Made by a program: the position numbers and the translations under genes. This document shows positions 1 to 64,000 of a DNA stretch of 64,000 nucleotides, piece after piece. Origin of the DNA: Bacteroidota bacterium (GTDB lineage Bacteria > Bacteroidota > Bacteroidia > NS11-12g > UBA955); assembly GCA_016868785.1 (NCBI GenBank), contig VGFS01000009.1, positions 1-64,000 of the forward strand. Reading direction: 5' to 3'. Within the stretch, counting starts at the first letter, position 1; each line of letters begins with the position of its first letter. The notes under the pieces are model-generated. The model was given only the letters and a program-made list of their open reading frames with translations. It searched no databases and was not told where the DNA came from.

Positions 1-1047
1 CGCTACCACGGCAACTATAGAAACAATGTATTCTAGCCAATCAATGCCCCTTGCACCCAAAACATACGCCAATGGATCACCCACTGCCAATGATTTGTAT
101 GGAACCATTCCAGTTAACACCAAGGTGATGAAGATGTAGAGTATCGTGCAGATGAGTAAGGAATAGAACATGCCTCTTGGGAGGTCGCGCTGTGGGTTTT
201 TGGACTCCTCAGCCAAAGTACTTACCGCATCAAAACCGATGTAGGTAAAGAACAGGGCCGAAACGCCTTTCATCACGCCTTGAAATCCCTCGGGCATGAA
301 TGGTTCATAGTTCTTGGTATCGATGTAAGCAACCCCCACGGCAATCACCAAGACAATGGCCACTAATTTTAGGACGACCATAACATTTGAGGCATTTCTT
401 GATTCTTTAACACCCCGAAATACGAGCGCAGTTATCAGCAAATTAATGAGCAATGCAGGCGCATCAAATACGATGTGAAGCCCCATCAAAACCGGTGCTT
501 GATCATAAGCGGCAAAAGCTTGTTGATCGGCTTGACTGTAACTTCCCAAATTCATTTTGGAAGCCACGTTGTGAAACACCTCAGAGGCGGTGGAGTAATC
601 AGTAACCATCCAACGAGGCAGGTAAAGTCCCACTTGGTCGAGCAGATGGACTACGTAACCAGACCATGAAAAAGCGACATAAATATTTCCGATCGCATAT
701 TCCATGATGAGCGCCCAACCAATGACCCATGCGAACAACTCACCAAAAGAGGCATATGCGTATGTGTAAGCACTCCCAGAAACCGGGATGCGGGATGCAA
801 ACTCAGCATAACACAAAGCCGCAAACGCACAGGCAATGCCGCAGATCACGATTAAATAAACGCTCGCAGGTCCACCTTCCGCGCATGCCTCGCCAATTGA
901 ACTAAAAATACCCGCACCAATGATGGCTGCAATTCCAAAAAATGTTAAATCGCGAACGCCCAATAAACGTTTCAATGACCCAGACTCCTGATTTACTGGA
1001 AAATCGGTCTTGACCCTGAACAAATTACGCCAACTCATGATCCTCAT
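1..1047 (-). CDS. APC-family amino acid permease (cationic amino acid transporter-like), truncated at the window's left edge
   Basis: Minus-strand reading frame open from ATG at 1047 (or 1038) to base 1; translation MRIMSWRNLFRVKTDFPVNQESGSLKRLLGVRDLTFFGIAAIIGAGIFSSIGEACAEGGPAS...FTYIGFDAVSTLAEESKNPQRDLPRG is typical of APC transporters. Not in ORF track because no stop is in the window. Confidence 0.9.
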   Translation of the reverse strand, partial: MRIMSWRNLFRVKTDFPVNQESGSLKRLLGVRDLTFFGIAAIIGAGIFSSIGEACAEGGPASVYLIVICGIACAFAALCYAEFASRIPVSGSAYTYAYASFGELFAWVIGWALIMEYAIGNIYVAFSWSGYVVHLLDQVGLYLPRWMVTDYSTASEVFHNVASKMNLGSYSQADQQAFAAYDQAPVLMGLHIVFDAPALLINLLITALVFRGVKESRNASNVMVVLKLVAIVLVIAVGVAYIDTKNYEPFMPEGFQGVMKGVSALFFTYIGFDAVSTLAEESKNPQRDLPRGMFYSLLICTILYIFITLVLTGMVPYKSLAVGDPLAYVLGARGIDWLEYIVSIVAVVA

Positions 1048-1101
1048 GCGATAATACAAACAAAAGAGCAATGGATTGGAAAATTCTCTAACTTTGCATT
1101 G

Positions 1102-1527
1102 ATGCGCAAATTCATGTACGTTTTTACCATGATTTTGGTGCTGCTTTCGAGCGGCGCAGCACAAATGGCGTATCACATTTGCGACGAAGACGGGACCCAT
1201 ATTTGGAGCGATACTTGTCATACCGAATCATTTGCTTCAGCGTCTAAACACGGCAGTTGTTGCGATGAAAAATCACAAGTGGGGTTTTCCGAAACTGCTT
1301 GTTGTAAAGAGGCCTATTTCTTCGCTTTAGCTCCCCTCCCTGTAACTCCCACCAAATTCCAACTAACCAAAACGACTCAGTGGTTTTCTGCCGCTTGGAG
1401 TCGAATTGTTACAGTTTCATTTCCACATTGCGGTGTCAGCAATCATTGGGCAAAGCTGGGAAAACATCCCCCCGATGCCATTGCAAAAAATCCCACCTCC
1501 GATGTAATTTGTGTTTGGATAATTTGA
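1102..1527 (+). CDS. Small cysteine/histidine-rich exported protein, HYC_CC_PP-like
   Basis: ORF 1099..1527; likely ATG at 1102. Signal peptide, YHIC, CC and CC motifs; directly upstream of HMA protein and TonB receptor. Confidence 0.6.
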   Translation: MRKFMYVFTMILVLLSSGAAQMAYHICDEDGTHIWSDTCHTESFASASKHGSCCDEKSQVGFSETACCKEAYFFALAPLPVTPTKFQLTKTTQWFSAAWSRIVTVSFPHCGVSNHWAKLGKHPPDAIAKNPTSDVICVWII

Positions 1528-1579
1528 TTTTAACGCAATACCTCGATCAATCAATTTTAACCAAACACAAAACAAAAAT

Positions 1580-1969
1580 ATGAAACAAAAATCAATCATA
1601 CTACTCACAGCGATGCTGTTGAGTATCACAGGGATGGCAAACATCCATAGGTCAGCGGCCAACCCAAAACCAGTAAAAAAGACACTCATTAGCTTCGCGG
1701 TAGAGGCGAATTGCGGACAGTGTAAGGATCGTATAGAAAACGCCTTAAATAAAAAAGGAGTATACAAGGCCGTGTTCAAATTGGATAGCAAAATCCTCAC
1801 GGTCACCTACGACCCGCGCAAATTGGAAGAAATTCAACTGCACAACATGGTTGCCATGGTTGGTCACGACACAGAAAAAGTGAAAGCCAGCAACGTGGTT
1901 TATGAGAGTTTGCCTGATTGTTGTAAGTATCGCCAAGACGACGACGAATGGGGGCCTCATCAACACTAA
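1580..1969 (+). CDS. Heavy-metal-associated (HMA) domain protein, exported
   Basis: Signal peptide then ISFAVEANCGQCKDRIENALNKKGVYKAVFKLDSKILTVTYDP, an HMA fold with CxxC motif. Confidence 0.8.
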   Translation: MKQKSIILLTAMLLSITGMANIHRSAANPKPVKKTLISFAVEANCGQCKDRIENALNKKGVYKAVFKLDSKILTVTYDPRKLEEIQLHNMVAMVGHDTEKVKASNVVYESLPDCCKYRQDDDEWGPHQH

Positions 1970-4053
1970 TCACTTCGATTTGTGTCATTGGTATCTCTAG
2001 CTACTCCCAATTCATTTCTGCACAATCCAATGTAAATCCCCGTTCGGGGGAATCTACAGTGAATCAGCAGAGGACGGCGGCAAATGACACCAACGACATC
2101 GATACGTTATCAATGCTTGACATTCGCAAAGAACGCGGGGCTCACTTTAGTGGCAAAGGCATCAGTTTAACCGAAATACTGACCGAAACTGAATTCAAAA
2201 AGGCAGCATGTTGCACACTTTCAGAGAGTTTCGAACTCAGCAACACGGTGGAGGTAAGCAATGCCGATGGTGTATCAGGGATAAAACAAGTTGAAATGTT
2301 GGGACTTGCAGGTAAGTATGTGCTAATGTCGCGCGAAAACATACCCAGCATTAATGGCTTGGCCACGCTCAATGGGCTCAGCAACATCCCTGGCCCCATG
2401 GTTTCTTCGGTCCAACTTGCCAAAGGCGCTGGCTCTGCCACTTTGGGCGCGGACGGCCTTACCGGCGGGTTGAATTACCAAATGAAGGCTGATTTGAAGG
2501 ACCCACGGTTGTTTTTTAATGCCTACAGTAATCACCAAGGTCGGGCCGAAGCAAACGCAATCACCAAATCCATCATTGCCAACAAAGCCATTTCGCATAC
2601 TTATTTACACTCTGGTGGACAGTATCGCACGACCGATATGGGCAAAGATGGGTTGGCGGATATGCCTTTGTCTCAGCGAGTTTTGGTGAGTAACCACACC
2701 CAAATCCCGGGCAAAAGAGCCGAATCACAATTAGGATTTTTGGGATATCGCGATCAGAAATTGGGCGGTACACTGGCTGCCGGTTCCTTCAAGGAAATCA
2801 GTAGCGATCCCATGGCAATGAAATTCGATTTCGACGAATCTCACATCGAAGCTTATGGCAAATTGGGATTGTTTCTATCACAAAAAGGCGATAGAAGTTT
2901 GGGCAACATCTTTAACGTGTCAAAACATCGAATTGAGTCTGTGTTGAACTCACTACAGAATCGGAAATACACAGGGACCGAGGAGCGTTACTACTACAGC
3001 GGCATTTATCAACTACCAGAAAAAAACGAAGCCAATTTAAAGGTAGGCCTATTGCTTCTTGGGAGTCATCTCAACGAATCCCTGACCAACGACAATGGCG
3101 ATAGTTTTCGATTAGACGGCTGGCAGAAATCGGCTGGCGCATTTGGAGAATACACCCAGGAAGGAGAGAAAATATCGGCCGTTGTAGGACTCCGAGCCGA
3201 TTTTCATTCAGTTTATGGACTTTACGCAACGCCTAGGCTACATCTGAAATGGACAGTAACAAAACAGCACCGCATCAACGCACAAGGTGGACTTGCCAGG
3301 AGGAGCAGTTATTTCTTAGCTGAGCATCTGCCCCAATTCATCAATGGTCGTACCTTGTTTATTGACAGAACTCAACTGATTCAACAAAAATGGATGCCAC
3401 AGGAAAAAGCTTGGAATTATGGACTGAGTTATTTGGGCAGTTTCATGTCGATGGGTTACCCCGCAACCTTTACCGCAGACATTTTCGAAACCCGCTTTTT
3501 ATCTCAAATGGTGGTTGATCGCGATGTATCGGAAACCGAAGTTATTGTGCATTCAGTTTCTGGAAAACAAGCTGGACGTACCCTTACGGCCCAAATGGAC
3601 TTTTCGGCCTACTTCCAACGTCGTTGGAGTTACAAGCTTAGTTATCGTTGGATCGATTCTCGCAGTTGGTTGGACAGTCAATTCATGCAACAGCCACTCC
3701 AATCGGTACACAGGGCACTATTTGTTATGCAATACAATTCGAGAAACAAATGGTATTTTGATGTCGTTACCCACTACAATAGCCGCAAACGACTTCCCTA
3801 TTTTTCCTCTGTAAATCATCCCAAACACCCGGGTTACAGTCCCTCCTACTTCATTTTTAACGCCCAAATCCGAAAGGTCATGAGCCCTGCCTTTGAATGG
3901 TATATTGGCGGTGAGAATTTGGGGAATGTGCAAAACCATCATCCTGTCATGAATTGGGAAATACCCGCCAGTCAGCGGTTTGATGCCGGTTATGCGTGGG
4001 GACCAACCAACGGTTTCTTCATTTATGCTGGTCTGAGATACAGTCTATTTTAA
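1948..4053 (+). CDS. TonB-dependent receptor, probably metal related
   Basis: 701 aa; plug-like KKAACCTLSESFELSNTVEVSNADGVSGIKQVEMLGLAGKYVLMSRENIPSINGLA and C-terminal barrel strand ending FIYAGLRYSLF. Start overlaps the HMA gene end by 22 bp. Confidence 0.85.
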   Translation: MGASSTLITSICVIGISSYSQFISAQSNVNPRSGESTVNQQRTAANDTNDIDTLSMLDIRKERGAHFSGKGISLTEILTETEFKKAACCTLSESFELSNTVEVSNADGVSGIKQVEMLGLAGKYVLMSRENIPSINGLATLNGLSNIPGPMVSSVQLAKGAGSATLGADGLTGGLNYQMKADLKDPRLFFNAYSNHQGRAEANAITKSIIANKAISHTYLHSGGQYRTTDMGKDGLADMPLSQRVLVSNHTQIPGKRAESQLGFLGYRDQKLGGTLAAGSFKEISSDPMAMKFDFDESHIEAYGKLGLFLSQKGDRSLGNIFNVSKHRIESVLNSLQNRKYTGTEERYYYSGIYQLPEKNEANLKVGLLLLGSHLNESLTNDNGDSFRLDGWQKSAGAFGEYTQEGEKISAVVGLRADFHSVYGLYATPRLHLKWTVTKQHRINAQGGLARRSSYFLAEHLPQFINGRTLFIDRTQLIQQKWMPQEKAWNYGLSYLGSFMSMGYPATFTADIFETRFLSQMVVDRDVSETEVIVHSVSGKQAGRTLTAQMDFSAYFQRRWSYKLSYRWIDSRSWLDSQFMQQPLQSVHRALFVMQYNSRNKWYFDVVTHYNSRKRLPYFSSVNHPKHPGYSPSYFIFNAQIRKVMSPAFEWYIGGENLGNVQNHHPVMNWEIPASQRFDAGYAWGPTNGFFIYAGLRYSLF

Positions 4054-4883
4054 TCCGTGTTGGGTGCATCCGCATCGTTGTCGTTGGTTCGATGGTGGAT
4101 GTACCCAGACATGACGTTGTAGATGTCTTTCAATTGAGGATGATTCAACAACAAACTTAGATGCATTTGCTGCGTTTGCAAATCACCCCGTTTCGCCGGA
4201 CCTGTGAGCTTCATCCATGGATCGCTAGCACCTAGATTTTCCGCGGTTTTGACGAGAATAGGCCTAATCCAATCCTCCCCAAGACCTTCAGTTTTTAGGA
4301 TATCATGGGCGATTCCAGCCATTGCAGTGGTAAAATTATTGGCAAATACAGCGGCCATGTGTAAATTTTGTCGGGAAGAAAATGAAATTTCTATCCATCG
4401 CTCCACGCCCAATAAGCCGGCAATATTTTTTAAAACACCGGGCTCCACATCAGCCGATGATTCTGTAAAAACTGGCACCTGAGACCAATCAATCTGTGAA
4501 TCTGCAGTGAAAGTCTGCAGCGGATAGAACACCATTGAGGCTGCTTTTTCAAGGGAAATACGAGGTGTAGCACCACTGCAGTGAACGACGGCTACTCCGG
4601 CAACATCGCATTGCGCAGCCAATGCGGCAATGGCACTATCTGAAACCGTCAATAATACAACATCACCCTGGGTCAAGTTTCCTGAAGGATTTGAAAGAAT
4701 TTGATTGCCTGATGCCCACTTAACCGAAGGGTCTAGTTGGGTGGGTCTGGATTTTTCGCTCAACACCCATAATTCGTCAAAGCCGTTTGATTGGCCAATA
4801 TTCGTTGACCAACGTGCCATACACTGACTCGCTATTGCGCTACCAACACGGCCGTAGCCCCATATCAGTAGCCTTGCACTCAT
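4050..4883 (-). CDS. Rossmann-like and DUF2520 domain protein
   Basis: MSARLLIWGYGRVGSAIASQ N-terminus (internal Met of ORF 4050..4979) and DUF2520-like FSSRQNLHMAAVFANNFTTAMAGIAHDIL region. Confidence 0.8.
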   Translation of the reverse strand: MSARLLIWGYGRVGSAIASQCMARWSTNIGQSNGFDELWVLSEKSRPTQLDPSVKWASGNQILSNPSGNLTQGDVVLLTVSDSAIAALAAQCDVAGVAVVHCSGATPRISLEKAASMVFYPLQTFTADSQIDWSQVPVFTESSADVEPGVLKNIAGLLGVERWIEISFSSRQNLHMAAVFANNFTTAMAGIAHDILKTEGLGEDWIRPILVKTAENLGASDPWMKLTGPAKRGDLQTQQMHLSLLLNHPQLKDIYNVMSGYIHHRTNDNDADAPNTD

Positions 4884-7525
4884 GATGTAAGCTGCTTTTG
4901 TTTGTTGATGCGATTCAATACGGCCAATACAAATCCAATCACCATGATGATGGTACCTGCCCAGACCAAATTGATCCAAGGAAACTCAATCACTTGAATC
5001 ACGATATAGTCCCAAACAGGCGTTTTCTCCCCGGTTTGAATGACAAAACGAATGTTCTGCGTAGCAGGATTGGGGTCGATAATTTCCAAGTTTAAAATGG
5101 CCGCCATGATGCCAAAACGATTGCTTTCAGCAGGAAGCATGTCGAACGATCCCGTCTGTTCATTGATTAAAAATTCAGGCCTCAACCACACAGAATCACC
5201 CAATCGCTTGGCTTTGATGGACAATTGAATTCTGAGGCCATTGGAATCTTTGCTGCGATTGATGCTATCGATGGTCATCACCACTTTGCCTGTTTGGGTG
5301 ATAAAAGGTCTGAAAAAACCAACCGTATCTATGCGGAAATTGCTGAAAGGCTCCTTTCTGTCTAGGCTGCTTTCATAATTCACGTGGGTAAATACATCTT
5401 TATAGATAAAATGTCGCGTTGAAGGCTCAGCCAAGAGACCCATTTTGGCATTGTTTTGGGTTTTTGGCTCTAACACAAAACTATCCACCGTTTTTCCTTG
5501 GTCATCCTTTTTAATGAAAGCCACCTTAAAGTATTTGTCGATGCTATCCACGCCAGTGCCTTTTCTTTCATCGATATATAATGCGGTGTATTGTTGAATG
5601 GGTTGTGGCTTGCCTTTATACAACAACTGGTTCTCGCGGTTAAACTTGATGCCTTTTGCGTCTTGATTTCCTTTTTGATCAACTTCGGGCGCTAAATCGA
5701 TTCCCTCTTTGCTGGCCGACAGGATGTTTTTATTCACCGATGAAACCAGAACGCCCATGAGCAGAACGCCGAATCCAACGTGGGCGATGTTTCCACCCCA
5801 ACGCAGCCATTCGAATTTTTTCTTTTGGTAACCATACACGGTATTGGCCAAAACCAAAGCGATACTCAACGACAAGAACAATACAAACTTGAACTCTTTG
5901 ATGTCAAATCCAAACATCAGCAGCACGGTTAGCACTACTACCCCAATGCCCAACTGAATCATGGGTTTTTTGATGGCAGACCATTCAGTACCACGGAATT
6001 TGAACCAATAACCCAAACTCATCAACAACATGATGGGCATCGCCAACCACAATTGAACACGGTTGTAATCCGCTGCTGAAGGAACGGCTGTTTTATAACC
6101 AAACAATTTATTGAAAACAGGAATGCTGGTAGCTGCAAACACTTGCACCAGCGACAATATCAGGAACATAGAGCCCAAGAACATCCAAAATTCCCTGGAA
6201 TCAAGCTTTTCCTCATCCATTTCCACTTTTGTTCGTTGATACAAGGCATACACATAGTAGACCAACCAACCCAAAAATAACAAAGTACCAAGTCCTTTCA
6301 GCCACTGATAAAATGTTTCAACCGTTTCAGGGGTATGGATACTGTATGCCAACAACATTGGCACCAACAAAACCGCGGCAATCACATACAGGGCTATCCT
6401 GCGTTTCCCCCCTTGCAATACCACCACCAAACCGAGCGCTAAAAACGCCAATAGGAACAACAGCAGCTGCCCCGACAAGCCTAAATCCGTGAATGAATGC
6501 ACACTGGCTTCTCCCAAGATACCACTGCGCGTTAGGAATGTGGCATACAAGACCAACCAAAACGCCAATTGCGTGAGCAAATGCGAGGTGAACAAGTGTC
6601 GGCCCGTGGCTTTGGTAATAATCAACATATGTGCCGCGCTAGCCATGATAAGCCACGGCATCAGGGATGCGTTTTCTACTGGATCCCAGGCCCAATATCC
6701 ACCAAAAGAAAGTGCTTCATAGGCCCAGAATCCACCCATGATGATTCCCAAACCAAGGATACCTACGCAGACCAACCCCCAAATGAGCGCATGAGCGATC
6801 CAACCCCTATCGTTGTTTCTCCAGAGGGCGGCAATGCTATAGGCAAAAGGAACAATCGCTGTGGCAAATCCCAAAAACAAGGTGGGTGGATGTATAACCA
6901 TCCAATAATTTTGAAGCAATGCATTCAATCCATTCCCGTCTTTGAAGACTTGTAAATAATTGCCAACACCCAACTGCCCTAAAATGGGGATATTCAGGAA
7001 ATCGGGACGTTGTTCACGCAACAGATCAAATGGGGAGCTACCAATTTTCAATTCGCCCCAATGGAACCCCAACAACATCGAACCCAACGCAATTTGGGCA
7101 AAGGCCACAACCACCATCACCGGAGATTCCCAGGTCTTAGCCGTTCTCTGCAATACCAAGCCTATCAATGCATTCCAAAATAGCCAAAGCAGAAAGCTGC
7201 CTTCTTGACCTTCCCAAAAACAGGAAATCATGTAATAAACAGGCAAACTGTTGCTTGAATGTCGCCATGCATAATGAAATTCATATCGATGAAAGAAAAT
7301 GATTGAAAACAACACCACGAATACCGCTACGATGGCGGCCGCGTGGATTTGGAAGAACCGCTTTCCCCAAATTAGTCCTGCAGACAATTGATTTTTTTCG
7401 TGTTGAAAATAAAAAATGGCCGACAATATTGAGGCGATGAACGACAAAATCACGAACACATGACCCAGGTTTCCCAACCACAGCCATTCTCCGTTAAATA
7501 CAATTGGGGCTTCTACCGGCTTCAT
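4880..7525 (-). CDS. ccmF: Cytochrome c biogenesis protein CcmF/CcsA type
   Basis: 881 aa multispanning protein with SCFWEGQEGSFLLWLFW, NYWMVIHPPTLFLGF and GGYWAWDPVENASLMPWL heme-handling motifs. Confidence 0.92.
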   Translation of the reverse strand: MKPVEAPIVFNGEWLWLGNLGHVFVILSFIASILSAIFYFQHEKNQLSAGLIWGKRFFQIHAAAIVAVFVVLFSIIFFHRYEFHYAWRHSSNSLPVYYMISCFWEGQEGSFLLWLFWNALIGLVLQRTAKTWESPVMVVVAFAQIALGSMLLGFHWGELKIGSSPFDLLREQRPDFLNIPILGQLGVGNYLQVFKDGNGLNALLQNYWMVIHPPTLFLGFATAIVPFAYSIAALWRNNDRGWIAHALIWGLVCVGILGLGIIMGGFWAYEALSFGGYWAWDPVENASLMPWLIMASAAHMLIITKATGRHLFTSHLLTQLAFWLVLYATFLTRSGILGEASVHSFTDLGLSGQLLLFLLAFLALGLVVVLQGGKRRIALYVIAAVLLVPMLLAYSIHTPETVETFYQWLKGLGTLLFLGWLVYYVYALYQRTKVEMDEEKLDSREFWMFLGSMFLILSLVQVFAATSIPVFNKLFGYKTAVPSAADYNRVQLWLAMPIMLLMSLGYWFKFRGTEWSAIKKPMIQLGIGVVVLTVLLMFGFDIKEFKFVLFLSLSIALVLANTVYGYQKKKFEWLRWGGNIAHVGFGVLLMGVLVSSVNKNILSASKEGIDLAPEVDQKGNQDAKGIKFNRENQLLYKGKPQPIQQYTALYIDERKGTGVDSIDKYFKVAFIKKDDQGKTVDSFVLEPKTQNNAKMGLLAEPSTRHFIYKDVFTHVNYESSLDRKEPFSNFRIDTVGFFRPFITQTGKVVMTIDSINRSKDSNGLRIQLSIKAKRLGDSVWLRPEFLINEQTGSFDMLPAESNRFGIMAAILNLEIIDPNPATQNIRFVIQTGEKTPVWDYIVIQVIEFPWINLVWAGTIIMVIGFVLAVLNRINKQKQLTS

Positions 7526-7929
7526 CTTGATGCAGTTGTAGCGCCCGGGGCATCCTCGTATTTAGAAGGACATTTACTCAATATTTCTGTAGCCAAAAAA
7601 TGGTCTTTGTCGTAGCTTCCGATCAACACCATTTTTTCTAAATGCTCAAACTGAGCGGGTTTGGGCTTGGTAAAAACCACTTTGCTTTCATTGTTCAGGG
7701 AATCAAATCCATAAAACTCTAACCGGTTGGCGTTGGTTTGCGCATCATACACAATGGGTTTTGCTTTGTTTAATTTACATACCACATGTACAGTTTTTCC
7801 CGGATTTTCTTGGGCGATGCGCTGTGCATCAGGAAATGCCACATATTGGGTTGTATTGCCGTACATACTAATCACCGTGGCGATACCAATCCCGGCGAGG
7901 ACCAACAAAATGAGGTGAAAGGGTTTCAT
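7522..7929 (-). CDS. ccmE: Cytochrome c maturation protein CcmE
   Basis: 135 aa; single N-terminal TM and OB-like domain; ATGA overlap with ccmF and located in ccm cluster. Confidence 0.82.
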   Translation of the reverse strand: MKPFHLILLVLAGIGIATVISMYGNTTQYVAFPDAQRIAQENPGKTVHVVCKLNKAKPIVYDAQTNANRLEFYGFDSLNNESKVVFTKPKPAQFEHLEKMVLIGSYDKDHFLATEILSKCPSKYEDAPGATTASR

Positions 7930-8093
7930 GATTGCTTTTCGATTTTGGATACTTTGCGATCCAGTCTAACTAAATATAACAATATGCCCACGAAAATGAT
8001 GGCCAATACAGCGTATACGGCGTTCATCAAATTGTGTTTTGCCAAGAGCTCAGCGGCATTGGCGTCGAATTGCTCAGTGATGGTTTGTTTCAT
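7926..8093 (-). CDS. ccmD: CcmD-like small membrane protein (not in supplied ORF track)
   Basis: Manual translation: MKQTITEQFDANAAELLAKHNLMNAVYAVLAIIFVGILLYLVRLDRKVSKIEKQS* (55 aa); overlaps both neighbours by 4 bp. Confidence 0.8.
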   Translation of the reverse strand: MKQTITEQFDANAAELLAKHNLMNAVYAVLAIIFVGILLYLVRLDRKVSKIEKQS

Positions 8094-9202
8094 GCGTTTA
8101 GTTCTTTTTCTTTAAGGGTAGCGATTCTATATCGCAAATTGGCAATCCAGTAATATAATGCGATCCATCCTATCACTGCTGGATAGAAGAACAACCGCAT
8201 CGTTGAGTCCAAATCATATTTATTAAAACCCACAGTGCCCCCAGAACCCGGATGCAATGAATTGGGCGAAAGTTTGGGCATAATGACAATCAGGGCGATA
8301 AAAATTGGGAAGATGAATACCGAATACACTGCAGTAATTCTTGCCCTTTGGTATGGATCTGTTAATGTAGAGCGCAGCAACAAATACGCGAAATACATGG
8401 TCATTCCTATGGCCACGCCATTGAGTTTGGGATCGGCCGCGGGCCACCAAGACTGCCAAGTTACCCTTGCCCAGGTTGCACCGGTGATACATCCTAAAAT
8501 ACCGGCGAGTATACCCACCCTAACCAACGAATCCGCAAACATATCGTCTTCCAGATGTCCGAATCTCAAATATTTGATGGCATACCAACAGGCCATTCCT
8601 AACAGCGCCAACATGGCAAACCACATAGGTACATGGTAAAAGAGGTTTCTTACACTCTCATTTAAAACCATCCGATTGGGAAAACTCATTTCAAAAATCT
8701 CTCGATCACCACGGGCTTGGGTATTTTCTTCAGCAATAAAGTCTGATTTACCCGCGGTATCATTGGCACCACGCTCCAAATAAATCGCCTCTGGCAACCC
8801 CAAATATTTCCCATTGCTCAATTCAATAAACACAGAGTAATACTCGTTTGACAACTTGGACGACCCCATATTTAGGTTCATACTGGCCAGCAATTGACCA
8901 TGATCTCCTGAAAATTTAATGGCAGTGGTTTGAAATTTGCCCATCGTCCCTTTGGAAACCAACATCACTTTGGTCGGGATTTGATAATTCCCCTGTCCGA
9001 TTTCTTTGTCGTTGAATGCATTTTCCTTCAACCAAGGTGCATTATAAACATTGATTTTCAGCGTTTGTGATCCACCGGAGGTGATTTTTACCGGTGAAAG
9101 CCCAGTTATTCCGGACTTCAATGGCAAAAACAGCCCGCCCAACACAACGTAGAGCAAGAACAATGCGGCTATCCACTTATACCAGTGTTTTTTCCAATTC
9201 AT
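8090..9202 (-). CDS. ccmC: CcmC-type heme handling protein with long N-terminal extracytoplasmic insertion
   Basis: C-terminal part has NESVRNLFYHVPMWFAML and GATWARVTWQSWWPAADPKL, characteristic of CcmC; about 150 extra N-terminal residues. Confidence 0.82.
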   Translation of the reverse strand: MNWKKHWYKWIAALFLLYVVLGGLFLPLKSGITGLSPVKITSGGSQTLKINVYNAPWLKENAFNDKEIGQGNYQIPTKVMLVSKGTMGKFQTTAIKFSGDHGQLLASMNLNMGSSKLSNEYYSVFIELSNGKYLGLPEAIYLERGANDTAGKSDFIAEENTQARGDREIFEMSFPNRMVLNESVRNLFYHVPMWFAMLALLGMACWYAIKYLRFGHLEDDMFADSLVRVGILAGILGCITGATWARVTWQSWWPAADPKLNGVAIGMTMYFAYLLLRSTLTDPYQRARITAVYSVFIFPIFIALIVIMPKLSPNSLHPGSGGTVGFNKYDLDSTMRLFFYPAVIGWIALYYWIANLRYRIATLKEKELNA

Positions 9203-10398
9203 GACTTTCTACGTTTGATTTCTGCCTCAATCAGGGCCAATTCCCGGCCCATTTGTCTAGCCATACCACTGTTTTCTTGAGCACGGCGTGTCAAGTACGG
9301 AATCACCGACAAAACAGGACCATATGGCACATATTTACTCACTTTATAGCCACTGTTCGATAAATTAAAACTAATGTGATCACTCATGCCCAACAGCTGC
9401 GAGAAAGATACATTCCAATCGCCTTTTGGCAATTGATGTTTGTTCAACAATTCCGTCCCCAATAGTGATGACTTTTCGTTGTGGGTAGCGATGCAAACCG
9501 ACACCCGATTATGGTTTTCAAGGCAAAAAGCGACTGCTCTGTCGTAATCTGTGTCCGTGGCTTCTTTGCTCGGTTGAATGGGGTCTTGGTATCCTTTGGC
9601 TGCAGCGCGGGCTCTTTCTTTTTCCATGTAGGCTCCGCGAACCAGTTTATAGCCGTAGTAAAACTTACCTTCAGCCACTTGTCGCTCCAAATACGCCAAT
9701 CGATCGTGTCGATACATCTGAAGGGTATTAAATACCCAAGCTTGATCTTTGTTCAACAACTCCATCGCGTGGGTCGCCAAAAGGTCAATGGCACGTTGTA
9801 ACCAGGTTTCCTCAGCATCCACAAAAATTCGAACTTTACTTTGTGCGGCGCTGCTACACAATTGCATAAATCTGGCCATCGACTTTTTCCAACCCTCTTG
9901 CAATCCCTCGGGCAAACTATTCTCCACCAATTCGATGTCAACAATTTGGTTTTCTTCAATCATCGATGATGCCGCTTCCAGCACTGCTGATGAGCAAATA
10001 CCGGTGGTTTTAAATACCGAAAACGGAATATTGGGATTTCCTTTGGCTCGTTCAATGGTTCTGAGTACCTCCGCACAAGTTTCATCAAATGTAGCCTCAC
10101 TCTCTTCGCCTTCTACAGAGTAATCTAAGATGGTTCCGATGCCACTGTTCGACAAATTCTCAATGGCAGTATCACACTCTTGAATGTTCTCACCCCCACA
10201 AAATTGCTGGAATATGGTTTTTTTGATGGTAAACTTCAAGCCCAAAAAAACGGCGGCTTTGGCCATGGTTGGACCATAGGTCAACAACGCTGGATAATTA
10301 AACGAACGAAATAGCCAACGGGCTTTTGCGAGGTCACCATTCGACTTGTGGGCAAAGGCCACAGAGGTGTTTTGGAAAGAAAGATCCGTCGTGGACAT
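9199..10398 (-). CDS. Proline dehydrogenase
   Basis: YYGYKLVRGAYMEKERARA, VSVCIATHNEKS, SFSQLLGMSD motifs of ProDH barrel; ATG at 10398 or 10407. Confidence 0.88.
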   Translation of the reverse strand: MSTTDLSFQNTSVAFAHKSNGDLAKARWLFRSFNYPALLTYGPTMAKAAVFLGLKFTIKKTIFQQFCGGENIQECDTAIENLSNSGIGTILDYSVEGEESEATFDETCAEVLRTIERAKGNPNIPFSVFKTTGICSSAVLEAASSMIEENQIVDIELVENSLPEGLQEGWKKSMARFMQLCSSAAQSKVRIFVDAEETWLQRAIDLLATHAMELLNKDQAWVFNTLQMYRHDRLAYLERQVAEGKFYYGYKLVRGAYMEKERARAAAKGYQDPIQPSKEATDTDYDRAVAFCLENHNRVSVCIATHNEKSSLLGTELLNKHQLPKGDWNVSFSQLLGMSDHISFNLSNSGYKVSKYVPYGPVLSVIPYLTRRAQENSGMARQMGRELALIEAEIKRRKS

Positions 10399-10410
10399 CA
10401 CCCACAAAAA

Positions 10411-10427
10411 TAACGAAGAATCTTCGG
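10411..10427 (-). terminator. Possible intrinsic terminator downstream of dnaX
   Basis: Minus strand CGAAGATTCTTCG hairpin followed by TTATTTTT, between dnaX stop and the proline dehydrogenase start. Confidence 0.4.
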
Positions 10428-10451
10428 TGTTTTAAGCCAATTTTCAATTAA

Positions 10452-12365
10452 TTACGGCAAACGCAAATGCAGTGTTTCCAAGGCTTCAGCCAAACCGGGA
10501 TGTTTTTTCATCAAATACTCCAGCTTTTCTTTGTCGGTATAGGGCCTTCTCTCCTGCACTTCTATTTTACCCACCACGGATTGTATTCCTTGGATATTCA
10601 AATGAGGAATTTGTGTCCGAAGGGCTTGCATCATTTGAGGTCGGATTTCTTCGATGATGGATTCTTGATGGGATGCATTCAGTGTAATCACCAATACATT
10701 GTCTTCCACAGCGTATTTCAACCCTTTCAAACAAGTAAGCACCCGTGAGGTCTGGGGTTGATAAAAGTCGATCCAAAATTCATCCAGCGTTTTGGGTGCT
10801 GATGGCGACATTTGGGCAATTGGCGCTGCCCCAACCATGGTGATTTCTTGCGCAAGCACCGTTTTATTGGATTCAGGCAATACATCCCCCCCATCTGAAG
10901 CAGAATCTGTAACGTCAGTGGACTTTATTGACGCTGCTTTTTTCCTTTTAAATTCTTCAAAACTCCCTACATTCAGTCGGGTTGCAGCCACTTGACTCAC
11001 CTGTTTCGGGTCGGCGGCAACGAAAGATTTTTCTGTCGTATTGGGTGTGTGATTGGATGGCGTAGAATCAGCCTCCTGAGTTTGGGACTGAATGCTCGAT
11101 GATTCAACGGCCAAGGGCTCAATAGAACTGGATATGGACGTAGATTCTTGTACCGGCAAATCAGACGTTGCGCTCACCAAAGACGAGGCAGGAACCTTGG
11201 GTTTATCCTCAACAATTGAAGGTGAACGTTTAAACGTTGCGGGCTTTGGGCTGTCGCTACTCTGCCCTATTTTTTTTTTTACTTCTTCAAGGGAAGGGAT
11301 ACTTTGAATGAAGGAATTCAGATGCCCCAATTTTATGAGCATCAACTCCACCAATAGCCTAGGATTTCGGGATTGCTTGTATTTCTCTTCAGCCTCAGAG
11401 ACAGAATTCAATCCGTTCAAGATGAAGGCGAATGAAAGGACGTTTGCTTGCTCTAAATATTTGGATTTGAACGACTCCGACACATCCAACAGCGATTGTG
11501 TTTTGGTCTCTTTACTCACGGCAAGGTTTCTGAAATGTGCTGCCATTCCACCCAAGAAGGTTAAACCATCGAAACCTTTTTTAATGATTCCGTCGTACAC
11601 CAACAAAGCATTGGCAATATTCGATGAAGCCAACATTGATGTGACATCAAAAAACGTATCTAGATCCAACACGCTCAAAATATCAACCGCTGACTCATAG
11701 GTGATCTTCCCACCGCCAAAGCTCACCAATTGATCGAACATCGACAGGGCATCACGCAGTCCACCATCGGCTTTTCTGGCAATTAAGTGAAGAGCGTCTT
11801 CCGAAGCTTCGATCGATTCTTTTTGGGCGATACCTTTCAGATGCTCTACCATGTCGCGGGTCTCGATGCGATTGAAGTTAAAGACTTGACAACGAGAGAG
11901 GATGGTTGGTAAAATCTTGTGTTTTTCGGTAGTAGCGAGGATAAATATGGCGTAGGACGGGGGCTCTTCCAAAGTTTTCAGAAAAGCACTGAAACCGGCC
12001 GTTGAAAGCATGTGTACCTCGTCAATGATGTACACCTTGTATTTTCCTACTTGGGGCGGAATCCTCACCTGATCAATCAGGTGTCTGATGTCTTCAACCG
12101 AGTTGTTGCTGGCCGCATCCAACTCGAAAATATTGAAAGCATAATCTTGGTTTGGGTCGCCACCGTCTTGTGCGTTAATGACTTTGGCCAAAATCCTGGC
12201 ACAGGTAGTTTTACCAACGCCCCGAGGACCGGTAAACAGAAACGCTTGGGCTAACTTGTTGTTATTGATTTCATGCATCAATGTCTCTGCCACTTGGCGT
12301 TGCCCTATTACATCTTCAAATGTGGTTGGGCGATACTTTCTGGCTGAAACAACAAATTGATCCAT
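10452..12365 (-). CDS. dnaX: DNA polymerase III subunit gamma/tau
   Basis: MDQFVVSARKYRPTTFEDVIGQ..., LFTGPRGVGKTTCARILAK, VYIIDEVHMLSTAGFSAFLKTLEEPP; start trimmed to internal Met at 12365. Confidence 0.95.
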   Translation of the reverse strand: MDQFVVSARKYRPTTFEDVIGQRQVAETLMHEINNNKLAQAFLFTGPRGVGKTTCARILAKVINAQDGGDPNQDYAFNIFELDAASNNSVEDIRHLIDQVRIPPQVGKYKVYIIDEVHMLSTAGFSAFLKTLEEPPSYAIFILATTEKHKILPTILSRCQVFNFNRIETRDMVEHLKGIAQKESIEASEDALHLIARKADGGLRDALSMFDQLVSFGGGKITYESAVDILSVLDLDTFFDVTSMLASSNIANALLVYDGIIKKGFDGLTFLGGMAAHFRNLAVSKETKTQSLLDVSESFKSKYLEQANVLSFAFILNGLNSVSEAEEKYKQSRNPRLLVELMLIKLGHLNSFIQSIPSLEEVKKKIGQSSDSPKPATFKRSPSIVEDKPKVPASSLVSATSDLPVQESTSISSSIEPLAVESSSIQSQTQEADSTPSNHTPNTTEKSFVAADPKQVSQVAATRLNVGSFEEFKRKKAASIKSTDVTDSASDGGDVLPESNKTVLAQEITMVGAAPIAQMSPSAPKTLDEFWIDFYQPQTSRVLTCLKGLKYAVEDNVLVITLNASHQESIIEEIRPQMMQALRTQIPHLNIQGIQSVVGKIEVQERRPYTDKEKLEYLMKKHPGLAEALETLHLRLP

Positions 12366-12472
12366 GTCTATCGCAAAGTAACCGCAAAGCAAGCATCTTC
12401 CCAAATTATCACGCCAACAAAAAACCCACAAATGCACATCCAATTGCGTAAATTGCGATTAATTTCCATCAC

Positions 12473-13000
12473 ATGAATATCGGCGAAACTCTGAAACATT
12501 TTGAATTAAAAAGCACCACAGGTAAATTGGTAAGCACCTATCACTTGGCCGACAAAAGTGCATTACTTGTGGTTGTGACATGCAACCATTGTCCATACGC
12601 TCAAGCCTATTGGTCGCGGTTAATTCACTTGGCAAAACAATATGAAGAAGACAATTTGGGGGTTTTGGCCATCAATGGAAACGATGTCAATGTTCAACCA
12701 GCGGATTCCTACGCCGAAATGCAGCGATTGGTAAAACAGTACGGCGTGCCTTTCCCTTATTTGCACGATGAATCGCAGGCAATCATGAAGCAGTTGGGCG
12801 CACAAAAAACCCCGGAAGTTTTCCTTTTCAACGCAAGGCGAGAATTGGTTTACAAAGGAGCAATCGACGACGCTTGGGACAATGAAGCTGCAGTGATGCA
12901 GGTTTATTTGGAAGATGCCATTGAGTTTGCCTTTGATGGGTTGGAAATCGACTACCCTGAAATTCCACCGGTTGGATGTTCCATCAAATGGAAATCATAA
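12473..13000 (+). CDS. Thioredoxin-fold (redoxin/AhpC-TSA-like) protein
   Basis: GKLVSTYHLADKSALLVVVTCNHCPYAQAYW...TPEVFLFNARRELVYKGAIDD. Confidence 0.8.
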   Translation: MNIGETLKHFELKSTTGKLVSTYHLADKSALLVVVTCNHCPYAQAYWSRLIHLAKQYEEDNLGVLAINGNDVNVQPADSYAEMQRLVKQYGVPFPYLHDESQAIMKQLGAQKTPEVFLFNARRELVYKGAIDDAWDNEAAVMQVYLEDAIEFAFDGLEIDYPEIPPVGCSIKWKS

Positions 13001-13001
13001 C

Positions 13002-13826
13002 ATGCAAAAGCGTGTTGTTCTCATTACTGGGGCGTCATCTGGAATAGGTCGAGCATTGGCCATTACGGCAGCAAAGCGCGGCTATTTGGTTGGGTTGATG
13101 GCCCGATCCGCCGATGGACTATCAGAAACAATGGTTGCATGTAAACAGGCATCCCCGGAAGGTCAGTCAGACAACCAATTTGTTTCAACCGTAGGCGATG
13201 TAAGCGTTGAAGCTGATTGTGCGCGATTTATTACCGATGTAGTTGCTGCTTGGGGTAGAATCGATGTATTGATCAACAATGCAGGGATTTCGATGCGGGG
13301 CATTTTTGCTGATACGGAATTGTCTGTACTGCACAAACTGATGGACACCAATTTTTGGGGCACGGTAAACTGCACCAAACACGCGTTGCCATGGCTACTC
13401 AAAGCAAAAGGGACTGTTGTTGGGGTTTCCTCGATTGCGGGATTCAAAGGACTACCTGCTAGAACGGGTTACAGTGCGAGTAAATTTGCAATACAAGGGT
13501 TTTTGGAAAGTTTGCGTTGTGAAAATTTGGAAACGGGTCTTCACGTTTTGATTGCTTGTCCAGGTTATACCGAGAGCAACATCCGCAAAACCGCATTAGA
13601 CACTCATGGATTTCAACAAAATGAATCGCCATTGAAGGAAAATAAATTGATGTCGGCCGAGGCGGTAGCCGAGGCCACGTGGAACGCCATCGACAAAAAA
13701 CGACAATACCTGATACTCACGTTACAAGGGAAAATGGCGGTACTCATCAATAAATGGTTTCCGAGATTGGCGGACCGACTCACCTACAATGTGATTAAAA
13801 AAGAACCCAATTCTCCATTCAAATAA
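13002..13826 (+). CDS. Short-chain dehydrogenase/reductase
   Basis: MQKRVVLITGASSGIGRAL, INNAGIS, YSASKFAIQGFLESLR; start trimmed to 13002. Confidence 0.9.
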   Translation: MQKRVVLITGASSGIGRALAITAAKRGYLVGLMARSADGLSETMVACKQASPEGQSDNQFVSTVGDVSVEADCARFITDVVAAWGRIDVLINNAGISMRGIFADTELSVLHKLMDTNFWGTVNCTKHALPWLLKAKGTVVGVSSIAGFKGLPARTGYSASKFAIQGFLESLRCENLETGLHVLIACPGYTESNIRKTALDTHGFQQNESPLKENKLMSAEAVAEATWNAIDKKRQYLILTLQGKMAVLINKWFPRLADRLTYNVIKKEPNSPFK

Positions 13827-13847
13827 CACCTCTTCCCGAAAGCCCCG

Positions 13848-14408
13848 ATGCTCAATATTCAAGACTCCATAACCGTTGCATTCACCCTTTTCGCCGTGAT
13901 AGACATGTTGGGCTCCATCCCAATTTTAATTTCATTGAAAAAGAAATTGCCCGATATTCATGCGGGAAAGGTCACCCTGGCCTCAGGTGTTTTGATGGTA
14001 GGATTTCTCTTCGCTGGTGAGTTCTTTCTCAAATACTTAGGGGTTGACAAAAGTTCTTTTGCCATCGCGGGTAGTATTGTCATGTTTATTTTGGGCTTGG
14101 AAATGGTGTTAGGCATCGATATTTTTCGCACCGATCCCGAAGTTCCCTCCGGAAGCATTGTGCCCATCGCTTTTCCACTTATTGCTGGCTCTGGTACTTT
14201 AACCACCATACTTTCATTAAAAGCAATTTACAGTGAATGGACGATTTTGCTAGGAATCATTCCAAATTTGATCGTGATATTCATATTGGTCAATGCCACA
14301 GATTTCTTTGAGAGAAAAATAGGCAAAGCCGGTCTTTCGGCCATGCGCAAATTCTTTGGATTGGTTCTTCTCGCCATCGCGGTTAAAATCTTCAAAGCAA
14401 ATTTCTAA
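13848..14408 (+). CDS. MarC family integral membrane protein
   Basis: FTLFAVIDMLGSIPILISL... IVPIAFPLIAGSGTLTTILSL. Confidence 0.85.
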   Translation: MLNIQDSITVAFTLFAVIDMLGSIPILISLKKKLPDIHAGKVTLASGVLMVGFLFAGEFFLKYLGVDKSSFAIAGSIVMFILGLEMVLGIDIFRTDPEVPSGSIVPIAFPLIAGSGTLTTILSLKAIYSEWTILLGIIPNLIVIFILVNATDFFERKIGKAGLSAMRKFFGLVLLAIAVKIFKANF

Positions 14409-14409
14409 C

Positions 14410-15498
14410 ATGATAAAAATAGGTGCTTTCTTTTTTTGTCTACTGTCATCAGTGTTTTTAACAGCACAGGTCTTAAATACCGCATTTATCGATTCTGTGG
14501 GTGGTGAGAAGGTCGGCAAATTGAGCATTTCCGGTTGGATGGACACCTATTACGCCCAATCTACTTATAGTGATTGGAACCAACCAACGATTACTCCCGT
14601 GATTCCCGGCTTGGTCTCTAATTCATATTACGGTTTGGTCGATATCAATTTGGCTTACGTGGATTTTAGGTATGCTACTGACCGACTAAAAATCCGCTTG
14701 GTACCAGCATTTGGTAGTTACATGGACAAAAACTACTCGGGCACTAACACCCTCAACAATCTCATGGAAGGCAGTTTGGGGTTTAAACTTTGGAAGAAAA
14801 AGGAAGTTTGGATTGAGGCTGGTCTCATTGGATCGCCATTTACCAATGAAAACCCCGTTAGCCGAGACCACATCATGTACACCCGTTCATTGGCCGCCGA
14901 ATACAGCCCTTACTACCTCACGGGTGCAAAAATCTCATCGCCGTTACACAAACGGGTGAAAGGAAGCATGTATATCCTCAATGGTTGGCAAAACATATAC
15001 AAACAGGCAAATTTCCCCCCGGCTTTTGCGAGTCAAATCGAATTCACCCTCGACAACAACAACCTCCTCAATTGGAACGTTTATTACCAAAATCGGATCA
15101 CCGATACACGACTATTTAGCGACATTTATTGGATTGGCACTCACGGAAAATGGAAATTCACCAGCTGTTTTTATGCAGGGAACGACGAAACAAAAGCGCC
15201 TTTACCTACCCCTTCTACCCCGTTGTTTCGGCGTCATGGATTTTGGTGTAATGCCAACTTTGCAACGAGTTATGACATCACTTCAAACACAAACCTAAGC
15301 GCCAGAGTTGAGTATTTCCAGGATCTACACAAAAACATCAATGGCAAAGTATTAGGCACCTCCATCGGCATCAACCGCAAGTTATTCAATCAATTGTATT
15401 GGAGAACCGAATGCAAATGGTGGCAATCCGCCAATCACTTCACGGGTAGAAAAGTGGATATTTTCAACGCCATGACTAGCTTAGGTCTGGGATTCTAA
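14410..15498 (+). CDS. Outer membrane beta-barrel porin (OmpL-like/BBP2-type)
   Basis: Signal peptide, SISGWMDTYYAQS..., repeated aromatic beta-strands, terminal NAMTSLGLGF. Confidence 0.7.
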   Translation: MIKIGAFFFCLLSSVFLTAQVLNTAFIDSVGGEKVGKLSISGWMDTYYAQSTYSDWNQPTITPVIPGLVSNSYYGLVDINLAYVDFRYATDRLKIRLVPAFGSYMDKNYSGTNTLNNLMEGSLGFKLWKKKEVWIEAGLIGSPFTNENPVSRDHIMYTRSLAAEYSPYYLTGAKISSPLHKRVKGSMYILNGWQNIYKQANFPPAFASQIEFTLDNNNLLNWNVYYQNRITDTRLFSDIYWIGTHGKWKFTSCFYAGNDETKAPLPTPSTPLFRRHGFWCNANFATSYDITSNTNLSARVEYFQDLHKNINGKVLGTSIGINRKLFNQLYWRTECKWWQSANHFTGRKVDIFNAMTSLGLGF

Positions 15499-16631
15499 AA
15501 ATTTATCAGCTCCGAATAAAGACTTATCCATTGAGCTGCGATGGATTTTGCCTCTACTTTTTTCAGCAACAACTCCCTTTTTACTCTCTGATGGGCTTGG
15601 ATTTCTAGGCGGGTGATCGACATCATAGCTGCTGCTAATTCATCGGGCTTATTGGGATGAAAATACTCCGGAAGATCTTCGACCAACTCCTTAAACACCT
15701 CGATATTAGAAACCGCCATGGGCAAATTCGCTGCCAATGATTCCGCCAATGGGATTCCAAATCCCTCATTCAGACTGGGATAAACAAACCCAGAAGCACC
15801 TTTTACCACTGAAACCACCCTGTCTTTGGGCTGGTCGATCAAACAGGTAATTCGGGACGACAATCCCATTGATTCAATCTGTGCTTCAACCGAAGGCAAA
15901 GTAGACCCGTTCAAACCAACCAATTTCAAGTTCCAATTTGTTTGCTTTTGTATCCTCGCAAACGCTTCGATCAATATTGCATGGTTCTTTCTGTCGGTAA
16001 AACTACTTTGATACACAAAATAGGGCGCCTCGTCTGAATCAGACAAAGACAATTTCTCCATGGAATAGTACGTCTCATCTACAGCTTGATAAATGACCAA
16101 CGACCGCCCTTTTGCTCGGGGATAATACGCTTCCACTTGTTTCTGTGTGGTTTGACTGGTTACCACCAAATGAGAAGCAACTTGCACTGCTCTGTTAGTT
16201 TTCCAATGATAAATGGCCCTATCCCACCAGCGATAATAACTTGGAAACACCTTGTAAATCACATCGTGAATGGTACATACAGATATGATATGCTTAGGTA
16301 AATCCAAGGGCAGTTCATTCGATAATCCGTGAAATACATCAACCCCATCCAATGCAGCCCTTTTACCCATTCCCCAAACGCGCCACCATTTGGGTCCGTC
16401 TACCATCACCAATGTAAAACAACGGGCTTGTCCACCTGATTTTTTACCATAACGATCAAGAATTCGAAGCGCATCGGGGTGGCCTTTATCATTGGCATCC
16501 AATCGATCCACGTACAGGATATATTCGTTTTCGGGAAAATGCTCCAACAAAGATTCGATGAGCTTGCGCGAATAATTCCCCAAACCGGAATGGTTGAAGA
16601 AAAATCGCTTGGCATCAAATCCTATTTTCAC
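15495..16631 (-). CDS. Glycosyltransferase family 4 (GT-B)
   Basis: MKIGFDAKRFFFNHSGLGNYSRKLIESL; VYQSSFTDRKNH; GFVYPSLNEGFGIPLAESLA. GTG start. Confidence 0.88.
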   Translation of the reverse strand: MKIGFDAKRFFFNHSGLGNYSRKLIESLLEHFPENEYILYVDRLDANDKGHPDALRILDRYGKKSGGQARCFTLVMVDGPKWWRVWGMGKRAALDGVDVFHGLSNELPLDLPKHIISVCTIHDVIYKVFPSYYRWWDRAIYHWKTNRAVQVASHLVVTSQTTQKQVEAYYPRAKGRSLVIYQAVDETYYSMEKLSLSDSDEAPYFVYQSSFTDRKNHAILIEAFARIQKQTNWNLKLVGLNGSTLPSVEAQIESMGLSSRITCLIDQPKDRVVSVVKGASGFVYPSLNEGFGIPLAESLAANLPMAVSNIEVFKELVEDLPEYFHPNKPDELAAAMMSITRLEIQAHQRVKRELLLKKVEAKSIAAQWISLYSELINF

Positions 16632-16643
16632 GGTCCCGTGGGT

Positions 16644-17459
16644 TTAAACGGCTACATTGTGTTCACGCAAGGCATCATTGAGCGATGTCTTCAGGTCCGT
16701 ACTCGGCTTGCGTTTACCAATGATTAACGCAGCGGGAACATAAAAATCCCCACCGGCAAAGGTCTTTTTTATATTACCAGGAATCACCACACTTCGCTCA
16801 GGAATATAGCCTCTTGGCAATTCTTCACCTGTCTCCACATCAATCACTTTTGTACTCATTGTGAGTGTTAATCCCGCACCCAAAACGGCCTCTTTACCTA
16901 CCCTCACACCTTCGACCACGATGCATCGACTTCCCACAAAACAATCGTCTTCAATAATTACAGGCGCTGCTTGAACAGGCTCCAAAACACCCCCAATGCC
17001 AACACCGCCGCTCAAATGCACATTTTTACCAATTTGAGCACATGAGCCCACCGTAGCCCAAGTGTCTACCATCGTTCCGGCATCCACGAAAGCACCGATG
17101 TTTACATACGAAGGCATTAAAATCACACCCGGTGAAATGTATGCACCATGTCGGGCCACTGCGTGAGGAACAACCCGGATGCCCAATTCGGCATAATTTT
17201 TCTTCAACGGCATTTTGTCGTGAAATTCCATGGGACCCACATGAAAGGTTTCCATGTTGCGCGTGGGGAAATACAAAATCACGGCTTTTTTGATCCAATC
17301 ATTCACCTGCCAGTTGCCATCAGACAGAGGCTCAGCCACACGCATTCTTCCTTTGTCGAGTTCTGCTATGACAAACTCAATGGCTTTCAATGTGTTGGCA
17401 TCTTTTAACAAAGATCTATCGCTCCAAGCGGCCTCGATTATGGATTGTATGTCAGTCAT
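16644..17459 (-). CDS. dapD: 2,3,4,5-tetrahydropyridine-2,6-dicarboxylate N-succinyltransferase
   Basis: Left-handed beta-helix hexapeptides MVDTWATVGSCAQIGKNVHLSGGVGIGGVLEPVQAAPVIIEDDCFVGSRCIVVEG; start trimmed to 17459. Confidence 0.93.
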   Translation of the reverse strand: MTDIQSIIEAAWSDRSLLKDANTLKAIEFVIAELDKGRMRVAEPLSDGNWQVNDWIKKAVILYFPTRNMETFHVGPMEFHDKMPLKKNYAELGIRVVPHAVARHGAYISPGVILMPSYVNIGAFVDAGTMVDTWATVGSCAQIGKNVHLSGGVGIGGVLEPVQAAPVIIEDDCFVGSRCIVVEGVRVGKEAVLGAGLTLTMSTKVIDVETGEELPRGYIPERSVVIPGNIKKTFAGGDFYVPAALIIGKRKPSTDLKTSLNDALREHNVAV

Positions 17460-17508
17460 CTGATAAATTTTCAGCAAATTTGCGATAGAAACTTCTGAAA
17501 CCCTATTT

Positions 17509-19839
17509 ATGAACCGCATTTCTATCCGCATTTTTTCCATCGTCATTTGTTTGGGCACGCTTGGACTTCATAGCCAATCCAATACCCAATCAGCGAAGTT
17601 ATCCGTTACCAACACCAATTCCGCCAACAAACTCACGATAGAAAATTGTTTCAACCCCAAGTTTTACCCCAAAAATGCGCGTTTATACGGGTGGATCACC
17701 CAGCATCAATTGGCAGAAGTTGTGGATGGTGTTTTGTATACGGTGGATGTCCGCTCGTTATCAAAAACTCCATTGATTAAGGTTGATTCTTTCATCAACA
17801 TGGCAAAAACTGCTGTGAAAGCCACTGCGGGAGAAGAGATTCAACTGTTTGGCATGCCTATCATCAACTGGACCGGAGATTACCAAGGTTGGTTTGAAGC
17901 AGGCCGATTTTTACTGTCTGTGGATTTCAAAAAGCCCTTGAACGACAATCTCATGGCAGGGCCCATTCAGATTCGTTATACTTTCCATGCAGCCAAAGAC
18001 GAGGTTCAGGCCACGGAGTTTTCTAGCAACGGCGCCATGGTGGGCGTGGTCAAAAACAATGACTTATACATTACTAGGAACGACCCCAAAGTATTGAGTT
18101 CTGATATACGAGTTACCGATGATGGCGGCAATGGCATCGTTTACGGTCAGAGCGTTCACAGAAATGAATTTGGCATTTCAAAAGGCTTGTTCTGGAGTCC
18201 TTCCAATGACAAATTGGCTTTTTATCGCATGGATGAGCAACGTGTTACCGACTACCCCATGTTTGGAATTCAACCGCGTCCGGCCAAGGCCAACAGCATC
18301 AAATACCCCATGGCGGGCGACAGCAGTCACACCGTTACGGTAGGCGTTTATCACTTAGAATCGAAGCGATTGGTTTATTTGAATACCCAAGGCAGTTACG
18401 ATCACTATTTAACAAACATTACGTGGACACCCGACGGCAAATACATTTATGTGAGTTGGGTCAACCGGGACCAAAATAAGATGGAACTGCGCAAATATGA
18501 TGGCGTTTCTGGTGCGTTGATGAGCGTTGATTATCAATTGAGTCACCCCAAATATGTGGAACCTGAGAGCGGCCCCATCTTTCTGCCCAATTCAAACACC
18601 GATTTTGTGTTACAAACTGAGGCTGATGGCTGGAATCACTTGTATTTGTTCCGTTTCATCAAAGGCAAACCCGTCATTCGTCAAATCACCAAAGGCCGTT
18701 GGGAAGTAACCGAGGTATTGGGCTTTACCAAAGATGGTAAGTATTTGTTGTTTGAAAACACGATGGCCTCGCCTTTAGAGCGACATGTGCACGCCTTGGA
18801 CTGGGCCAACAGCAAAGTGAATGCGCAAGGAATGGCAACACCCATTGCCAAAGGCAGTAAGGAAACCACTTTCGAGTTGACACCTTTTGCGGGTACCAAT
18901 AAATGTAGTTTCAATCAGCAAAACGGATATTTATTGAATATCTACAGCAGTTATAACACGCCACGACAGATTTTAGCCATTGACGCCGTAAAACACATCG
19001 CGGATTACCACGGCAAAACCTTCCAAGCGCCAAGCGTGATATTCGAATCCCCCAACCCTATCTCCAGTTTGGGATTGGGCAAAATTGAGGTTAATAAACG
19101 GATGGTTAACGGCACCGAACAATATTGCCGTATTTTCTATCCCAGCAATTTCGATCCCAACAAGAAGTACCCTGTGGTGGTTTATGTATACGGAGGTCCG
19201 CATGCTCAAATGATTACCAATACTTGGCTGGGTGGCGGCAACTTGTGGATGCATTACATGGCAGAAAACGGTTACATCGTTTACACCCAAGACAACCGTG
19301 GCTCAGCCCATCGTGGATTGGCTTTTGAAAACGCGGTTCACAGACAATTAGGCACAGCTGAAATGGCCGATCAATTAGATGGTTTGGCGTGGTTGAAGTC
19401 TCAATCTTGGTGCGATTCAACCCGCGTTGGTATTCACGGTTGGAGTTTTGGTGGATTCATGACAACAAGCTTGATGACGCGCACTACGGGCAAATACAAA
19501 GTGGGTGTTGCAGGCGGACCTGTGATCGACTGGAGTTTTTACGAAATTATGTACACCGAGCGATACATGGATCGTCCAGAAGAAAACCCCGAAGGATTTA
19601 AAAACAACAATCTTTTGGGTTATGCCGATAAACTTGAAGGTCGTTTGTTAATGATTCACGGAGCGGATGATGATGTGGTGGTATGGCAGCACAGTTTGAT
19701 GTTCGTAGACAAAGCCGTTAAAGCCCGAAATGCACAATTAGACTATTATGTATACCCCGGCCATAAGCACAATGTGGTGGGGCCAGATCGCGTGCATCTA
19801 TACAAGAAGATTAGTCAGTATTTCTTCGATTTCTTGTAG
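17509..19839 (+). CDS. S9 family dipeptidyl peptidase IV-like serine peptidase
   Basis: Propeller region plus VYVYGGPHAQ, GIHGWSFGGFMTTSLM nucleophile motif, LMIHGADDDVV, GHKHNV His. Confidence 0.92.
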   Translation: MNRISIRIFSIVICLGTLGLHSQSNTQSAKLSVTNTNSANKLTIENCFNPKFYPKNARLYGWITQHQLAEVVDGVLYTVDVRSLSKTPLIKVDSFINMAKTAVKATAGEEIQLFGMPIINWTGDYQGWFEAGRFLLSVDFKKPLNDNLMAGPIQIRYTFHAAKDEVQATEFSSNGAMVGVVKNNDLYITRNDPKVLSSDIRVTDDGGNGIVYGQSVHRNEFGISKGLFWSPSNDKLAFYRMDEQRVTDYPMFGIQPRPAKANSIKYPMAGDSSHTVTVGVYHLESKRLVYLNTQGSYDHYLTNITWTPDGKYIYVSWVNRDQNKMELRKYDGVSGALMSVDYQLSHPKYVEPESGPIFLPNSNTDFVLQTEADGWNHLYLFRFIKGKPVIRQITKGRWEVTEVLGFTKDGKYLLFENTMASPLERHVHALDWANSKVNAQGMATPIAKGSKETTFELTPFAGTNKCSFNQQNGYLLNIYSSYNTPRQILAIDAVKHIADYHGKTFQAPSVIFESPNPISSLGLGKIEVNKRMVNGTEQYCRIFYPSNFDPNKKYPVVVYVYGGPHAQMITNTWLGGGNLWMHYMAENGYIVYTQDNRGSAHRGLAFENAVHRQLGTAEMADQLDGLAWLKSQSWCDSTRVGIHGWSFGGFMTTSLMTRTTGKYKVGVAGGPVIDWSFYEIMYTERYMDRPEENPEGFKNNNLLGYADKLEGRLLMIHGADDDVVVWQHSLMFVDKAVKARNAQLDYYVYPGHKHNVVGPDRVHLYKKISQYFFDFL

Positions 19840-19850
19840 TAAATTGCGGC

Positions 19851-20720
19851 ATGACGATGACTCACGGACTCACTTTGGTTGAATGTCCGAGAGATGCTAT
19901 GCAAGGCATCAAAACCTTTATTCCCACTGCGGTCAAAGTTTCCTATTTGAAAACGCTGTTGATTCAAGGGTTTGATGTGCTTGATTGTGGAAGTTTCGTC
20001 AATCCCGAATCCATCCCCCAGATGGCGGATACTGCCGAGGTAATTCAAGCTATCAGTGAAGTTGAAACCGATACAAAATTGTTGGTCATTGTGGCTAACG
20101 AGCGTGGAGCTCTCAGAGCCGTAGCTTTTCCGAAAATTAAATATTTGGGGTTTCCCTTGAGTGTCAGCGAAACATTTCAAAAAAGAAACACCAACGCATC
20201 TCGGGAGGAAGCCTTTCGTCGCCTAGCCCGCATTCAAGACATAGCGTTGGCTTCAGGCAAAGAGGTAGTTGCCTATTTGAGTATGGCTTTCGGCAATCCC
20301 TATGGCGATGTTTGGAGCGCCGAGGAAGTTGCTGACTGGGCATCTAAAATTGCCTCATTGGGTATTAGAACCCTCTCATTGGCCGATACAACAGGATCCG
20401 CGAACAAAGAAGTTTTGGGAGAATTGTTCGAAGCCATTCAACAGCGCTTGCCCCATGTTCACGTTGGTGTGCACTTACATGCCAATCCTGCAGAAAGTTT
20501 GGAGAAAGTCAAAGCCGCGTATGAGCACGGTTGCCGCAGATTTGACGGCGCTTTGGGTGGCTTTGGAGGCTGTCCGATGGCCAAAGACGAGCTGGTGGGA
20601 AACATCCCCAGTGAAATTGCTTTTCCTTGGTTGGCAAAACAGGCCAACAGAGAACTCGACAATGAAATTGACTGGATAGGACTGACCGAAGAAGCCCTAA
20701 AAACCTATCAGTCTTATTAA
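19851..20720 (+). CDS. Hydroxymethylglutaryl-CoA lyase
   Basis: LVECPRDAMQG, IQGFDVLDCGSFVNP, LADTTGSANKEVLGEL, VHLHANPAESLEKVKAAYEHGCRRFDGALGGFGGCPMAKDELVGN. Confidence 0.9.
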   Translation: MTMTHGLTLVECPRDAMQGIKTFIPTAVKVSYLKTLLIQGFDVLDCGSFVNPESIPQMADTAEVIQAISEVETDTKLLVIVANERGALRAVAFPKIKYLGFPLSVSETFQKRNTNASREEAFRRLARIQDIALASGKEVVAYLSMAFGNPYGDVWSAEEVADWASKIASLGIRTLSLADTTGSANKEVLGELFEAIQQRLPHVHVGVHLHANPAESLEKVKAAYEHGCRRFDGALGGFGGCPMAKDELVGNIPSEIAFPWLAKQANRELDNEIDWIGLTEEALKTYQSY

Positions 20721-21044
20721 CTAGTCGATTGTAGCATACTTTTCAGCACGCAACAATTCGATGATGGTGTCTAATTTACCCATCAAGTCTGCGTAAGAGC
20801 CAGAATTTGCCGATGGGATTGCACCCAGTACTTGGGAGGTATCCATGTTGTCATCGAACAAATCAACCATGGTAATTTCCAATGTCTCGCAAATTCTCTC
20901 CAGCGTATCAACACGCATGGTTTGCTTCTTCAACATATAATGAAAACCTTGCTCACTGAGGTCGCATCTAGGTGCCAATTCTTTTATTGGAATACGTTTG
21001 GCTACAGCCAGGTTTTTAATTTTGTTGTAATCAAGTTTCGACAC
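20721..21044 (-). CDS. XRE-family helix-turn-helix regulator
   Basis: KIKNLAVAKRIPIKELAPRCDLSEQGFHYMLKKQTMRVDTLERICETLEITMVDLF. Confidence 0.85.
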   Translation of the reverse strand: MSKLDYNKIKNLAVAKRIPIKELAPRCDLSEQGFHYMLKKQTMRVDTLERICETLEITMVDLFDDNMDTSQVLGAIPSANSGSYADLMGKLDTIIELLRAEKYATID

Positions 21045-21294
21045 AGTAGTAGTTTTCTTTAATTATCAGTTTAAGGGTTAGTCCTGTGAGGGTTTGCATC
21101 ATAAACTGATTCTATTGCCTTTTATTTTGTCCATTATTTCGCGAACAAGTATCTTTATGACACTAAGGATACAATAGCAAACCAAACAACTATCTATCAA
21201 TAAGTTAGAATTGTCAAATTTGTGTAAAAACGCGAAATGAATTGTAGAAAAAAGTTCTACAAAGAGGCAATTTGAAGGTTTGGCAGCCCTTTTC

Positions 21295-22023
21295 TTAGCG
21301 AAGTCGCGTCTTCTGAACGATGGACTGCACCAAATCTTTGTAATTCTTACCAACAGGCAATTGCTTCCCCCCGATCACCACTGCATTGTTTTGGATGGCT
21401 TCAATTTTGTTCTTGGCTACGATAAAGCTGCGATGAATCCGGACAAACAAATCACTGGGCAAGGACATTTCCATGTTACGCATGGTTTGAAGGGTAACAA
21501 TTCGTTTCTCGTTGGCTGTCCATATTTTTACGTAATCGGCAAAAGCTTCAACGTATTGAATGTCGCTGTAATTCACTTTTTGATGTTGCCCATCCACTTT
21601 CACAAAAACAAAATCCGGCTTGAGTAACACCCCATCATCGCCACCCTTTTTCATTTGCATGTATTCTTCAAGGCGTTTCACGGCTTTTTCTAAACGATCG
21701 GGGGAAATAGGCTTTAGCAAATAATCCAACGCCTCAAATTCGAAAGCATCTGCGGCATAATTGGGGTGGGCGGTGGTGAAGATTACCGCATGAGGAGAAG
21801 GATATTGATTTTTCACCAAATCCAATCCCGATATACCTGGCATATTGATATCGGTAAAAACAGCATCTACAGTCTGATCTTTCAGCCATTCTAGTGCGTC
21901 TAAACCATTGCCGTAGGTATTTACCACTTCAATGTTTTTGTGCGCCGATAAATGGGCTTTTAATACCTCAAGGGCCAACGGTTCGTCGTCGATGAGAATA
22001 CAACGTATGTTCTTACTATGCAT
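21295..22023 (-). CDS. LytTR-type response regulator
   Basis: Receiver domain (CILIDDEPLALEVLKAHL, VFTDINMPGISGLDL, LLKPI) and LytTR C-terminus (IQYVEAFADYVKIWTANEKRIVTLQTMRNME, FVRIHRSFIV). Confidence 0.93.
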   Translation of the reverse strand: MHSKNIRCILIDDEPLALEVLKAHLSAHKNIEVVNTYGNGLDALEWLKDQTVDAVFTDINMPGISGLDLVKNQYPSPHAVIFTTAHPNYAADAFEFEALDYLLKPISPDRLEKAVKRLEEYMQMKKGGDDGVLLKPDFVFVKVDGQHQKVNYSDIQYVEAFADYVKIWTANEKRIVTLQTMRNMEMSLPSDLFVRIHRSFIVAKNKIEAIQNNAVVIGGKQLPVGKNYKDLVQSIVQKTRLR

Positions 22024-23074
22024 GTGACAATGTGAGTACGAGTGAAACGGAATATTTGTCGGTATCTTGTGTAATGTTTAATTGATATTTTCCCAAATAA
22101 ATGAGGTCTAATCGCTTGCGAAGGTTAGATAAACCAATGCCTCCCGCTGTTTTTGGTTCTATTATTTTTGATATGGAGTTTTCGACGAAAAGCGCATATC
22201 CATCTTTGGTTGAAGTGCCTTTTATTTTAACCCAACCTTCAGAAACTTCTGATTGTGCGCCGTGTTTGAACGCATTTTCTACCAAGGTTAGATATAACAG
22301 GGGCTCAATTTTGAAATCATCGTGGGGTTCTTCCAGGTCCAATTGCACCACCACCCTGTCTCCCAACCTCAATTTTTCTAATTGAATAAAGTCATGTAGA
22401 TGCTGAATTTCCTTTTGAATATCCACCTTGCCGGCACTGGATTCGTAAAGGACATATCGCAGAATGTCGCTCAAACGAAGCACAATTTGGGGTGCCAAGT
22501 CCGACTTCATGAGCGTTAATGCATACAAATTATTCAACGAATTAAACAGAAAGTGCGGATTGATTTGAGATTTCAAATACATCAATTCCGTTTGAAGCTG
22601 AACTTGTTTCAATTCTCTTTTCGATTGTTGATCCTCATACCATTCCTTTAAAAATTTCAAGGTCATGGAGAGAATCAGGCTAAAAAATAATCCAACCGCA
22701 ATAAGAAAGAGAAAAAACGACGACCACACTTCATCTTGAATTACCTCTTGCGCAACCAATCTATGGGTTAAAATGGCCAAAGGAAACGTTGCACCCGCAA
22801 TCAACAACAGAACCGACAGAATGTAGGTGAAATAATTCCTCACCAACAGCAACTTGGGTAAAAGCACATACAAGTTCACGTATACAACCAAAGCATGGGT
22901 TGTTAAAATGGGCAACTGTCGCTGGAATGAATCGAACCAAGAATTACCGATACGAATTACCGAGGCCGTGAGTGAAGCATATAATAACCAGAACAACACA
23001 TGATACAATTTGTGTTTACTGATAGACTTCTCACAGTCCGAAAAAAAAGTATGGAGAGAATTTTGAAAACCCAA
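22016..23074 (-). CDS. LytS/YehU-type sensor histidine kinase
   Basis: LKSQINPHFLFNSLNNLYALTL H-box and LVENAFKHGA N-box; N-terminal membrane helices; TTG start. Confidence 0.92.
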   Translation of the reverse strand: MGFQNSLHTFFSDCEKSISKHKLYHVLFWLLYASLTASVIRIGNSWFDSFQRQLPILTTHALVVYVNLYVLLPKLLLVRNYFTYILSVLLLIAGATFPLAILTHRLVAQEVIQDEVWSSFFLFLIAVGLFFSLILSMTLKFLKEWYEDQQSKRELKQVQLQTELMYLKSQINPHFLFNSLNNLYALTLMKSDLAPQIVLRLSDILRYVLYESSAGKVDIQKEIQHLHDFIQLEKLRLGDRVVVQLDLEEPHDDFKIEPLLYLTLVENAFKHGAQSEVSEGWVKIKGTSTKDGYALFVENSISKIIEPKTAGGIGLSNLRKRLDLIYLGKYQLNITQDTDKYSVSLVLTLSHA

Positions 23075-23092
23075 TATAGGCCTCCTTCAGCG

Positions 23093-23311
23093 CTAGCGGT
23101 TCTTCTTCAACAAATCGATGCCCAATTCCAACCATTTGGATGGGGCAATCATTTTGGGATTGAAAGAAACGGTTTCTAACAGTATCTGAGTACTGAAATG
23201 AGTTGAACCTTTTGTTTCTGAGAAATAGGCTTGGGCAGATAGAAAACCAACCACATTCATCAGCAGTAAAAAGGCAATCAGTGTGAAGTTCTTTTTCAAT
23301 CTTTTACGCAT
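23093..23311 (-). CDS. Small putative secreted or membrane-anchored protein, 72 aa, in operon with LytTR two-component system
   Basis: MRKRLKKNFTLIAFLLLMNVVGFLSAQAYFSE...: basic N-terminus, hydrophobic core, AQA signal-peptidase-like site; 18 bp upstream of the kinase; TAAATTTG box upstream. Confidence 0.55.
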   Translation of the reverse strand: MRKRLKKNFTLIAFLLLMNVVGFLSAQAYFSETKGSTHFSTQILLETVSFNPKMIAPSKWLELGIDLLKKNR

Positions 23312-23324
23312 GTTTAACTTTTGT

Positions 23325-23332
23325 CAAATTTA
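23325..23332 (-). promoter_or_regulatory. -7 promoter box (TAAATTTG) upstream of small ORF/LytTR operon
   Basis: Exact match to Bacteroidota TAnnTTTG, 13 nt before ATG at 23311. Confidence 0.45.
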
Positions 23333-23375
23333 ATGCCACAAATAGATAGACGTAAAACCCATCCAAAATGTTACA

Positions 23376-25271
23376 TCATTTCGAAAAATATTTGCGAATA
23401 ATTTGCGATTGAAGTCCCAATACAATGGAATCAGAGGCTGTCGATCGATTAAATCGATCCAATAACAGGCTGTGCCTGAAGCCCGTAGCGCTGAGAATCG
23501 CTTTTCCATCAATAAAAGAAAGCGCCATTCCCGGGTGGTTGGCAAAATACATGTTTCTTGAAAATGGCACGGTACCCTCGTTTTCTAGTAACTGCTCTGC
23601 CAATGTGGCATAGATATCGGTCTGACTCACAACCAAATAAGGCGCAACACCACGATACATGTCGCGGATAGGTCCACCAGTAACAATGATCGGAATTCTA
23701 AAAAACTCTTGTTCGTAATCTTCCGTTACTGGTAAGCCCACAGTTTTACCGTGGTCTGAAACAAAAATGAGCACCGTTGAATGATACAAGTTTGCGGCTT
23801 TCAGTCCCATCAGCAATTCTCCAATGGCTCTGTCTGTATACTCTATGGATTTGCGTAGTTGTTGGGCTTGGGTGAGTCCTTTTTCTGTTACTACCTCGTA
23901 GGGCTCATGACTACTCAGGGTAAGCCACGCTGAAAAGAATGGTTTTTTCGCCGATTTGAGATGCGATATTACCCTGGGTACCATTTGTTTGTCGGGCAGT
24001 CCCCAGCTCGACAATTCCTGAGTTTCCGGGGTAACAATGTTTTGAAATCCAATAAATTTTAGGAACGAGCCCATGTTGGCGAACGAAGGATCTCCGCCAT
24101 ACAGGAAGCTGGTACTGTAGCCTGCGTGCTGAAATTTCGCGGGCAATTTCTGGTTCGATACCAAGTTCCATTTGCTCGGTTGGAACAACAATCCTTGCCA
24201 TGGCTGCGAGGGCCATGCAGTAAAAATTGAGGCCAGTCCTTTGTCGGTCCGATCCCCAGTTGCATAGGCTCTTTTAAACCACATCCCTTCTTGGGCCAAT
24301 TTCACGAGGTTTGGCATGGCCGATTTACTGCTTTCCCATTGATTTTCACTTTTGGTATGAAATCCATCGAGGTATTTGGATGGTGTTGCGGTTGCTTGTC
24401 GGCTTTCGAGCCAATGTTGATTGATGCCTTCGAGCACTACAAATAGGACATTGGAACCTCTACGGATGATTTGTGGCATTCTCCGAAGTCCGCCCGGAAA
24501 CGTATCCGGACCGGTATAGGTTTTCAGGGCAAACGCCTCTATGCCAGCATTCATAAGGGCTTTATCTGCCCTTACTTTGAGGGAGGGTTGTTTTGAAAGG
24601 GCGATGATATTCCAATTGGGATTGGTGGCGATGGCATTTAAAAGGGGATCGGTTCCGAAGTGTGCATCGGCCGTGTTCAGGGGGATTTTTTGCCATCCAC
24701 CGCGGGCAGCCAGGGCCAAAGGCAGCAAGAGCATAATTGGCCAGGGTGAAAATTTCCATTGCACATCGGGGGGATTGAACAGAATGGATAAGCCTTTGGC
24801 TGCAAAAAAGGCCAAGACACCTAAGGCCAACAGGAGCAACACGGCCGACCAAATTTGGCCATTGGATAGCGATTGCAAGGTAACCTCTGGGAATTGAAGC
24901 ATATTGAGGGCCATGAGATTGAACCGTGAATTCCAAGTTTGCAGCAGGTGAATATCTATGGCAACGAGAATACCCTGGGTGAGGATAAATATGGATTGGG
25001 CAATTTTAAGCAGGATGAGTCTGTATGGCAGGAGCGAAAGGACCAACATGACCAATGAGAAATAGGCCGAGACTGAAAAATCTTGCGGCTGTCCGGCCGA
25101 TTGAATGGTATCTGTGGGTAATGAATAATCTACTTGATGTTGGATAATAGTCAGGGTAATGGATCGCCCGAGCCGTTGCGTTAGCAAGGCGAGGGCGAAG
25201 GACCAAATGGCCAACAAAAAAAACCCGTTTTTCAACGGGTTTTTAAAATTCATTTTGGACAACCAACTCAA
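23376..25271 (-). CDS. LTA synthase/phosphoglycerol transferase-like sulfatase-fold membrane protein
   Basis: N-terminal TM segments; NVLFVVLEGINQHWLES, AYATGDRTDKGLASIF, HSTVLIFVSDHGKTVGLP. Start could be TTG 25271 or ATG 25253. Confidence 0.85.
   Translation of the reverse strand: MSWLSKMNFKNPLKNGFFLLAIWSFALALLTQRLGRSITLTIIQHQVDYSLPTDTIQSAGQPQDFSVSAYFSLVMLVLSLLPYRLILLKIAQSIFILTQGILVAIDIHLLQTWNSRFNLMALNMLQFPEVTLQSLSNGQIWSAVLLLLALGVLAFFAAKGLSILFNPPDVQWKFSPWPIMLLLPLALAARGGWQKIPLNTADAHFGTDPLLNAIATNPNWNIIALSKQPSLKVRADKALMNAGIEAFALKTYTGPDTFPGGLRRMPQIIRRGSNVLFVVLEGINQHWLESRQATATPSKYLDGFHTKSENQWESSKSAMPNLVKLAQEGMWFKRAYATGDRTDKGLASIFTAWPSQPWQGLLFQPSKWNLVSNQKLPAKFQHAGYSTSFLYGGDPSFANMGSFLKFIGFQNIVTPETQELSSWGLPDKQMVPRVISHLKSAKKPFFSAWLTLSSHEPYEVVTEKGLTQAQQLRKSIEYTDRAIGELLMGLKAANLYHSTVLIFVSDHGKTVGLPVTEDYEQEFFRIPIIVTGGPIRDMYRGVAPYLVVSQTDIYATLAEQLLENEGTVPFSRNMYFANHPGMALSFIDGKAILSATGFRHSLLLDRFNRSTASDSIVLGLQSQIIRKYFSK
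25219..25244 (-). terminator. Terminator-like hairpin inside the 5' end of the sulfatase-family CDS
   Basis: Minus strand AAAAACCCGTT-GAAA-AACGGGTTTTT then further T (T8 in total): 11-bp stem, GAAA loop, U-tract. Confidence 0.5.
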
Positions 25272-27109
25272 TGATTAACAATTAATTTGGTTTGAAATAC
25301 GCCCCCAGTGTTATCGGTAAGGGTGATAAAATAGATACCGGAAGACAATGTAGACACATCGATGTCGCTTCCTTGGGTTTGCAATCGAACAACCGCACCG
25401 CTCGATGAAATTGCCGAGGCATCGACCACGGCATCAATACCCTTCACAGAGATTTTATCAGTTGCTGGGTTTGGGAATAACGTAACAAAGGATTTATTCA
25501 GTTGCTTATTGGCGTTCGCCGCAACCGTAATGTAATTGGTCTTTGTCTTTTGGTCAGTACCTCTGGCATTGGTCACTTTCAGGGTTACAGAATAAGTTCC
25601 AAATGCGTTAAACTTCACATCAATATTTTTAGAAGTCGACGTGGTTGCATTCAAATAACTAAAGGTTGTTGGATTAATGGTCCACTGCCATTCGGTGGGT
25701 GTATTGTCGCTCAAATCAAACAAACGAACTGTTTGAACATTGTTTGGCGTAACGATATCAGCCGTAAAATCACATACGGGATTCAAATTGGATGTATTCG
25801 AAACGTTGATGTAGTTCTGCTTTGTTACTGTTGTTTTGTCCGATGAGTTAGCGCCTACCAGAGTTATGGTGTATGAACCCGTTGCGCTGAATGAAACGTA
25901 AAGATCTTTATCGGTCAGTTTAGAGCCCGACTGCAAGGTATAGGTATTGGGCGTAATCGACCAAGTGTAAGAAGTAGTTCTGGAGCAGGAAGAAATCAAA
26001 GCCACAGTTTGACCCACGTTTACCGCTGTTTTGTTGGCGGCAAAAGCCACCGATGGAGGATCTTGGAGCGTAAGACGGCGGATGATGTTGTTAACTTGGT
26101 CACAAATGAAGAATGCAGAATCCGCTTTGCGATAGGTAAATAAGTTAATCAACCCAAATTTCGCATCTTTGGCAGCGCCATCTACATATCCAACCTCTGT
26201 CTCTTGACCTGCATACACTTTTACCGAAGTACCATCATATACTTTGATGCAATATTGATCGGCGATAAAAATGCGTCCGTTTACGGCCACAACATCGGTA
26301 GGAAAGTTCAATCCAGTAGAAATCACTTCTGTTACCTCATTGGTACTCAAATTCAATCGCTTGATCTTCTTGTTATTGCGATCGGCAATCAACATGGAAT
26401 TGTCGCTTTCCAAGAAAATTCCTGTAGGTGCATAAAACAAGGCCTTCGATCCAACCCCTGTGGCGTCACCTGAGGTTTTGGGCTTTCCGGCAATGGTGGT
26501 TACTTTACCTCCAGAAATTTTACGAATTACTTCATTACCAAAATCACAGATATACATTTCACCAGAAGAATTGATGGCAATATCGGTGGGTGAGCTAAAA
26601 TAAGCCGCCGAGGTTAGACCGTCTACGTGATCGCCTGAAAATGAATAATTACCGGCAACAGTAGTGAAAACAGTTCCGTTGGAAACATTGACAAACTGGG
26701 TTCCTTTGCGGATGAGGGCATTGTCAGTATCAACGATGTAAACGTCATTGGTATTCTTATTGACCTCAACACCTTGGGGGGTGTTAAACCTTGAAACCGT
26801 GGCCGTTCCATTATCGGTTCCTGTGGCTCCAGGCGAGGTTGGATCACCCAGAAAACCACCTCGGATGCGACTCAAACTGCCATCCAATATCATGATATTG
26901 TGTTGGTCGGTTACCCACATCCGGTTGTTATTGTCGACGCAAATTCCCAAAGGGTAACTGAATAATTCATCCAGTAAGTTATTATTAGAAGTAGCATTAT
27001 AGTCGCCACTGCCCAAATACTGTTTACCAGCGTATGTCGTTACGTTTTGCGCCATTGCCATTCCGGCAAAGCCCAATGTAGTGGTTAGGGTGAGCAATAC
27101 TTTATTCAT
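25268..27109 (-). CDS. NHL-repeat and PKD-like protein with type IX secretion type A sorting domain
   Basis: Repeated IRRLT/VDTDNALIRKG NHL blades, PKD-like SYTWSITPN..., C-terminal LFPNPATDKISVKG...LSSGIYFITLTDNTGGVFQTKLIVNH. Confidence 0.82.
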   Translation of the reverse strand: MNKVLLTLTTTLGFAGMAMAQNVTTYAGKQYLGSGDYNATSNNNLLDELFSYPLGICVDNNNRMWVTDQHNIMILDGSLSRIRGGFLGDPTSPGATGTDNGTATVSRFNTPQGVEVNKNTNDVYIVDTDNALIRKGTQFVNVSNGTVFTTVAGNYSFSGDHVDGLTSAAYFSSPTDIAINSSGEMYICDFGNEVIRKISGGKVTTIAGKPKTSGDATGVGSKALFYAPTGIFLESDNSMLIADRNNKKIKRLNLSTNEVTEVISTGLNFPTDVVAVNGRIFIADQYCIKVYDGTSVKVYAGQETEVGYVDGAAKDAKFGLINLFTYRKADSAFFICDQVNNIIRRLTLQDPPSVAFAANKTAVNVGQTVALISSCSRTTSYTWSITPNTYTLQSGSKLTDKDLYVSFSATGSYTITLVGANSSDKTTVTKQNYINVSNTSNLNPVCDFTADIVTPNNVQTVRLFDLSDNTPTEWQWTINPTTFSYLNATTSTSKNIDVKFNAFGTYSVTLKVTNARGTDQKTKTNYITVAANANKQLNKSFVTLFPNPATDKISVKGIDAVVDASAISSSGAVVRLQTQGSDIDVSTLSSGIYFITLTDNTGGVFQTKLIVNH

Positions 27110-28061
27110 CGCCAATGTTCTTAAGTGCTTGATTGATGCTGTTCTCAATTTGTATTTCAATGTTATCGTAGGACCTTCTTGCAAGTGGAGAGCCTGTCAT
27201 GGCGCTAAACAATTCCTCGTAGCGTTCTGTGATGCTGTTCACAAATTCATCAGACATTGAGGGAATCACCTCCCCTTCTTTGCCTTGAAATCCGTTTTCC
27301 ATCAACCACTCGCGGACAAACTCCTTGCTCAATTGACGTTGTGGTTCTCCTTTTCGTTGCAAATTTTCGTAGGTATCTGCATAAAAAAATCGGCTGCTAT
27401 CGGGGGTATGAATCTCATCGATGAGCATAATATCACCGTTTCTCATGCCGAACTCGTATTTGGTATCCACCAGAATCAGGCCTTTTTCCGCTGCAATCTC
27501 GGTTCCTAGCATAAACAAGGCCAAAGAGATGCGATACAATTCGTCCAATTGACTTTGGGTCAAAATGCCTTTTTCAAGGATTTCATCGTAGGTAGTGTCC
27601 TCATCATGTCCTTCGCTGGCTTTTGTTGCTGGCGTTACGATGGGTGTAGGGAATTTGTCGTTCTCCTTCATCCCTTCTGGCAAAACATTGCCGCAAAGTG
27701 TTCTCAAACCGGATTTGTATACGCGCCAAGCGTGGCCTGTGAGGTAATTTCTCACCACAAATTCCACGGGAATGGCCTCACAGCGATATCCAATGGTGAC
27801 ATGTGGATCGGGCATCGATATTTTCCAGTTGGGAACGATCTCTTTGGTTTTGTCCAAAAACAATCCCGCGATGGCATTCAACACTTGACCTTTGTGAGGA
27901 ATCGCCCTGGGCAATACATGGTCGAAAGCGGAGATTCTGTCACAGGCCACCATCACCAACAAATCGGTACCGATGCTGTAAACGTCTCTTACTTTACCTT
28001 TATAAAAGTGGGTTTGGTTTTCAAATTGAAATTGGGTGGCCGACAGTGCTTTCAGGGTCAT
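27102..28061 (-). CDS. purC: Phosphoribosylaminoimidazolesuccinocarboxamide synthase
   Basis: FYKGKVRDVYSIGTDLLVMVACDRISAFDHVLPRAIPHKGQVLN; GLILVDTKYEFGMRNGDIMLIDEIHTPDSSRF. Confidence 0.95.
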   Translation of the reverse strand: MTLKALSATQFQFENQTHFYKGKVRDVYSIGTDLLVMVACDRISAFDHVLPRAIPHKGQVLNAIAGLFLDKTKEIVPNWKISMPDPHVTIGYRCEAIPVEFVVRNYLTGHAWRVYKSGLRTLCGNVLPEGMKENDKFPTPIVTPATKASEGHDEDTTYDEILEKGILTQSQLDELYRISLALFMLGTEIAAEKGLILVDTKYEFGMRNGDIMLIDEIHTPDSSRFFYADTYENLQRKGEPQRQLSKEFVREWLMENGFQGKEGEVIPSMSDEFVNSITERYEELFSAMTGSPLARRSYDNIEIQIENSINQALKNIGDE

Positions 28062-28093
28062 ATCGTAATGGTTACAAATTTATTGGGGTGCGA

Positions 28094-29080
28094 CTATTTC
28101 TCGTTGGCATCTTTTTCACATTCCGCATCGCGATCGTAGGCGTGTACAATTTCCTTGACGAGTCGATGTCTCACAACATCATCCTTATCCAACTGAATCA
28201 TGCCAATGCCTTTGATGTTTTTCAGCAATCTCAAGGCCCGGTGCAAGCCACTTTGCTGTTTTCTTGGCAAATCTACTTGGGTTAAATCGCCTGTGATAAT
28301 GAGCTTGGCATTCGGCCCCATACGGGTCAAGAACATCTTCAATTGCAGATCGGTGCTGTTTTGTGCTTCATCCAGAATCACATAACAATTATCCAAGGTT
28401 CTACCGCGCATGAATGCCAATGGTGCAATTTCTACGGTGCGACTTTCGATCATGCTTTTCAGTTTGTCGTTGGGGATCATGTCTTCCAACGCATCGTAAA
28501 GTGGGCGCAGATAAGGATCAATTTTGTCTTTCAAATCACCGGGCAAGAAACCCAGGTTCTCTCCTGCTTCAACGGCAGGTCTTGTTAAAATAATCCTCCG
28601 AATCTCCCTTTCTTTTAAAGCAAGTACCGCTATGGCTACCGCCGTATAAGTCTTTCCCGTACCGGCTGGACCGATGGCAAAAATGATGTCGTTCTTTTGG
28701 GCAGTATTCACCATGCGCACCTGGTTTCGGGTGCGGGCTTTGATTTGCTGACCATGCGTGCCAATCAACAAAGTATCGCCAGTTGAAATCAGATTTTTTT
28801 CGGCATTATCGTCCGATTTCTCAACCACGAATCCCTCCAGCGCTTCTAGCACAATGTGCTCATTGAGCTCTTTATTTTTAAGGAACACCTTTTCTAAGTG
28901 ACGCATGGCCACCTCAAATGCCTTAATGGAAGGCTCATCTCCAAAGAGTTTGATCTCTTGTCCACGCGCTACCACCTGCAGTTTGGGGAACTTCGATTTT
29001 ACAATGGTTAAATTGAGATTGTTTGGCCCGTAAAACGTTTGAGGGTCGATGTGTTCGAGGGTGTAGATTTTTTCTGACAA
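28094..29080 (-). CDS. PhoH family ATPase
   Basis: IFAIGPAGTGKTYTAVAIAV; PAVEAGENLGFLPGDLKDKIDPYLRPLYDAL; VILDEAQNSTDLQLKMFLTRMG. Confidence 0.95.
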   Translation of the reverse strand: MSEKIYTLEHIDPQTFYGPNNLNLTIVKSKFPKLQVVARGQEIKLFGDEPSIKAFEVAMRHLEKVFLKNKELNEHIVLEALEGFVVEKSDDNAEKNLISTGDTLLIGTHGQQIKARTRNQVRMVNTAQKNDIIFAIGPAGTGKTYTAVAIAVLALKEREIRRIILTRPAVEAGENLGFLPGDLKDKIDPYLRPLYDALEDMIPNDKLKSMIESRTVEIAPLAFMRGRTLDNCYVILDEAQNSTDLQLKMFLTRMGPNAKLIITGDLTQVDLPRKQQSGLHRALRLLKNIKGIGMIQLDKDDVVRHRLVKEIVHAYDRDAECEKDANEK

Positions 29081-29339
29081 GCGCTTGATATTTTATTACA
29101 AACCTAACGGAATTTTCGATGCTTTATGGTAGTAAACAAGCATCAGTTGCCCCAAATTTTCCACCATATTTTCCACGAACATGCTGAATCACACTCCAAA
29201 CATCTTCACCGTATTCATTTGGAATATCACACACCATTTGTTTGAACAATGTAATTTTCGAGTTTTCATGTCGCCTTCTCACGGTTACAGCAAATATTTG
29301 TTGTAATTCTTCGTTGCATCGGAATAATATCAACCAACA

Positions 29340-31043
29340 ATGCGCGTACAAATCTCAATCTTAAGCCTCTCGATTTTTCTAGTTTTCACGGCTTGTCAAA
29401 ACAACCAAGACCCCAACAGCGACCCTCGATTCAATGGCAATCGATTAATGGTTAAAGTGCTGGACAGTTTAAATACCATTGCCGACCCCAACACCAACTA
29501 TTATTTGAGTGGACGAAGGGCGGCCCAAATGTTGGAAAAATCGCATTCTTACACCAATCAAGAAGACATCATCAATTGGGAAACCAAGTATTGCTTTGAA
29601 CTTTTGAATGCCGGCAACGTGGATGAATGCATAAAAACGCTCACCGCCATGATCCACAAATATCCTGACGGAGGTGAAGCGGCGTTGGCCGATCCCAATT
29701 TCAAAAAGGTCTTTGATTTATTGGCTGTTGCGTACTTGCGCATGGGAGAAAACGACAATTGTATTGCCAACCACAATTCAGCCAGTTGTATCGTACCACT
29801 AAAACCCAAAGCATTCCACAAAAACACCAAAGGTTCATTAACGGCCATAGAATTTTACACGCAAATTCTTAAGGTCTACCCATCGGATTATCAGAGCAAA
29901 TGGCTCATGAACATTGCTTACATGACCCTCGGAAAATATCCTGCTGAGGTGCCCAAAGCGCATTTTATCGACTTCTCCGCATTTGACGAAAAGGTTACAG
30001 GATTTTTACCGTTAGAGAACTTGGCCATAGAATTGGGTGTAGACGTCAACGGATTGGCAGGTGCCGCGATCATCGAGGACTTTAACAATGATGGATTCAT
30101 GGACATTTTTTGCTCTTCTTATGGACTGTTAGATGACCCCAATCTTTTCATGTCGGACGGAAAAGGCGGCTACAACGACGAAACTGCCAAAGCCATGCTC
30201 ACAGGTCTTTCCGGGGGATTGAACGCCAAACAAGCCGATTTTAACAACGATGGTTTTGTTGACATATTGGTATTGCGAGGCGCTTGGCTCGACAAAGGCG
30301 GTGAATGGCCCAACAGTTTGTTAAGAAACAATGGCAATGAAACATTTACTGATGTTACTGCCTCGGTTGGATTGAACAAAATGATCTTCGCCATGGGTTT
30401 TAATTTTGGGGATTTGGATAATGATGGTTGGCTCGATGTATACACCGGAACAGGAGCATTTGAATTCAATTCATTGGTGCCCAACCGGGTATTCAAAAAC
30501 ATGGGGGGAACCCATTTTGCGGAAATCACCCATGGATCGGGTATCGGACATTTACAGAAAGGACATGGCATTGCCTTTGGAGACTTGGACAACGACGGAG
30601 ACCAAGACATTTACACCACCCTCGGTGGCGCAGTAGAAGGCGACAACGCTCATAATGCTTTGTTTGCAAACCCCAACCACGGCAATCATTGGATCACGTT
30701 GAAACTGCAAGGGAAATCAGTGGCCCGTGATGGACAAAACTCCAGGGTTTTCATCCGTTGCAAGGATGGCAATAAAAGCCAACAATTTAATTTAACCGCT
30801 GGCAGTGGCGGTTCCTTTGGCGCCAGCAGTTTGCAATTAGAAGCAGGATTGGGACAATGTTCACAAATTGAGTCAATTGAAATTTGGTGGGGTGGAGATC
30901 CTCAAAAAAAGGAGATTATCAGAAACATATCAGTTGACCGGTTTTATACTATCGTGGAAGGCGACAAATTTGGTAAAGTAGATGAACAAAAAAAGACTCC
31001 GCTGAAGGGAGATAAGGTCGGCGGTGCCTGTTGCAAGAAATAG
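29340..31043 (+). CDS. CRTAC1-type FG-GAP/VCBS repeat and ASPIC/UnbV domain lipoprotein
   Basis: Lipobox-like FLVFTACQ; repeated DFNNDGFMDIF, DFNNDGFVDILV, DLDNDGWLDVY, DLDNDGDQDIY; C-terminal IESIEIWWGG ASPIC motif. Confidence 0.85.
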   Translation: MRVQISILSLSIFLVFTACQNNQDPNSDPRFNGNRLMVKVLDSLNTIADPNTNYYLSGRRAAQMLEKSHSYTNQEDIINWETKYCFELLNAGNVDECIKTLTAMIHKYPDGGEAALADPNFKKVFDLLAVAYLRMGENDNCIANHNSASCIVPLKPKAFHKNTKGSLTAIEFYTQILKVYPSDYQSKWLMNIAYMTLGKYPAEVPKAHFIDFSAFDEKVTGFLPLENLAIELGVDVNGLAGAAIIEDFNNDGFMDIFCSSYGLLDDPNLFMSDGKGGYNDETAKAMLTGLSGGLNAKQADFNNDGFVDILVLRGAWLDKGGEWPNSLLRNNGNETFTDVTASVGLNKMIFAMGFNFGDLDNDGWLDVYTGTGAFEFNSLVPNRVFKNMGGTHFAEITHGSGIGHLQKGHGIAFGDLDNDGDQDIYTTLGGAVEGDNAHNALFANPNHGNHWITLKLQGKSVARDGQNSRVFIRCKDGNKSQQFNLTAGSGGSFGASSLQLEAGLGQCSQIESIEIWWGGDPQKKEIIRNISVDRFYTIVEGDKFGKVDEQKKTPLKGDKVGGACCKK

Positions 31044-31089
31044 TTTTCTTTCGGGGCGAAATTTGTCGCCTAGTGGCATCGACATTGAA

Positions 31090-31097
31090 TATATTTG
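31090..31097 (+). promoter_or_regulatory. -7 promoter box TATATTTG upstream of SAM hydroxide adenosyltransferase gene
   Basis: Exact TAnnTTTG match 47 nt upstream of ATG 31145. Confidence 0.4.
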
Positions 31098-31144
31098 CAT
31101 AGAACCCCAATGAATCATCACGAATTGGGAATGCACTGAAAATC

Positions 31145-31951
31145 ATGTCGATAAACGCCAATCAGCCCCATCCCCTCATTCACTTAATTTGTGATTTCAG
31201 GGTAGAATCGCCCGATTACACGGTAGCGATGGCGCGGATGGCCACAGAATTTTCAGCGTTAAAAACACTCATTACACCCCAGCCATTTAAAAAAGGCCAC
31301 ATTTTGGGTCAGAGCGTGTTCCTCAAATTGGTATTGAACGAATTTCCGGAAGGCACCGTGCACATTTGTCGGTTCGGCACCATGAGTAAACTACCCAATC
31401 GCTTTGTTGTGGCGAAACACCAAGGCAAGTTTTTTATGGGTCCAGATTCAGGATTACTTCCCTTGTATTTTGGGGAGGAAGAAGTGGAATACTACAACAT
31501 CACCCCGGCTAACAATATCACCATATTTGATTCACTCAAAGAGGTGTACATCCCAGCGTTGAAGCAGCTGCATGCGTCAAACATGGATATTGAGCAGGCC
31601 GGATTCCCGCGCAAAGAGATGATGGTTCGTCCCGCAGCACCCCAACCACCAATGTCCAACGGGATGATGCGATTAACGGTGATTTACAACGATTACTATG
31701 GGAACGCTTATTTAAACATCAATCGCAGCACCTTCGAGGAAGTGGGACAAGGTCGTGCATTTCGATTGCTCCTGAACAGCACCATGGAGATTAATCACCT
31801 GAGTCGATCTTACAACGACGTCCCTGAGGGCATGGAATTGTGCATGTTTGGGCATGGCGATATTCTTCAAATTGCGGTCAACGCAGGATCCGCCGCACAG
31901 TATTTGTCGTTGAATGAGGACAAACCCGTGGTATTACAATTCAAAGAATGA
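31145..31951 (+). CDS. SAM hydroxide adenosyltransferase / chlorinase-fluorinase family (DUF62)
   Basis: HLICDFRVESPDYTVAMARM, FVVAKHQGKFFMGPDSGLLPLYF, GMMRLTVIYNDYYGNAYLNINRSTFEE. Confidence 0.85.
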   Translation: MSINANQPHPLIHLICDFRVESPDYTVAMARMATEFSALKTLITPQPFKKGHILGQSVFLKLVLNEFPEGTVHICRFGTMSKLPNRFVVAKHQGKFFMGPDSGLLPLYFGEEEVEYYNITPANNITIFDSLKEVYIPALKQLHASNMDIEQAGFPRKEMMVRPAAPQPPMSNGMMRLTVIYNDYYGNAYLNINRSTFEEVGQGRAFRLLLNSTMEINHLSRSYNDVPEGMELCMFGHGDILQIAVNAGSAAQYLSLNEDKPVVLQFKE

Positions 31952-32250
31952 TCAATCGACTTGTGATAATGACTTTCCGGCCCGATTGTGTGGCTGATTT
32001 TATTCAAATTTTTGATGGGTCCAAAGACAAAATTCGGGCATTCCCAGGCTGTTGTGGTCTGAAATTGCTACAAACTTCCGACAAGCCCCATCAATTGTCT
32101 ACCTACAGCCTTTGGGAGAGTGAGGAAGCTTTGAATGCTTATCGACATTCCCCATTGTTTGCCGCGACTTGGGCGAAGACAAAGGCGTTGTTTTCCGACA
32201 AGCCCATCGCTTTTTCAACATCTGTGATTCGTGATTTAAACGGAAATTAA
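31948..32250 (+). CDS. Antibiotic biosynthesis monooxygenase (ABM) family protein
   Basis: MTFRPDCVADFIQIFDGSKDKIRAFPGCCGLKLLQ...STYSLWESEEALNAYRHSPLF. Confidence 0.82.
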   Translation: MINRLVIMTFRPDCVADFIQIFDGSKDKIRAFPGCCGLKLLQTSDKPHQLSTYSLWESEEALNAYRHSPLFAATWAKTKALFSDKPIAFSTSVIRDLNGN

Positions 32251-33644
32251 CCGAGCCATTTACCGGGATTGAGTATTCTTTTGGGGTCAAAGGTTTCTTT
32301 GATGCCTCGAAACAATTGAAAGTGCGCATCGCCCATCACAATGGGTAAATATGGCGCTTGAACCAAACCTATACCGTGTTCTCCGCTGATGGTACCTCCC
32401 ACTGACTTACAATATTCGAAAATTTCTGTTATCGCTTTGGGTATTTCATGATGCCAATATTCATCTGAAAGGTCATTTTTCAGGATATTCACATGCAAAT
32501 TCCCATCGCCCGCATGTCCATAACAAACCGATTGAAACCCATACTGATCACCGATTTCTTTGACTTTTTTCAGCAATCCTGGCATGGCGGACCTGGGCAC
32601 CACAGTATCTTCTTCTTTGTAGGGCGATACTTGTTTGACTGTTTCACCGATGGCCCTTCTCACCTTCCACCAAGCAGCACTTGTATCGGCGTTGGGCGAT
32701 GGCAATATATCTAGGGCATTGTGGTTATCCAAAATTCCGAAAATCCCTTCGGCTTGCGCAAACAAATCCTCCCCTTCGAATCCATCAAATGCGAACAATA
32801 AGTATGCTTCCGCGGATGGGTGCGTTGGAAAAGCCGTTTGGGTGGCTACCATGGAAATTTCCACCCCCGATTTTTCCATTAGCTCGATGGCGCAGGGTTT
32901 GTATTTGGAAAGTAAGACTTGATTGACCGCACGAGCACAGTCTGACAAATCTGCAAATGCGGCCACCATGAGCAATTCTTGGGTGGGTTTGGGAATGAGT
33001 TTCAACACTGCTTGGGTGATGATTCCCAACATACCCTCCGAGCCAACCATCAAGTGAGTAAGCGAAAACCCGGTTGAATTCTTGAGCGTGTTGGCGCCGG
33101 TCCAAATGATTTGTCCGTTGGGCAGAACAACCTCCAAGTTCAAGACATAATCACGGGTGATGCCATATTTCACCGCCCTAGGTCCTCCAGCACCATGTGC
33201 CAAATTACCCCCAATGCTACAACTACCTTGAGAAGCTGGATCAGGAGGGTAATACAACCCCACAGCTTCCACGGCTTCTTTTAAATGGGCGTTTACTACC
33301 CCACTCTCAACGGTGGCGGTGAGGTTTTGGGTATCAATGTTCACGATTCGATTCAGTTTTTTTGTACTCAACACCAATCCTTCTGAAACAGAGAGACAGG
33401 CGCCTGATAGACCCGTTCCCGCTCCGCGGGTAAACACAGAAATGTTGTGATCGAAACAAAACTTCATGACCAACGACACCTCTTGCGTGGTGGTTGGGAA
33501 ACAGACGGCTGTTGGTGGGAAATACAAATCTTCTGTATAATCCGACCCATATTCTGATACTTCCTGTGATGAGAATAAAAATTCAACACCCCTTAACTCA
33601 TTGGCTAATTGACTTATCGCTTGGGCAATCTGGCTGTCTTTCAT
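32247..33644 (-). CDS. FAD-binding oxidase, GlcD-like
   Basis: ISVFTRGAGTGLSGACL, DPASQGSCSIGGNLAHGAGGPRAVKYGITRDYVLNLEVVLPNG, CYGHAGDGNLHVNIL; start trimmed to 33644. Confidence 0.9.
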   Translation of the reverse strand: MKDSQIAQAISQLANELRGVEFLFSSQEVSEYGSDYTEDLYFPPTAVCFPTTTQEVSLVMKFCFDHNISVFTRGAGTGLSGACLSVSEGLVLSTKKLNRIVNIDTQNLTATVESGVVNAHLKEAVEAVGLYYPPDPASQGSCSIGGNLAHGAGGPRAVKYGITRDYVLNLEVVLPNGQIIWTGANTLKNSTGFSLTHLMVGSEGMLGIITQAVLKLIPKPTQELLMVAAFADLSDCARAVNQVLLSKYKPCAIELMEKSGVEISMVATQTAFPTHPSAEAYLLFAFDGFEGEDLFAQAEGIFGILDNHNALDILPSPNADTSAAWWKVRRAIGETVKQVSPYKEEDTVVPRSAMPGLLKKVKEIGDQYGFQSVCYGHAGDGNLHVNILKNDLSDEYWHHEIPKAITEIFEYCKSVGGTISGEHGIGLVQAPYLPIVMGDAHFQLFRGIKETFDPKRILNPGKWLG

Positions 33645-33728
33645 CGAAACTAATCTACGGCAAGTTATCATGTTCAACTGAATTTTGCGACCTTTGAATC
33701 TGGGAATTTCAAAATTTCCTTTTAACCC

Positions 33729-34913
33729 ATGAAACAAAGACAATTACTCACTGGCATTGCGATTTTCATCGCGTTGTATATGACAGCGGCATTGGGCTGG
33801 TGGACTTATTCTCTGCTTAAATACAGTGTAGCGGAATCAGAGTTACAGTTGGAGTTGCTCGAAAACAAAAAACTTTTATGCTACCAAAAATTCCAATCAG
33901 AAAATTCGGGAATTAATCCTCAAAAAACGACAGATTTTTTTAGTTATAAAATAAAAACTACAAGTTTCAATAGTGCTAAAAAAAGTGCTGAAGTATGTGC
34001 TAAATATTTTCAATTGGACCTTGAATTAGAGGCCGCCCCGATTGATGCAGATTCGATGGTTATCAAGGTGGTTTTCATCACACCGAAAGACACAATTGAA
34101 CGAATCAACCGAAGACTCAATAGCAAACAAAAGGCTTGGCTTGGCGAGGGCGTAACTGTAGGACTCATCACATTGATTATCATTGGTTTGATGTATTACT
34201 ACTTGGAGAAAATCATCCGTTTCAATCAACAAAAGACCAACTTCATGATGGCGGTAACCCATGAATTGAAAACCCCGATTGCGGCGGCCAAGTTAGCCAT
34301 ACAAACGGTCATTCGTAACAAAAACAGGGAAAACCAAGACCGGGTATTGGAGATTTCGAAACAAAGCATAGACCGACTTTCAGGGATGATGGAACGGGTA
34401 TTACTGGCCACGCAATTCGAAAATCGGATCCCAGTAAAAGCAGAGAAATGGGTTCATTTGCATGATATTGTTTGCTCGGCAATTGACGAGGTTCAATTCA
34501 CAGATGGGGAATTACTAAAAAATAGTTTAGTGGAGTCCCAAGATTTTTCAATCCTTTGCGACGAACATATGGTAAAAATCGTTTTTATAAATTTATTTAC
34601 AAATGCAATAAAATATAGTGAAGAAAACAGCGTTGATATAAGCGTGAACTCATTCATCCGCGATGGCGTGTACGGTGTTACGGTTTCTGACCAAGGGATT
34701 GGTATACCTGTAGATGAGCGCAATCACATTTTTGAGAAATTTTATCGTATTGGCGACGAGAAAACGAGAAGCAGACAAGGTTCTGGCCTCGGTTTGTATC
34801 TGGTAAAGCAAATTTTACAATTGCACAAAGCCAGTATCAATGTCACCGCGAACACGCCAAATGGCTCAAAATTCAACATTGTATTTAACGCTAACGATTG
34901 TCGAATGGAATGA
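33729..34913 (+). CDS. Sensor histidine kinase (HisKA/HATPase_c)
   Basis: MMAVTHELKTPIAAAKLAIQT H-box, NLFTNAIKYSEE N-box, GSGLGLYLVKQI G-box; two TM segments. Confidence 0.93.
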   Translation: MKQRQLLTGIAIFIALYMTAALGWWTYSLLKYSVAESELQLELLENKKLLCYQKFQSENSGINPQKTTDFFSYKIKTTSFNSAKKSAEVCAKYFQLDLELEAAPIDADSMVIKVVFITPKDTIERINRRLNSKQKAWLGEGVTVGLITLIIIGLMYYYLEKIIRFNQQKTNFMMAVTHELKTPIAAAKLAIQTVIRNKNRENQDRVLEISKQSIDRLSGMMERVLLATQFENRIPVKAEKWVHLHDIVCSAIDEVQFTDGELLKNSLVESQDFSILCDEHMVKIVFINLFTNAIKYSEENSVDISVNSFIRDGVYGVTVSDQGIGIPVDERNHIFEKFYRIGDEKTRSRQGSGLGLYLVKQILQLHKASINVTANTPNGSKFNIVFNANDCRME

Positions 34914-35608
34914 TTAACTACCGAATCTTAGTTGTTGAGGACGAACAATACCTCTCAGAACTTTTAAAAATCAATTTGGAGTCGGAAGGCTACAAGGTAA
35001 CGCTTGCGCCTCATGGTGCGGTTGCTATCAATAAATTGAAAACTGAAAGTTTTGATTTGATTATCATGGACATCATGATGCCCAGCATGGATGGGCTGAC
35101 CGCCACTCATCACATCAGACTTTCGAGCAACAATGTGCCCATTCTTATTCTATCCGCAGGCAACACAGCGCAAGACCGAATCAACGGATTAAAATCAGGT
35201 GCCGATGATTACATGAGCAAACCTTTTGAATTGGAGGAATTATTGCTTCGGGTTCAGAAGATTTTGATGCGCGCCCACCGTGAAGACCCTGCCATCAATT
35301 TCATGGAGTTTCAGTTTGGTGGCAATTTCGTGGACTTCAATAGCTACAAGGCCCACGGCATCAATGGAGAGTTCAAACTAACCAAAAAGGAAGCTCAGCT
35401 GTTGCGTCTTCTCATTGAAAAAAAGAATCTGGTGGTAACAAGGGAGGAGATTCTGAAGACGGTTTGGGGCTACACGGTATTCCCGAGCACCCGCACCATC
35501 GACAACTTTATTCTTGCGTTTAGGAAGTATTTCGAAGAGGACATTAAAAACCCGAAGTACTTTATAAGTCACCGCGGTTTGGGATATAAATTCAACGATA
35601 AAGATTAA
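34910..35608 (+). CDS. OmpR/PhoB-type response regulator
   Basis: ILVVEDEQYLSELLKINLESEGY, LIIMDIMMPSMDG, winged-helix TVWGYTVFPSTRTIDNFILAFRKYFEED; ATGA overlap with kinase. Confidence 0.94.
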   Translation: MINYRILVVEDEQYLSELLKINLESEGYKVTLAPHGAVAINKLKTESFDLIIMDIMMPSMDGLTATHHIRLSSNNVPILILSAGNTAQDRINGLKSGADDYMSKPFELEELLLRVQKILMRAHREDPAINFMEFQFGGNFVDFNSYKAHGINGEFKLTKKEAQLLRLLIEKKNLVVTREEILKTVWGYTVFPSTRTIDNFILAFRKYFEEDIKNPKYFISHRGLGYKFNDKD

Positions 35609-36837
35609 CGGGCCAGTGCTTCGGCGGCGGTAGCCGCTGTTGACCATGCTACTTGGAAATTAAATCCGCCGGTAACACCGTCAATATCCAGCACTTCACC
35701 TGTGGCGTAAAGTCCGGGAACCCCTTTAATTTCCATGGTTTTTGCATTCACATGCTCGAGATCGATACCACCAGCAGTAACAAATTCTTCTTTGAACATC
35801 GTACGGCCGTCTGTTTCAAACGGCATTCGGCACAAGTTTTCAATAATCTTATTGAACTCAAATTTGCTCAAATCCGCTTCCAGCTTGTCAGTTGGGGTTT
35901 CTGCTCTCTGCAAAATATAGTCCCACAACCTGCGCGGAATTCCATCTACGGATACATTGTCGATCCGCTTTTTCCCATTTTCAATCAAAGTAGTTTTTAA
36001 AAACTCCCGCATCTCTTCCTCGCTTAAATTCTTCCACGACACCAAAGCCGTAGTGCAATAAGCGCGCTCATTCATCCACCGGGCTGCCCAAGCGCTGGTT
36101 TTTAATACTGCAGGTCCGCTCAGCCCCCGATGGGTTACCAACAGTGGTCCATGGTAAGTTTCTGGATAACCGGTTAATTTTACTTTGGCATCTTGCACAG
36201 ACAGTCCGTGCAATGCATGAAGGGTGGCATCTGGAATGTTAAACGTAAACAACGAAGGTACGGGCGACACTATTTTCACACCCAAATGGGCGATCATGTT
36301 GTATTGAGACTCTTTTGAAAATCCTCCCACGGCCAAAACCACATCCGTGGCTACTTCGCTGCCGCCGGTATTGAAATTTAGTTGCCAGCGATAGGTTCCT
36401 CCGGCGGGCAGCGGGACTATGGTCACCACCGAGGCATTCGTCATCAATTCAACACCCAGTTTTTTGGCTTTCCATTCCAACAATTGGGCTACTGTTTCTG
36501 AAGAATCCGATTCAGGAAACATCCTTCCATCGCTCTCCGTTTTTAACGGCACCCCGTTCGATTCAAACCAGTCAATGGTGTGCTGCACCGACCAATCGTG
36601 AAAAATCTTTTTCAAAAAACTCTTCCCTCTGGGATAATGTTGCAGCAGGGCCGACACTCCCTTGCAATCATGGGTAACATTGCATCGGCCACCGCCGCTG
36701 ATTCTCAGTTTCGACAAAATTTTTCCTGTCTTTTCCAATATCATCACCTCCACACTCGGATTCAACTCTTTCAACCTAATGGCAGTAAAATATCCTGAAG
36801 CACCGGCCCCAATGATTACAATGCATTTGTTTGTCAT
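35605..36837 (-). CDS. HI0933/BaiN-like flavoprotein (NAD(P)/FAD-dependent oxidoreductase)
   Basis: CIVIIGAGASGYFTAIRL, LSKLRISGGGRCNVTH, GLYATGEVLDIDGVTGGFNFQVAWSTA. Confidence 0.92.
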   Translation of the reverse strand: MTNKCIVIIGAGASGYFTAIRLKELNPSVEVMILEKTGKILSKLRISGGGRCNVTHDCKGVSALLQHYPRGKSFLKKIFHDWSVQHTIDWFESNGVPLKTESDGRMFPESDSSETVAQLLEWKAKKLGVELMTNASVVTIVPLPAGGTYRWQLNFNTGGSEVATDVVLAVGGFSKESQYNMIAHLGVKIVSPVPSLFTFNIPDATLHALHGLSVQDAKVKLTGYPETYHGPLLVTHRGLSGPAVLKTSAWAARWMNERAYCTTALVSWKNLSEEEMREFLKTTLIENGKKRIDNVSVDGIPRRLWDYILQRAETPTDKLEADLSKFEFNKIIENLCRMPFETDGRTMFKEEFVTAGGIDLEHVNAKTMEIKGVPGLYATGEVLDIDGVTGGFNFQVAWSTAATAAEALAR

Positions 36838-37709
36838 CTAATGCGAATAAAATTTTTATACTCTCCCACTCTCCATCCTGTTCTTTCCTCGATCCAGTGC
36901 AACAATCGGGCTTTCATACCGAAATTTTTCTTGGTTGGATCCACATCAAACGTCCAATCCATGCGGTCTATTCTCTCTTGCATTACCGCGGGGTGTGTTC
37001 CGGTGAAATGTTGCAATGAATCTATGCTGCCGTAATCAAATTCCTCCGCGCCCAGCACATTCTTCTCCATGTATTGATCATCGTGCCACAAACGATGGAA
37101 TTGCGCTTGCTTTTGCTGTTGAAAGCGCGGATGTTTCACCCAGCCATAATGATAAATGCAAGCATCGATCTTGGCTACACGTAGCTTCTTGCCACCCGCT
37201 GTACGAAACCCCTGGGCATCTTTCCAACTTCTGATATTTCGGTGATTTTTCACGACCCTGATTTCTTGTCGATACCACCGTCGAGAATCTCCAACCATGG
37301 TGTAATTCCCATAAAAATGCAAATAATCGAACAGCAATGCATCCACTTCATCGTCGTGTAGATACTTTTCCATCGCCAACCTTACAGCGGGCAAATATTT
37401 CTCATGCAAACATTCATCCGCCTGAATGTAAATGAGCCAATCCGCCTCTTCTGAAACGCGATCCATTGCTTTATTGGTCTCATCCGCAAGCACTGCACCA
37501 CCCACCCGTTTGGTATCGTCCCAAATGGTATCAAACAGCCGAATCTTGGGTTCTTGGAACGATTCGATGTAGGCCTTGGTATCATCCTGCGAATTGCCCA
37601 CCGCAATCACCATTTCATCGCAAAGTGGCAGCACCGAATAGAGCGCTTCTCGCAGCGGATAATCGGCCTGAATGAGATTTCTAGCTATTGTAAAACCTGC
37701 GACTTTCAT
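36834..37709 (-). CDS. Glycosyltransferase family 2-like protein
   Basis: MKVAGFTIARNLIQADYPLREALYSVLPLCDEMVIAVGNSQDDT...WLIYIQADECLHE. Confidence 0.85.
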   Translation of the reverse strand: MKVAGFTIARNLIQADYPLREALYSVLPLCDEMVIAVGNSQDDTKAYIESFQEPKIRLFDTIWDDTKRVGGAVLADETNKAMDRVSEEADWLIYIQADECLHEKYLPAVRLAMEKYLHDDEVDALLFDYLHFYGNYTMVGDSRRWYRQEIRVVKNHRNIRSWKDAQGFRTAGGKKLRVAKIDACIYHYGWVKHPRFQQQKQAQFHRLWHDDQYMEKNVLGAEEFDYGSIDSLQHFTGTHPAVMQERIDRMDWTFDVDPTKKNFGMKARLLHWIEERTGWRVGEYKNFIRIR

Positions 37710-40700
37710 CTTTTCGTTCAACCAACCATTTATCGTCCAATTTTGGGGTATACACCACCTCCATGTCGTTCAGCATTTCCCTTACTTCATTGGTGAAATT
37801 CAAACCCACACTGGAAACCATCCTCAAAGTCATGTTTTCATCGGCATCGTAGAAGTTAAAATACAACGGGCATTTGCCGGGAAACTGCGACAGAACCTCA
37901 CTCACAATTTGTTGCTTACCTTGTTCCAAATCCGAGGGGGTCATGTCGATTTGTATGGAGCGATACAGGTTCATGGGGTCTACGTCCGACACCAATTGAA
38001 TGTGATGAATGTTCATCCGCATTTCATCTTTGGCTTTGGAATAGTCGGTTTGTCCTTGAATCAATAAAATATAATCTTTCCCTATCAAGTGCTTGAATTT
38101 TAGGAATTTATCTTTAAAAATCGACAGCTCGATGGTACCTGTGTAATCCATAAAATGGAATCTTACATAGGGATTTCCTTGCTGACTAATGAACTCTTTG
38201 GCACTGGTAATGATGCCCATCATCTGAAACACTTGGGGCGACTTATTTTCCAGCGCTTCGCGGTAATCTTTGACACTCCCCGTAACGATGCTATCATAGA
38301 CAAATTTGAAATCGTCTAGAGGATGCTTGCTCAAAAATACCCCCACCAATTCCTCTTCTTCTTTGAGTTCTTCGAGCAGGGTTAGCTTTTCTACTTGTGG
38401 CAATTTGGGCTCTTCGTTAGTGAGATTGGCGCCACCACCAAACAATCCCATCTGACCACTGAACTTATCTTGTTGAATACGCTGTCCGTAGCGAATGGCC
38501 AATTCAATCCCATTGGTGCCGTTGGCATCTTCTTTTACATATTGGGCACGGTGGTAGCGGGGATCAAAATCAAACACACCCGCTTTGGCCATGTTTTCGA
38601 TGTTTCTTTTGTTCACCGCCCTCAAATTCACACGGGTGGTAAGATCAAACAAACTTTTGAATGCGCCATTTTTATCACGTTCCACCAAAATCTCTTCTAC
38701 CGCATTATCGCCTACCCCTTTCACTGCGCTTAATCCAAAGCGGATTTGTCCACACGGCGTAACGGTAAATACATTTTTACTTTCATTCAAATCGGGTCCC
38801 AATACCTTGATGCCTTGTCGGTGGCACTCCTCCATGTAAAAGGTTATTTTCTTGATATCGCCCATGTTGCTTTTCAACACCGCTGCCATGAATTGGGCCG
38901 GGTAATTGGCTTTCAAGAAGGCCGTTTGGAACGCTATCACCGCATAACAGGTTGAGTGCGATTTATTGAAGGCATACTGAGCAAATTCTTCCCAGTCCGA
39001 GTAAATTTTTTCGAGCACTTTCTCTGGGAATCCTTTTTCCAAGGCACCCGCCATGAAATCATCTTTCAGTTGATCGATGATGCACTTGTTCTTCTTACCC
39101 ATGGCCTTGCGGAGTTCATCGGCTTTTCCCTTTGAAAATCCCGCCAACTTCTGGCTCAGCAACATCACCTGCTCCTGATATACGGTAATACCGTATGTCT
39201 CCCGCAGATATTCTTCCATTTCTGGCAAATCGAACACTACGGGCTTACGACCATGTTTTCGATCAATGAAATCTGGGATGTATTTCAACGGCCCCGGACG
39301 ATAAAGGGCATTCATGGCTATCAAGTCGCCAAATTGCGTGGGCTTTAACTCACGCATATATTTCTGCATACCGGGACTTTCAAACTGAAACACCCCATTG
39401 GTTTCACCCCGCTGGAACAATTCATACGTTTTTACATCATCTAGTGGAATCGCATCCAGATCGATGATATCGCCGGTTGTCTCGGCAATCAACTTGATGG
39501 CATCTTTCATGATGGTGAGGGTACTCAGACCCAAAAAGTCCATCTTCAGCAGACCCGCTTTTTCAATTTGGGTGACATCATATTGCACCTGAATCCATTG
39601 AGATTCTTTCGACAAAGCCACCGGAACCAATTCATCAATGTTTTGAGGGGCGATGATGATCCCACAAGCGTGTACCCCTGTATTTCGGACGCTTCCTTCC
39701 AACTTTTCGGCGTCTTTAAGCACCTTGGCAGCGTCATCGTTACCATTATAAGCCTTTTGAATTTCTCTTACACAGTCGATTTCCTCGGGTTTGAGGTTCT
39801 TGGAATCGTCTTTGGCCAGCTCTTCAGGGTCAACATGAAGTAAAGTTTGCAGATTGAGGTTACCCACCACCATCTTCGCCAATCGATCGGTATTTTGCAA
39901 TGGATACTGCAACACCCTACCCACATCTCGTATGGCAGTTTTCGCGGCCATGGTACCGTAGGTAATGATCTGCGCGATTCTTCTCTCTCCGTATTTCTGG
40001 GCAACATATTGGATTACACGGTCTCGACCAACATCATCGAAATCGATGTCGACGTCGGGCATGCTCACCCGTTCTGGATTCAGGAAACGCTCAAACAACA
40101 AATCGTACTTCACCGGGTCCACATTGGTAATTCCCAAACAATAGGCCACCAGACTACCCGCCGCAGATCCCCGACCCGGGCCAACCCAAACATCCATCTC
40201 TCTGGCCGCCGTGGTAAAATCTTGAACGATCAAAAAGTATCCCGCAAACCCAGAGTGCGTAATGGTGTTCAATTCAAAATCTAGCCGCTCTTGGACAGGG
40301 GTTGGTATGGTACCGCCGTATCGCTTTTTACAACCTTCGTATGCCAGGTGCTTTAAAAACACGTTCTGATCATCAAAACCCACTGGCAATACGTAGTTGG
40401 GCAATACGATGTCGCGCGATAATTTGGGCGGATCGATGGTTGAAATCAGCCGATTGGTGTTGTCCAATGCTTCGGGAATATCCGAAAACAAGACCTCCAT
40501 TTCTGCTTGCGTTTTGAAGAAAAATTCATCGTTCGGAAACGCAAATCGAATTCCTTTACCACCCTCTTCGTTGCTGGCTTTGGGCGTGCTTTGAAACTCC
40601 CCTGTATTGATACATAACAAGATGTCGTGTGCGTTAGCATCCTTCTTGTCGGTATAATGCGAATCGTTGGTTGCGATAATGGGAACGTTGTATTTTCTGC

Positions 40701-41304
40701 CCCATTTGATCAATGTTTGGTTGATGTCTTCCTGCGAGATTCCCGTCCCATCCAAATTCTGTAGGCCATGTCGTTGCAGCTCGATGTAATAGTCCTCACC
40801 AAAAATTTTATGCCATTCGCAGAAGATTCTCTCGGCTTCCTCTTCGCCTTTCCACAAGATGGCTTGGGGCACTTGGGCACCTATACAACAGGTTGTTGCA
40901 ATCAAACCTTCACTGTATTGTTCGATTAAGGCGCGATCCACCCGTGGATATTTGCTGTACAACCCTTCCAAGTATCCCAAGGAACACAATTTGCTCAAGT
41001 TGGCATACCCTTGTTGGTTCTTGGCAAGCAACAATTGATGGTATCGCTTGTCCTTGGTACCCTGGGTAAACGACTTTTGGAATCTGTCTTCCACCACGTA
41101 AAACTCACAACCAATGACCGGCATCAGCCCCTCATTGGTCACAGCCTGATAAAACTCAAACGCGCCAAACATGTTTCCATGGTCAGTAATGGCGAGGGCC
41201 GGCATACCATCGGCTTTGGCCTTTTTAACCAAACTTTTGATGCTGGCTGCCCCATCGAGCAATGAGTATTGGGTATGGACGTGCAAATGAGAAAAAACCG
41301 GCAT
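37681..41304 (-). CDS. dnaE: DNA polymerase III subunit alpha
   Basis: PHP domain FSHLHVHTQYSLLDGAASIKSLVKKA; VGPGRGSAAGSLVAYCLGITNVDP; MPDVDIDFDD; start trimmed to 41304. Confidence 0.96.
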   Translation of the reverse strand: MPVFSHLHVHTQYSLLDGAASIKSLVKKAKADGMPALAITDHGNMFGAFEFYQAVTNEGLMPVIGCEFYVVEDRFQKSFTQGTKDKRYHQLLLAKNQQGYANLSKLCSLGYLEGLYSKYPRVDRALIEQYSEGLIATTCCIGAQVPQAILWKGEEEAERIFCEWHKIFGEDYYIELQRHGLQNLDGTGISQEDINQTLIKWGRKYNVPIIATNDSHYTDKKDANAHDILLCINTGEFQSTPKASNEEGGKGIRFAFPNDEFFFKTQAEMEVLFSDIPEALDNTNRLISTIDPPKLSRDIVLPNYVLPVGFDDQNVFLKHLAYEGCKKRYGGTIPTPVQERLDFELNTITHSGFAGYFLIVQDFTTAAREMDVWVGPGRGSAAGSLVAYCLGITNVDPVKYDLLFERFLNPERVSMPDVDIDFDDVGRDRVIQYVAQKYGERRIAQIITYGTMAAKTAIRDVGRVLQYPLQNTDRLAKMVVGNLNLQTLLHVDPEELAKDDSKNLKPEEIDCVREIQKAYNGNDDAAKVLKDAEKLEGSVRNTGVHACGIIIAPQNIDELVPVALSKESQWIQVQYDVTQIEKAGLLKMDFLGLSTLTIMKDAIKLIAETTGDIIDLDAIPLDDVKTYELFQRGETNGVFQFESPGMQKYMRELKPTQFGDLIAMNALYRPGPLKYIPDFIDRKHGRKPVVFDLPEMEEYLRETYGITVYQEQVMLLSQKLAGFSKGKADELRKAMGKKNKCIIDQLKDDFMAGALEKGFPEKVLEKIYSDWEEFAQYAFNKSHSTCYAVIAFQTAFLKANYPAQFMAAVLKSNMGDIKKITFYMEECHRQGIKVLGPDLNESKNVFTVTPCGQIRFGLSAVKGVGDNAVEEILVERDKNGAFKSLFDLTTRVNLRAVNKRNIENMAKAGVFDFDPRYHRAQYVKEDANGTNGIELAIRYGQRIQQDKFSGQMGLFGGGANLTNEEPKLPQVEKLTLLEELKEEEELVGVFLSKHPLDDFKFVYDSIVTGSVKDYREALENKSPQVFQMMGIITSAKEFISQQGNPYVRFHFMDYTGTIELSIFKDKFLKFKHLIGKDYILLIQGQTDYSKAKDEMRMNIHHIQLVSDVDPMNLYRSIQIDMTPSDLEQGKQQIVSEVLSQFPGKCPLYFNFYDADENMTLRMVSSVGLNFTNEVREMLNDMEVVYTPKLDDKWLVERKDESRRFYNS

Positions 41305-41424
41305 AATTGGAAACAAACGAAGATAAATCAAACCAAAAAAACTCACGACCAATGTGGACAATTTGGAATAACTCCATCTGCCCAACGAAACCTCTATAAC
41401 CGAGCAATTGATTTACTTTGCATT

Positions 41425-42495
41425 GTGTATTTGCAACGCCTACAATTGTTTAACTTCAAGAATCACAGCCAGCGGTCCCTCGAATTTTGCGATGGGATCA
41501 ACACCCTCACTGGGGCCAACGGCGTAGGCAAAACCAACATCTTGGATGCGGTGCACTATTTGGCCAATGCCAAGAGTTATTTTAATGGGATCGACAGTCA
41601 AATCATTGAGCACGACAAAACCTTCTTTACGGTAAAAGGTCAGTTCGAAGGAGAGCTACCCGCCGAAATTCTCATCCAATTTGAAGGGGGCAAGAAAACC
41701 ATCAAAAAGAACGACAAAGCCTATCCTCGATTGCTCGATCACATTGGAATGATTCAAACGGTATTCATCACGCCGTACGACATCGATTTGGTTCTTGGCA
41801 ACAGCGAAGATCGACGGCGTTTTGTGGATTTGAGTTTATGCCAGATCGACAAAGCCTATCTCCAAAATCTCAGCACTTATAAAAAAGCCTTGGAGCAGCG
41901 CAATGCCCTGCTTAAAACAATGCAAGGCCGATATATAGACCCTGATTTACTGTCGAGCTACGACGCCAAACTCATTCCTGCCGGAATACTGATCCACCAA
42001 AGGCGCAAGGAGTTCATTGAGCACATACTCACTTTTTTCACCACCGTTTATCAAAACCTAAGTTCCGGCTCGGAAACCCCTAGCATTCAATACGATAGCC
42101 CACTAAACAATGGAGATTTCGCCACTTTATTGGCTGATACACACCGAATAGACATGGCGGCCCAAAGAACTTCTGTAGGGATTCACAAAGACGATTTGAT
42201 TTTTGGTTTGGGTGAATTCCCCTTGAAAAAATATGGCTCCCAAGGTCAAATCAAGAGCTTTATTATCGCCCTAAAACTGGCGCAATACAATTACTTCCAA
42301 GCGGTTACAAAAAACCATCCCATTTTGTTGTTGGACGATATCTTCGAGAAAATCGACGAGGAAAGGGCACAGCGATTGATCGATATGGTGGGGGCATCGG
42401 GGTATGGACAAATCCTGATCACCGACACACATTCTAGTCGGGTGGAAACCCACTTCCAACCCATCGATGCAAACAAGTTGCATCATCACTTGTAA
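41425..42495 (+). CDS. recF: DNA replication/repair protein RecF
   Basis: VYLQRLQLFNFKNHSQRSLEFCDGINTLTGANGVGKTNILDAVHYLA; C-terminal HPILLLDDIFEKIDEERAQRLI. GTG start at 41425 fits homologous N-termini better than upstream ATG 41269. Confidence 0.88.
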   Translation: MYLQRLQLFNFKNHSQRSLEFCDGINTLTGANGVGKTNILDAVHYLANAKSYFNGIDSQIIEHDKTFFTVKGQFEGELPAEILIQFEGGKKTIKKNDKAYPRLLDHIGMIQTVFITPYDIDLVLGNSEDRRRFVDLSLCQIDKAYLQNLSTYKKALEQRNALLKTMQGRYIDPDLLSSYDAKLIPAGILIHQRRKEFIEHILTFFTTVYQNLSSGSETPSIQYDSPLNNGDFATLLADTHRIDMAAQRTSVGIHKDDLIFGLGEFPLKKYGSQGQIKSFIIALKLAQYNYFQAVTKNHPILLLDDIFEKIDEERAQRLIDMVGASGYGQILITDTHSSRVETHFQPIDANKLHHHL

Positions 42496-42496
42496 A

Positions 42497-43711
42497 TCAC
42501 ATAAACAGACCAACCATCAGGTCGATGTCGTGGTATTTGATGGCAAATTTATCGGCCAAGTTTTTGTTGGTGAGGCTACCACGATACAGGTAAGTGCCTT
42601 TGCGCACTCCGGCTTTCATCCGTAAGAATTCGCCAAACCCACCCATTTGGGCCATTTCATCGAGCATGGGGGTAAACACATTACTTAGCGTGTAACTGGC
42701 TGTCCTACTAACTCTTGATGCGATATTTGGCACACAATAATGAATCACATCGTGTTTATGAAAAATGGGCTTTTCGTGATTTGTTACTTCGGAAGTTTCA
42801 AAATTTCCACCGCGATCAATGGCCACATCGATGATTACTGAATGAGGTCGCATAGACATCACCATTTCTTCGGTGATAACGATGGGACTTCTTGCGGTAT
42901 TGCCTGCCAAAGCACCAATGACTACGTCGGCACTGGCGATGGCACTTTTAATCACTTGGGATTGGATGGTAGAAGTGTACAAATGGAATCCGAATGATTT
43001 TTGGATTCGACGCAGTCGGTACATGTTGTTATCAAAAACTTTCACATTGGCTCCCAGGCCAAGGGCTGCTTTGGTGGCAAATTCACCAACAGCACCTGCA
43101 CCTATGACCACAACTTGAGTGGGTGGAACTCCGGCAAAGCCTCCGAGCAACTCTCCTTTTCCCACATGGGTATTGTTGAGGTATTCTGCGGCGATGAGTA
43201 TGCTCGCCGTACCCGCAATTTCGCTCATGGCTCTGATGATGGGGCGCGTACCTCCATCGTCTTCAAGGTATTCATAGGCCATGGCATTGATTTTCTTCTC
43301 CATCAATTTTCGCAACAACACCGAATCCATCTGATTGATTTGAAGTGCAGAAATCAACAACTGACCGGGCTTCATCAGTTCTATCTCCGACAATGTTGGG
43401 GGATCGATTTTCAGAATGGTTTCACACTCATAAACCTCTTTGTTGCTGTATACTATTTGCGCTCCTGCTTCACTGAATTGGATATCCGAAAAATTGGCAT
43501 TTCTACCAGCACCTGATTCAATGACGATGGAATGTCCATTCGCCGCAAAATAAGATACTGCAGCAGGTGTTAGCGGCACCCTATTTTCTTGAAAGGTAAC
43601 TTCTTTGGGTATACCGATGCTCAACCCTCCATTTTTTGTTTGGATTTTTTGAACTTGAGCCAAAGTTTGTGACTCATTTTCTGGCGATAGGATATTTTTT
43701 GACAATGCCAC
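42497..43711 (-). CDS. ald: Alanine dehydrogenase
   Basis: IGIPKEVTFQENRVPLTPAAVSYFAANGHSIVIESGAGRNANFSD; VVVIGAGAVGEFATKAALGLGANVKVFDNN; GTG start. Confidence 0.88.
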   Translation of the reverse strand: MALSKNILSPENESQTLAQVQKIQTKNGGLSIGIPKEVTFQENRVPLTPAAVSYFAANGHSIVIESGAGRNANFSDIQFSEAGAQIVYSNKEVYECETILKIDPPTLSEIELMKPGQLLISALQINQMDSVLLRKLMEKKINAMAYEYLEDDGGTRPIIRAMSEIAGTASILIAAEYLNNTHVGKGELLGGFAGVPPTQVVVIGAGAVGEFATKAALGLGANVKVFDNNMYRLRRIQKSFGFHLYTSTIQSQVIKSAIASADVVIGALAGNTARSPIVITEEMVMSMRPHSVIIDVAIDRGGNFETSEVTNHEKPIFHKHDVIHYCVPNIASRVSRTASYTLSNVFTPMLDEMAQMGGFGEFLRMKAGVRKGTYLYRGSLTNKNLADKFAIKYHDIDLMVGLFM

Positions 43712-43714
43712 GGG

Positions 43715-43790
43715 GTGTATATTTTATTGCAACTCTAAGATAGCAAACACTTCCGGCTTTTGCTAATCTTGCATTATTACAAATATACAC
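43715..43790. repeat. 76-bp imperfect inverted repeat in divergent ald / transglycosylase intergenic region
   Basis: Outer arms GTGTATATTT (43715-43724) and AAATATACAC (43781-43790); inner arms TAGCAAA (43741-43747) and TTTGCTA (43759-43765), further flanked by AAGA/TCTT. Confidence 0.7.
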
Positions 43791-43868
43791 AATTGTTTGT
43801 TGGTTAATTTTTGGCTCAGTCTTTGCTATGAAAAGAAAACGCAAAATACAGCGTTAATTTTGAAGCAC

Positions 43869-45137
43869 ATGATTAAGTCATTTTTGATGTCGGTTTTGGT
43901 TCTAGGTAGCAGCGCTATTGCTTTGCAGGCGCAGGCCCCTGTGAATCCTGAGGCTGGCAACCACATATCCCGCATAGATAGCCTTACCCAAGTATTGTTG
44001 GGCAATATTCCATCACATAGTCCCGTAGGTCATGATGAAACACGGTATCGCAATGGAAAAGAATTCGAAGCACTGATGTCGCAAATCGGTAGCACCATTC
44101 CTTTCCAATACCACCGCATGGTTGAGCAACACATCCGCTATTTCATGGGATACGGCGAGGTTTATTTCAATCAAATCCACGAGCGGATGAAATTGTACTT
44201 CCCCATTTTTGAAGAAATCTTGGACAAAAACGGACTGCCTACCGAACTCAAGTATATCTCAGTCATAGAATCCAACTTGAATCCCAGTGCAGTTTCTTGG
44301 TGTGGGGCAACCGGCTTGTGGCAGTTCATGCCTTACACTGGAAAATTGATGGGGATGCGCATTGGGTATCCATGCGACGATCGTAAGAGCATCATTGAGA
44401 GCACCCAAAAAGCATGTGAATACTTTGCCAACTCACAATCCATCTTTAACAATTGGTTGATGAGCATCGCCGCTTACAATTGTGGTCCTGGAAATGTTCA
44501 AAAAGCCATCCGCAGAAGTGGTGGCAAAACCAATTTTTGGGAAGTGCTGCCTTTCTTGCCCAAAGAAACTCAAAACTATGTGCCCAAATTTATCGCGGTT
44601 GCCTACGTATTGAATTTTACTGAAAAGGGTAAGAATGCCAATTTCAATGATCAAAGCATCGTGTTGGCCCCAACCAAAATCGATTCAACCATGCATTTGG
44701 GCAAAATCAACGAATACCTCGGCACACACCACAATTTGGTGGGATTGAACCAAGAATTACTCAATCAAAACACCGACATGGCCCATGGCAGTGTGATTTT
44801 AATGCCTTACAATGCCAGTATGGATTTCATTGATCGGTTCGATAGTGCTGCTGCTTTTGCCAAATACAACCACCATGTGGTCCCTACCAACTACCGTGCA
44901 CCTTATGCCTACCCCAAATCAGTACCGCGCGGCGTTCAGGTTGCAGGGGCAACTGAAGTAACCACGCCTAAAGTTAGTAGTACCCGCACCGTGGTTGTGG
45001 TAAAACGTGGACAGACACTGAGCGCTATTGCCAGAACCCATGGAGTTACAGTTACCCAAATCAAAACCTGGAATCATTTGCGGTCCAATTCCATTCAAGT
45101 AGGTCAACGATTGGTTATTCAAAAAAATCGTAGATAG
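43869..45137 (+). CDS. Lytic transglycosylase with LysM domain (MltD-like)
   Basis: GLPTELKYISVIESNLNPSAVSWCGATGLWQFMPYTGKLMGM; C-terminal LysM VVKRGQTLSAIARTHGVTVTQIKTWNHLRSNSIQVGQRLVI. Confidence 0.93.
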   Translation: MIKSFLMSVLVLGSSAIALQAQAPVNPEAGNHISRIDSLTQVLLGNIPSHSPVGHDETRYRNGKEFEALMSQIGSTIPFQYHRMVEQHIRYFMGYGEVYFNQIHERMKLYFPIFEEILDKNGLPTELKYISVIESNLNPSAVSWCGATGLWQFMPYTGKLMGMRIGYPCDDRKSIIESTQKACEYFANSQSIFNNWLMSIAAYNCGPGNVQKAIRRSGGKTNFWEVLPFLPKETQNYVPKFIAVAYVLNFTEKGKNANFNDQSIVLAPTKIDSTMHLGKINEYLGTHHNLVGLNQELLNQNTDMAHGSVILMPYNASMDFIDRFDSAAAFAKYNHHVVPTNYRAPYAYPKSVPRGVQVAGATEVTTPKVSSTRTVVVVKRGQTLSAIARTHGVTVTQIKTWNHLRSNSIQVGQRLVIQKNRR

Positions 45138-46291
45138 TGCGATTCACTCATTTAATTTCGCAAAATGTAACTTTAAAGTTTCTGGTAGTACTGGCTTTTA
45201 CAGCAATTTTACCATCCTGTAAGGAATCATCCAAAGACCAGACCGATATGGCCAGTGGCCGAGCTGCCGACATACGGGTTTTTTACCCTCCGTTTTTGGC
45301 AGATTCGATTCAGGACTTGTTCGCTTCTACCCTTTTTTCTGTGGACAGTAACTTGGTGAGATTCGAAGAAAATCGCCCAGCGAACGATCCCCAATATTAT
45401 GAGTCGGCTTTCAATTTCGAATTGCACCCCTTTTCGCAAATGGAGGAAATCGACCCTGCGTCCAACGGCGTATTTCAGCAGCACACGCTAATCTGGGCCA
45501 TTGATCCCTTGTCCAACTTATCTGATTGTGAGCGCCTATCTGCACAAGGAAATAGCGCATTCATGGATACCGTCATCGAAGCAGTCCAATGCACTTGGCT
45601 GAAGGACGTATGGAGCAAGCAACAAGTGGTGCTTTGGATTCACGATACACATTCTGCGGGTGAAAATTTCAGTTTGGGCTGGCTTAAAAAGCATCAAGCC
45701 ATTTTGTGTGGCATTACCAAAGCCATAGAAACGGGTGAATTCAATCACAGCAAGCATAATCCAACGGCGGTGATTGAGCAAAACGCCTACTCCGATAGTA
45801 TTAGCCAGCTTTTGGCAGGAAAATACAACCTACAACTTTGTCTGAACGCAACATTAAAGCTGGTGCAAGCCACTGCTGATTTTGTTTGGTTGAGAAACGA
45901 GAATAGTCAATTCCACAGCAATTTTATGGTCAATATTTTCCCGGCAACTGAGTCCTCGATGTCGTTGGATTCTGTGGTGGCGTTGCGCAATCATTTTACC
46001 AAAAAATATTTAAAAACTGCCGAAGGTACTTGGGTTGAGATAAGCAGCAGTGGCATCTTCCCTACACGGTTGAAAAAAAGCAATCATAACGGCAATCCTG
46101 AATATTATCTCACGGGCTGGTATACAGAATTGAATACCGACAGACGGGGTCCTTTTATTCGAAAAATTGTCTTAGACAAAAAGAACAAGCGTTGGGTTGC
46201 GTTTGACGGATTCTTGTTCGCCCCCAATCAGCCTCGAGTGTCGTTGATGAGAGAATTGGAAATCATGGTCAACCATAGTTTTATCAAATGA
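45137..46291 (+). CDS. DUF4837-like lipoprotein
   Basis: Lipobox ILPSCKESS; position directly downstream of MltD-like gene; overall DUF4837-like pattern. Confidence 0.65.
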   Translation: MRFTHLISQNVTLKFLVVLAFTAILPSCKESSKDQTDMASGRAADIRVFYPPFLADSIQDLFASTLFSVDSNLVRFEENRPANDPQYYESAFNFELHPFSQMEEIDPASNGVFQQHTLIWAIDPLSNLSDCERLSAQGNSAFMDTVIEAVQCTWLKDVWSKQQVVLWIHDTHSAGENFSLGWLKKHQAILCGITKAIETGEFNHSKHNPTAVIEQNAYSDSISQLLAGKYNLQLCLNATLKLVQATADFVWLRNENSQFHSNFMVNIFPATESSMSLDSVVALRNHFTKKYLKTAEGTWVEISSSGIFPTRLKKSNHNGNPEYYLTGWYTELNTDRRGPFIRKIVLDKKNKRWVAFDGFLFAPNQPRVSLMRELEIMVNHSFIK

Positions 46292-46863
46292 TGAAGTTGG
46301 TCGTTTTTGCATCGGGCAGTGGCAGCAATGCCGAAAACATCATCCAACATTTTGCGAGCAGTGATGTTAGGGTACAAGCCATTTTCTGTAATTTAGAAGG
46401 CGCCGGTGTTGTTGAACGCGCCAATCGTTTGGGTGTGCCCTGTGAATTGTTTAACCGCACAGAGTGGAAGACCGGTGATCGTGTGGATGCGCTTTTGGAA
46501 AAATACAGTCCAGACCTCATTGTTTTGGCGGGATTTCTTTGGCTATTCCCTAAACGACTGATCGACAAATACCCCCATGTTATCAATTTGCACCCCGCTT
46601 TGTTGCCGAAATTTGGTGGAAAAGGCATGTTTGGGATGCACGTTCACAAAGCGGTGGTTGCTGCTGCAGAGACTGAAACGGGTATCACAGTGCACTGGGT
46701 CACAGAACTTTACGATGATGGAGCGCCCATTTTCCAGGCGCGATGCGAAGTATCACCAACCGATACCGCCAATGATGTCGCCCAGAAGATTCATGCTTTG
46801 GAACAGGCACATTTCCCGCGTGTGGTGGAAGAAGTGTTGAAAGACATCCAGTTGAAAGCGTAA
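46288..46863 (+). CDS. purN: Phosphoribosylglycinamide formyltransferase
   Basis: MKLVVFASGSGSNAENIIQHF; DLIVLAGFLWLFPKRLIDKYPHVINLHPALLPKFGGKGMFG. Confidence 0.94.
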   Translation: MMKLVVFASGSGSNAENIIQHFASSDVRVQAIFCNLEGAGVVERANRLGVPCELFNRTEWKTGDRVDALLEKYSPDLIVLAGFLWLFPKRLIDKYPHVINLHPALLPKFGGKGMFGMHVHKAVVAAAETETGITVHWVTELYDDGAPIFQARCEVSPTDTANDVAQKIHALEQAHFPRVVEEVLKDIQLKA

Positions 46864-46914
46864 ATTCTCGGAAGTTGCAGTGTTTCTTTGTGAGAGACAT
46901 AATTGCATCGTTCC

Positions 46915-48069
46915 ATGAACACAAATCACATCGAAACCCTGGTATTGCACGCTGGTATTGAGCCAGACCCTACCACAGGGGCCATCATGACGCCCATCTT
47001 CCAGACAAGTACCTACGTGCAAGCGGCACCGGGCGATCACAAAGGCTACGAATACGCCAGAACACAGAATCCCACCCGCGATGTTTTGCAGAAAAACTTG
47101 GCAGCTTTGGAAGGCACAAAACATGGATTGTGTTTCAGCACCGGAATGGGTGCCGTGGATGCTTGCGCCAAATTGCTGTCGCCCGGAGATGAAGTGGTGA
47201 GTACCAACGATTTATACGGGGGCACTTATCGCCTGTTTACCAAAGTTTTCGCCCAGTACGGCATCAAATTCCATTTTGTTGACATGAGCGATGAACAAGC
47301 CGTTCGCGCGGTGATGTCGGACCGGGTAAAAATGGTCTGGGTGGAAACCCCTACCAATCCGTTGTTGCGGATTATCGATATTGAATTGATGATCGCGATT
47401 GGACACGAATTCAACAGCATTGTGGTGGTAGACAATACATTCGCTTCTCCTTACTTACAAAATCCTGCGAAAATGGGTGCCGACATTGTGATGCACTCTG
47501 CCACCAAATATATCAACGGACACAGCGATGTGGTTATGGGGGTTTTGTGTACGTCGAGTGATGACTTGCGTGACCGACTGGCCTTTATTCAAAACTCATG
47601 TGGCGCCACTCCAGGTCCTATGGATTGCTTTTTGACATTAAGGGGGATAAAAACGCTGCATATCCGCATGCAACGTCACTGCGAAAACGGCGCAAAGGTG
47701 GCTCATTGGTTGAAAGATCATCCGAAAGTGGGACAAGTATTCTGGCCTGGTTTTGAGAGTCACCCGAACCATGCGGTGGCGAAGCGACAAATGCGCGATT
47801 TCGGCGGGATGATTTCCTTCACCTTGAAAGACGATGCCATTAATAAGGCGTTGACATTCTTGAAATCGACCCGGTTGTTCTCATTGGCTGAGAGTTTGGG
47901 CGGTGTGGAGAGTTTGGTGGGACATCCGGCCACGATGACGCATGCCAGTATTCCAAAGGCAGAGCGCGAAGCCAACGGATTGAAGGACAGTTTAATTCGT
48001 TTGAGCGTGGGCATTGAGCACGTGGATGATTTGATTGGGGATTTGGACGTGGCTTTGGCTCAAGTTTAA
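46915..48069 (+). CDS. Cys/Met metabolism PLP-dependent enzyme (cystathionine gamma-synthase/lyase-like)
   Basis: TSTYVQAAPGDHKGYEYARTQNPTRDVLQKNLAALEGTKHGLCFSTGMGA; HSATKYINGHSDVVMGV. Confidence 0.92.
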   Translation: MNTNHIETLVLHAGIEPDPTTGAIMTPIFQTSTYVQAAPGDHKGYEYARTQNPTRDVLQKNLAALEGTKHGLCFSTGMGAVDACAKLLSPGDEVVSTNDLYGGTYRLFTKVFAQYGIKFHFVDMSDEQAVRAVMSDRVKMVWVETPTNPLLRIIDIELMIAIGHEFNSIVVVDNTFASPYLQNPAKMGADIVMHSATKYINGHSDVVMGVLCTSSDDLRDRLAFIQNSCGATPGPMDCFLTLRGIKTLHIRMQRHCENGAKVAHWLKDHPKVGQVFWPGFESHPNHAVAKRQMRDFGGMISFTLKDDAINKALTFLKSTRLFSLAESLGGVESLVGHPATMTHASIPKAEREANGLKDSLIRLSVGIEHVDDLIGDLDVALAQV

Positions 48070-48083
48070 TTATTAATAGGGCG

Positions 48084-48878
48084 ATGAAAGACTCAGAAAT
48101 CAAGGATCTGCTCGATTTTTGGGCCAAGGAAGTAGAGGAAAACTCATTCATCCCCCACGATCCTGTTCAGATTCCCCATCGATATAATCGGAGACAAGAC
48201 ATAGAAATTTCCGGTTTTTTTGCAGCCATCATGGCATGGGGGCAGCGAAAGACCATCATCAATAGCTCGCAAAAGTTGATGTTGCTGATGGACGATGTTC
48301 CGTTCGATTTTGTGATGCAGCATGAGGACAGTGATTTGAAGCGACTGCAATCGTTTGTACACAGAACGTTAAATGGTGAGGATGTGGTTTCGATGATTCG
48401 ATTTTTTAGGCACTGGTATTCAGGGGCGCCGAGTTTGGAGGATTTGTTTTTTGGCAATGATGTGCTTGAGGCGCCTGTTCAGGATCAGATTTATCGGGCT
48501 TTGGAGACTTTTCAAACCGCTTGGCAAACGTTCCCTCACCAGAAACGCACCGACAAACATTTGGCATCGCCATTAAAAGGCAGTGCTTGTAAGCGGTTGA
48601 ATATGTATTTCAGGTGGATGGTTCGAAGGCCCTCGCCTGTAGATTTTGGCATTTGGACCAAGGTATCACCGTCGGTATTGATGTGTCCGCTGGATGTTCA
48701 CGTCCAACGCATTGCCATAGAACTTGGGCTTTTGACCCGAGATAAATCAGATTGGCAGAGTTGCTGCGAACTCACCGACAAATTGCGGGCATTCCGTCCG
48801 GAAGATCCCGTCTATTATGATTATGCTTTGTTTGGCATAGGGGTTGTGAGAAACAAAGAAATTATCGCAGAAGCGTAG
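48084..48878 (+). CDS. TIGR02757 family protein
   Basis: Full-length pattern [45 protein letters not shown]...[23 protein letters not shown]. Confidence 0.8.
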
Positions 48879-48888
48879 AGAAAATTCT

Positions 48889-48896
48889 TAAATTTG
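48889..48896 (+). promoter_or_regulatory. -7 promoter box TAAATTTG upstream of trxA
   Basis: Exact TAnnTTTG match 20 nt upstream of ATG 48917. Confidence 0.45.
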
Positions 48897-48916
48897 AATT
48901 AATAATAAACAGTACA

Positions 48917-49234
48917 ATGGCAGAAAAATTTACAAGCAGCAACTTCAATGAGGTTGTATTGCAATCCGACAAACCCGTATTGGTAGATTTCTGGGCAGAA
49001 TGGTGTGGTCCTTGCCGCATGATTGGTCCAATGGTGGATGAATTATCCAGCGAATATGCAGGCAAAGCTGTAATTGGCAAATTGAATGTGGATGAGAATC
49101 CAGACATTTCAATGAACTACGGTGTGCGCAGTATTCCTACTTTGTTGATTTTCAAAAACGGTCAATTGGTCGACAAAATCGTTGGTGCGGTTCCCAAGCA
49201 GAACATTGCCTCTAAGATTGACGCGCAATTGTAA
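48917..49234 (+). CDS. trxA: Thioredoxin
   Basis: [50 protein letters not shown]. Confidence 0.96.
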
Positions 49235-49249
49235 TCGAAAAATTTTGAT

Positions 49250-49277
49250 AAAAAAGGCCGGCTCGCCGGCCTTTTTT
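49250..49277 (+). terminator. Intrinsic (probably bidirectional) terminator after trxA
   Basis: AAAAAAGGCCGGCTCGCCGGCCTTTTTT: GC stem, short loop, flanking A6/T6. Confidence 0.92.
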
Positions 49278-49294
49278 GTTCCCTCAACCTACCC

Positions 49295-50236
49295 ATGCTA
49301 CTCGAAGAAATCCAATCCTTCACCCAATTCGATCTGTTGGCCCAAAAAGCTAAAGAAGGATTCATTGCGGGTATGCATAAAAGCCCTTTCCGTGGATTTT
49401 CGGTGGAGTTTGCCGAACACCGTCCGTACAACCCGGGCGAAAGCGTAAAAAACATTGATTGGAAGTTGCTGGCGCGCACCGATAAGAAATACATCAAGCA
49501 GTTCGACGAAGAAACCAACTTGAAAGCCCATTTGTGGGTGGATGTATCGCCAAGCATGTATTACCCGAAAGAACAACCGCTCAAGCTGAAGCTGGGGGTA
49601 TTGGGCGCGGGCGTAATTGCCCATTTACTGCAACAGCAAAAAGACAGTTTCTCTTTGGGGATGTACAACGACGCTGGGTTTGTTTATCGAAGTCCAATCA
49701 AGAGTACACGTGGACATTTGCAACAACAAATTGGTCAGTTGGGACATTATTGGGAGGCGAAAGACCATTCAAAGTCAAGTTCACCGACTGCCACTCATTC
49801 GGCTGTTGATGCGGCGAAACAATCGTTTGAGAGCGCAGCTTTACAGGTGGGCCGCAGGCATTTGGTAGTGGTACTGAGTGATTTGTTGTGGGATCCGGCC
49901 GAGGCGGCAGCCGAGGCCTGCTTTTGGAAAAGCATGGCCCTGCTTCGATTTCAAAAATGTGAAATCCTCCTGCTCCAAGTTCATCACGCCCAACACGAAT
50001 TGTTACTCAACCTGGGCAATAGACCCGTTCAATTCATCGACCTTGAAACCGATACCCGCATCAAACTGCAACCCGATGAAATCCAAGACACCTATTTGGC
50101 TGCAGAGCGGGAACGACAAAAAACCATCGAACAACAGTGTCTACAATTGGGCATTGATCATTTTCTGGCGGATGTTTCTCAACCCCTAGAACAGGCCCTC
50201 ACCGCGTTCTTCGTGAAGCGCGCAAAACTGCTCTAA
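49295..50236 (+). CDS. DUF58 domain protein
   Basis: GMHKSPFRGFSVEFAEHRPYNPGESVKNIDWKLLARTDKKYIKQFDEETNLKAHLWVDVSPSM. Confidence 0.92.
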   Translation: MLLEEIQSFTQFDLLAQKAKEGFIAGMHKSPFRGFSVEFAEHRPYNPGESVKNIDWKLLARTDKKYIKQFDEETNLKAHLWVDVSPSMYYPKEQPLKLKLGVLGAGVIAHLLQQQKDSFSLGMYNDAGFVYRSPIKSTRGHLQQQIGQLGHYWEAKDHSKSSSPTATHSAVDAAKQSFESAALQVGRRHLVVVLSDLLWDPAEAAAEACFWKSMALLRFQKCEILLLQVHHAQHELLLNLGNRPVQFIDLETDTRIKLQPDEIQDTYLAAERERQKTIEQQCLQLGIDHFLADVSQPLEQALTAFFVKRAKLL

Positions 50237-50253
50237 AAGCATCCAATCCCGAC

Positions 50254-51585
50254 TTATCGGACAAACAACAACCGCTGTGGATTCAAATCTGCAGTGATGG
50301 CTCCATCAAAACTCAAAGAACCATTCACCCAAACCTTTTCGGGTGCGTACTTGAATGTGTGTCCTTCCAAAGGCGACCATCCACATTTATATTGCAGCGA
50401 TTCTTTGGTAACTGGCTGGTGATTTTCTGACAGCATTACCATATCGGCCGCATAGCCCTCTCGCAGATACCCCCTACCCTCAATTTGATACAAAATGGCG
50501 GGGTTGTGACACATTTTCTCTACCATCTTTTCGATGCTCATACGTCCTTCAGCCACATAATCCATCATCAAGGAGAGTGCGTGTTGTACCAACGGCAATC
50601 CTGACGGCGATGTGGGATAGGTATTTTGTTTTTCCTCCCACGTGTGTGGCGCATGGTCCGTTGCAATCACATCGAAACGGTCATCGAGCAAGGCTTTCCA
50701 CAAGGCAGCCCTATCATCGGCCGATTTCACTGCGGGGTTGCATTTGATCAAATGTCCGAGCGTTTGATAATCCGCCGAAGAATAATGCAAGTGATGTACG
50801 CAAACTTCTGCGGTTATCCGTTTTTCAGCCAAGGGAATGTCGTTGCAAAATAGATGTGTTTCCATTTCTGAGGTAATGTGCAGGATATGCAACCGGGTAT
50901 TGTGTTTTTTCGCCAGTTCGATGGCAAAAGATGAAGACAAGTAACACGCTTCTGCATCACGAATGATGGGATGTTCACTGGGTGGAATATTATCACCAAA
51001 TTTTTCCAAGGCCTCGGCATACCGCTGTTTCAGCCGGGCTTCAGACTCGCAGTGGGTGGCGATGAGGATGGGCGAGTTGGCGAAATGACCATTCAATGCT
51101 TGTTCTTGGTCTACCAGCATGTTTCCGGTGCTGCTGCCCATAAACAATTTCACCCCACACACATTTCGTGGGTTCACGCGTTTTACCTCCTCCAAGTTAT
51201 CGTTTGTGCCACCCAAATAAAACGAGTAATTCACCGCCGAAGATTGAGCACCCAACGCATATTTCTCTTCCAACAAGGCATTGGTAACCGTTTGGGGATT
51301 TACGTTGGGCATTTCCATGAATGAAGTAGTGCCTCCCAACAACGCCGCCCTGCTTTCGGTATAAATATTCGCTTTGTGGGTAAGACCTGGCTCTCTGAAA
51401 TGAACCTGATCGTCGATGACTCCGGGAATCAAGTACTTTCCGTGAGCTTCATGAATTTGAAAGGATCCGCTTGGGGTAATATCACGATCAATCTTGCTAA
51501 TTTTACCATTTTCAACCAACAGATCTCCTTCAACGATGTTAAAATCTGTTACAATCCGGGCGTTTTTTATCAGGTGCTTAGACAT
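50254..51585 (-). CDS. pyrC: Dihydroorotase
   Basis: YLIPGVIDDQVHFREPGLTHKANIYTESRAALLGGTTSFMEMPNVNP; DVIATDHAPHTWEEK. Confidence 0.92.
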   Translation of the reverse strand: MSKHLIKNARIVTDFNIVEGDLLVENGKISKIDRDITPSGSFQIHEAHGKYLIPGVIDDQVHFREPGLTHKANIYTESRAALLGGTTSFMEMPNVNPQTVTNALLEEKYALGAQSSAVNYSFYLGGTNDNLEEVKRVNPRNVCGVKLFMGSSTGNMLVDQEQALNGHFANSPILIATHCESEARLKQRYAEALEKFGDNIPPSEHPIIRDAEACYLSSSFAIELAKKHNTRLHILHITSEMETHLFCNDIPLAEKRITAEVCVHHLHYSSADYQTLGHLIKCNPAVKSADDRAALWKALLDDRFDVIATDHAPHTWEEKQNTYPTSPSGLPLVQHALSLMMDYVAEGRMSIEKMVEKMCHNPAILYQIEGRGYLREGYAADMVMLSENHQPVTKESLQYKCGWSPLEGHTFKYAPEKVWVNGSLSFDGAITADLNPQRLLFVR

Positions 51586-51646
51586 AAGGCTTTACGATGG
51601 TAAAATTACGATAATCCATCAGCCCATTAGAGCAATGACATGGAAA

Positions 51647-54133
51647 TTATCTAAGTAGGGTGAAATTCCCTCTCAGCGACCTCTTTTCGTTGTCGCATCC
51701 AATCCAATAGGCTGTGAAGACATAAACCCCTTCAGGCGCTGGCTTACCATTGATGGTGCCATCCCAATTGATGTCCGGACTCTCCATTTCCATAATTTTC
51801 TCTCCCCAGCGATTGTAAATTTTCACATTGTAAGTAGCCCCTTTGACTTTGTATTGATTCAATGGATAGAAATCATTTCTACCGTCGTTGTTCGGGGTAA
51901 ATGCATTGGGCATGTAAATGGTGGAAGGATACAAATCCTTGCGCTTCTTCATGTTGATAGAATCCGACGAAACGCAGCCCTCCACATCTTTCACCTTCAC
52001 CCAATAAATACCACTGTCGTAGGCCACAATGGTTCTGGTGGTTGCCCCGGTATTCCAAATGTAGGAGATCATGTTGGCCCCAGCATCCAAAGTGGGATTT
52101 TCCGACAAACACAAGGTCGTATCTCCGCCCAAATTCAAAGCCGGATTGGGAAACAAAGCCACAGATATGGAGTCGGTTTCCGGACAATTGTTCGAATTGA
52201 ACAATTCCACTACAACCGTTCCTGGCTGGGTCAATTTGTAACTATTTCCGATAACCTCTTTATTCCAAACCACACGGGTTGCTCCCGCCAATGTAACCGT
52301 TAAAGTGGTGTCGATTTTATCGCAAAAACGCAGGTCTCTGCCCAATTCAAACTCGTTGGGAAAGTTCTTCAGTTGAAACGTATCGCTATCAGAACACAAT
52401 CCTACCGTAATTTTTAACCAATACTGACCAGGGTTGGTGATTGTAGCTACTTTGGTTGTTGCTCCGTTGCTCCAAAGTACCGAGGTAGAACCACCAACGT
52501 TGACCTTTGCATCGAAATTCACGGGTACGGAGGGACATACAATGGTATCGTTCACTACCGCTTGAATGGGGGTAAACTGACTGATAATTACAGAATCCTT
52601 GGATTTACAGAAATTCGGGGTTTCGCCGATGACGTAAAATTTGCCGGGTTTTGTTGCGATGATTGTTGGGGTAGTTTCTCCCGTACTCCATGTGTATTTG
52701 GCCATTCCCGGAAGTGCCCCGATGCCCCGATTGATCTTTTCGTCGCTGCAGTAAACGGTGTCTCCATAAGCAGAAACGATGTTTCTATCTATCGTTATTT
52801 TCATCGAATCACGCCATGCACACACCTTGCTGTAAACATCCAACCAAACCCAACCTTCCTTGCCCGTACTCATGGTGTCTGTTATAGCACCCGTACTCCA
52901 CTTGTATGCTTCCGCTGGGATGTTCGATTTGAAGAATACCCTACCGCCCGGACAAATGATGGTGTCTTTGGGCAATTTGGGTTTCAAAGGCTCCACCACG
53001 GTTACATAAGCCACGAAACTGTCTACACACTTGTTTTTGTAAGCAAAAAGTTTCACCTTGAATTTTCCCGCATGAGGAAACGTAAAGGTTGGACTTGCAA
53101 AATTAGATGTGTCCTTGGTAGATGTATCCACCCCAAAATCCCAATGATAGCGCTGGGCAGAAGAACTTTTATTTTGGAATTTATACTGGTATCCACAAAT
53201 GAAGGCAGGCACAAAATATGAAGCCACAACATCCACCACACAGCTTTGTACGTTGAATTGGTAATCGCGGCGCGTGGAAGATATGAGTTGCCCATTTCTG
53301 TATTCCTTCACGATAATACCGATAACAAACTGACCAATTTTGGTGGGTGTAAGCGTCAAAAACCCTGTATTTCGATCGATTACCAGCGGTGGATTCCCAT
53401 CAATTTGATTCGTGTCGCGATAGCCAGACGTCCATGAAATCTGAGAAAACGGCGGTTGCTGTAAATCCCCATTCGCTCCTTGGTCGGGCCGGGGCATTGA
53501 AGACGTACCACCGGTGAATGGTCGAAACAACTCGTACACCAAACTATCTCCATCGTCATCAATGGCACTGTGATCAAATTTTAACGGGGTGTTGGTACAC
53601 AAAAAATTCGGTGGAATTTCTTTAAAAACAGCCGCGTTATTTTCCTTTTTGTTAGAAAGCGTTCTGGCGTCCGGAATGTATGTCCAATAATTCGCCCCTG
53701 TCCCACCGGGATCAACCATGTTTGTTATCGTTCCATTTCTGCAGCATCGTTGAAATGAAATATAGTAACCGCCTGTTATTGGCGGCAAGGTAAACGTAAC
53801 TTCATACCAATATTGATCCACACAAGCATTTGGCGCCTTTACGATGCAGTTGTAATTGGTTTTCACCACACGTTTTGGACCTTGACGATTGATTAACTTT
53901 GGGTATCCCCCAATCATGTTACGGGTTTGACCATTGAACACGCCGATATAAGCAGTTGCATCCGATGAGATGGCTTGGGGATTTCCATTCTGACAATCGA
54001 TGTATAAATCGAGGCGGATTTTATATTGGTTGTTGCCAATGTATTTGTATGTCACCTCTCCCCCCACAATATGCGTCGCTTTTGATACAAGAACCTGCAT
54101 CAAAATGAAACATAAAACGAGCAGTCGGCGCAT
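51647..54133 (-). CDS. Large exported PKD-like protein with gliding motility-associated (type IX type B) C-terminal domain
   Basis: N-terminal THIVGGEVTYKYIGNNQYKIRLDLYIDC; repeated WSTGATT/WSTGETT/WSNGATT modules; C-terminal STIYMPNAFTPNNDGRNDFYPL...YNRWGEKIMEMES...WDGTINGKPAPEGVYVFTAYW. Confidence 0.88.
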   Translation of the reverse strand: MRRLLVLCFILMQVLVSKATHIVGGEVTYKYIGNNQYKIRLDLYIDCQNGNPQAISSDATAYIGVFNGQTRNMIGGYPKLINRQGPKRVVKTNYNCIVKAPNACVDQYWYEVTFTLPPITGGYYISFQRCCRNGTITNMVDPGGTGANYWTYIPDARTLSNKKENNAAVFKEIPPNFLCTNTPLKFDHSAIDDDGDSLVYELFRPFTGGTSSMPRPDQGANGDLQQPPFSQISWTSGYRDTNQIDGNPPLVIDRNTGFLTLTPTKIGQFVIGIIVKEYRNGQLISSTRRDYQFNVQSCVVDVVASYFVPAFICGYQYKFQNKSSSAQRYHWDFGVDTSTKDTSNFASPTFTFPHAGKFKVKLFAYKNKCVDSFVAYVTVVEPLKPKLPKDTIICPGGRVFFKSNIPAEAYKWSTGAITDTMSTGKEGWVWLDVYSKVCAWRDSMKITIDRNIVSAYGDTVYCSDEKINRGIGALPGMAKYTWSTGETTPTIIATKPGKFYVIGETPNFCKSKDSVIISQFTPIQAVVNDTIVCPSVPVNFDAKVNVGGSTSVLWSNGATTKVATITNPGQYWLKITVGLCSDSDTFQLKNFPNEFELGRDLRFCDKIDTTLTVTLAGATRVVWNKEVIGNSYKLTQPGTVVVELFNSNNCPETDSISVALFPNPALNLGGDTTLCLSENPTLDAGANMISYIWNTGATTRTIVAYDSGIYWVKVKDVEGCVSSDSINMKKRKDLYPSTIYMPNAFTPNNDGRNDFYPLNQYKVKGATYNVKIYNRWGEKIMEMESPDINWDGTINGKPAPEGVYVFTAYWIGCDNEKRSLRGNFTLLR

Positions 54134-54218
54134 CATAGATTCAAAAATAACACACAATTGCTCATGGTTGTTTGCATTTGACAAACAAACGACACAAAAT
54201 GTGGTCTATTTCAATAAC

Positions 54219-54716
54219 TTAAATTAAAAACAACTGTAAATCGCCGGGATTTTCGTTGTTAAAGAAAACGTGTTCTTGCAGTGTGGTGGCGATGGATACA
54301 CCAACAAAATCCGCTTTGATGGGATAATTTCTGTGTTCGCGTTCCGCCAAAAATGCGGTGCGAATTGTATCGAACCCTCGTTCATATAAATCCACCAAAA
54401 CTTGCATGGCCGTTCCCCCAGAATGAATCACATCATCGATTAAAATAACGGGGGTTGTCAATGCGACCATATTCGGCACAACCCCTTCCCAACGGTAGTC
54501 ATCGGCCACATGTAAATTTCCCAAAGACACATTGCAGTCGGGCAAGATTCGGTCTAGTTCATGATTCAGCTCCAGAGCAATGGCCATTCCGCGTTCGTTG
54601 ATTGCCACAAAATACAAATCCTTTTCATCGGAAAATGCCTCGGCAATTTCGCAAGCCATTCTTTGGAAAATGAGGCGGATTTCGCTGTGTGATTTTAGAG
54701 CGGTTCTGGTCGACAT
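54219..54716 (-). CDS. Phosphoribosyltransferase (PyrR-like fold)
   Basis: PRPP loop VILIDDVIHSGGTAMQVLVDLYERG; VGVSIATTLQEHV. Confidence 0.8.
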   Translation of the reverse strand: MSTRTALKSHSEIRLIFQRMACEIAEAFSDEKDLYFVAINERGMAIALELNHELDRILPDCNVSLGNLHVADDYRWEGVVPNMVALTTPVILIDDVIHSGGTAMQVLVDLYERGFDTIRTAFLAEREHRNYPIKADFVGVSIATTLQEHVFFNNENPGDLQLFLI

Positions 54717-54749
54717 ATTGGTTGATAGGGTAAAATTAGGGGGTGTGTA

Positions 54750-55238
54750 TCAAATCTCCACGATTCCGTCAAAATTTTTACGCAAACGGCCAATGTATTT
54801 ACTTTTTTGATACCATTCTCCAAGACGAACAATGTCAGGACTCTCCTGTTGTTGGAACTGATAAAATTCTGATTCGAGGACTTTTTCATAGGCCACCAAA
54901 TCGTTTTCAACTCCTTGCATAGCGGCCTGATTTCCTCTATCCATAGATTCTATGGAATCGCTCAAATCCATCATTTCCATCAAAAAATCTGCTGGCAAAG
55001 AATTGGGAATTGCAGGGGAATCCGACGTAACCTCTAAATAGTATTTCACCAAGGTTAAGGGATCTGTCAACCCTTTGTAATAGGCGTTGGCGAGTTCAGA
55101 TTTATCCATTGATGCGGGATTTTCTGCCACCAAATCAGGGTGCGTTTCTCGCTGAATGTTGATGTATTGATTGCGCAGCGATTTTGCATCGATGTTCAGA
55201 GTGGGCTCCAATCCATAAAATGCAAATGGATTACTCAT
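54750..55238 (-). CDS. hscB: Fe-S cluster co-chaperone HscB-like J protein
   Basis: NPFAFYGLEPTLNIDAKSLRNQYINIQRETHPDLVAENPASMDKSELANAYYKGLTDPLTLVKYYLEV (HPD motif; HscB-like C-terminus). Confidence 0.8.
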   Translation of the reverse strand: MSNPFAFYGLEPTLNIDAKSLRNQYINIQRETHPDLVAENPASMDKSELANAYYKGLTDPLTLVKYYLEVTSDSPAIPNSLPADFLMEMMDLSDSIESMDRGNQAAMQGVENDLVAYEKVLESEFYQFQQQESPDIVRLGEWYQKSKYIGRLRKNFDGIVEI

Positions 55239-55239
55239 A

Positions 55240-56628
55240 TCAAATTCCCAGTGCACGGGCAATATCAACCCAAAATGTAAAGGCAATCAATGTTAACAAG
55301 AAAACCATTCCAATGATCTGACCGATGTAGAGTACTTTGTCAGACACAGGTCTGCGGGCAATGATCTCATAGAGCAGGAACATCACATGTCCGCCATCAA
55401 GCGCCGGAATTGGCAAGATGTTCATCAAGGCCAACACCAAACTCAACATCGCAGTTAACGTCCAGAAGTTCACCCAATTCCAAGTACTACCAAACATCTG
55501 GGCAATCCCAACGGGACCTGCCAGCGATTTGGTTGGATCCGTTTTGCCGGTGGCCACGTTGCCGAGGGCTTTGGCATTGGCACCGATTAGACCAAAGGAA
55601 CGACTAACGCCCAAATTCACACTCTTACCCAAGCCGTATTTAACCACTTTTTCTTTGTATTCAAACCCATAAAATGCTGGTTGGAATCCCAAGGTGGCGT
55701 CTTCCCCAATCTCTGCTTTGAGGGTACTTACTTTGTTATTACTATCGAGCGCTTCCAATGAAACTGTCTCACCCGCGTATTTGGTGAGGAGTTCTTTGAA
55801 TTCAAAAAACGACAGCACTTTTTCACCGTTGATTGCATTGATGATGTCGCCCGTTTCTAACCCCGCTTTTTCTGCGTGACTTCCGCCCATCACTTTGCCA
55901 ATTTTAAACAACATTCTCGGGGCGAAAAAGGGCATATCGGACTTAGCGCCCAGGAGTTCATCGAAATTCGAAGGCATCACCAAGGTGGTATCGTAGGGAA
56001 CCAATGTTTCGGTTTTGGCAGTGTCACCATAAACGACCCATTTCATGCGCCTAACACCAATTTCTTTGTGGTCTGCAGTGAGAAAAGTGGGATCGCCGAA
56101 CTGTGCATCCAAATTGTCAACTGCCACACCATTTATACTCAGGATTTGATCGCCCGTTTTAAAACCAACGGAGCGCGCCACCGGGCCCGCATAGATTCCG
56201 CCTTGTTGGTTTACCACGGGCTGGGGTACATATTTTTCACCTTGTGAATAGGTCAACGAGATCATGATGATGATTCCCAATATCAAATTCACTGTAACAC
56301 CGCCAATCATCACAATCAATCGCTGCCAAGCGGATTTGCTGCGAAACTCCCAGGGTTGGGGATCAGATTTCATTTGCTCAGTATCCAAACTCTCATCAAC
56401 CATACCCGCAATTTTCACGTATCCACCCAACGGCAACCAGCCAATTCCGTATTCGGTATCGCCTTTTTTGAAACTAAACCATTTAAAATTCCAAGCATCG
56501 AAAAACAAGAAGAATTTTTCAATGCGAATGCCAAATGCACGGGCGGCCCAATAGTGACCAAATTCGTGCAGCGTAATCAAAATAGAGAGAGCCAGAATAA
56601 ACTGTAGGGCGGTTATTAGGGTATCCAT
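55240..56628 (-). CDS. rseP: RseP site-2 intramembrane metalloprotease
   Basis: ILITLHEFGHYWAARAFGIRIEKF (HExxH), PDZ region, LMNILPIPALDGGHVMFLLYE. Confidence 0.94.
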   Translation of the reverse strand: MDTLITALQFILALSILITLHEFGHYWAARAFGIRIEKFFLFFDAWNFKWFSFKKGDTEYGIGWLPLGGYVKIAGMVDESLDTEQMKSDPQPWEFRSKSAWQRLIVMIGGVTVNLILGIIIMISLTYSQGEKYVPQPVVNQQGGIYAGPVARSVGFKTGDQILSINGVAVDNLDAQFGDPTFLTADHKEIGVRRMKWVVYGDTAKTETLVPYDTTLVMPSNFDELLGAKSDMPFFAPRMLFKIGKVMGGSHAEKAGLETGDIINAINGEKVLSFFEFKELLTKYAGETVSLEALDSNNKVSTLKAEIGEDATLGFQPAFYGFEYKEKVVKYGLGKSVNLGVSRSFGLIGANAKALGNVATGKTDPTKSLAGPVGIAQMFGSTWNWVNFWTLTAMLSLVLALMNILPIPALDGGHVMFLLYEIIARRPVSDKVLYIGQIIGMVFLLTLIAFTFWVDIARALGI

Positions 56629-56640
56629 GTGTTAAAAACA

Positions 56641-56648
56641 CAAAGATA
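56641..56648 (-). promoter_or_regulatory. -7 promoter box TATCTTTG of rseP
   Basis: Exact TAnnTTTG on minus strand, 12 nt before ATG 56628. Confidence 0.5.
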
Positions 56649-56694
56649 GTTCAAAGCAATGGGCAATCTCAGGAAAATCGCGGAAAGGTTGAAA

Positions 56695-57141
56695 TCATCC
56701 CACCAACGACTTGCGCATGGCATGGTGGGGAATTCCCACTTCCTCGAACCCCTCGCCTACAATCGAATATCCCAAAGAAAGGTAAAACGGAATGGCCGAA
56801 TCCCTGGCGTGCAATACCATGGTTTCAGCCCCCTGATTCACCGCTTCTTCCTCTGCCAAATGCACCAATTGAACGCCTACTCCTTTGCGCTGAAACTGGG
56901 GATCAACGGCAACTTGACGCATTTTCATGTCTTTACCATGGGCCGTTAAAATCATACATCCTATGACCCAATTTCCCGATTTGGCAATTACGTGTGTGTC
57001 GTTCGCTTCCGAAGAAAATATAGACGGATCAAAAACAAGTCCCAACGGTTTGCGCAGCACTTTATAGCGCAAGGCCAATGTCTGCACGTAATGGACGCTC
57101 CCCCAGGGAGTGATTTCGACCACCCAGTGTTCATTTGCCAT
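56695..57141 (-). CDS. GNAT family N-acetyltransferase
   Basis: KMRQVAVDPQFQRKGVGVQLVHLAEEEAVNQGAETMVLHARDSAIPFYLSLGYSIVGEGFEEVGIPH. Confidence 0.9.
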   Translation of the reverse strand: MANEHWVVEITPWGSVHYVQTLALRYKVLRKPLGLVFDPSIFSSEANDTHVIAKSGNWVIGCMILTAHGKDMKMRQVAVDPQFQRKGVGVQLVHLAEEEAVNQGAETMVLHARDSAIPFYLSLGYSIVGEGFEEVGIPHHAMRKSLVG

Positions 57142-57150
57142 ATTGCACGT

Positions 57151-59409
57151 TTATTTTTCTTGGGCTTCCGCAGCGGCCAAGGCCACCATGTTTACGATTT
57201 CTCTCACCGATGAACTATGATGCAGGATGTGTACAGATTTTTTGAATCCCAACAACACCGGACCAATGGCGTCCATATTTCCCATGCTTCTCATGATTTG
57301 ATACACGGCATTACCCGAACTCAAACCACTAAAAATGAATACGTTGGCAGATTTATCACCCAATTTATTGAATGGGAATCTCTTGTTTCTCAATTCACCA
57401 TCGATGGCATAAATCGGCTGCATTTCACCTTCAACCATCATCTCTGGGTGATTGGCATGCAATCGCTTTACCACATTTTGCATCATTTTGGGATACTGTC
57501 CGCCCGAGCTACCAAAATTCGAATAGGATATCAGGGCAATTCTCGGCTCAATTTGAAAAGCACGCACACGCTGATTCACCAAATTCACCATGTCATAAAC
57601 GGTTTCCTCGTCCATGTCGATATTCACGGTGGTATCGGCAAAGAAAACGGGACCAGTTTTGGTCATCATGATATGCATTCCCGATACGCGACGGGTTTCT
57701 TCCACCATACCAATTACATCCAATGCGGATTTCAATGCGATGGGATAATTGCGGGTAAGTCCGCTGATGAAAGCATCCGCTTCTCCCGTTTCCACCATCA
57801 TAGAACCGTAATAATTGCGGTTGCGCATTTGGTATTCCGCTTCAAAGCAAGTAAAGCCTTTTCTACCCCGTTTTTCGAAGAGTTTGGCCCCGAATTGTTT
57901 CAAATTTTCTTCTTGTTTGCGTGGGTCGATCATTTTCACACCGGGGATTTCGATGTTGTTGTCATCCATCATTTTTTGGATGGCCTCGGGATTTCCCAGC
58001 AAGATTGGTTCGCAGATTCCATCGCGTTTGGCGATTTCTGCTGCACGCAGGATTCGGATGTGATCAGCTTCGGCAAACACCACCCGTTTGGGGGCCGTTT
58101 TCGCCTTGGTCATCAATCGGTTAACAAAGTCATTGTCGATACCCAACCGCTTGCGCAATTGCATATTGTAAGCCTCCCAATCGGTGATTGGCTGTCGGGC
58201 TACACCACTATCCATGGCCGCTTTGGCCACCGCTGGAGCCACTGTGGTCAACAACCGGGGATCCATGGGTTTTGGAATGATGTAGGTAGGTCCAAAACTC
58301 AGATTTCTTTCGTTGTAGGCCATCATTACACTCTCGGGCACGGGTTCCATGGCCAAATCAGCAATGGCGTGAACGGCCGCGATTTTCATGGCTTCATTGA
58401 TGGCGGTAGACCGCACATCCAATGCTCCACGGAAAATGAATGGGAATCCCAACACATTGTTTACTTGGTTGGGGAAGTCGGACCGACCGGTTGCCATGAT
58501 CAAATCAGGGCGTGTTGCCACGGCCAAATTATAATCGATTTCCGGGGTTGGGTTGGCCATGGCAAAAACGATGGGCTTTTCTGCCATAGAGAGAATCATA
58601 TCAGGCGTTAGGATATTTCCTTTGCTCAATCCCACAAACACTTCCGCACCCACCAGGGCCTCCTCAAGGGTATTCAAATCGCGCTTTGTGGCGAATTGCT
58701 GCTTGTACTTGTCCAAGTCCGTACGATCGGCTCGCAACACACCTTTGGAATCGAGCATGACGATGTTTTCTTTGTTCGCACCCAGTGATACGAAGAGTTT
58801 GGTACAGGCGATGGCAGAAGCACCGGCCCCATTCACCACGATCCGCACATCGTTCAAGTTTTTACCTACCAAACGAAGGGCATTGATCAAACCCGCAGCA
58901 GAAATGATGGCTGTTCCGTGTTGATCATCGTGCATGATGGGAATATTCAACGCCTCTTTCAAACGCTCTTCAATTTCAAAACTCTCAGGCGCTTTGATAT
59001 CTTCTAAGTTGATACCGCCGAAAGTGGGTTCCATGGCTTTTACCGTTTCCACGAAATGGTCTACATCCTTGCAGTTTAATTCGATGTCAAACACATCAAT
59101 GTCTGCGAAAATTTTGAACAACACCCCTTTTCCTTCCATCACCGGTTTGGAGGCTTCCGGACCGATATCGCCCAAGCCCAAAACCGCGGTACCATTGGAA
59201 ATTACCGCCACCAAATTGCCTTTTGCTGTGTATTTATAAACGTCATCGACATTCTCTGCAATGGCCAAACAAGGATCGGCCACCCCGGGCGAATAGGCCA
59301 AGGCTAAATCGAATTGTGTTTGTGTGGGTTTGGTAGAAATCACCTCGATTTTTCCTGGGCGCCCGTCGGCGTGGTAACTCAAGGCATCAAGTAGTTTTTT
59401 CTCAGACAT
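57151..59409 (-). CDS. maeB: NADP-dependent malic enzyme with phosphotransacetylase-like C-terminus
   Basis: [54 protein letters not shown]-terminal PTA-like domain; start 59409. Confidence 0.93.
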
Positions 59410-59416
59410 ACTACTG

Positions 59417-59424
59417 CAAAGATA
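59417..59424 (-). promoter_or_regulatory. -7 promoter box TATCTTTG of malic enzyme gene
   Basis: Exact TAnnTTTG on minus strand, 7 nt before ATG 59409. Confidence 0.5.
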
Positions 59425-59472
59425 CAACTGCTTGGCGAGGACTTTTGTGAATGATTGATTCTCTTTTTAAAC

Positions 59473-59507
59473 GACAGGTGATGGCTGTCCACTTTTCAAC
59501 ACCTGTC
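59473..59507. promoter_or_regulatory. Candidate operator: 8-bp inverted repeat GACAGGTG-N19-CACCTGTC
   Basis: Perfect inverted repeat in the divergent maeB/fumC intergenic region. Confidence 0.45.
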
Positions 59508-59538
59508 ACGAACGCAACCATCGTTCAAACCTAAGAAT

Positions 59539-59546
59539 TATCTTTG
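59539..59546 (+). promoter_or_regulatory. -7 promoter box TATCTTTG of fumC
   Basis: Exact TAnnTTTG, 9 nt before ATG 59556. Confidence 0.5.
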
Positions 59547-59555
59547 CGGTATATT

Positions 59556-60968
59556 ATGACACAGTATCGCATTGAACACGACACCATGGGCGAAGTAAAA
59601 GTCCCAGTCAACGCTTTGTGGGGCGCTCAAACAGAACGCAGCCGTAACAATTTCAAAATCGGACCTGAAGGCAGCATGCCGGTAGAAATCATCCGTGCTT
59701 TTGGGGTGTTGAAAAAGAGTGCCGCCCGCGCCAACCGCGATTTGGGTGTATTGTCAGCAGAAAAATGCGAATTGATTTGCACTGTGTGTGACGAAATCAT
59801 GGCGGGAAAATTGGATGCCGAGTTCCCCTTGGTGATCTGGCAAACCGGATCGGGCACCCAAAGTAACATGAATGTCAACGAGGTCATCGCCAACCGTGCC
59901 CATGTTTTGAGTGGCGGAAAGCTGGATGATGAAAAGAAAGTATTGCATCCCAACGACGATGTAAACAAGAGTCAAAGTTCAAACGACACCTTCCCCACTG
60001 CCATGAGCATTGCGGTTTTCAAGCAAGTGGTCGATTATACATTGCCCGGCATTCAGGCGATGAAAACCACGTTGAAACACAAAGCCCGTGAATTTGAGAA
60101 TATTGTAAAAATTGGTCGCACCCACTTCATGGATGCAACACCGTTGACATTGGGACAAGAATTCAGCGCCTATGTACAGCAATTGGAAAATGGCGTCAAT
60201 GCCATCAACCGTGCGTTGCCCGTGGCTGCTGAGTTGGCTCTGGGAGGAACGGCCGTTGGTACTGGCTTGAATACCCCCACAGGATATTCTGATTTGGTGG
60301 CCAAATACATCGCCGAAGAAACCGCCCTTCCCTTTGTAACGGCCCCCAACAAATTTGAGGCATTGGCCGCCCATGATGCCATGGTAGAATTACATGGTGC
60401 TATCAAGCGCACTGCCATGAGCTGCTTCAAAATTGCCAACGACATTCGCATGCTGAGTTCTGGTCCAAGAAGCGGTATTGGCGAAATCATGATTCCGGAA
60501 AATGAGCCCGGTTCATCCATCATGCCAGGAAAAGTAAACCCTACCCAACCCGAAGCGCTCACCATGGTTTGTGCCCAGATTTTGGGCAATGATGTAGCCA
60601 TTTCATTTGCGGCATCTCAAGGACATTTTGAGTTGAACGTGTTCAAACCTGTTATTGCCTCCAACATGCTACAAAGTGCGCGGTTGTTGGGCCAAGCTTG
60701 TTTGTCATTCAACGACAATTGCGCGGTTGGTATTGAGCCCAATCACGACAATATCCAACGTTTGGTTGACCAAAGTTTGATGTTGGTGACTGCTCTAAAC
60801 ACCCACATTGGCTACGAAAATGCGGCCAAAATCGCGAAGAAAGCCCACAAAGAAAACACCACATTGAAAGAGGCCGCTTTGGCACTTGGACTGTTAACAG
60901 AAGAACAATTCAACGAATGGGTTCGTCCTGAGTTGATGGTCGGCAACCCCAAAGAAGTCATCAAATAA
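59556..60968 (+). CDS. fumC: Class II fumarate hydratase
   Basis: [66 protein letters not shown]. Confidence 0.95.
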
Positions 60969-60971
60969 AGG

Positions 60972-61796
60972 ATGTTTATTCTATCCAAAGAGAAGAAACT
61001 GCTGCTCACCCAACCGGTGGTCATGGGCATTCTCAATGCTACACCGGATTCGTTTTATAGCAAAAGTCGGATAGAATCTGTACAGCAAGCCGTTGACGCT
61101 GCAGGTGCTATGCTTGAGGCCGGTGCTTCGATCATCGATATTGGCGGTCAGAGCACCCGACCTGGCAGTGAGCGAGTGAGTTTTGCGGAAGAATTGGACC
61201 GGGTTTCGCCGGTTGTTCGGGCGGTTCGACAAGCATTCCCAGACAGTTGGCTCAGTGTTGATACTTATTACAATTCTGTGGCGTTGGCTTGCATTGGCTT
61301 GGGCATAGACATGATCAACGACATCGCCGCAGGGGATGATGACCCGAAAATGTTCAAAACGATCATCGATAATGAAATCGCCTATGTGGCGATGCACAAA
61401 AAGGGCAATCCCAGCACCATGCAGGAGAACCCGCATTACGATGATTTGATGGGCGAAATTTTGGGTTATTTTCAAGCCAAAAAATCGGACTACAAGAAAC
61501 ATGATTTCGCCAATTGGATCATCGACCCTGGCTTTGGATTTGGCAAAACCACCGAACAAAACTTTGAACTGCTGAATCAATTGCAGAAATTCAGGCAATT
61601 CAACAAGCCCTTAATGGTGGGAATTTCTCGCAAGGGGATGATTTGGAAAACCTTGAATGGCAGCCCTGAGAGCGCTTTGAACGGGACCACGGCCCTGCAC
61701 ATGGCGGCATTGGATCGCGGGGCGAATATTCTGCGGGTTCACGACGTGAAAGAAGCCAAAGAGTGCATCGATTTGTTTTTGGCTTTGAAAGCATAA
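60972..61796 (+). CDS. folP: Dihydropteroate synthase
   Basis: VMGILNATPDSFYSKSRI; GASIIDIGGQSTRPGSERVSFAEELDRV; WIIDPGFGFGKTTEQNFELL. Confidence 0.94.
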   Translation: MFILSKEKKLLLTQPVVMGILNATPDSFYSKSRIESVQQAVDAAGAMLEAGASIIDIGGQSTRPGSERVSFAEELDRVSPVVRAVRQAFPDSWLSVDTYYNSVALACIGLGIDMINDIAAGDDDPKMFKTIIDNEIAYVAMHKKGNPSTMQENPHYDDLMGEILGYFQAKKSDYKKHDFANWIIDPGFGFGKTTEQNFELLNQLQKFRQFNKPLMVGISRKGMIWKTLNGSPESALNGTTALHMAALDRGANILRVHDVKEAKECIDLFLALKA

Positions 61797-61802
61797 TCGG
61801 TG

Positions 61803-61810
61803 TAACTTTG
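61803..61810 (+). promoter_or_regulatory. -7 promoter box TAACTTTG of rpe
   Basis: Exact TAnnTTTG ending 4 nt before ATG 61815. Confidence 0.45.
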
Positions 61811-61814
61811 CGTC

Positions 61815-62471
61815 ATGTCTGGAATGATTGCACCTTCTATTTTATCTGCCGATTTCGGCAAACTTTACGATGAGATCGACATGATCAATAACAGCGAGGC
61901 CGATTGGTTTCACGTAGATGTCATGGACGGGGTATTTGTGCCCAACATTTCTTTTGGATTTCCAGTCATGAAGCCTTTGATGGCCCGGGCGCAAAAACCT
62001 TTGGATGTGCATCTAATGATCGTTGACCCCGACCGCTACACGAAGGCCTTTGCCGATGCTGGCGCCCATGTACTCACCGTTCACGTTGAGGCTTGCACCC
62101 ATTTGCATCGCACCCTCACTAACATCAAAAACCACAACATGAAAGCCGGGGTGGCCATCAATCCCCACACGCCTGTAGAGTCAATCAAAGAGGTGTTGCA
62201 CTTGTGCGACGTGGTTTGCCTGATGAGCGTGAACCCAGGATTTGGGGGACAATCATTCATCGAAAGAACCTATCAAAAGGTGAAAGACTTGAAAGCCATG
62301 ATTTTGGCTGAAGGCACCCAGACCCTTATTGAAATCGATGGTGGGGTTGTTTTGGGCAATGCCAAATTACTGACCGATGCCGGCGCAGATGTTTTGGTTG
62401 CGGGAAACACCGTTTTTGGCAGTCAAAATCCTACCCAAACCATCGCGGATCTTAAACAACTCATCAAATAA
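61815..62471 (+). CDS. rpe: Ribulose-phosphate 3-epimerase
   Basis: APSILSADFGKLYDEIDMINNSEADWFHVDVMDGVFVPNISFG; CLMSVNPGFGGQSFIERTYQKV; EIDGGV. Confidence 0.95.
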   Translation: MSGMIAPSILSADFGKLYDEIDMINNSEADWFHVDVMDGVFVPNISFGFPVMKPLMARAQKPLDVHLMIVDPDRYTKAFADAGAHVLTVHVEACTHLHRTLTNIKNHNMKAGVAINPHTPVESIKEVLHLCDVVCLMSVNPGFGGQSFIERTYQKVKDLKAMILAEGTQTLIEIDGGVVLGNAKLLTDAGADVLVAGNTVFGSQNPTQTIADLKQLIK

Positions 62472-62499
62472 CGCCGAACTTTTTGCGTTACCTATTTGC

Positions 62500-64000
62500 G
62501 TGAAAAAAACCCTGCTACTCTCTCTGCTTTTGGGCATCACTTTGTGGGTGGGCGCTCAATCGACGGTATCCAAGGGTAGAATTGTCCGTCAACAAGGCAA
62601 TGGCTTTGTTGGGGTTGGCAATGTGAAAGTGCGACTTTCCGATGATGCACAAATTGGTGTTAGCGACTCATCGGGCTATTTTACCGCCAGTGAGCCCCTG
62701 TATGAGGGCGATAAAATCTTTGGATATCTGCGCGGTGAAAAAGTTTTTGGATTTTCCTGGATTGAGGAAAAAAGTGGGATTACGTTAATTACTGTCGGAC
62801 AAGGGTTGGATTTAATTGGTGAAGTTCGAATCAGAATCAACCGAGGAGGTCCATTTTTGGAGGAAATCAAGCCCCAAAAATTGCAACTTAACCCGGCTAT
62901 CGGCGGGGGTATTGAATCTTTGATTAAAACCTTCATCGGCGTTTCTTCGGGCAATGAAATGTCGTCGCAGTTCACCGTAAGGGGTGGGAATTACGATGAA
63001 AACCTGATTTACGTGAATGATGTTGAAATACTACGACCACAATTGATCAGTTCGGGTCAGCAGGAAGGTCTTAGCTTCATCAACCCTGACTTAGTGAACG
63101 CGGTAAAATTCAGCGCCGGTGGTTTTGGTTCTCAATATGGCGATAAGATGAGTTCTGTGTTGGACGTAGACTACATCCGACCCGATAGTTTCAAGGCCTC
63201 TGTAACGCTGGGAACCATGCTCAACAGCGCCATGATCAGTGGCAAAAAAGGCAGATTTTCGGGGTTTTTGGGATTGCGAAATTTCAATAACGGACTCATT
63301 ACCAAGTCGTTGGATGTTAGCGGGAACTATTCTATGCAATTTTCGGATGTGCAAAGTCTCCTGTCATACAAGTTATCCAGACACTGGCATATCGAATTCC
63401 TAGGTAATTTGGCCAGCAACGCCTACCAATTGAATCCAACGAGCAGAACCAGCACCTTTGGAACCATACAGAATGCGTATAGTTTAAATGTTGGCATGGC
63501 GGGACAAGAAGCGCTGAATTATTTGTATGGCATGGGGAACATCAATATCAAATTCAAACCCACCGTTCGAAGTGAATTTCAGTGGATGTTGAATCACACA
63601 GCCATCGCGGAGGAAGAGATTTTTGATGTGGAAGGCGCTTATTTTTTAAGTCAGCTCGATAGAGACTTATCGTCCAAAACCTACGGAAAACCCCTGAAAA
63701 CATTGGGTTACGGTTATTACATCGACCATGGTAGAAACCGCATGCAATCGGGCGTCACCCAATTTGCGCATTTGGGAAGAATTGGAAAAAGCACGGATGC
63801 ATTTTCATGGCATTATAGTCTGCGGGCGAATAAGGAAACGGTGAACGACAAAATTGCCGAATGGTACTACAACGATAGCGCCGAATACAATTTGAGTCCG
63901 TGGGGTGCGTCGCAGGACACGATTCTTTTCGACAATTATATCAAAGCGAGAAACCAAATCAGCACCTTGAGATTGAAAGGCCATTGGGGTGCGCAATGGC
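62500..64000 (+). CDS. TonB-dependent receptor with carboxypeptidase-like N-terminal domain, truncated at the right edge
   Basis: GTG at 62500, signal peptide KKTLLLSLLLGITLWVGAQS, then plug motif SSGNEMSSQFTVRGGNYDENLIYVNDVEI; frame open to the window end. Confidence 0.85.
   Translation, partial: MKKTLLLSLLLGITLWVGAQSTVSKGRIVRQQGNGFVGVGNVKVRLSDDAQIGVSDSSGYFTASEPLYEGDKIFGYLRGEKVFGFSWIEEKSGITLITVGQGLDLIGEVRIRINRGGPFLEEIKPQKLQLNPAIGGGIESLIKTFIGVSSGNEMSSQFTVRGGNYDENLIYVNDVEILRPQLISSGQQEGLSFINPDLVNAVKFSAGGFGSQYGDKMSSVLDVDYIRPDSFKASVTLGTMLNSAMISGKKGRFSGFLGLRNFNNGLITKSLDVSGNYSMQFSDVQSLLSYKLSRHWHIEFLGNLASNAYQLNPTSRTSTFGTIQNAYSLNVGMAGQEALNYLYGMGNINIKFKPTVRSEFQWMLNHTAIAEEEIFDVEGAYFLSQLDRDLSSKTYGKPLKTLGYGYYIDHGRNRMQSGVTQFAHLGRIGKSTDAFSWHYSLRANKETVNDKIAEWYYNDSAEYNLSPWGASQDTILFDNYIKARNQISTLRLKGHWGAQW

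Follow-up and report, generated by a model that had tools for sequence, protein, structure and literature searches.

Does the dnaX gene of this Bacteroidota bacterium yield only the full-length tau subunit of DNA polymerase III or also a shorter gamma-like protein, and, if both, by which route? The gene lies on the minus strand (10455..12365) of the window, by which we mean the whole stretch of 64,000 nucleotides that was analysed, and its coding strand carries an uninterrupted run of eleven As (A11). A first-pass annotation had proposed that tau and gamma are both produced here, by slippage or by ribosomal shifting. Our analysis supports the dual output and, of the two routes, favours the first: the A11 run is very probably a programmed transcriptional slippage site giving tau and a gamma-like protein.

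Results

The window dnaX gene (TIGR02397, PF13177, PF22608 and PF12169; 383.8 bits for TIGR02397 against a cut-off of 250) starts at the ATG at 12365, the same Met at which the alignments of its relatives begin, and ends at the stop codon at 10452-10454, giving a tau-like product of 637 aa. The run, on the minus strand at 11270..11280 (T11 on the plus strand), lies about 57% into the gene, where codons 362-366 and their neighbours read GTA AAA AAA AAA ATA GGG. Upstream, clamp-loader domain III (PF12169, residues 222-355; minus strand, 11301..11702) ends the part common to both products; downstream, the tau-only part (minus strand, 10455..11266) consists of a linker and a conserved C-terminal domain, for which we built a profile from 36 tau tails of genes that need no shift. 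A TAG straight after the run (minus strand, 11267..11269) is read if one A is lost or two are gained, and another (minus strand, 11257..11259) in mRNAs with an extra A or following a -1 ribosomal shift. The computed products are 637 aa (70.2 kDa) for A11, 365 aa (40.6 kDa) for A10 and 369 aa (41.1 kDa) for A12. The first-pass annotation had placed A11 at the same coordinates and given the same lengths for the two short products, and direct reading of the sequence agrees with it. It had put the site 15-20 residues past domain III, which was too far: the distance to V362 is 8 residues from ...SFIQ354 and 7 from where Pfam ends the domain.

Runs of this length are rare around dnaX and in the genome. 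A/T runs in the window drop steeply, from 76 of length 6 and 18 of length 7 to two runners-up of length 8, so that A11 is, as had been noticed earlier, the longest of them. In the whole 2.07-Mb genome, pattern searches found no more than four A/T tracts of at least 10, where a first-order Markov model, admittedly crude, expects about 61; besides the dnaX run, two fall in gaps between the longer open frames, and the last, of A13, overlaps short ORFs. The flanks of the surveyed dnaX loci (806 kb) hold 31 A/T runs of 9 or more, only two of which reach 10.

To place the run in its phylum, we compared 238 dnaX loci, made up of 52 from the organism itself and close relatives, 108 from all parts of the phylum and 78 named records of Bacteroidia (among them Flavobacterium, Pedobacter, Mucilaginibacter, Chitinophaga, Hymenobacter, Chryseobacterium and several Bacteroidales). 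A run of at least nine As was present at the homologous place in 201 of them (A9 in 40, A10 in 142, A11 in 17, A12 and A13 in one each). These runs occur in all three codon phases, and it is therefore the DNA and not the peptide that is conserved, at loci of about 29 to 59% GC. In all 201 genes, exactly one mRNA frame, that of tau, is open for 100 or more codons or to the end of the contig, and the other two stop early. The tau frame is the genomic one in 132 genes, is reached with one A more in 65 (the 'insertion' genes) and with one A fewer, or two more, in four; in 69 relatives, then, the genomic frame ends as gamma and tau lies in another frame. Among the genes that need a shift, our profile recognised the tau C-terminal domain in the shifted frame in 52 of 54 at class level and in 7 of 15 more distant ones, with E-values of 2e-29 to 7e-38 in the four genes whose tau frame lies one A down (or two up). 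Genes that need a shift have thus retained a tau that plain decoding cannot make.

The remaining 37 genes, which include Bacteroidaceae and Prevotellaceae records as well as several deeper clades, have no run, and their distribution takes at least 15 changes on a tree that cannot give the direction of change. Since these genes lack the run, their lineages either can do without the short form or produce it by another route. Five Bacteroidales loci from Bacteroidaceae, Prevotellaceae and Bacteroides records (L209, L212, L217, L224 and L231) have tau in one frame and no run, which suggests that the short form was lost there or is made another way. Unusually long runs turned up in single genomes (A13 in L221, A12 in L042 and A14 in L274) and are either real or assembly errors.

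RNA polymerase slippage causes As to be gained or lost in the mRNA, while a -1 ribosomal shift is only the equivalent of one A more. The position of the stops can consequently separate transcriptional slippage from programmed -1 ribosomal frameshifting at A AAA AAA, in the manner of E. coli dnaX, as the source of gamma. The latter has some points in its favour: the heptamer is found inside the run in every phase, the nearest stops lie in the +1A frame, into which a -1 shift would lead, and the 65 two-frame genes hold tau in that frame. However, stops are also conserved in the frame that it cannot reach. Among the tau-encoding genes, for whose kinship the tests correct only partly, a stop occurs within 10 codons of the run in the -1A frame in 92% of cases (mean of 500 synonymous shuffles 52%, highest 64%) and in the +1A frame in 100% (shuffles 72%, highest 81%). 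The near out-of-frame stops that the first-pass annotation had expected in relatives are thus kept beyond what synonymous shuffling gives. After thinning to less than 75% identity, the excess in the -1A frame persisted (85% vs 50%, highest shuffle 69%); in the smaller, thinned 'insertion' set, the third frame gave a marginal result (96%, with the highest shuffle also at 96%). Furthermore, the four genes with tau only in the -1A frame do not fit a ribosomal shift, and seven As would be enough for one, yet 9 to 11 are retained.

The stimulators of the E. coli site were likewise missing. E. coli dnaX, in which the same gene also gives tau plus gamma, has A AAA AAG, an upstream Shine-Dalgarno sequence and a hairpin (RF00382), none of which occurs in the window dnaX. 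The Rfam model RF00382 matched the E. coli dnaX control and none of the five Bacteroidia loci tried. Folding downstream of the run showed no excess (median -9.1 vs -8.8 kcal/mol further on, p = 0.41), as judged by energies along the genes, shuffle z-scores being uninformative in that the E. coli element itself scores only -0.7. Shine-Dalgarno-like 4-mers at the working spacing, about 10 nt upstream, were found in 5 of 73 genes (0.07 vs a background of 0.05), and the ribosomes of Bacteroidia are blind to such sequences (PMC9976891). The presence of stops in a frame closed to -1 shifting, together with the lack of hairpin or Shine-Dalgarno excess, leads us to favour transcriptional slippage and to regard an E. 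coli-type shift as an improbable source of gamma. A minor ribosomal contribution may nevertheless exist, as A10-A11 always contains A AAA AAA.

Two candidate stimulators were considered and rejected. The 14-bp palindrome AACGTTTAAACGTT (minus strand, 11225..11238), remarked on earlier, does lie 31 nt downstream of the run, but it is present in the window only among 17 family members (absent from all 16 compared with it), and we judge it incidental. GAGG/AGGA words occur within 20 nt upstream at about twice the background (26% vs 11%) in many relatives, for example L002; they sit directly before the run itself, on Glu codons, and probably come from the frequent Glu-Glu-Leu/Val ahead of the lysines.

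The genus of the window organism shows how closely the run is kept. In the window gene and its 14 congeners alike, the run is A10 or A11, tau can be read in the genomic frame up to the limits of each contig, and both alternative frames are closed by a stop; most other members of the family and order have the run too. The codons GTA AAA AAA AAA are found in 14 of the 15, the run of L017 being one position over. Conservation of the run and avoidance of AAG were the signs that the first-pass annotation had said to look for in relatives, and both are there: the three Lys codons are always AAA in the 14 members that share the window's phase. At the other conserved lysines of the gene for which the window uses AAA, 68% of the genus cells also have AAA, and just one such column in 14 is AAA throughout. 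This codon comparison replaces a simple product of AAA codon frequencies, which would be circular, the genes having been picked for their run. An assembly error in run length, which had been named as a possible flaw, is unlikely: A10-A-TAGG of the window corresponds to A10-GTAGG in the close relative L002, which makes the eleventh A a substituted base, not an inserted one, and leaves tau in frame.

These comparisons also bear on the view that the run is a mere lysine-rich linker in an A-rich gene, with no decoding function. The linker is indeed poorly conserved, and AAA is the preferred Lys codon (outside the run, its share in this gene is 75%). Still, the run has no AAG when other conserved AAA lysines stay AAA in only 68-71%, runs exist in all three phases and in loci of up to about 59% GC, and one third of the run-bearing genes have no tau unless shifted, which already refutes the view in its general form; we give it almost no credence for the window gene.

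Which product the genome itself encodes has changed repeatedly. A tree thinned to 98 genes of less than 75% identity requires at least 17 polarity changes, and the full FastTree tree at least 27; both counts come from one part of one protein, for which many deep forks are weak. Dealing the states at random on the thinned tree gave a mean of 21 changes and a lowest value of 17, and polarity therefore carries little more history than chance. The dnaX tree puts the window gene within Bacteroidia, near Flavobacteriales records. In one genus (L249-L276, L063 and L070), the run varies from A9 to A14 and the tau frame is mostly kept through compensating adjacent changes, with exceptions: L250, a single-contig genome, has a run whose length is one A away from its sister's, which makes it gamma-encoding, and in L063, one of the four genes with tau one A down, gamma polarity arose via a 2-nt change beside the run, outside the As. 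Single flips of this kind could be sequencing errors; clade-wide gamma polarity, as in most Flavobacterium records, can hardly be. We lean towards an ancestral, frame-agnostic cassette in the phylum, in which about ten As and stops in two frames would be selected and the genomic frame would be near-neutral, RNA polymerase regenerating all frames; polarity could then flip without loss of either protein. Phase variation, in which replication slippage would toggle cells between tau- and gamma-encoding genomes, could draw on the differences in run length and frame between close species of that A9-to-A14 genus but is highly improbable, frames being stable in many clades, tau being kept in all 15 members of the window's genus and presumably essential, and DNA-level flips being better read as tolerated, with transcription restoring both products.

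Discussion

Transcriptional slippage at the dnaX run would operate as follows. RNA polymerase would realign on A11 and produce mRNAs that vary in their count of As; full-length tau would be translated from those with 11, or with three more or three fewer, and the others would meet a stop within 0-4 codons, giving a gamma-like clamp-loader protein of 365-369 aa that lacks the tau tail. We infer that both proteins are made and used, and the gamma-like short form of about this length, suggested by the first-pass annotation, is supported as a predicted product.

The closest known system is dnaX of Thermus thermophilus, where transcriptional slippage occurs at A9 (Larsen et al., 2000, as cited in PMC1088944 and PMC5009743). 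To judge from those accounts, the window gene shares with it a single tau ORF, a run of at least nine As that separates the clamp-loader domains from the tau tail, and close stops in both non-tau frames, to which the survey adds conservation of the run among homologues; gamma would, as in Thermus, come from mRNAs of other run lengths. The two differ in that Thermus belongs to another phylum and has A9 about seven-eighths along the gene, compared with A11 here (mostly A10 in relatives) about 57% along, and slippage in the window dnaX is predicted from its sequence. Sharma et al. (2013; PMC3711429) proposed slippage for two-ORF poly-A dnaX genes, 17 from 12 genera, of which nine have A10. The gene, the usual run length and the proposed mechanism are the same, and these cases match our 65 'insertion' genes, but the window dnaX is one ORF with tau in the genomic frame, a polarity opposite to theirs and invisible to searches for split genes. 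Poly-A slippage at eleven As is also known from tssM of Citrobacter rodentium, at about 20% and with two length variants, and the tssM genes of C. rodentium and Yersinia pseudotuberculosis have opposite polarity (PMC4256274); that is another gene, and a case of single species rather than of a phylum.

Sites that yield a shorter product are hard to judge comparatively, according to Baranov et al. (2005; PMC1088944). Our survey gets round this difficulty at the level of sequence comparison, as the putative site is known by a conserved run, stops in both non-tau frames and sister genes of opposite polarity. The slippage mechanism was already known; what is new, as far as the literature searched goes, is phylum-wide conservation with labile polarity. 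The importance of gamma outside E. coli has been little studied, and the fact that an essential gene has kept a rare, error-prone sequence across a phylum is strong evidence for it. The natural polarity flips provide matched gene pairs for testing the role of gamma, and the genus with A9 to A14 a natural series relating slippage to run length. Automatic annotation will label many of these dnaX genes, though intact, as truncated or frameshifted.

A Pfam search of the two minus-strand ORFs (118 and 63 aa) that overlap the A13 tract mentioned above gave no match; this tract, at G000:C1:117194-117206 (L165), is the sole A tract in the genome longer than the A11 of dnaX.
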